Source: a virus. Taken from it: 20,479 nt of DNA. The stretch is taken from positions 1 to 20,479 of the IMG/VR virus record IMGVR_UViG_3300020810_001723, one strand, 5' to 3'. The position numbers and the translations under genes were made by a program. Shown here piece by piece: positions 1-20,479 of this stretch. Position 1 is the first letter of the stretch. Every line of letters begins with the position of its first letter. The notes under the pieces are model-generated. The model ran no database searches and was not told where the DNA came from. It saw nothing but the letters and a program-made list of their open reading frames with translations.

Positions 1-634
1 GCAAGGTACGGCAATTGCTTCGGCTTATCTCGACACTGATACTGCACATCTTTCCGGTACTCAGAATTTCACGGGTAATAAAACGTTTAGTGGTGGTTTA
101 GTTGTATCAGCTTCATCTCCATCATTTGTAATTAACGACTCAGATGCTACCAATGCTACAGATCAGGTTGGATTTATTTCTTTTCAAAGGGGAAGTGTAG
201 AGAAGGCATGGATTGGTTATGGTTCTTCCGGCAATTCCAATTTTACAATTAAAAATACTGAAGGCGCTGTTACTATTGACAGTAATGCTGATGTTATAGG
301 TACATTAACTGCAACCTCAAAGTCCTTCGATATCGAACACCCAACTAAAGAAGGTATGCGATTACGTTATGGCTCTCTCGAAGGGCCAGAAAACGGTGTA
401 TATGTTCGTGGAAGAATGGATGGAGAGCAAGTCATCGAACTTCCGGATTACTGGCTCGGTCTTGTACACGAAGATACAATTACAGTAAGTCTTACAGCGA
501 TTGGACCAGGCTCCGTATGGGTAGAAAGTATTGAAAACAATATTATTACTGTAGGCGGAAGTGAAAAGTTTTTCTATCATGTGTTTGCAGAACGTAAGGA
601 TATTGAGAAATTAACTGTAGAGTATGATGTATGA
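1..634 (+). CDS. Tail-fibre-like structural protein, C-terminal part (5' partial)
   Basis: The frame is open from base 2 to the TGA at 632-634, so the start lies outside the window; the internal ATG at 356 is not the real start. The visible 210 residues begin with a Thr/Ser/Gly/Asn-rich beta-type stretch. They then pass into a conserved C-terminal module starting near SKSFDIEHPTKEG and continuing through LRYGSLEGPENGVYVRGRM and ELPDYWLGLV to an ending with AERKDIEKLTVEY. From memory this module (SF-I-HP, LEGPE-VY-RG, LPDYW) closes many fibre and virion proteins of marine phages, where it probably caps or helps fold a trimer. The role in host contact is inferred from this similarity and from the adhesin genes that follow. 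The stop overlaps the next ATG as ATGA, so translation is probably coupled. The upstream architecture cannot be seen. Confidence 0.8.
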   Translation, partial: QGTAIASAYLDTDTAHLSGTQNFTGNKTFSGGLVVSASSPSFVINDSDATNATDQVGFISFQRGSVEKAWIGYGSSGNSNFTIKNTEGAVTIDSNADVIGTLTATSKSFDIEHPTKEGMRLRYGSLEGPENGVYVRGRMDGEQVIELPDYWLGLVHEDTITVSLTAIGPGSVWVESIENNIITVGGSEKFFYHVFAERKDIEKLTVEYDV

Positions 635-732
635 GCTGCTTAAATTGTCATCAAGAATGTGAAGAAAATTTCTGTTCTACTGAATGCGAAGAAGAATTTG
701 AACGTTTGAACTCGGGAGTATTAGAAGAATGA
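631..732 (+). CDS. 33-aa four-cysteine (putative zinc-binding) microprotein
   Basis: This very short ORF starts with the ATG at 631 inside the ATGA overlap with the upstream fibre gene. It ends in a TGA at 730-732 that itself overlaps the ATG of the next gene as ATGA. Both junctions are typical of translationally coupled phage genes, which argues that it is real despite its length. The protein has cysteines at residues 3, 6, 15 and 19 (CLNC and CSTEC spacing), followed by an acidic helix-like tail. Two close Cys pairs 9-12 residues apart, the second followed by a helix, look like a small treble-clef or zinc-ribbon knuckle of the kind seen in tiny DUF2116-like proteins. Zinc binding is inferred, not shown. 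Function is unknown; a folding or assembly role for the neighbouring adhesins is only a guess. Confidence 0.7.
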   Translation: MSCLNCHQECEENFCSTECEEEFERLNSGVLEE

Positions 733-1439
733 GTATAGGATACCCTTCAAAAATTCCTACACACTTTCTTCGGTGTTTGGTGGATGCTAAAAACCCAAAA
801 AGCTTTGAGGGGCCTACGGGTACTACTTGGTTTGATATCTCAGGGTATGGAAATAACTTTACATTAAATAGCGTGGCTTATGATACCGGAGGCTGGTTTT
901 CTTTTAATGGCTCAACCAGCACCGCCATAATGAGCCCATCAACTCCTAACAGCTTTACGTTTGATAATGCTTCCTCTACTGTTAGTGTTTGGTTTCGTCC
1001 AACATCAAATCAAGGTAATACTAACAAGGCTATTATCACCGACAATTTTGGTCCTGAAGTAGGCATCTGGTACGATGGAACAAACGTAAGATCCTATGCA
1101 TATTCAGCAACTAATTCAGTTGGGGCTACGGCTGTGAATGATTGGGTGAATGTGACAATGGTTATTCCTTATGCAGCTCAGCCAGGCGATGCAGGTAGTG
1201 GATCGACAGGCGTATACAGAGTTAGGCAATACATAAATGGAAAACTATCTGGAAGTGATACTGCTACTACAGTTGGCAACGGTATGAATGATTGGCCAAT
1301 AACATTAGGGTATGATTTTCAAAGCGGCACTCCTATAGGTTATTTTACAGGAGATATTGGATTTGTTGCTATCTGGCAAACTGCACTTAATGATGCTGAT
1401 ATTATGAAAGTATACAATACGTTGAGGGGTAGAGGTTAA
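729..1439 (+). CDS. LamG/concanavalin-like lectin-domain adhesin 1
   Basis: This 236-aa protein is a nearly bare LamG-type (Laminin_G_3-like) jelly-roll domain. Its N-terminus has the D-KNPKSFEG / TTWFDISGYGNNFTL pattern that opens such domains in phage and bacterial surface proteins. The middle holds VSVWFRP and QYINGKLSGS, equivalent to the strand and ligand-edge motifs of LamG. It ends in the FTGDIGFVAIWQTAL...VYNTLRGR pattern shared with the two downstream genes. There is no signal peptide or membrane segment, as expected for a virion protein assembled in the cytoplasm. Its start overlaps the microprotein gene (ATGA) and its stop overlaps the next gene (TAATG). Carbohydrate or host-surface binding is inferred from the fold; the ligand is unknown. 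Confidence 0.8.
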   Translation: MSIGYPSKIPTHFLRCLVDAKNPKSFEGPTGTTWFDISGYGNNFTLNSVAYDTGGWFSFNGSTSTAIMSPSTPNSFTFDNASSTVSVWFRPTSNQGNTNKAIITDNFGPEVGIWYDGTNVRSYAYSATNSVGATAVNDWVNVTMVIPYAAQPGDAGSGSTGVYRVRQYINGKLSGSDTATTVGNGMNDWPITLGYDFQSGTPIGYFTGDIGFVAIWQTALNDADIMKVYNTLRGRG

Positions 1440-2812
1440 TGGGTATTAAAAATACTATAGTTACTTCCGGACTCACTTTCATGTATGATATGGATAGTGA
1501 CAAAAGTTTTAGGGGCAAGCCCACGACAAATTATGCACATAATGCAAACCCTGAGAGATTCGGATCAAACCCACTTCAAGGAACTACTTGGTCAGCTACA
1601 GGTGACGGAACTTGGAACGTAAGACATCAAGATGCTATAAGAGTATATAGTCACGCAGGCAGCGAACTTACTTCTAAAATCAATACTGGTGTGACTGATT
1701 GGACAAACACGTATCACGGCATCTGGACCTTTGATGAAGAACTTGGATATCCCGTTGTTACGATGAGAGATATCGGCAATGGATCGTGGATGTATGCTGG
1801 ATTTGGTTTTGACGGCACTATCAATACACCCACAAAAATAGGATTAACGACCGGCGATAAGTATGTTATCTCCTGGGATCAGTGGACTACAAACACAGCC
1901 AAGTCTGCAAACTGTGGATTATACGGACAAAATTCAACAAACACAGGAAACGGTTTTCATGATGGCCTATCCAATCAGGCAGGTGCTACAGCATTTAATA
2001 CTAAAACACATACTTGGCAAAGACTATATGCTGTTTTTACGGTTAGCGCAAATAGAGGATTAAATGCTACATGGAGTCAATACAATTATGGACACTATGG
2101 TAGTAGAGGTGTCACTAAAGTGGCAAACTGGCAACTCGAAGTCGGAGATACTCCTAGTAAGTTTCTCTATTCTACGAATACAGGCGTAACGGACAGTCGT
2201 TCATCTACTGAAGCTATTGTTGACATAGCTGGCGGTCATTCAATTACTCCAACAAATCTTACATACAGCATGGATTCTACTACTTTTGCTTTTGTAAACA
2301 GCACATCACGTTTAGATGTAGCGTCCGGAGCCTTATCTACCCAGGCATCCTCTGGTATATGGACGATCGATATGTGGTTGAAGAGGAGCGCATTAAGTGC
2401 TGGTGATATTGACACGTTTTTACAAACAGGTTCAGGAAATAATTTTCTCTGGTACTTTAGACAAAGTACTGGCAATATAGAATTTGAAAATACAGGATCT
2501 TCTACATGGAGCTTTACTCCAACTACAAATGTGTACTACCATTTCTGTGCCGTAGGTTCAGGGGGAAGTATTACTGTTTACATAAATGGAGTATCTTTGG
2601 GAACGAATTCAAATACTACTACTTTTTCGATTGCCTATGCAAATGGAATTTGTATAGGACAAGAATTAGACAGCAATTTAGCTACTCCTTCTGTTGATCC
2701 TAATCAAAGATTTCAGGGTGAGATACCTTCAGTTAAGTTTTACAATCGAGCACTAAGTGTTGGAGAAGTTCAACAGAATTTTAACGCTCTTCGGAGCAGG
2801 TTCGGATATTAA
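1439..2812 (+). CDS. LamG-domain adhesin 2 with a CBM-like jelly-roll middle domain
   Basis: The protein has 457 residues and three visible parts. Residues 1-28 carry a SGLTFMYDMDSDKSFRG opening like that of the other LamG genes here. Residues about 29-250 look like a carbohydrate-binding-module-type jelly roll, starting PTTNYAHNANPERFG and closing with VANWQLEVGDTPSKFLY (about 228-244). That closing pattern ('QLE-G--PS-F') is familiar from phage adhesins. Residues about 262-457 form a C-terminal LamG domain, with WTIDMWLKRS, ITVYINGVSLGT and the ending RFQGEIPSVKFYNRAL...NALRSR. It shares a TAATG overlap with the gene before it, and its stop lies 2 bases before the next ATG. It is probably a baseplate or tail-tip adhesin; which sugar it binds cannot be told. 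Confidence 0.8.
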   Translation: MGIKNTIVTSGLTFMYDMDSDKSFRGKPTTNYAHNANPERFGSNPLQGTTWSATGDGTWNVRHQDAIRVYSHAGSELTSKINTGVTDWTNTYHGIWTFDEELGYPVVTMRDIGNGSWMYAGFGFDGTINTPTKIGLTTGDKYVISWDQWTTNTAKSANCGLYGQNSTNTGNGFHDGLSNQAGATAFNTKTHTWQRLYAVFTVSANRGLNATWSQYNYGHYGSRGVTKVANWQLEVGDTPSKFLYSTNTGVTDSRSSTEAIVDIAGGHSITPTNLTYSMDSTTFAFVNSTSRLDVASGALSTQASSGIWTIDMWLKRSALSAGDIDTFLQTGSGNNFLWYFRQSTGNIEFENTGSSTWSFTPTTNVYYHFCAVGSGGSITVYINGVSLGTNSNTTTFSIAYANGICIGQELDSNLATPSVDPNQRFQGEIPSVKFYNRALSVGEVQQNFNALRSRFGY

Positions 2813-2814
2813 TT

Positions 2815-4095
2815 ATGGGAGCTTACGCAGGAAAGAGATTGCCAGGTATAAGATCATTAAAAGTTGCTTTTGATACTAGAAATATAAAGAGTGTAGTACC
2901 TACAGGTCAACCAACCGGAGAAGATGTCGGTGGGGCTAGAGTTAAAGATATTTTAAATAGTGGTAGAACCTATACTCAGAATTTTCCGTTAACTATTCAA
3001 GGAAAGACATACTATACGTTATACGGAATAACGTATCCTGAAAGCAATTATTCGCCCGCTAATCGAGATGGAATAACACCTGGATTAAATAATATCACGG
3101 CTGGAAAGTTATATAATTGTAGTAGAGATTTAAATTATTTTGCATTTGACGAAGACACGAATACTTGGATTGCTGATAGCTATTTTAATGGGGAAAGAAG
3201 TAATGGGCATTGCTATGACACATATGATGGATTAAGTGGAGATGGTGTATCGAGCGAGCATTTAAAATTTCAACAAGATTATGATGCTATAAAAGCAACA
3301 TTTCCAAACGCAACACACATTGTGATTGGATCTCATGCAGCAGAAAACAATGACAATGATGCCGCAACTTTAAGCAGATTGAAAGAAATAGGAGTTACAG
3401 ACGCAATAGTAGGGGCAAGTAGGCCAGAGTATATAGCAGTAGGAAAAGTTAATCGACCGGAGACGCACACTTTTGTTTTTGAGAACGTAGCAGTCGAAGT
3501 AGTAAAATTAAACCTAGGATTACCTTTAGAGGATAAAACATCTGGCGGAATGATATTTTCAGGTACAGCAGAACAAAACGATATTAATATTAGTCCGTCG
3601 TTTAATCCGGTCTCAGAAGCATCCAATGACTATACACTGGAGGCGTGGGTCAAAAGAAGTACTACAGGTAGAACAGATGGAATTATCGGCGACACCCAAT
3701 ATAATTGGTTTGGCGTATATATTAACACTAGCGATAAAATAGTATTTGGTCACAAACATCAAACTCCAAGCGAAACCAGAATAGAAACAATAAGTAATGG
3801 AACAATAGCAGCTGGCGTTTGGACACATATCGTATGTACGTTTACAGAAGGAAACGGCATGAGAATATATATAAACGGAGTATTAGATAGAACAGATCTT
3901 TCGGATACTGTTGCGTTCAGTCTAGCGGGTACTAACAGAGGTGCAAGATATATTGGATCTTATTATCCGGGCGCGCCTGCAGACGGTAACGAATTTGTGG
4001 GTGAGATTGCAGTTGTAAATTGTTATAATAGCGCTTTATCTGACTCAAAAGTAAAAGAAACTTATAATTCTTCAAAAAATAGATTTAACGCATAG
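2815..4095 (+). CDS. Adhesin 3: ILEI/FAM3-like domain plus LamG domain
   Basis: This 426-aa protein opens like its neighbours (SLKVAFDTRNIKS). Residues about 85-225 resemble the ILEI/FAM3/POMGNT1-type domain (Interleukin-like EMT inducer family). In order they show GLNNITAG, then CYDTYDGLSGDG, then THIVIGSHAAENND followed by LSRLKEIGV, and finally RPEYIAVGK, matching the family order of 'vv--d--FDTY', 'ivlv-t-De', 'L--LG' and 'R-SY-liG'. Residues about 245-426 are a LamG domain with YTLEAWVKRS, GMRIYINGVLDRT and the ending EFVGEIAVVNCYNSAL. ILEI-like domains are annotated in a number of phage virion proteins, but their ligand there is not known to me. The gene follows adhesin 2 by 2 bases and is the last before the promoter at 4140. 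Confidence 0.75.
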   Translation: MGAYAGKRLPGIRSLKVAFDTRNIKSVVPTGQPTGEDVGGARVKDILNSGRTYTQNFPLTIQGKTYYTLYGITYPESNYSPANRDGITPGLNNITAGKLYNCSRDLNYFAFDEDTNTWIADSYFNGERSNGHCYDTYDGLSGDGVSSEHLKFQQDYDAIKATFPNATHIVIGSHAAENNDNDAATLSRLKEIGVTDAIVGASRPEYIAVGKVNRPETHTFVFENVAVEVVKLNLGLPLEDKTSGGMIFSGTAEQNDINISPSFNPVSEASNDYTLEAWVKRSTTGRTDGIIGDTQYNWFGVYINTSDKIVFGHKHQTPSETRIETISNGTIAAGVWTHIVCTFTEGNGMRIYINGVLDRTDLSDTVAFSLAGTNRGARYIGSYYPGAPADGNEFVGEIAVVNCYNSALSDSKVKETYNSSKNRFNA

Positions 4096-4114
4096 TTTAG
4101 AGTAAGGTAAATCC

Positions 4115-4168
4115 CGAAGGTATGTGTAAAATTTAATTCTTGACACGAAGGTCTTTTTAAAATATAAT
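4115..4168 (+). repeat. Imperfect direct repeat in the promoter region
   Basis: Bases 4115-4137 and 4146-4168 align with 19 of 23 positions identical at an offset of 31 bases. Both copies start CGAAGGT and end in an AAAAT-T-AAT block. The second copy supplies most of the spacer and the TATAAT box of the promoter; the first has TTTAAT in the equivalent place but no good -35 upstream. It may be a decayed promoter duplication or a paired binding site. Confidence 0.55.
4140..4168 (+). promoter_or_regulatory. Perfect sigma70-type promoter for the repeat-fibre gene
   Basis: TTGACA lies at 4140-4145 and TATAAT at 4163-4168 with exactly 17 bases between, the full bacterial housekeeping consensus. 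It sits in the only intergenic gap of the left half, 42 bases before the ATG at 4210. Predicted transcription would begin near 4175 and cover the fibre gene and probably the glycosyl/sulfotransferase genes to the hairpin at 9898. No T4-type late box (TATAAATA) is present here. Confidence 0.85.
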
Positions 4169-4178
4169 ATCATTTTTA

Positions 4179-4192
4179 GGAAACTTGTTTCC
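4179..4192 (+). promoter_or_regulatory. Palindrome / 5'-leader stem-loop
   Basis: GGAAAC-TT-GTTTCC is a perfect 14-base inverted repeat, folding as a 5-bp stem with a CUUG tetraloop. It falls within a few bases of the predicted transcript start and about 18 bases before the fibre ATG. It could stabilise the 5' end of the mRNA or act as a DNA operator; the sequence does not decide. Confidence 0.5.
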
Positions 4193-4209
4193 AAGAATAG
4201 AGAGAAAAC

Positions 4210-7008
4210 ATGGCAGATTCTGATAAAAATATAGTAATCACTCCACAAACGAGTCAAACCGCTGATCCGACTATTCAATTTAAGAGTGGGGCTACGAGCG
4301 GAGATCCGATTACTCTGACTGTGACGGACGACGGAACTACTTCAAGCTTAAGTTTTGGAGGAAGTGCCGGTCAGCTTTTCTCAATTTCAAATGATTTGAC
4401 AGGAACTATTTTTGGTGTTGCTGACGGTTCGGGTATTCCTATTATCGAAGCGGATGCTGATGGAACTATTAGGTTAGCAGAATTTGGCGGTAGTGTTCTC
4501 ATTGGGCGTGGAACTAATACGTTTATAGGAAACAATGCGGGTCTCAATAATACAACAGGTTCCAACAATATTTTCATTGGAAGCTCTGCTGGTTGTAGTA
4601 ACATAAACGGTAATAACAATAATTTCATTGGAAGCTCTGCTGGTCTTTCGAACACTTTCGGAAAGTGTAATAACTTCATAGGCTTGGCTGCTGGTATTTG
4701 TAACACGGGAGGCTATTACAACAATTATATAGGAGTCTGCGCTGGGTGGGGCGCTGAAGACGCCTTTGCTAACAATATTATAGGCAACCGAGCAGGAGTC
4801 TCTATAACCTCCGGTAGCTATAACAACATCATGGGAAGTTATGCTGGTTACTCTAACACAACAGGACGTGCCAACAACTTCATGGGATGGCAGTCTGGTT
4901 ACTGTAACACAACCGGGGCCTACAACAACTTCATTGGATACCAGGCTGGTTACTCTAATACAACGGGACAAAGTAACAACTTCATAGGATACAATGCTGG
5001 TCGCTTTAATACATCAGGAAGTAGCAACAACTTCATGGGAGACAGTGCTGGTTACTTAAATACATCAGGAAGTAGCAACAACTTCATGGGATACCAGGCT
5101 GGTCACTGTAATACAACGGGACAAAGGAACAACTTCATAGGAGACAGGGCTGGTCGCTTTAATACATTAGGAAATTACAACAACTTCATAGGATACCGGA
5201 CTGGTTACTGTAATACAACAGGACGTTCCAACAACTTCATTGGAGGTTATGTTGGTTACTGTAATACAATCGGGAAGTGCAACAACTTCATAGGAGACAG
5301 TGCTGGCTATAAAAACACAACTGGAAGTTACAACAACTTCATGGGAACTTATGTTGGCTTCGAGAACACAACCGGGGCCTACAACAACTTCATAGGATAC
5401 TGCGCTGGTCGCTATAACACAATTGGAAGTAGCAACAACTTCATAGGAAAGTATGCTGGTCGCTTTAACACAACGGGAATTAGAAACAACTTCATAGGAG
5501 AGAATGCTGGTTACTCTAACATAACTGGAAGTTGCAACTTCTTCATTGGATTCCAGGCTGGTCGCAATAACACAAGAGGAAATAGAAACAACTTCATAGG
5601 ACACCAGGCTGGTTACTGTAACATATCAGGTAGTTGGAACAACTTCATTGGAAACGAGGCTGGTTACTATAATATAACAGGAGTTTACAACAACTTCATC
5701 GGAAGCAGGACTGGTTACTGTAACACAACGGGATGTTACAACAACTTCATGGGATACGAGGCTGGTTGGGCTAATACAACGGGAAGTTACAACACCTTCA
5801 TAGGAGAGTGGGCTGGTCGCTATAACACAACAGGAAATAGAAACAACTTCATAGGAGACAGGGCTGGTTACCAAAACACAACCGGGGCCTACAACAACTT
5901 TATGGGGTCTAGGACTGGTTACCAAAACACAACGGGAGGTTACAACAACTTCATAGGATACAATGCGGGTCGCGAGAACACAACGGGAAATAGAAACAAC
6001 TTCATGGGAGACAGTGCTGGTCGCTTTAATCAAACCGGGATCTGCAACAACTTTTTCGGAAACACAACGGGTTACTCTAACATATCAGGTAGTTGGAACA
6101 ATTTCATGGGACACCAGTCTGGTTACTGTAATACATTAGGAAATTACAACAACTTCATGGGATACCGGACTGGTCTTTTAAACACAACCGGTGCCTGGAA
6201 CAACTTCATTGGATTCCAGAGTGGTTTTAGTAACACAATTGGATATCGCAACAACATGATGGGATGCAACGCTGGCTACTCGAATACAACTGGATTTAAC
6301 AACAACTTCATTGGAACCCAGGCTGGTTTTAATAACACAACAGGACGTTCCAACAACTTCATAGGAGACGTTGCGGGTTTCTGTAACATATCAGGAAGTA
6401 GCAACAACTTCATAGGAAACAGAGCTGGCGCCGCTAACACATCAGGAAGTTACAACAACTTCATGGGACAGTATACTGGTCGATGCAACACAACGGGAAG
6501 TTACAACACCTTCTACGGATTCCAGGCTGGTCGCAATAACACAACTGGTAGTAACAATCTATTTTTAGGTTGTAAGTCTGGATACCTTGCGACCCAAGGG
6601 CTAGCGAATATAACGACAGAAAGCAATCGCATTATTGTGGGAAATTGTGGTCATACTTGCGCTCAAATTCAAATTGGTTGGACAGTAGTATCTGATATAC
6701 GAGATAAGTGTATCTATAACCCAGTTCAACATGGTCGATGTTTCTTGAAAGAAGTAACTCCTATCGAGTATTCATTTAAAAATAGAGAAACAAATGAGAT
6801 AACAGATCCTGAAGGAAAGAGAAGATATGGATTTTCTGCTCAAGAAATTATTGAGATCGAAAAGAAATATGGAAATCCGGTAATCGCCAACGAAGACGAT
6901 CCCGATAAACTCAATTTAACAACTGACTATATAATACCAGTATTAGTCAATGCAGTAAACGAACTGTCTGCAGAAGTTGATCAGTTAAAATCTAAGTTAA
7001 CAAACTAA
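4210..7008 (+). CDS. Giant repeat tail fibre/spike with C-terminal S74 intramolecular chaperone
   Basis: The 932-aa protein has three parts. Residues 1-100 are a virion-attachment-like N-terminus containing GQLFSISNDLTGTIFGVAD and a DADGTIRLAEFGG block, familiar from marine phage fibres. Residues 103-799 are 41 uninterrupted 17-residue repeats of consensus NNF[I/M]G-xx-AG-xx-NTTG-xx, probably a trimeric beta-solenoid shaft. Residues 828-932 are an S74 (endosialidase-type) self-cleaving chaperone. It shows SDIRDK with Ser828-Asp829 and Lys833, then YGFSAQEI, TTDYIIPVLVNAVNEL and a terminal coiled coil. By analogy with endosialidase, cleavage would occur just before Ser828 after trimer folding. 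The ATG at 4210 follows a weak purine-rich AGAGAGAA site and lies downstream of a consensus promoter. Receptor binding is inferred from architecture. The repeats carry 20 cysteines, unusual for a fibre shaft. Confidence 0.88.
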   Translation: MADSDKNIVITPQTSQTADPTIQFKSGATSGDPITLTVTDDGTTSSLSFGGSAGQLFSISNDLTGTIFGVADGSGIPIIEADADGTIRLAEFGGSVLIGRGTNTFIGNNAGLNNTTGSNNIFIGSSAGCSNINGNNNNFIGSSAGLSNTFGKCNNFIGLAAGICNTGGYYNNYIGVCAGWGAEDAFANNIIGNRAGVSITSGSYNNIMGSYAGYSNTTGRANNFMGWQSGYCNTTGAYNNFIGYQAGYSNTTGQSNNFIGYNAGRFNTSGSSNNFMGDSAGYLNTSGSSNNFMGYQAGHCNTTGQRNNFIGDRAGRFNTLGNYNNFIGYRTGYCNTTGRSNNFIGGYVGYCNTIGKCNNFIGDSAGYKNTTGSYNNFMGTYVGFENTTGAYNNFIGYCAGRYNTIGSSNNFIGKYAGRFNTTGIRNNFIGENAGYSNITGSCNFFIGFQAGRNNTRGNRNNFIGHQAGYCNISGSWNNFIGNEAGYYNITGVYNNFIGSRTGYCNTTGCYNNFMGYEAGWANTTGSYNTFIGEWAGRYNTTGNRNNFIGDRAGYQNTTGAYNNFMGSRTGYQNTTGGYNNFIGYNAGRENTTGNRNNFMGDSAGRFNQTGICNNFFGNTTGYSNISGSWNNFMGHQSGYCNTLGNYNNFMGYRTGLLNTTGAWNNFIGFQSGFSNTIGYRNNMMGCNAGYSNTTGFNNNFIGTQAGFNNTTGRSNNFIGDVAGFCNISGSSNNFIGNRAGAANTSGSYNNFMGQYTGRCNTTGSYNTFYGFQAGRNNTTGSNNLFLGCKSGYLATQGLANITTESNRIIVGNCGHTCAQIQIGWTVVSDIRDKCIYNPVQHGRCFLKEVTPIEYSFKNRETNEITDPEGKRRYGFSAQEIIEIEKKYGNPVIANEDDPDKLNLTTDYIIPVLVNAVNELSAEVDQLKSKLTN
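4516..6606 (+). repeat. 41 tandem copies of a 51-bp coding repeat
   Basis: The array is exactly 2091 bases, 41 x 51, with no insertion or deletion. Codons for the scaffold (AACAACTTCAT-GGA, GCTGGT, AA-ACAAC-GGA) are near identical between copies, while six codons per unit vary. The first six units and the last one are the most diverged; unit 5 lacks the NTTG motif altogether. Long identical patches recur in non-adjacent units (for example 5161-5205 and 6130-6174), pointing to recombination between repeats. Confidence 0.95.
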
Positions 7009-7028
7009 GTAATCTAAGGAAATTAATT

Positions 7029-7406
7029 ATGCCACAATATAGAGCAAGTCAAGAAGTCATTAATAAAACTGTAAGTAAGTACGTAAGAGCAAGTGCTATT
7101 GCATTTTACACTCCACTTACAGGCCGCCCCTACGTTGGAGTGAGCGAAGACATCGTTCAAGTAAACGAAGACGGCTCACTAAGCGAGACGTACGAAAATC
7201 TGCAAGATCAGGGAGTCAAAGGAATTTCGTTTTCTTTTGATCCTGAATCTGCTAACGAAACCATGAATATCCTCGATCCTTCTGACGGAGCAGTGACGGG
7301 CACAATGACATATGCAGAAGTGTATAATACAGTCTATAGCTTATACTTTCATTTGGCTGCAATTAGAGACGCAGAGCAAGAGTCTGAAGCTACTCCAGAA
7401 GAGTAA
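7029..7406 (+). CDS. Unknown 125-aa phage protein
   Basis: I do not recognise this protein. It is soluble-looking, with no signal or membrane segment, and has a mixed N-terminal part (about residues 1-80, with TGRPYVGVSEDIVQV). A helical stretch follows (YAEVYNTVYSLYFHLAAIRDA, about 95-115) and then a short acidic tail ending in EATPEE. It follows the fibre stop by 20 bases and has a good AAGGA ribosome site at 7016-7020. That position directly behind a large fibre is where phages often keep fibre chaperones or small virion proteins, so an assembly or structural role is a reasonable but untested guess. It is probably co-transcribed with the fibre from the promoter at 4140. Confidence 0.75.
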   Translation: MPQYRASQEVINKTVSKYVRASAIAFYTPLTGRPYVGVSEDIVQVNEDGSLSETYENLQDQGVKGISFSFDPESANETMNILDPSDGAVTGTMTYAEVYNTVYSLYFHLAAIRDAEQESEATPEE

Positions 7407-7434
7407 CCTTTATTAATAACAGTATGGTGATATT

Positions 7435-8076
7435 ATGAAAAAAGTACTAATTGCGACGCCTGCTCTTGATCAAAAAGTAGACGCATACTATACTCATAGC
7501 CTCTGCGAATCAATTAAACTCGGTCTTGAGCACGAGCTAAATATAAGGGCAGTGTTCCTAGCTAATGAGAGCATTCTTCCGTTAGCTAGGAACGAGCTAC
7601 TTAAACTTGGTTATGTTGAAAACTATGACCACGTAGTTTACATTGATGCAGATGAGTCATGGAATCCTCAAGATCTTATTGATATTCTTCTGAATGAAAA
7701 AGACGTGATCTGTGTTCCTGTTGTGAATAAAAGCGATCAAACTGAGCAATATAACATCTGGTATGACGAAATAAATAAAGATAATGATGGGCTATTTCCT
7801 ATAATCAAGTGTGGTACTGGATTCTTAAAGCTATCTGCAAAAGTTGTTGCTGATCTTTATGAGTCAAGCGAAGAACTAGTCTTTAGAAACAAGCCACTCA
7901 AAAATGTATTTGAATATAGTCAAGTTGACGGGGATTTTGTGGGCGAAGACATTACTGTATGTAATAAGATAAAGGAGCTGGGCTATACGATTTGGTGTAA
8001 GCCAGGAACTGTGTATCACATCGGCAACAAAATGTACACGGGTGACTTTGTAAAACTTAATAAACTACGAGATTAA
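7435..8076 (+). CDS. GT-A fold (family 2-like) glycosyltransferase
   Basis: This 213-aa protein opens with KKVLIATPALD, the first strand of a nucleotide-sugar-binding GT-A fold. ILPLARNELLKLGY follows, then HVVYIDADESW, in which Asp71-Ala72-Asp73 is the metal-binding DxD motif. FPIIKCGTGFLKLSAKV corresponds to the acceptor-side loop, GEDITVCNKIKELGY to the catalytic-acid/helix region ('ED--f--r---G'), and TVYHIGN supplies a His that often completes metal coordination. The set is typical of soluble phage and bacterial glycosyltransferases that move a sugar from a nucleotide donor. Donor and acceptor are unknown. It begins 28 bases after the preceding stop with a GGTGA ribosome site. It lies four bases before the GT9-like gene, and together with the sulfotransferase forms a carbohydrate module. 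Confidence 0.82.
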   Translation: MKKVLIATPALDQKVDAYYTHSLCESIKLGLEHELNIRAVFLANESILPLARNELLKLGYVENYDHVVYIDADESWNPQDLIDILLNEKDVICVPVVNKSDQTEQYNIWYDEINKDNDGLFPIIKCGTGFLKLSAKVVADLYESSEELVFRNKPLKNVFEYSQVDGDFVGEDITVCNKIKELGYTIWCKPGTVYHIGNKMYTGDFVKLNKLRD

Positions 8077-8080
8077 AATT

Positions 8081-8977
8081 ATGTATAGTATATTTCATGT
8101 ACAAGGTGGAATTGGGAAACATGTTGCTTCAACTGCTGTAGCGAAAGTTATCAAGAATAATTATCCAGATCGCAAACTAATTATTGTTTGTGCGTATCCT
8201 AATATTTTTAGCAATCTTACTTTTGTTGATAGAGTATATCCTCTAGGGGAAACACAATACTTCTATCAAGAGTATATTCAGAATAAAGACTCGTTGATTT
8301 TTGCTCACGAGCCGTACTACACGACTGATCATATTCATAAGAAGCGATCTCTGATCGATAACTGGTGCAATATCTATAATCTAGATTATAATGGCGAGAT
8401 GCCGGAGTTAACATACAATCGTCTCCAAAGAAAAGGCGCTGAACAATTTTGGAAGACAGACAAGCCACTGATGGTGATTCACACTAACGGTGGTATGATG
8501 ACAACTGATGCTAAGCCATACTCTTGGACTCGTGATATGCCAGAGAAAACTGCACAAGCATTAGTTGATCACTATAAGAAAGACTATACGATTATTCAGG
8601 TAACAAAGGTTAATTCTTCAAAGCTTGAAGGCGCCCATCATCTGTTTGCTACACAGCAACAGTCATTGCCGATTCCAGACTTTTTTAGTGTGCTACTGAT
8701 GAGTAAAAGAAATATTTTGATAGACTCTTCTTTACAACATGCAGCGGCTGCTTTAAATAAGCGTTCTACTGTACTATGGAACGGCACGTCTCCCACAGTT
8801 TTTGGTTACGATTTACATACTAATATATTACCAGCAATTGATTTTAAAATCAATCTGCCGGATAGCTATTTGTTCGACTTTTCATTCGAGGGAGAAGAAG
8901 GCGAATATCCCTACGGAGAAAATGAAGATATATTCGATGTAGATAAAATTATAGAAAAAAGTATTGAGGTTGAATAA
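8081..8977 (+). CDS. GT9-like (heptosyltransferase-family) glycosyltransferase
   Basis: The 298-aa protein has the layout of GT-B family 9 enzymes (WaaC/WaaF/WaaQ type). The N-terminal lobe has HVQGGIGKHVASTAVAKVIK followed by NYPDRKLIIVCAYPNIF and FVDRVYPLG, the usual 'giGD-l---p---lk--yP' and 'vd-v' pattern. The C-terminal lobe has PLMVIHTNGG, then IDSSLQHAAAALNKRS at about 214-229, which matches the family 'DtG--HlaaAl--p' nucleotide-sugar site, followed by VLWNGTSPTVFGY. Family members add heptose or related sugars to lipopolysaccharide core; the acceptor of this phage enzyme could instead be a virion protein. The N-terminal Gly-Asp is replaced here by Gly-Lys (IGKH), so catalytic details may differ. 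Its stop overlaps the sulfotransferase start as TAATG, indicating joint expression. Confidence 0.75.
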   Translation: MYSIFHVQGGIGKHVASTAVAKVIKNNYPDRKLIIVCAYPNIFSNLTFVDRVYPLGETQYFYQEYIQNKDSLIFAHEPYYTTDHIHKKRSLIDNWCNIYNLDYNGEMPELTYNRLQRKGAEQFWKTDKPLMVIHTNGGMMTTDAKPYSWTRDMPEKTAQALVDHYKKDYTIIQVTKVNSSKLEGAHHLFATQQQSLPIPDFFSVLLMSKRNILIDSSLQHAAAALNKRSTVLWNGTSPTVFGYDLHTNILPAIDFKINLPDSYLFDFSFEGEEGEYPYGENEDIFDVDKIIEKSIEVE

Positions 8978-9861
8978 TGAATAAGACATACTATTTTATG
9001 GCTGGACTTCCCAGATCGGGAAGCTCTCTATTATCAGCTTTGCTGAATCAACATCCAGATATTTACTCAAGCCCAAACTCCCCTGTTGTTGGGTTGATGG
9101 TGGCTCTCGAAAATCAGCTATCTACTAATGAGATGTACTCCGCTAATCCTAAACTAGAGCAAGCAAAAGAAACGATTGCTAGCCCAATGTATCATTACCA
9201 CTCTGATATCGAGAAGCCAGTTATCATTGACAAGAATAGATCGTGGATGAATCGCGCACATTATATCGAAGAATACTTTAATATCGAACCAAAGATTCTT
9301 TGTCCAGTTAGAGACATTGATGAAATCCTTGCATCTTTTCTTGATATTGTTCATCGTAATCCAACTATTTCGGAAGATGGTACTATGAACTTCATTGATC
9401 AGATGTTACTTCGACAAGGATTGAAGCATACGGACCAAAATAGATGTATGATTATGGGGGATATCGAAATGGGAATTCTAGGTCAAAGTTATGAGGCGAT
9501 GAAACAGATGATAGATAACCAACAAGCGCACATGATTCATTTTATCGAATACAACGACTTAGTAAATAATACACAAGAGACGCTAGATAAAGTCTATAAG
9601 TTTCTTGGTGTCGAGTCTTTTGCAAACACTTTGTCGGATGTAAAATCCAATGAAGTACTAAACGATTCAGGTTCTTATGGGCTTGCTGATATGCACACTA
9701 TAAGAAGTGAGATATCTTCGAGAAAACTAAACCCTAAAGAAATATTGCCCGAAGAGGTTTATAAAACAGTTCAAAATATGGAATTCTGGAGATCTGTAGT
9801 TGATCGGTCAGAGAAAAGCTTTGCTAAGAAAGATCATTTCTCTAATTTCATAGGTAAATAG
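8977..9861 (+). CDS. PAPS-dependent sulfotransferase family protein
   Basis: This 294-aa protein shows the two signature sites of cytosolic and Golgi-type sulfotransferases. The 5'-phosphosulfate loop is AGLPRSGSSLL at residues 9-19. The 3'-phosphate site is CPVRDIDEILASF, with Arg112 and Ser120 spaced by eight residues as in the family. VIIDKNRSW and a late IEYNDLVNNTQETLDKVYKFLG segment also match ('YEdL---p--tl--i--FLg'). The reaction would transfer sulfate from PAPS to a hydroxyl or amine of a sugar or protein. The phage encodes no visible PAPS synthesis here and would use the host supply. It is the last gene before the hairpin at 9898. With the two glycosyltransferases just upstream it suggests building of a sulfated glycan, although the target is unknown. 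Confidence 0.85.
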   Translation: MNKTYYFMAGLPRSGSSLLSALLNQHPDIYSSPNSPVVGLMVALENQLSTNEMYSANPKLEQAKETIASPMYHYHSDIEKPVIIDKNRSWMNRAHYIEEYFNIEPKILCPVRDIDEILASFLDIVHRNPTISEDGTMNFIDQMLLRQGLKHTDQNRCMIMGDIEMGILGQSYEAMKQMIDNQQAHMIHFIEYNDLVNNTQETLDKVYKFLGVESFANTLSDVKSNEVLNDSGSYGLADMHTIRSEISSRKLNPKEILPEEVYKTVQNMEFWRSVVDRSEKSFAKKDHFSNFIGK

Positions 9862-9897
9862 TATAGCGCTGTTGATGTGTATAATAAAAAACAAGAG

Positions 9898-9913
9898 GGG
9901 GCTATTCAGCCCC
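9898..9913. terminator. Bidirectional hairpin terminator between convergent operons
   Basis: GGGGCT-ATTC-AGCCCC forms a 6-bp stem with a 4-base loop. Read on the minus strand it is followed within five bases by TTGTTTTTTATT, a good intrinsic terminator for the replication operon. On the plus strand the trailing sequence is only TTCTTCTTCC, so that direction is weaker. The minus-strand stop codon TAG at 9902-9904 lies inside the hairpin. Confidence 0.75.
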
Positions 9914-10132
9914 TTCTTCTTCCTCTTCTTTATTAAGTTCTTCTCCAAGCATATTTGTAAACCCTCTTTGAGCTACTTCAAGTTGGTCTAGCCTTGCTTT
10001 AGTACTTGCAATTTGAGTTCCTAAATCTTGTATTTGATTTACAATGTATTTTGCTTGATCCGATAACTCTTCAATTACATAACTTTTATCGTTATATACA
10101 AGAGTAGGTTTTTCTTGAATATCGGTACTCAT
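9902..10132 (-). CDS. Small acidic coiled-coil protein (DUF6447-like, tentative)
   Basis: This 76-aa protein has a short N-terminal beta-type segment (TLVYNDKSYVIEELSDQAK, about 10-28). A single long helix with coiled-coil spacing follows (VNQIQDLGTQIASTKARLDQ), then a region containing RGFTNMLGEEL, and a Glu-rich tail. The pattern of a 'DK-Y-ieeLS--aK' strip followed by a helix that often ends in an aromatic/leucine motif recalls small DUF6447-type proteins of marine T4-like phages, but the name is from memory and not certain. Function is unknown. It is the last gene of the minus-strand operon, with an AGGAG ribosome site in the 8-base gap after nrdB. Its stop sits in the terminator hairpin. 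Confidence 0.75.
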   Translation of the reverse strand: MSTDIQEKPTLVYNDKSYVIEELSDQAKYIVNQIQDLGTQIASTKARLDQLEVAQRGFTNMLGEELNKEEEEEGAE

Positions 10133-10140
10133 TTTATCTC

Positions 10141-11094
10141 CTATTTAAAAATGTCTTGCCAATTTCCAGTAGTGCTCGCGCGAGCATACTCAGTTGCACG
10201 ATTTTCAAAGAAATTCGTATGTTCAACTGCGTTAATCATATAATCCAGCCATGGCAAAGGATTTGTTTCTGAATTAAAGATTTTCTTCATACCCAACTGA
10301 AGCAGTCGACGATCCGCAATATATCGAATATATGCCTTCACTTCTTCTGCCGTTAGGTCTTTCACTTCACAACTATTAAATGCAATATCAATAAAAGCGT
10401 CTTCTAGTTCTACAACACGCTCTGCAGCGCAATAAATTTCATACTTCAATTCGTCATTCCATATCTCAGGATTTTCACGAACATAAGTTTGAAAAATCTT
10501 TGTCATTCCTTCAACGTGTAGCGTCTCATCTCGAATTGACCAAGTTACAATCTGCCCCATATTCTTCATTAGATTATGGCGAGGAAAGTTCAGTAGAATC
10601 GCAAAACTACTAAACAGTTGTACTCCTTCGGTAAATCCGCTATAGACTGCCACAGTCTTCGCAATATCTTTTTTCGAGTTCATATTAAAGTTTGATAGAT
10701 ACTCGTGTTTATCTGCCATCTCTTGAACATCCATAAACATTTGATATTCTTCTTCAGGAAATCCAAGAGTCTCTAGCAATGTAGAATAAGCTTCTTGATG
10801 CACGGCTTCCATCGCCGCGAAAGCAGCCAACATCATTCGTACTTCGGGTGCTTTAAAAGTGGGAAGATAATGTTTTGCATACCCACAACAAACATCTACA
10901 TCTGATTGCGTAAAAAAACGAAATATATGTCCAAGCAAACGCTTACTGTCATCATCAAGGCCGCGATAATCTTTAAGATCGTCGGCCATCGGTACTTCGT
11001 CAGGAAGCCAGTGCATATGCTGCTGACTCTTATAGGCTTCAAAAGCCCAGTTATATTGAAACGGTTTGTAATAATTTCTTTCTTCTGTAAGCAT
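10141..11094 (-). CDS. nrdB: Class Ia ribonucleotide reductase, small (beta) subunit
   Basis: The 317-aa protein houses the di-iron/tyrosyl-radical centre that starts ribonucleotide reduction. All six expected metal ligands can be placed by comparison with E. coli NrdB: Asp65 (FTQSD), Glu96 and His99 (MEAVHQEAY), Glu156 (FTEGVQLF), and Glu190 and His193 (RDETLHVEG). The radical tyrosine is kept as Tyr103, seven residues after Glu96, so this is an Ia-type rather than a Phe-bearing Ic-type enzyme. Length is slightly below the cellular form (about 375). The gene starts three bases after nrdA and the two products should form the active complex, supplying deoxynucleotides for phage DNA synthesis. 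Confidence 0.96.
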   Translation of the reverse strand: MLTEERNYYKPFQYNWAFEAYKSQQHMHWLPDEVPMADDLKDYRGLDDDSKRLLGHIFRFFTQSDVDVCCGYAKHYLPTFKAPEVRMMLAAFAAMEAVHQEAYSTLLETLGFPEEEYQMFMDVQEMADKHEYLSNFNMNSKKDIAKTVAVYSGFTEGVQLFSSFAILLNFPRHNLMKNMGQIVTWSIRDETLHVEGMTKIFQTYVRENPEIWNDELKYEIYCAAERVVELEDAFIDIAFNSCEVKDLTAEEVKAYIRYIADRRLLQLGMKKIFNSETNPLPWLDYMINAVEHTNFFENRATEYARASTTGNWQDIFK

Positions 11095-11097
11095 TTT

Positions 11098-12861
11098 TTA
11101 TCCTTCACAAGCTAAACACGAGTTTTCATCATCGAAGATAAAGTCTCTTAGTTTTTCATCCGACACGACGTCAGCACGTTTATACGCTTCACTTCGTGCA
11201 TAATATAATGTTTTCATTCCTCTACGCCAAGCAAGCATGTGAACGTTATGTAGTTCTTGCTTACTGACGTCTGCGGGAAAGAATAGATTTACAGACTGTG
11301 ACTGGCAAATATGCTGCTGTCGATCTGCTGCAAATTCTATAACCCACCGTTGGTCGAGTTCAACTGCTGTTTTAAACACATCTTTAGTATAGTCATCTAA
11401 AAAATCAAGATGCTGTACGCTTCCCTGATTCGTCATAATATCTTTCCAAACTTCGTCAGTATTCATTCCTAACTCATCGAGAGTATGCTCAAGATATTCA
11501 TTCTTTACAAGACTTGTACCAGATTTTGTTTTCTGTGTGTAAGCATTGGCACGATAAGGTTCAATGCTTGGACTCGTATTGGCACAAATAATACTAGAAG
11601 AAGCATTAGGTGCGATTGCCATTAAATGAGCATTTCTTACACTCTGGTTTGGATCGTCCGGACAAGCTCCTCTCTCCTTCGCAAGTCTTTTGCTTTCTTC
11701 TAAAGCTTGGTGCTTGATATGAGCAAAGGCTCGATTATTAAAAGATTTTGCCATTGCACTTTCAAACGCAATATTATTACGCTGTAGATAGGCGTGGAAT
11801 CCCATCGCACCAAGACCGATTGACCGCTCTCGATAGGCACTATACTTCGCTTTTGAAAGCGATGTAGGTGCATTATCAATAAAATAAGTAAGAACATTAT
11901 CTAGCATTCGTACTAAATCAGGAATAAACTCGTCGATGTTTTTCCAAGAATCATACTCTTCGAGATTTACACTAGAGAGGCAGCATACTGCCGTTCTTTT
12001 TTCGTTTGTGGCAAGAGTAATTTCGGAACAAAGGTTTGAGTGGTGTACTTTTAACCCCAAGTTTCTTTGATACTCTGGCAATCCTGCATTAACGGCATCT
12101 TCAAACATAATGTAAGGTTCCCCCGTTTCAACACGGTTCTGAATGAGTTTCACCCAGAGCGCTTTGGCAGGAACAGTTTTAGTAACTTTCTTTGAATGAG
12201 GATCTATCAATTCCCAACTATCGTCGAAGCCTGGCTCTTTAGTCGCTTGCGCGATAAGTTTCATAAAGCTGTCAGGAATGACCACAGCATGATGCAAATT
12301 AGTGGACTTGCGATTAATATCTCCGCCAGTGGGCTTTCGTACATCAAGAAACTCTTCAATTTCTGGATGAGAAATATGTAAATACGCTGCATAAGAACCT
12401 CTTCTAGTTACACCTTGTGAAAAAGCGAGCATTTCGGCATCGACTACCTTCATAAAAGGAATTACGCCGGTGCTCTCACTTCCGTTACTTGTGCGGGAGC
12501 CTACGGAGCGAATATCGCTCCAGCTTCCGCCGACCCCGCCACCGACAGAGGAAAGAAACGCATTCTCTGTGTAGTGGCCTGTGAGACCTTCTCTACTGTC
12601 TTCAACATAGTTGAGAAAACATGAGATAGGTAAACCTCTTGTAGTTCCTCCGTTTGAAAGAACTGGCGTAGAAAACATAAACCACAGATTGCTTGCGTAA
12701 TCATACAAACGCTGTGCGTGAGCATCATCATCTGCAAAAGCTTTCGCCGCACGTGCGAAAGCGTCCTGAGGCGACTTCTCTCCTTCAATCAAATACCTGT
12801 CTTCAAGTGTTTGTATACCGAATTTTGAGAGAAGACGATCTCTTCCATAATCAATTAACAT
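11098..12861 (-). CDS. nrdA: Class Ia ribonucleotide reductase, large (alpha) subunit
   Basis: This 587-aa catalytic subunit reduces ribonucleoside diphosphates. Active-site residues are all present: Cys81 (PISCFL) and Cys293 (TAVCCLSSVNL) for the redox pair, and NLCSEI with Asn276, Cys278 (thiyl radical) and Glu280. Tyr553-Tyr554 (MKTLYYARS) sit at the end of the radical relay, and a C-terminal CLAC pair (Cys582, Cys585) serves re-reduction by thioredoxin or glutaredoxin. It is much shorter than E. coli NrdA (761 aa) because the N-terminal ATP-cone is missing, so activity inhibition by dATP is probably lost. It overlaps the end of the exonuclease gene by 11 bases, with an AAAGGAA site before the ATG at 12861. 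Confidence 0.96.
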   Translation of the reverse strand: MLIDYGRDRLLSKFGIQTLEDRYLIEGEKSPQDAFARAAKAFADDDAHAQRLYDYASNLWFMFSTPVLSNGGTTRGLPISCFLNYVEDSREGLTGHYTENAFLSSVGGGVGGSWSDIRSVGSRTSNGSESTGVIPFMKVVDAEMLAFSQGVTRRGSYAAYLHISHPEIEEFLDVRKPTGGDINRKSTNLHHAVVIPDSFMKLIAQATKEPGFDDSWELIDPHSKKVTKTVPAKALWVKLIQNRVETGEPYIMFEDAVNAGLPEYQRNLGLKVHHSNLCSEITLATNEKRTAVCCLSSVNLEEYDSWKNIDEFIPDLVRMLDNVLTYFIDNAPTSLSKAKYSAYRERSIGLGAMGFHAYLQRNNIAFESAMAKSFNNRAFAHIKHQALEESKRLAKERGACPDDPNQSVRNAHLMAIAPNASSSIICANTSPSIEPYRANAYTQKTKSGTSLVKNEYLEHTLDELGMNTDEVWKDIMTNQGSVQHLDFLDDYTKDVFKTAVELDQRWVIEFAADRQQHICQSQSVNLFFPADVSKQELHNVHMLAWRRGMKTLYYARSEAYKRADVVSDEKLRDFIFDDENSCLACEG

Positions 12862-13702
12862 TCATAAATTCCTTTACTTTACTGTCTATTTCTTCTAGAC
12901 TATGCCCAGGATATTCTATTGCTTCGTCGCAATAGGTAATAAGATCCATCATTTTATAGTTTTGTAATATCAAATCGCCACTCTCGTTAAGGGCTTGAAT
13001 ATATTTATATCTTCCGTCTAAAGGTATAGCGTCATATATATCGAAGGCACTTCCATACTGATGAATAAGGTCTGTAGCTCTTTTTGGCCCTATTCCTGGA
13101 ATACCGTCTATATTATCTCCTTTATCTCCGGTCAATACTTTATAGCTTATATACTCTTCTCTTGGGAAGTCAAAAAACTCTTCCCAGTTAAATACTGTAG
13201 TCTCTTTACGAGTAACTGTAGAAAATCGTGATACATATTCGTCAACAAGTAAATCCCAGTCACGGTCACTTGAAATGAGCCAGATATCATCTATTCCGTA
13301 CTTTTCTCTATTTTTAACAACGTAGGCAGCAATATCGTCTGCCTCAACTCCCTGGTATCGAAGAACTAGAAACTTTTCTGAGAGAGTAATAAGTGTTCTC
13401 TCATATTCCTCAAAGAAAAGTCTTATTTCTTCTTTTTCTTTTTCAGTTTGATCTTTGTATCTTTCTTTTCGATTTTCTTTATACTGGGGACACTCTTCTT
13501 TTCTGTACTTACTATTACCCCAGTCTGCCGCAATAATAATGTTGCTGCATTCATAAGATTGAGCCAAACTCTCCACAGTTCTTAGATATTCTAGCTCAAA
13601 CTCTAATTTTCCCTGATGCTTCCAACGAAAAGCAATGTTCATAGCATCTACTATTAGAACATTGTTGTTTTTTTCCATAATTTGATCTTTAAAACTAACC
13701 AC
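12851..13702 (-). CDS. FEN/T5-type 5'-3' exonuclease (flap endonuclease, T4 RNase H-like)
   Basis: The 283-aa protein carries the full acidic set of structure-specific 5' nucleases: Asp19 (VLIVDAMN), Glu120-Asp122-Asp123 (GVEADDIAAY), Asp146 and Asp148 (SSDRDWD), and Asp193/Asp196 (LTGDKGDN). This runs straight into the helix-hairpin-helix element GIPGIGPKRATDLI. Such enzymes remove RNA primers and 5' flaps during lagging-strand synthesis. The start chosen is GTG at 13702, with GGAG at 13710-13713 seven bases upstream and an 8-base overlap with the previous gene. The in-frame ATG at 13678 is an alternative that loses eight residues but lacks a ribosome site. It is placed between a PD-(D/E)XK nuclease and nrdA in the replication operon. 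Confidence 0.92.
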   Translation of the reverse strand: MVSFKDQIMEKNNNVLIVDAMNIAFRWKHQGKLEFELEYLRTVESLAQSYECSNIIIAADWGNSKYRKEECPQYKENRKERYKDQTEKEKEEIRLFFEEYERTLITLSEKFLVLRYQGVEADDIAAYVVKNREKYGIDDIWLISSDRDWDLLVDEYVSRFSTVTRKETTVFNWEEFFDFPREEYISYKVLTGDKGDNIDGIPGIGPKRATDLIHQYGSAFDIYDAIPLDGRYKYIQALNESGDLILQNYKMMDLITYCDEAIEYPGHSLEEIDSKVKEFMNVN

Positions 13703-14132
13703 CTATCCACTCCACTTTTTCTTGGTCTAGCCATTCTTCAGCTATCATTATATAACAATCTAACCAAGAAACATAAGTATACCTAGTATTTTCAGGTTTT
13801 AGAGTTGTTACTACAAACACTTTTGATCTTGAGTATTTAAAAAAGAGTAAAGGCTGCTGTAATTTTAATTCGGCTTGCTTTACTATTTTCTCCCACCACT
13901 GCAAAAGATAGTTTGTTTTGTTTGTAAATATTTTATCTGTAAGAGGAGACTTTTCATAGTTTTTTACTTCTATACAGAATAAATTCTTCTCGTCGGGAAC
14001 GTATAAATCTCCTTTAAGATAAGAAAGAGCCCCCGAACTGGGGACTCTCTCAAACTGTAGGCCACTGGCATCTCGAAGCATATCTCTTACAAGATATTCC
14101 CCTCTCGCTCCTTTTGCTCTTGAATCTACCAT
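13695..14132 (-). CDS. PD-(D/E)XK nuclease, Holliday-junction-resolvase-like
   Basis: This 145-aa protein begins with SRAKGARGEYLVRDML, a helix with a conserved Glu12. It continues with VPSSGALSYLKGDLYV containing Asp42, and then LFCIEVKNYE with Glu55 and Lys57. The order E...SG...KGD-Y...E-K-K/N is that of archaeal Hjc-like resolvases and other small PD-(D/E)XK nucleases of the restriction-endonuclease fold. The likely job is cutting branched recombination or replication intermediates, as T4 does with the unrelated gp49; target specificity cannot be read. Its ATG overlaps the SbcC stop as TAATG and its own end overlaps the exonuclease start by eight bases, so the three nucleases are made together. 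Confidence 0.8.
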   Translation of the reverse strand: MVDSRAKGARGEYLVRDMLRDASGLQFERVPSSGALSYLKGDLYVPDEKNLFCIEVKNYEKSPLTDKIFTNKTNYLLQWWEKIVKQAELKLQQPLLFFKYSRSKVFVVTTLKPENTRYTYVSWLDCYIMIAEEWLDQEKVEWIGG

Positions 14133-15928
14133 TATGCTACCAACCTACTTATATTGCCTGATTTATGAACTTCTACTTTTTCTAATAATGGATGAGACCA
14201 TCCATGATTTACTAGGTAGGTGTTCAATTCTTCTTCTAATAGAACTTCTACGAGTTTCTCCTTTCCTACCTCATCTAGAACTGTCATAACTTCGTCTAGG
14301 AATAATACATTGATACGACTTGAAGAAAGACTACTCATCAACTTACGAATCGCAAGAAGAGTGGCAGTATTTACTCTCGCCAGTTCCCCACTAGAAAGCG
14401 CAAGAATATCAATTATATTTCCATTGTCTGTAATTTCTACGTTTAACTTATCGTTATTTACGGCGAAATTCAGAGTAAAACGACCGTCTGAAAGTTCTGC
14501 GAGGTATTCACTCGTTAATTCTTCCAGTTCTTTCACAAGATTTTCGATCTTGTATGCTATTAGACCATTAGTACTAAAGGCTTTTTTAAGAATTTCAAGA
14601 TTACCTTTTCTTTCAGCAATTCTACTATAACGAGTAGATACTTCTTCGAGTTGCTTCTCAAACTCTTCAGTTTGTTCGCTTATAACTTCAATCTTTGCGT
14701 TATAGGCTGAACGAGCTTCGTTCTCTCTCTGAAGTTTTTCAATATCGTTCTTTTGAGTTGCAATTCGATTACGAACTTGCGTAACTCTAATTTTAAGCTC
14801 TTCTTCGTCTACAAGAAGGCTCGGGAGAGAGTCGTCCACTGAACGATACAAATCCTCCCACTCTTTCTGTTTTGTAGATTTTAGCTTGAATTTCTCATTG
14901 TTTTCTTGAATTTCTTTAATTTTCTTCTGGATATCATCTTGTCTGTCTTTTTCGATTTTAATTTTTTCTTTCTCTCCCGAGATGTGTTTTTCTTTAAAAT
15001 CGTAGTCAACGGATTGTTCACAGGTAGGACATACATTTTCCAGGTTCTCCATCTTTCGAATGACTTTTTCCGAAGAGCCGATCGACCCCGCTATAGCGCC
15101 TAGCTGTGACTGCAACTCATCATAAGACTGAAATTCAGATGCTTTGATAGCATTAATTTCAGAAATATTAATTTCTTTCAATAATTTTTTATACTGATTA
15201 TTTTGAGAAATTTGTCGATTCGTTGATGAAATATTTTTAATTTCAGCCATAAGAGAACTTAATTCTTCCTCATCGTCATCCGACATTTTCGGTACTTTTA
15301 CAAGTTCTCGTGGGGTAGTATCGGTCAAACGGTTATTTTCCAACCATTTTTCAATAGTCGAAATGCGACCTTCAAGCGTTGCAAATTCTTGCTCGACTTC
15401 TCTAGAAGCATCTTTGAACACATCAAAAAGTTTTACATACTTTTCTAGCCCTAACAAGTCTATAAGAAACTTCTTACGATTAGCATCAGTAGCAGTTAAA
15501 AAATTCAAACTTGCGTTTGTATTTTGGTAAACTACCTGAGAGAATGTTTTGAAATCAATTCCAAGAACTTCTTGTATGCTTTTATAAGTATTGGTGGCCG
15601 TATGACTGCCAATATCTTCTTCGTTCTTTAGAAACTTTACTTTAAGCGAAGACTTACGCTGAAGGTCTATTTCGTACTCATCTCCACCCTTCGAAAATGA
15701 AAGGTAGATTGAGTATCCATTATTTAATTCTCTGTTTGGAATATCGGCTTTCTTTATTCCTTTCGAGTTTTTATTAAATAACACTTCTTCCAGTATAAGA
15801 GGAATAGAAGATTTACCAACACCATTACTGCCCAAAATTTGGGTCAGTTTGCTGTCAGAAAGATCAAGCTCATTGCCCTCTCCATAAGAGAAGCAATTAC
15901 TCCATTTCAAAGTTTTTAGCGTAATCAT
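14132..15928 (-). CDS. SbcC/Rad50-like ATPase (T4 gp46-like)
   Basis: The 598-aa protein is a compact member of the SMC-like recombination ATPases. Walker A is GSNGVGKSS at 33-41. Long charged coiled coils (about 175-290 and 310-440) flank a zinc hook CPTC at 300-303. The ABC signature is LSSGELARV at 511-519, Walker B is VLFLDEV at 541-547 with Asp545-Glu546, and VNHG with His575 forms the switch region. With the SbcD/gp47 partner encoded just upstream, it would form the Mre11-Rad50-type complex that resects double-strand ends for recombination-dependent replication. Its coding start lies inside the end of the SbcD gene (32-base overlap), a strong sign of coupled synthesis. At about 600 residues it is close to T4 gp46 (560) and much shorter than E. 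coli SbcC. Confidence 0.94.
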   Translation of the reverse strand: MITLKTLKWSNCFSYGEGNELDLSDSKLTQILGSNGVGKSSIPLILEEVLFNKNSKGIKKADIPNRELNNGYSIYLSFSKGGDEYEIDLQRKSSLKVKFLKNEEDIGSHTATNTYKSIQEVLGIDFKTFSQVVYQNTNASLNFLTATDANRKKFLIDLLGLEKYVKLFDVFKDASREVEQEFATLEGRISTIEKWLENNRLTDTTPRELVKVPKMSDDDEEELSSLMAEIKNISSTNRQISQNNQYKKLLKEINISEINAIKASEFQSYDELQSQLGAIAGSIGSSEKVIRKMENLENVCPTCEQSVDYDFKEKHISGEKEKIKIEKDRQDDIQKKIKEIQENNEKFKLKSTKQKEWEDLYRSVDDSLPSLLVDEEELKIRVTQVRNRIATQKNDIEKLQRENEARSAYNAKIEVISEQTEEFEKQLEEVSTRYSRIAERKGNLEILKKAFSTNGLIAYKIENLVKELEELTSEYLAELSDGRFTLNFAVNNDKLNVEITDNGNIIDILALSSGELARVNTATLLAIRKLMSSLSSSRINVLFLDEVMTVLDEVGKEKLVEVLLEEELNTYLVNHGWSHPLLEKVEVHKSGNISRLVA

Positions 15929-16856
15929 TAAATATTCCTAATATGTCTGGTATTTTTTCATCATGTATCTCTAGTACATACATTAGATACTCTACTAACT
16001 CTTCTCCGATTGTAAGCTCTTTGTCTAGTACAAGAGTAGCTTCAGAACTTCTTCTTACAACCTTCTTATCAAGGAGATCAGTAGAGGTTACTTTTGCAAG
16101 GTCACCAAGGTCTCCCTCTAACTCATATATAACGTGGTCATATAAACCATTTATCATATCAGCAGGGTCGGTTACTGTCTTCCGTAGTAGTTGTGGAAGC
16201 TCTAACTCATTCCAAACCCACTCCCAATATTCTGTATCTATAGTAATTACTCCCGTCGCTACTTTAGAACGATGGAAACTAGTTGTCATAGGACTACCAG
16301 GGTACACTATATTTTGTTGACAGTTTGAGTGAGAATGCAAATCCCCAGCAAAAACTATTGGAAATCGTTTAAATCTATCTAAATCAACCTCTGGAGTAAC
16401 GTGAGGAGGTATTTCTCCGCGCACATGAGTAAACACGGGTAGAGACTTATTTAGCATTTCTATAGAGCTTTTCTTGTGTAAATCACAATAAGGCAAAATA
16501 CTAAAGCCTCTCTCGTCCTCAAAAGCTTCATCTATTACATAGACCAAGGGGTTGAGTGAGTTAGTAACTTCTTTTAAAGCTGTGAAAAAAGTTTTATTCT
16601 TTTTCGTAGCTTCATGATTACCATCATAGATAATCGTTTCTATACTACACTTTTTTACAAAAGTAAAGTATAATTCTAATTCTTCGATTGTTGGTACTCT
16701 GTCGAATAGGTCGCCGCCAATAATATGCAAATCAGCATCGTCTTCCAAGATATGAATCTGATGAAAGAATGAATCATAGCGAGCACGTGCCCAGTTCAGG
16801 GGCACGTTTTTTTGACCTAATTTAATATGCCAATCGGCAGAGAATAGAATCTTCAT
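15897..16856 (-). CDS. SbcD/Mre11-like nuclease (T4 gp47-like)
   Basis: This 319-aa metallophosphoesterase shows the Mre11 motifs in order. ADWHIKLG holds Asp8 and His10, IIGGDLFDR holds Asp49, IIYDGNHE holds Asn80 and His81, FTHVRG holds His144, and AGDLHSHSN holds His174 and His176. These build the two-metal site of a 3'-5' dsDNA exonuclease/ssDNA endonuclease. The C-terminal third (about 220-319) is less conserved and would carry the Rad50-binding segment. It overlaps the SSB stop as TAATG and overlaps the SbcC-like gene by 32 bases. Both partners are therefore made from the same message, as with T4 gp47 and gp46. Confidence 0.94.
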   Translation of the reverse strand: MKILFSADWHIKLGQKNVPLNWARARYDSFFHQIHILEDDADLHIIGGDLFDRVPTIEELELYFTFVKKCSIETIIYDGNHEATKKNKTFFTALKEVTNSLNPLVYVIDEAFEDERGFSILPYCDLHKKSSIEMLNKSLPVFTHVRGEIPPHVTPEVDLDRFKRFPIVFAGDLHSHSNCQQNIVYPGSPMTTSFHRSKVATGVITIDTEYWEWVWNELELPQLLRKTVTDPADMINGLYDHVIYELEGDLGDLAKVTSTDLLDKKVVRRSSEATLVLDKELTIGEELVEYLMYVLEIHDEKIPDILGIFNDYAKNFEME

Positions 16857-17503
16857 TAGGCAACATCAAACTCATCTTCAATACTTTCATCGGTGTTTGA
16901 GTCTGCACCTGCACCCGCCGTCATAATTCTTTCCAATAACTCTTTCTGAGCATCGGGAGTAGGACGAGTTAGAAGTTCATCAATAGGAGTAGCGCTAGCC
17001 ACAACATCTTTTTCTTCGTCTGTCAGAGCGCGAATAGCTTTCTGACACTTTAAAGTTTGAAGAGTATACTCAACATTGTATACGTTAGGACCGGTCTTAA
17101 CACGCTTAAAGTGGATGTCCCAACCTGCTTCCAAGTCAGTAGGGTCGCCCAAATCTTCAGCAGCTACAAGAATCTGATCCATCAATTTTTTCTTTAGGTT
17201 AAATACTTTAGCTTTACCGTCAGAGGGGTCTATACACTGTACAGAATAAGACCAGCCACACTTCAAATCGGGAAAGTATTCACGAACCCAATCTTTTTCT
17301 TGGTTTACAAAAGCTTCTTTTTCTCGGTCAAAAGATAAACACTCCATAGGAATGTTTTTATCATTCTCACCTTTTACCCAATAGATATATCGAGGTAGAA
17401 GATCTCCGAAAAGACGAACACAGTTGTCCCCATTTTTATAAGTGTACTGCTCTAAAGAGCTTTTCTTAGCTCCCCCAGCGGATGAAGTAAATTTAATACC
17501 CAT
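16856..17503 (-). CDS. gp32-like single-stranded DNA-binding protein
   Basis: The 215-aa protein begins with GIKFTSSAGGAKKSS, a basic flexible N-terminus. An OB-fold-like core follows, rich in aromatic and basic residues (CVRLFGDLLPRYIYWVKG, KDWVREYFPDLKCGWSYSV, KVFNLKKKLMDQILVA). A segment VYNVEYTLQTLKCQ comes next, and the protein ends in a strongly acidic tail (TDESIEDEFDVA). The layout of basic start, OB core with a 'FNLKK' strand and acidic C-terminus is that of gp32-type SSBs of T4-like marine phages; the acidic tail normally recruits other replication proteins. Similarity is by pattern only, so exact family assignment is moderate. An AAAGGA site precedes the ATG, and the gene is followed at once by the gp47/gp46 pair. 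Confidence 0.75.
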   Translation of the reverse strand: MGIKFTSSAGGAKKSSLEQYTYKNGDNCVRLFGDLLPRYIYWVKGENDKNIPMECLSFDREKEAFVNQEKDWVREYFPDLKCGWSYSVQCIDPSDGKAKVFNLKKKLMDQILVAAEDLGDPTDLEAGWDIHFKRVKTGPNVYNVEYTLQTLKCQKAIRALTDEEKDVVASATPIDELLTRPTPDAQKELLERIMTAGAGADSNTDESIEDEFDVA

Positions 17504-17514
17504 AGTTTTTCCTT

Positions 17515-17904
17515 TTAATGCGTGACTTCTTCCCAGCAGAAGAAAACTTCATCTTCTACACGAGAGAGTAGTCTGTTGTTGTCAATAATTACAGTAGAAA
17601 CAGGCGATATAAGCATGTTTAAACTGCGTTTTCCTGTGGCTTCATATTCAGCATAGCTGCGAAAACTAGCGAGTGCCACATACTGTGCTAGCTCCGTGTC
17701 ACCGAACTTGCTTCGGTTTGATAATATTTTTTCTGGGTGCAATAGAAAGCTATCGCCAGTCCAGTCTTTCTGAATCAAACGATAGATAGGATCCCGCACA
17801 TTTTTAGGCAGGGTGGGGTAGGTTATATTTGCGATTAATGTAACTATAGCCGAAGAATTACCTTCCGTAGCTAAGTACATTTTTGCCCAATTATAAAAAA
17901 TCAC
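17515..17904 (-). CDS. Unknown 129-aa phage protein, first gene after the replication promoter
   Basis: I do not know this protein's function. It starts at a GTG at 17904, about 20 bases downstream of the predicted transcript start, with only a weak purine-rich site (GAGAAAT) before it. It contains KMYLATEGNSSAIVTLIANI at the start and TLPKNVRDPIYRLIQKDWTG in the middle, followed by the tract ELAQYVALASFRSYAEYEATG. The last part is a short beta-type tail with SPVSTVIIDNN and FCWEEVTH. There is no membrane segment or recognised catalytic motif. Placement immediately ahead of the gp32-like SSB, 11 bases apart, suggests a role in replication or its early control. Confidence 0.75.
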   Translation of the reverse strand: MIFYNWAKMYLATEGNSSAIVTLIANITYPTLPKNVRDPIYRLIQKDWTGDSFLLHPEKILSNRSKFGDTELAQYVALASFRSYAEYEATGKRSLNMLISPVSTVIIDNNRLLSRVEDEVFFCWEEVTH

Positions 17905-17930
17905 TACTATTTCTCGAAGTCAGACCGTAT

Positions 17931-17959
17931 ATTATACAGGGAAGATCTACAATTGTCAA
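17931..17959 (-). promoter_or_regulatory. Perfect sigma70-type promoter for the replication/nucleotide operon
   Basis: On the minus strand TTGACA (17959-17954) is followed by 17 bases and TATAAT (17936-17931), again the full consensus. It lies in the 67-base gap between the helicase stop and the GTG at 17904, with a predicted transcript start near 17924. No terminator hairpin is visible upstream of it, so readthrough from phoH/helicase may add to expression. A short palindrome ACAATTGT (17949-17956) overlaps the -35 box and could be an operator. Confidence 0.85.
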
Positions 17960-17971
17960 GAACTTTTTTTC

Positions 17972-19261
17972 TCACATGTCCTTAAAAAACACATCATATT
18001 GTTGTTGTAAGTAATGCCCAAGACGTAATTTTGCTTGCTTCTCTGCGGTTTTTCCTTTTAAATTTATATCTACTATAACAGGATCTATCTTTCCAGGATG
18101 TTCCCTTATCACTCTCCCCACCAACTGTGTTAGTAGAGGAGTATTGTTTACAGGAGTAGCGAGTATTAGACAGCTTAAAGGATTTACGCTAATACCCTCT
18201 GAAAAAATACTCTGAGTTCCTAGAAGAATATCTACTTTTCCTGCCTGTACTCTTTCTATCTTTTTCTCTCGCTCCGCTAGAGGTACTTCTCCTGTTATAA
18301 GTTCGCAGTAGTCTCCTAAAGTTTCTTTTACTCTTTTGAGAAAATATACTCTGTCGGAGAGAAGTAATACTTTGTGTCCTTTCTTTCTATAAGCGGCGGC
18401 GAGAAAACAAATAAGTTTACCGTATTCTTCCTGAGCTACCAAATCGTTTATTCTGTTAGCCCAAGGTATTTTAGCACCGTCCATAAAACGTATTTTAGTT
18501 TGAATTACGTCTACAGAAGGTTGCATGTAATTTTCTTTGGGCGGAGTAAATCTCTTATGTCCAAAGTAGTCAGGCATCATTACATGCCTACCATCTTTTC
18601 TTTCTACCGTGCCAGATAAGCCTATCTTATATCGAGCATAGCTAGAGTCTACCAGTCGATTAAAGGTGTTTGCCGGTATATGATGACACTCATCTACAAT
18701 TAGCGTTCCGAAAGTTTTAGTAATCTGTTCTTTGATTTTATACAAAGTCTGCACATTACCGACAACAATCGGAGCACTAATATTGTATTTTCCTGATCCT
18801 ATAACTCCAGGCTCTATGCCAAAGACTTTTCTTATCTCTTTCTCCCACTGAGTTCTTAGTGCAACAGTGTGAGTAATAATTAGAGTCTTTTGCTTTAGCT
18901 TTCCAGCGATTGCGAGTGCGGTAAAAGTCTTTCCCCAAGATACAAAAGCATTGATAACAGCATTGTCGTTAAGCTGGTCATAGACTTCTTGTTGACTTTC
19001 TCTCAGGTCAAACCTAAACTCAGGGAAGTCTACAGGAACTTCTATTCTTTTATCTTTGATTTCATATCCTGGGGGAATAAGATCGGTTCTTCCAACAGGT
19101 ATAGAGATAAGATTACTATTCAACCTTCTCAAATTTTTTACATACTGAGGAGGAGCATCTCTTCTATAGCTCTCTATTTTATATGTAAGTGCCTTATCAA
19201 TATCCGCAAGAGCGGAAGGCTCTATATCCATATAAATTCTATTGGAAATAACCGCTTTCAA
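17972..19261 (-). CDS. UvsW-like SF2 DNA helicase
   Basis: The 429-aa protein shows the superfamily-2 motifs in order. These are a Q-like element LRESQQEVYD (87-96), motif I FVSWGKTFTAL (106-116), motif Ia LIITHTVALRTQW, motif II DECHH (190-194), motif III LSGT (215-218), ITGE, motif V GTQSIFSEGIS, and motif VI QLVGRVIRE. The UvsW type unwinds branched DNA and reverses forks. Motif I has Ser108 where a Gly is usual (SWGKT for GxGKT); Lys111-Thr112 are kept. The start chosen is TTG at 19261, overlapping the coiled-coil gene's stop as TTGA. The ATG at 19231 is an alternative but has no ribosome site. It is the last gene of the phoH-containing group. Confidence 0.92.
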   Translation of the reverse strand: MKAVISNRIYMDIEPSALADIDKALTYKIESYRRDAPPQYVKNLRRLNSNLISIPVGRTDLIPPGYEIKDKRIEVPVDFPEFRFDLRESQQEVYDQLNDNAVINAFVSWGKTFTALAIAGKLKQKTLIITHTVALRTQWEKEIRKVFGIEPGVIGSGKYNISAPIVVGNVQTLYKIKEQITKTFGTLIVDECHHIPANTFNRLVDSSYARYKIGLSGTVERKDGRHVMMPDYFGHKRFTPPKENYMQPSVDVIQTKIRFMDGAKIPWANRINDLVAQEEYGKLICFLAAAYRKKGHKVLLLSDRVYFLKRVKETLGDYCELITGEVPLAEREKKIERVQAGKVDILLGTQSIFSEGISVNPLSCLILATPVNNTPLLTQLVGRVIREHPGKIDPVIVDINLKGKTAEKQAKLRLGHYLQQQYDVFFKDM

Positions 19262-19425
19262 GCTTTAGTCCACATCTCGTCTTTTAAATTTCTTTCTTGT
19301 CTTTCTTTTCTTAGAGTAACTTGGAAATTTTCGACATCAACTAGTCTTCGCTGTAGCATCTCTACCCTGCTTACCAGTTGGTCTATTTTACGTTCTAAGC
19401 TCTCCATTTCTATATTGCTTTTCAT
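19258..19425 (-). CDS. 55-aa charged coiled-coil protein
   Basis: This small ORF fills the space between phoH and the helicase. Its ATG at 19425 overlaps the phoH stop as ATGA, it has an AAGGA ribosome site, and its TGA overlaps the helicase TTG as TTGA. The protein is one amphipathic helix, with MESLERKIDQLVSRVEMLQR showing leucine/isoleucine/valine heptad spacing. A basic-acidic tail with RKERQERNLKDE and a final MWTKA follow. It has no cysteine, signal or membrane segment. Function is unknown; a dimerising accessory factor is a guess from the heptads. The double overlap is the main evidence that it is a gene. Confidence 0.72.
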   Translation of the reverse strand: MKSNIEMESLERKIDQLVSRVEMLQRRLVDVENFQVTLRKERQERNLKDEMWTKA

Positions 19426-20090
19426 TGTATTCCTTCTTTATACTTTTCTACTAAATAATTTTTTACAAAGTCAGAACGCACAATATCATTAATACCAAAC
19501 TCAATAAAATCAAACTCTTTCATATTCTTTATAATTTTTATAAAGTCTTTCAAACCACTATTTCGTAAATCTGTCTGAAAAAAGTCTCCACAAAAGATAA
19601 TTCTACAGTTTTGCCCAACTCTTGTGATGATACTATCAAGCTCATGAAAAGTCATGTTTTGGCACTCATCTACAATTACTACTGAATCAGAGAATGTAGT
19701 TCCTCTAATATAAGAAGTGGTTAAAAAATTTATAATTCCTTTTTGTTTCATTTGCCCATAAGGATTATCTCCTCGGCTAAACAATTCCTGCATAATATTT
19801 ACATAAGGATTTTCATATACTTTTGATTTTTCATCTTCCGTACCTGGAAGAAAACCCATTTCTCTTGTAGGCACTGCACTACGAACAAGTAAAATCTTAT
19901 TGTATACATCTTTCTGTAAGTCATCAAGAGCAAGATATAGGGAAATATAAGTTTTCCCCGTTCCTGCGCATCCATGAAGCATTAAATGTTTGTCAGACTC
20001 AAACACTTCAAGCTGACTTTTTGTTAAAGGTTCTATTTCTTTTAAATAAAAATTAAGACTAGATAATACGTCTCTTTTTCTTCTTGGCAT
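19422..20090 (-). CDS. phoH: PhoH-like P-loop ATPase
   Basis: The 222-aa protein has Walker A GCAGTGKT at 40-47, followed by LVRSAVPTREMGFLPG, a PhoH-family hallmark. Walker B is VVIVDECQNM with Asp141-Glu142 and sensor element IIFCGDFFQTDL at about 164-175. It is the conserved ATPase/helicase-like core common in marine phages; its real role is unsettled, with RNA or phosphate-stress functions proposed for cellular forms. I place the start at the ATG at 20090 (MPRRKRDV). It overlaps the stop of the upstream gene as TAATG and has AAGGAAG five bases before it. The same frame can be read open to a codon at 20237, but the 49 added residues coincide with the upstream gene and do not look like PhoH. 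Confidence 0.93.
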   Translation of the reverse strand: MPRRKRDVLSSLNFYLKEIEPLTKSQLEVFESDKHLMLHGCAGTGKTYISLYLALDDLQKDVYNKILLVRSAVPTREMGFLPGTEDEKSKVYENPYVNIMQELFSRGDNPYGQMKQKGIINFLTTSYIRGTTFSDSVVIVDECQNMTFHELDSIITRVGQNCRIIFCGDFFQTDLRNSGLKDFIKIIKNMKEFDFIEFGINDIVRSDFVKNYLVEKYKEGIQ

Positions 20091-20479
20091 TAAATCTTCC
20101 TTTTTGTAGTGTTTTCCTTGCGTTCTGAAAAACCATACAGTAGCCAGGGCCATTTTCTTAGATACAAGACTTGAGCCCAATCTTTCCCTACAGGAGGGTT
20201 TGAAACTAAGAAAGCGAAATTTACTCCATGCAACCATATTCGGGTGTGAGTATCCATTTGCTCTCTTTTTTTAATCTTGTGGCTTATCACATTCTGCCAC
20301 CTAGTTTTTTGATAGGAAAAAACTATTCCATTTGTGTCAATTAATATTGGAGGATTTTCATATAGAAGATCAGAAAATTCTAGGTAAGTCTTATTCAATC
20401 TCTTCAACTTATGAGGAGTTTGAAGCCTTCTTATGCCGAGAGTATCTCCTTTCTGATTTTTATCATCTATTACTAGATT
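20090..20479 (-). CDS. Unknown phage protein (5' partial)
   Basis: The frame is open from the window edge at 20479 to the TAA at 20090-20092, so the true start is outside; the TTG at 20407 is not needed. The 129 visible residues open with VIDDKNQKGDTLGIRRLQTP and include YENPPILIDTNGIVFSYQK, a beta-rich stretch. They continue through TRIWLHGVNFAFLV and end in WPWLLYGFSERKENTTKRKI. No family is recognised. The stop overlaps the phoH start as TAATG, so the two are translated together, which is the strongest support that this frame is coding. Confidence 0.7.
   Translation of the reverse strand, partial: NLVIDDKNQKGDTLGIRRLQTPHKLKRLNKTYLEFSDLLYENPPILIDTNGIVFSYQKTRWQNVISHKIKKREQMDTHTRIWLHGVNFAFLVSNPPVGKDWAQVLYLRKWPWLLYGFSERKENTTKRKI
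20096..20102 (-). promoter_or_regulatory. Ribosome-binding site that fixes the phoH start
   Basis: AAGGAAG on the minus strand ends five bases before the ATG at 20090. It favours this start over the longer reading back to 20237. Confidence 0.7.

Follow-up and report, generated by a model that had tools for sequence, protein, structure and literature searches.

The sequence analysed here, referred to as the window, is a viral DNA stretch of 20,479 nucleotides (positions 1 to 20,479 of IMG/VR record IMGVR_UViG_3300020810_001723). It contains a modular fibre gene of a marine phage that divides into an N-terminal anchor, a long array of short tandem repeats, a small cap and a C-terminal chaperone domain (Table 1). 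The three consecutive ORFs directly upstream, at 729-4095, each end in a Laminin_G_3/ConA-like lectin domain, which places the fibre gene in a host-recognition neighbourhood, and near-homologues of the first two adjoin a collagen-like fibre in the related contigs L026 and L027. These laminin-G-like lectins are equally good receptor-binding candidates. Downstream, at 7435-9861, the ORFs comprise a glycosyltransferase-like one, whose weak match to Anp1 falls under the cut-off, one of unknown function and a third that clearly encodes a sulfotransferase; they possibly serve to modify the host or phage surface. Close relatives of a 125-residue downstream ORF were looked for and none was confirmed.

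Table 1. The fibre gene and its constituent parts, with positions in the window.
Feature	Position	Strand	Basis or remark
Fibre ORF	4210-7008	+	932 residues; modular phage fibre
N-terminal anchor (residues 1-102), putative swappable plug	4210-4515	+	BLASTP against L026/L027 and L010; 47 anchor loci
Array of 41 x 17-residue repeats (residues 103-799)	4516-6606	+	TRF, unit alignment, family profile, charge profile
Cap, 28 residues (800-827), from array to predicted cleavage site	6607-6690	+	C-terminal alignment of 17-18 sequences
Peptidase_S74/intramolecular chaperone autocleavage domain (residues 828-932) and stop codon	6691-7008	+	Pfam PF13884; invariant Ser/Lys

In PHROGs the window protein matches families annotated as 'virion structural protein' and 'tail spike protein', with E-values between 8e-49 and 6e-70, and its best explanation is as a phage tail fibre or spike in which the long repeat array forms the shaft. 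PF13884 scores 20.7 bits (E 5e-4) against the full protein, under the Pfam cut-off of 22 bits, and 23.8 bits (E 5.5e-5), above that cut-off, against the C-terminal segment alone; all 18 aligned relatives match it. An alignment of 17-18 sequences spans the final repeats, the cap and the chaperone, and in the 18 sequences of the S74 alignment Ser828, the Arg at +3 and Lys833 at +5 are invariant, giving the motif S828-D-I-R831-D-K833 in the window protein. The Ser/Lys spacing matches that of S578/K583, the known catalytic dyad in MYRF, which is equivalent to residues in phage endosialidases (PMC3742443). Because these catalytic residues are conserved, cleavage is predicted to occur before S828, and the chaperone would trimerise the chain and then cut itself off at this point. 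For the C-terminal segment, the AlphaFold2 (AF2) model was too uncertain to be used (pLDDT 66, pTM 0.48). Sequence searches of the PDB with the window protein, the repeat profile and a pelagiphage homologue returned no credible relative, the C-terminus giving only a weak tail-fibre match to 8jov (E 0.019), and a nucleotide search of the fibre gene against isolate phages found no match.

The array consists of 41 consecutive units of 17 residues, in frame with the fibre ORF and free of indels, exactly as the earlier note had read it; TRF independently places 34 copies of a 51-nucleotide period at 4822-6557 (score 884). The consensus is NNF[IM]GxxAGxxNTTGxx. Residues N1, G5 and G9 are present in all 41 units, G15 in 40, N12 in 38, F3 in 37, N2 in 35 and T13 in 33, and the entropy at scaffold positions other than 14 is 0-1.3 bits, compared with 3.5, 3.1, 2.5, 3.1, 3.1 and 2.6 bits at variable positions 6, 7, 10, 11, 16 and 17 respectively. 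Position 14 is intermediate (2.2 bits, with Thr in 23 of 41 units). The earlier description of a fixed scaffold carrying six hypervariable positions therefore holds for the six themselves, although the count is slightly too tidy, given position 14. Units 5, 6 and 41 are degenerate, and related arrays include units of 16 or 18 residues; the perfect phasing of the window array is the clean end of a family and not a unique property.

Third-base choice within the array is position-specific: G5 is encoded by GGA in 37 of 41 units, G9 by GGT in 34 and N1 by AAC in 36, whereas AAC accounts for 32% of the Asn codons in the other window genes. We conclude that the units share a common ancestor and do not reflect a coincidental amino-acid preference. 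In a mutual-information test, links within the pairs 6-7, 10-11 and 16-17 were usually stronger than those between pairs, which is consistent with repeat shuffling but not decisive. As a separate observation, the codons of the array are strongly C-ending (AAC for Asn, TTC for Phe), whereas the other window genes show the opposite preference (AAT 68%, TTT 80%); the array may have been acquired from elsewhere, or the codon use of an ancestral unit may have been preserved.

Related repeats are widespread. Searching viral contigs with a degenerate nucleotide pattern of the repeat gave at least 120 matching stretches, and the loci examined contain 2,448 distinct units, throughout which variability is again greatest at these six positions. 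The 17-residue repeat belongs to a large family in aquatic phages. Among isolates it has relatives in Pelagibacter phages HTVC111P and HTVC112P, in the 'tail spike' of Prochlorococcus phage P-SSM2 and in the 'FhaB-like adhesion protein' of Methylophilales phage Venkman. These proteins, which are 26-41% identical to the window fibre, likewise contain tandem repeats of ~17 residues with an N-x-[FA]-[IVF]-G-x-x-A core, and in HTVC111P and P-SSM2 they also end in an S74 chaperone. In the pelagiphages and P-SSM2 the repeats resemble NTAIG/NNVAIG, have Ala at position 3 and follow each other less regularly; those of the window are NNFIG, with Phe, and perfectly phased. The IMG/VR records L002 and L003 have the same repeat and an S74 C-terminus 55% identical to that of the window, behind a different anchor; their arrays are only ~53% identical to the window array, of which no close allele was found. 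Pfam has no model for the repeat, the window protein and four relatives matching only at the S74 end, in collagen where present and in a cupredoxin-like stretch in P-SSM2. In a limited literature search we found no description of the 17-residue repeat or of its six variable positions.

The distribution of charge across the family is informative as to exposure. At positions 1-5, 8, 9, 12 and 15 only 0.0-0.1% of residues are charged, and at positions 13 and 14 the figure is 1.5-2.9%, compared with 7.8-25% at the six variable positions, where aromatics are also freely accepted; positions 10 and 17 have a high content of Tyr/Phe/Trp/His and of Arg. Judged by this difference from the nine scaffold positions, the six variable positions are almost certainly solvent-facing, as had been proposed. 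An AF2 model of 12 repeats as a monomer is a β-solenoid (pLDDT 84.9, pTM 0.85) in which each unit has a strand at residues 2-4 and, mostly, another at 14-16. Repeats are known to elicit from AF2 solenoids that score well yet are unrealistic (PMC11795689); subject to this caveat, the solenoid fold envisaged in the earlier note is probable. The solved chains closest to the model are mostly right-handed β-helices and tailspikes, with carbohydrate-active β-helices among the best, a likeness that we treat as generic; a Foldseek search of the PDB gave nothing under E 0.001. Structure matches in a viral library also include proteins from large viruses of protists.

Instead of recognising a specific receptor, the exposed stripes could serve another surface role: they might adhere broadly and with low affinity to polysaccharide or particles, or act as a decoy or shield that counters host outer-membrane vesicles or proteins. 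The aromatic and Arg content of positions 10 and 17 points in this direction, as do the carbohydrate-active look-alikes, albeit generic ones. By itself, however, such a role predicts neither diversifying selection nor turnover of arrays within populations, and we consider it improbable.

The array also invites comparison with the left-handed parallel β-roll heads of YadA-type trimeric autotransporter adhesins such as BpaC, which are likewise built of short glycine-anchored repeats, one layer each, and in which the exposed positions also differ between proteins (PMC9543794). YadA-like heads, however, require 14-15 residues per layer, whereas the window repeat has 17 and belongs to a phage protein with an S74 chaperone; searches of the window protein and four relatives gave no Pfam match to the YadA family up to E 1. 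YadA heads are absent from the Foldseek PDB list as well, an absence that proves nothing. The relation to the YadA rolls thus appears to be one of motif resemblance.

Comparison with phages that share the anchor shows how the array is placed in the fibre. L026 and L027 are close relatives of the window phage, with an nrdA protein 90% identical to its own and nucleotide identities of 85-86% over ~2 kb upstream and ~78-80% over the replication genes. Their anchor is 77% identical to that of the window (BLASTP over residues 1-102; 57% for L010), and behind it the shaft is collagen-like and the S74 end is of another type. In L010, which also has an S74 C-terminus, the anchor is followed by collagen-like sequence and then by repeats of the window kind, and most of the 47 loci with the same anchor have other distal modules. 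We conclude that the array is one exchangeable module among several. Since a collagen-like shaft lacking such diversity stands behind the same anchor, a plain shaft does not need it, which bears out the earlier contention that the array varies more than a passive shaft requires.

That a collagen-like shaft can fill the array slot is also in keeping with the main rival explanation, namely that the array is a passive spacer. Its six positions would then be exposed, tolerant and drifting, its repeats would turn over by unequal recombination, and receptor binding would be performed by the lectin-like neighbours or by another fibre; the presence of three ConA-like lectin ORFs upstream favours the same reading.

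A phage group comprising L102, L123, L144, L148, L161, L162, L191, L199, L277, L283 and duplicates shows conserved flanks with divergent arrays. The downstream flanks are 95-100% and the S74 domains 97-100% identical, whereas the arrays range from near-identical down to only 75-88% identity over the best aligned part, often the latter. Such divergence beside near-identical flanks and chaperone argues against a passive spacer. Within this group, L161 and L162 have identical flanks and share no exact repeat unit. L144 and L191 differ in a two-repeat block, each version of which occurs in other members of the group, as expected from recombination, and L189/L205 and others differ by whole repeats. 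In the array of L161 (L161:8651-11263) a longer block spanning several repeats is duplicated, and some of its units have 18 residues and the form NNMIG...CATVTG, an instance of multi-repeat duplication.

Repeat arrays are not always assembled reliably from metagenomes. Both L161 and L162 come from metagenome 3300025889 and start within or beside the array, and their contrast calls for caution, given the possibility of mixed haplotypes or an error of assembly. It is nevertheless very unlikely that short-read assembly through repeats created most of the population-level divergence, because the same contrast between flanks and arrays recurs between contigs from different metagenomes (for example L199/L148, L161/L199 and L144/L161), the arrays hold unique units absent elsewhere, and mis-assembly would not favour point changes at six codon positions.

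A second route to such variation would be a diversity-generating retroelement acting on the variable codons. Several of the variable codons keep a constant third base (NNC or NNT), a superficial likeness to the targets of these elements. No reverse transcriptase, however, was found in 20 related records, most of them fragments, or recognised among the window ORFs, and the substitutions are of all base types and spread over many repeats. For these reasons we regard a retroelement as extremely unlikely.

In allele comparisons of related arrays, nonsynonymous changes gather at the six variable positions. Nine of eleven allele pairs, aligned above 92% identity, were usable; L161/L162 and L102/L283 were left out of the evidence for pN exceeding pS on account of 82%-identity alignments, perhaps out of register, and a pooled ratio of 2.67 that includes these two pairs was not used. 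The pair L189/L205 was dropped, its register being shifted by an indel of two repeats, and a tally of 'independent pairs' was set aside because it counts some contigs twice. In all nine pairs pN at the variable positions exceeds pN at the scaffold positions (p<0.05 in seven), and in three of them it is also clearly above the pS of the gene. The cleanest case is L135/L195, in which the gene aligns without gaps, the changes are scattered across many repeats, and pN is 0.129 against a gene pS of 0.018 (p 2.5e-10), while all eight neighbouring ORFs have pN below pS. The ratio of pN to pS is 3.7 (p 4e-3) for L301/L308 and 3.8 (p 3e-10) for L123/L148, the latter with some repeat shuffling. The six non-significant pairs have ratios of 0.63 (L184/L192), 0.23 (L122/L203), 0.66 (L298/L306), 0.98 (L309/L333), 1.09 (L153/L169) and 1.56 (L164/L179, p 0.27), and pooling without the shuffling group gives 1.53 (bootstrap 0.87-2.55). 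Within the window array itself, the six positions have a pN of 0.603, compared with a pS of 0.478 for the whole array, and the bootstrap median of the ratio is 1.24 (range 1.09-1.52).

The excess of nonsynonymous change that the earlier note anticipated at these positions is thus general relative to the scaffold but clear relative to pS in only three of nine pairs, and we conclude that relaxed constraint explains part of the variability. Some lineages thus show diversifying selection, and in others constraint is relaxed. Six of the nine pairs, with pN near or below the gene pS, are in accord with a passive spacer; against it stand the three significant pairs and the purifying selection on the neighbours in L135/L195, since neutral drift predicts that pN equals pS and not a severalfold excess. 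We assign the passive spacer a sizeable minority of our confidence. Neither of the outcomes named in advance as telling against a selected display surface, burial of the variable positions or the same residues in related phages with only neutral drift, was found. The suggestion of immune-evasion diversity is without support for a phage fibre.

The reading that we favour, with confidence that is about evenly balanced, is that of a host-contacting shaft on which repeat turnover and, at least in some lineages, selection diversify the exposed faces of the repeats. The N-terminal anchor would plug into the virion and, after release of the chaperone, the mature fibre would retain the anchor, the stack of 41 repeats and the small cap, most of its outer surface being made up of the exposed repeat faces. 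Residues N1, F3, I4, G5, A8, G9, N12, T13 and G15 would build the solenoid, leaving the six variable positions to face the solvent. Arrays would change through duplication, deletion and recombination of repeats together with point substitution, and selection would keep or favour amino-acid changes at the exposed positions, most likely because these contact variable host surface molecules along the shaft. The array itself may bind a receptor, a point on which the earlier note goes further than the evidence.

Hypervariable host-recognition genes are already established in marine phages. Tail-fibre genes are described as varying between nearly identical phages in metaviromic islands (PMC3909814) and in a pelagimyophage host-recognition cluster (PMC7029224), with YadA-like domains reported in these modules. 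What these accounts describe is variability of whole genes or domains, and no six-position pattern inside a repeat was found in them. During laboratory evolution of cyanophage S-TIM4, populations on each of the three hosts acquired mutations in a structural protein called YadA-like, which also gained variants by recombination inside the gene (PMC6224464). S-TIM4 ORF108 was considered as a direct experimental precedent and rejected, as it is not homologous (BLASTP E 2.9) and has no such repeats; the S-TIM4 protein is a functional parallel only.

A more distant comparison is provided by the variable lymphocyte receptors of lampreys, in which a variable recognition surface is built from leucine-rich repeats. 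The array might be functionally similar, with a fixed solenoid whose exposed stripes are rewritten by recombination and diversifying selection and with no retroelement involved, a possibility that we advance only tentatively. If it is correct, near-identical phage genomes could present many different host-binding surfaces. Variation in phage fibres is usually sought at their tips, or ascribed to retroelements or to whole-gene replacement; six defined variable positions in a shaft repeat amount to a simple, testable code, in which selection can be read per position in metagenomes. Given the abundance of the repeat in aquatic viruses and its lack of a Pfam model, its description would also aid the annotation of proteins now 'hypothetical' or misnamed.

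Two further observations concern fibre genes in related phages. In L002 and L003, two neighbouring genes each contain an array of 17-residue repeats; over ~1.3 kb these arrays share 78% nucleotide identity, likely the result of a tandem duplication of the fibre gene. The fibre slots of L026 (L026:14128-15777) and L027 (L027:14128-15597) differ in the number of collagen-like repeats, giving proteins of 550 and 490 residues, whereas almost all other compared genes of the two are identical; shaft length thus varies here too.
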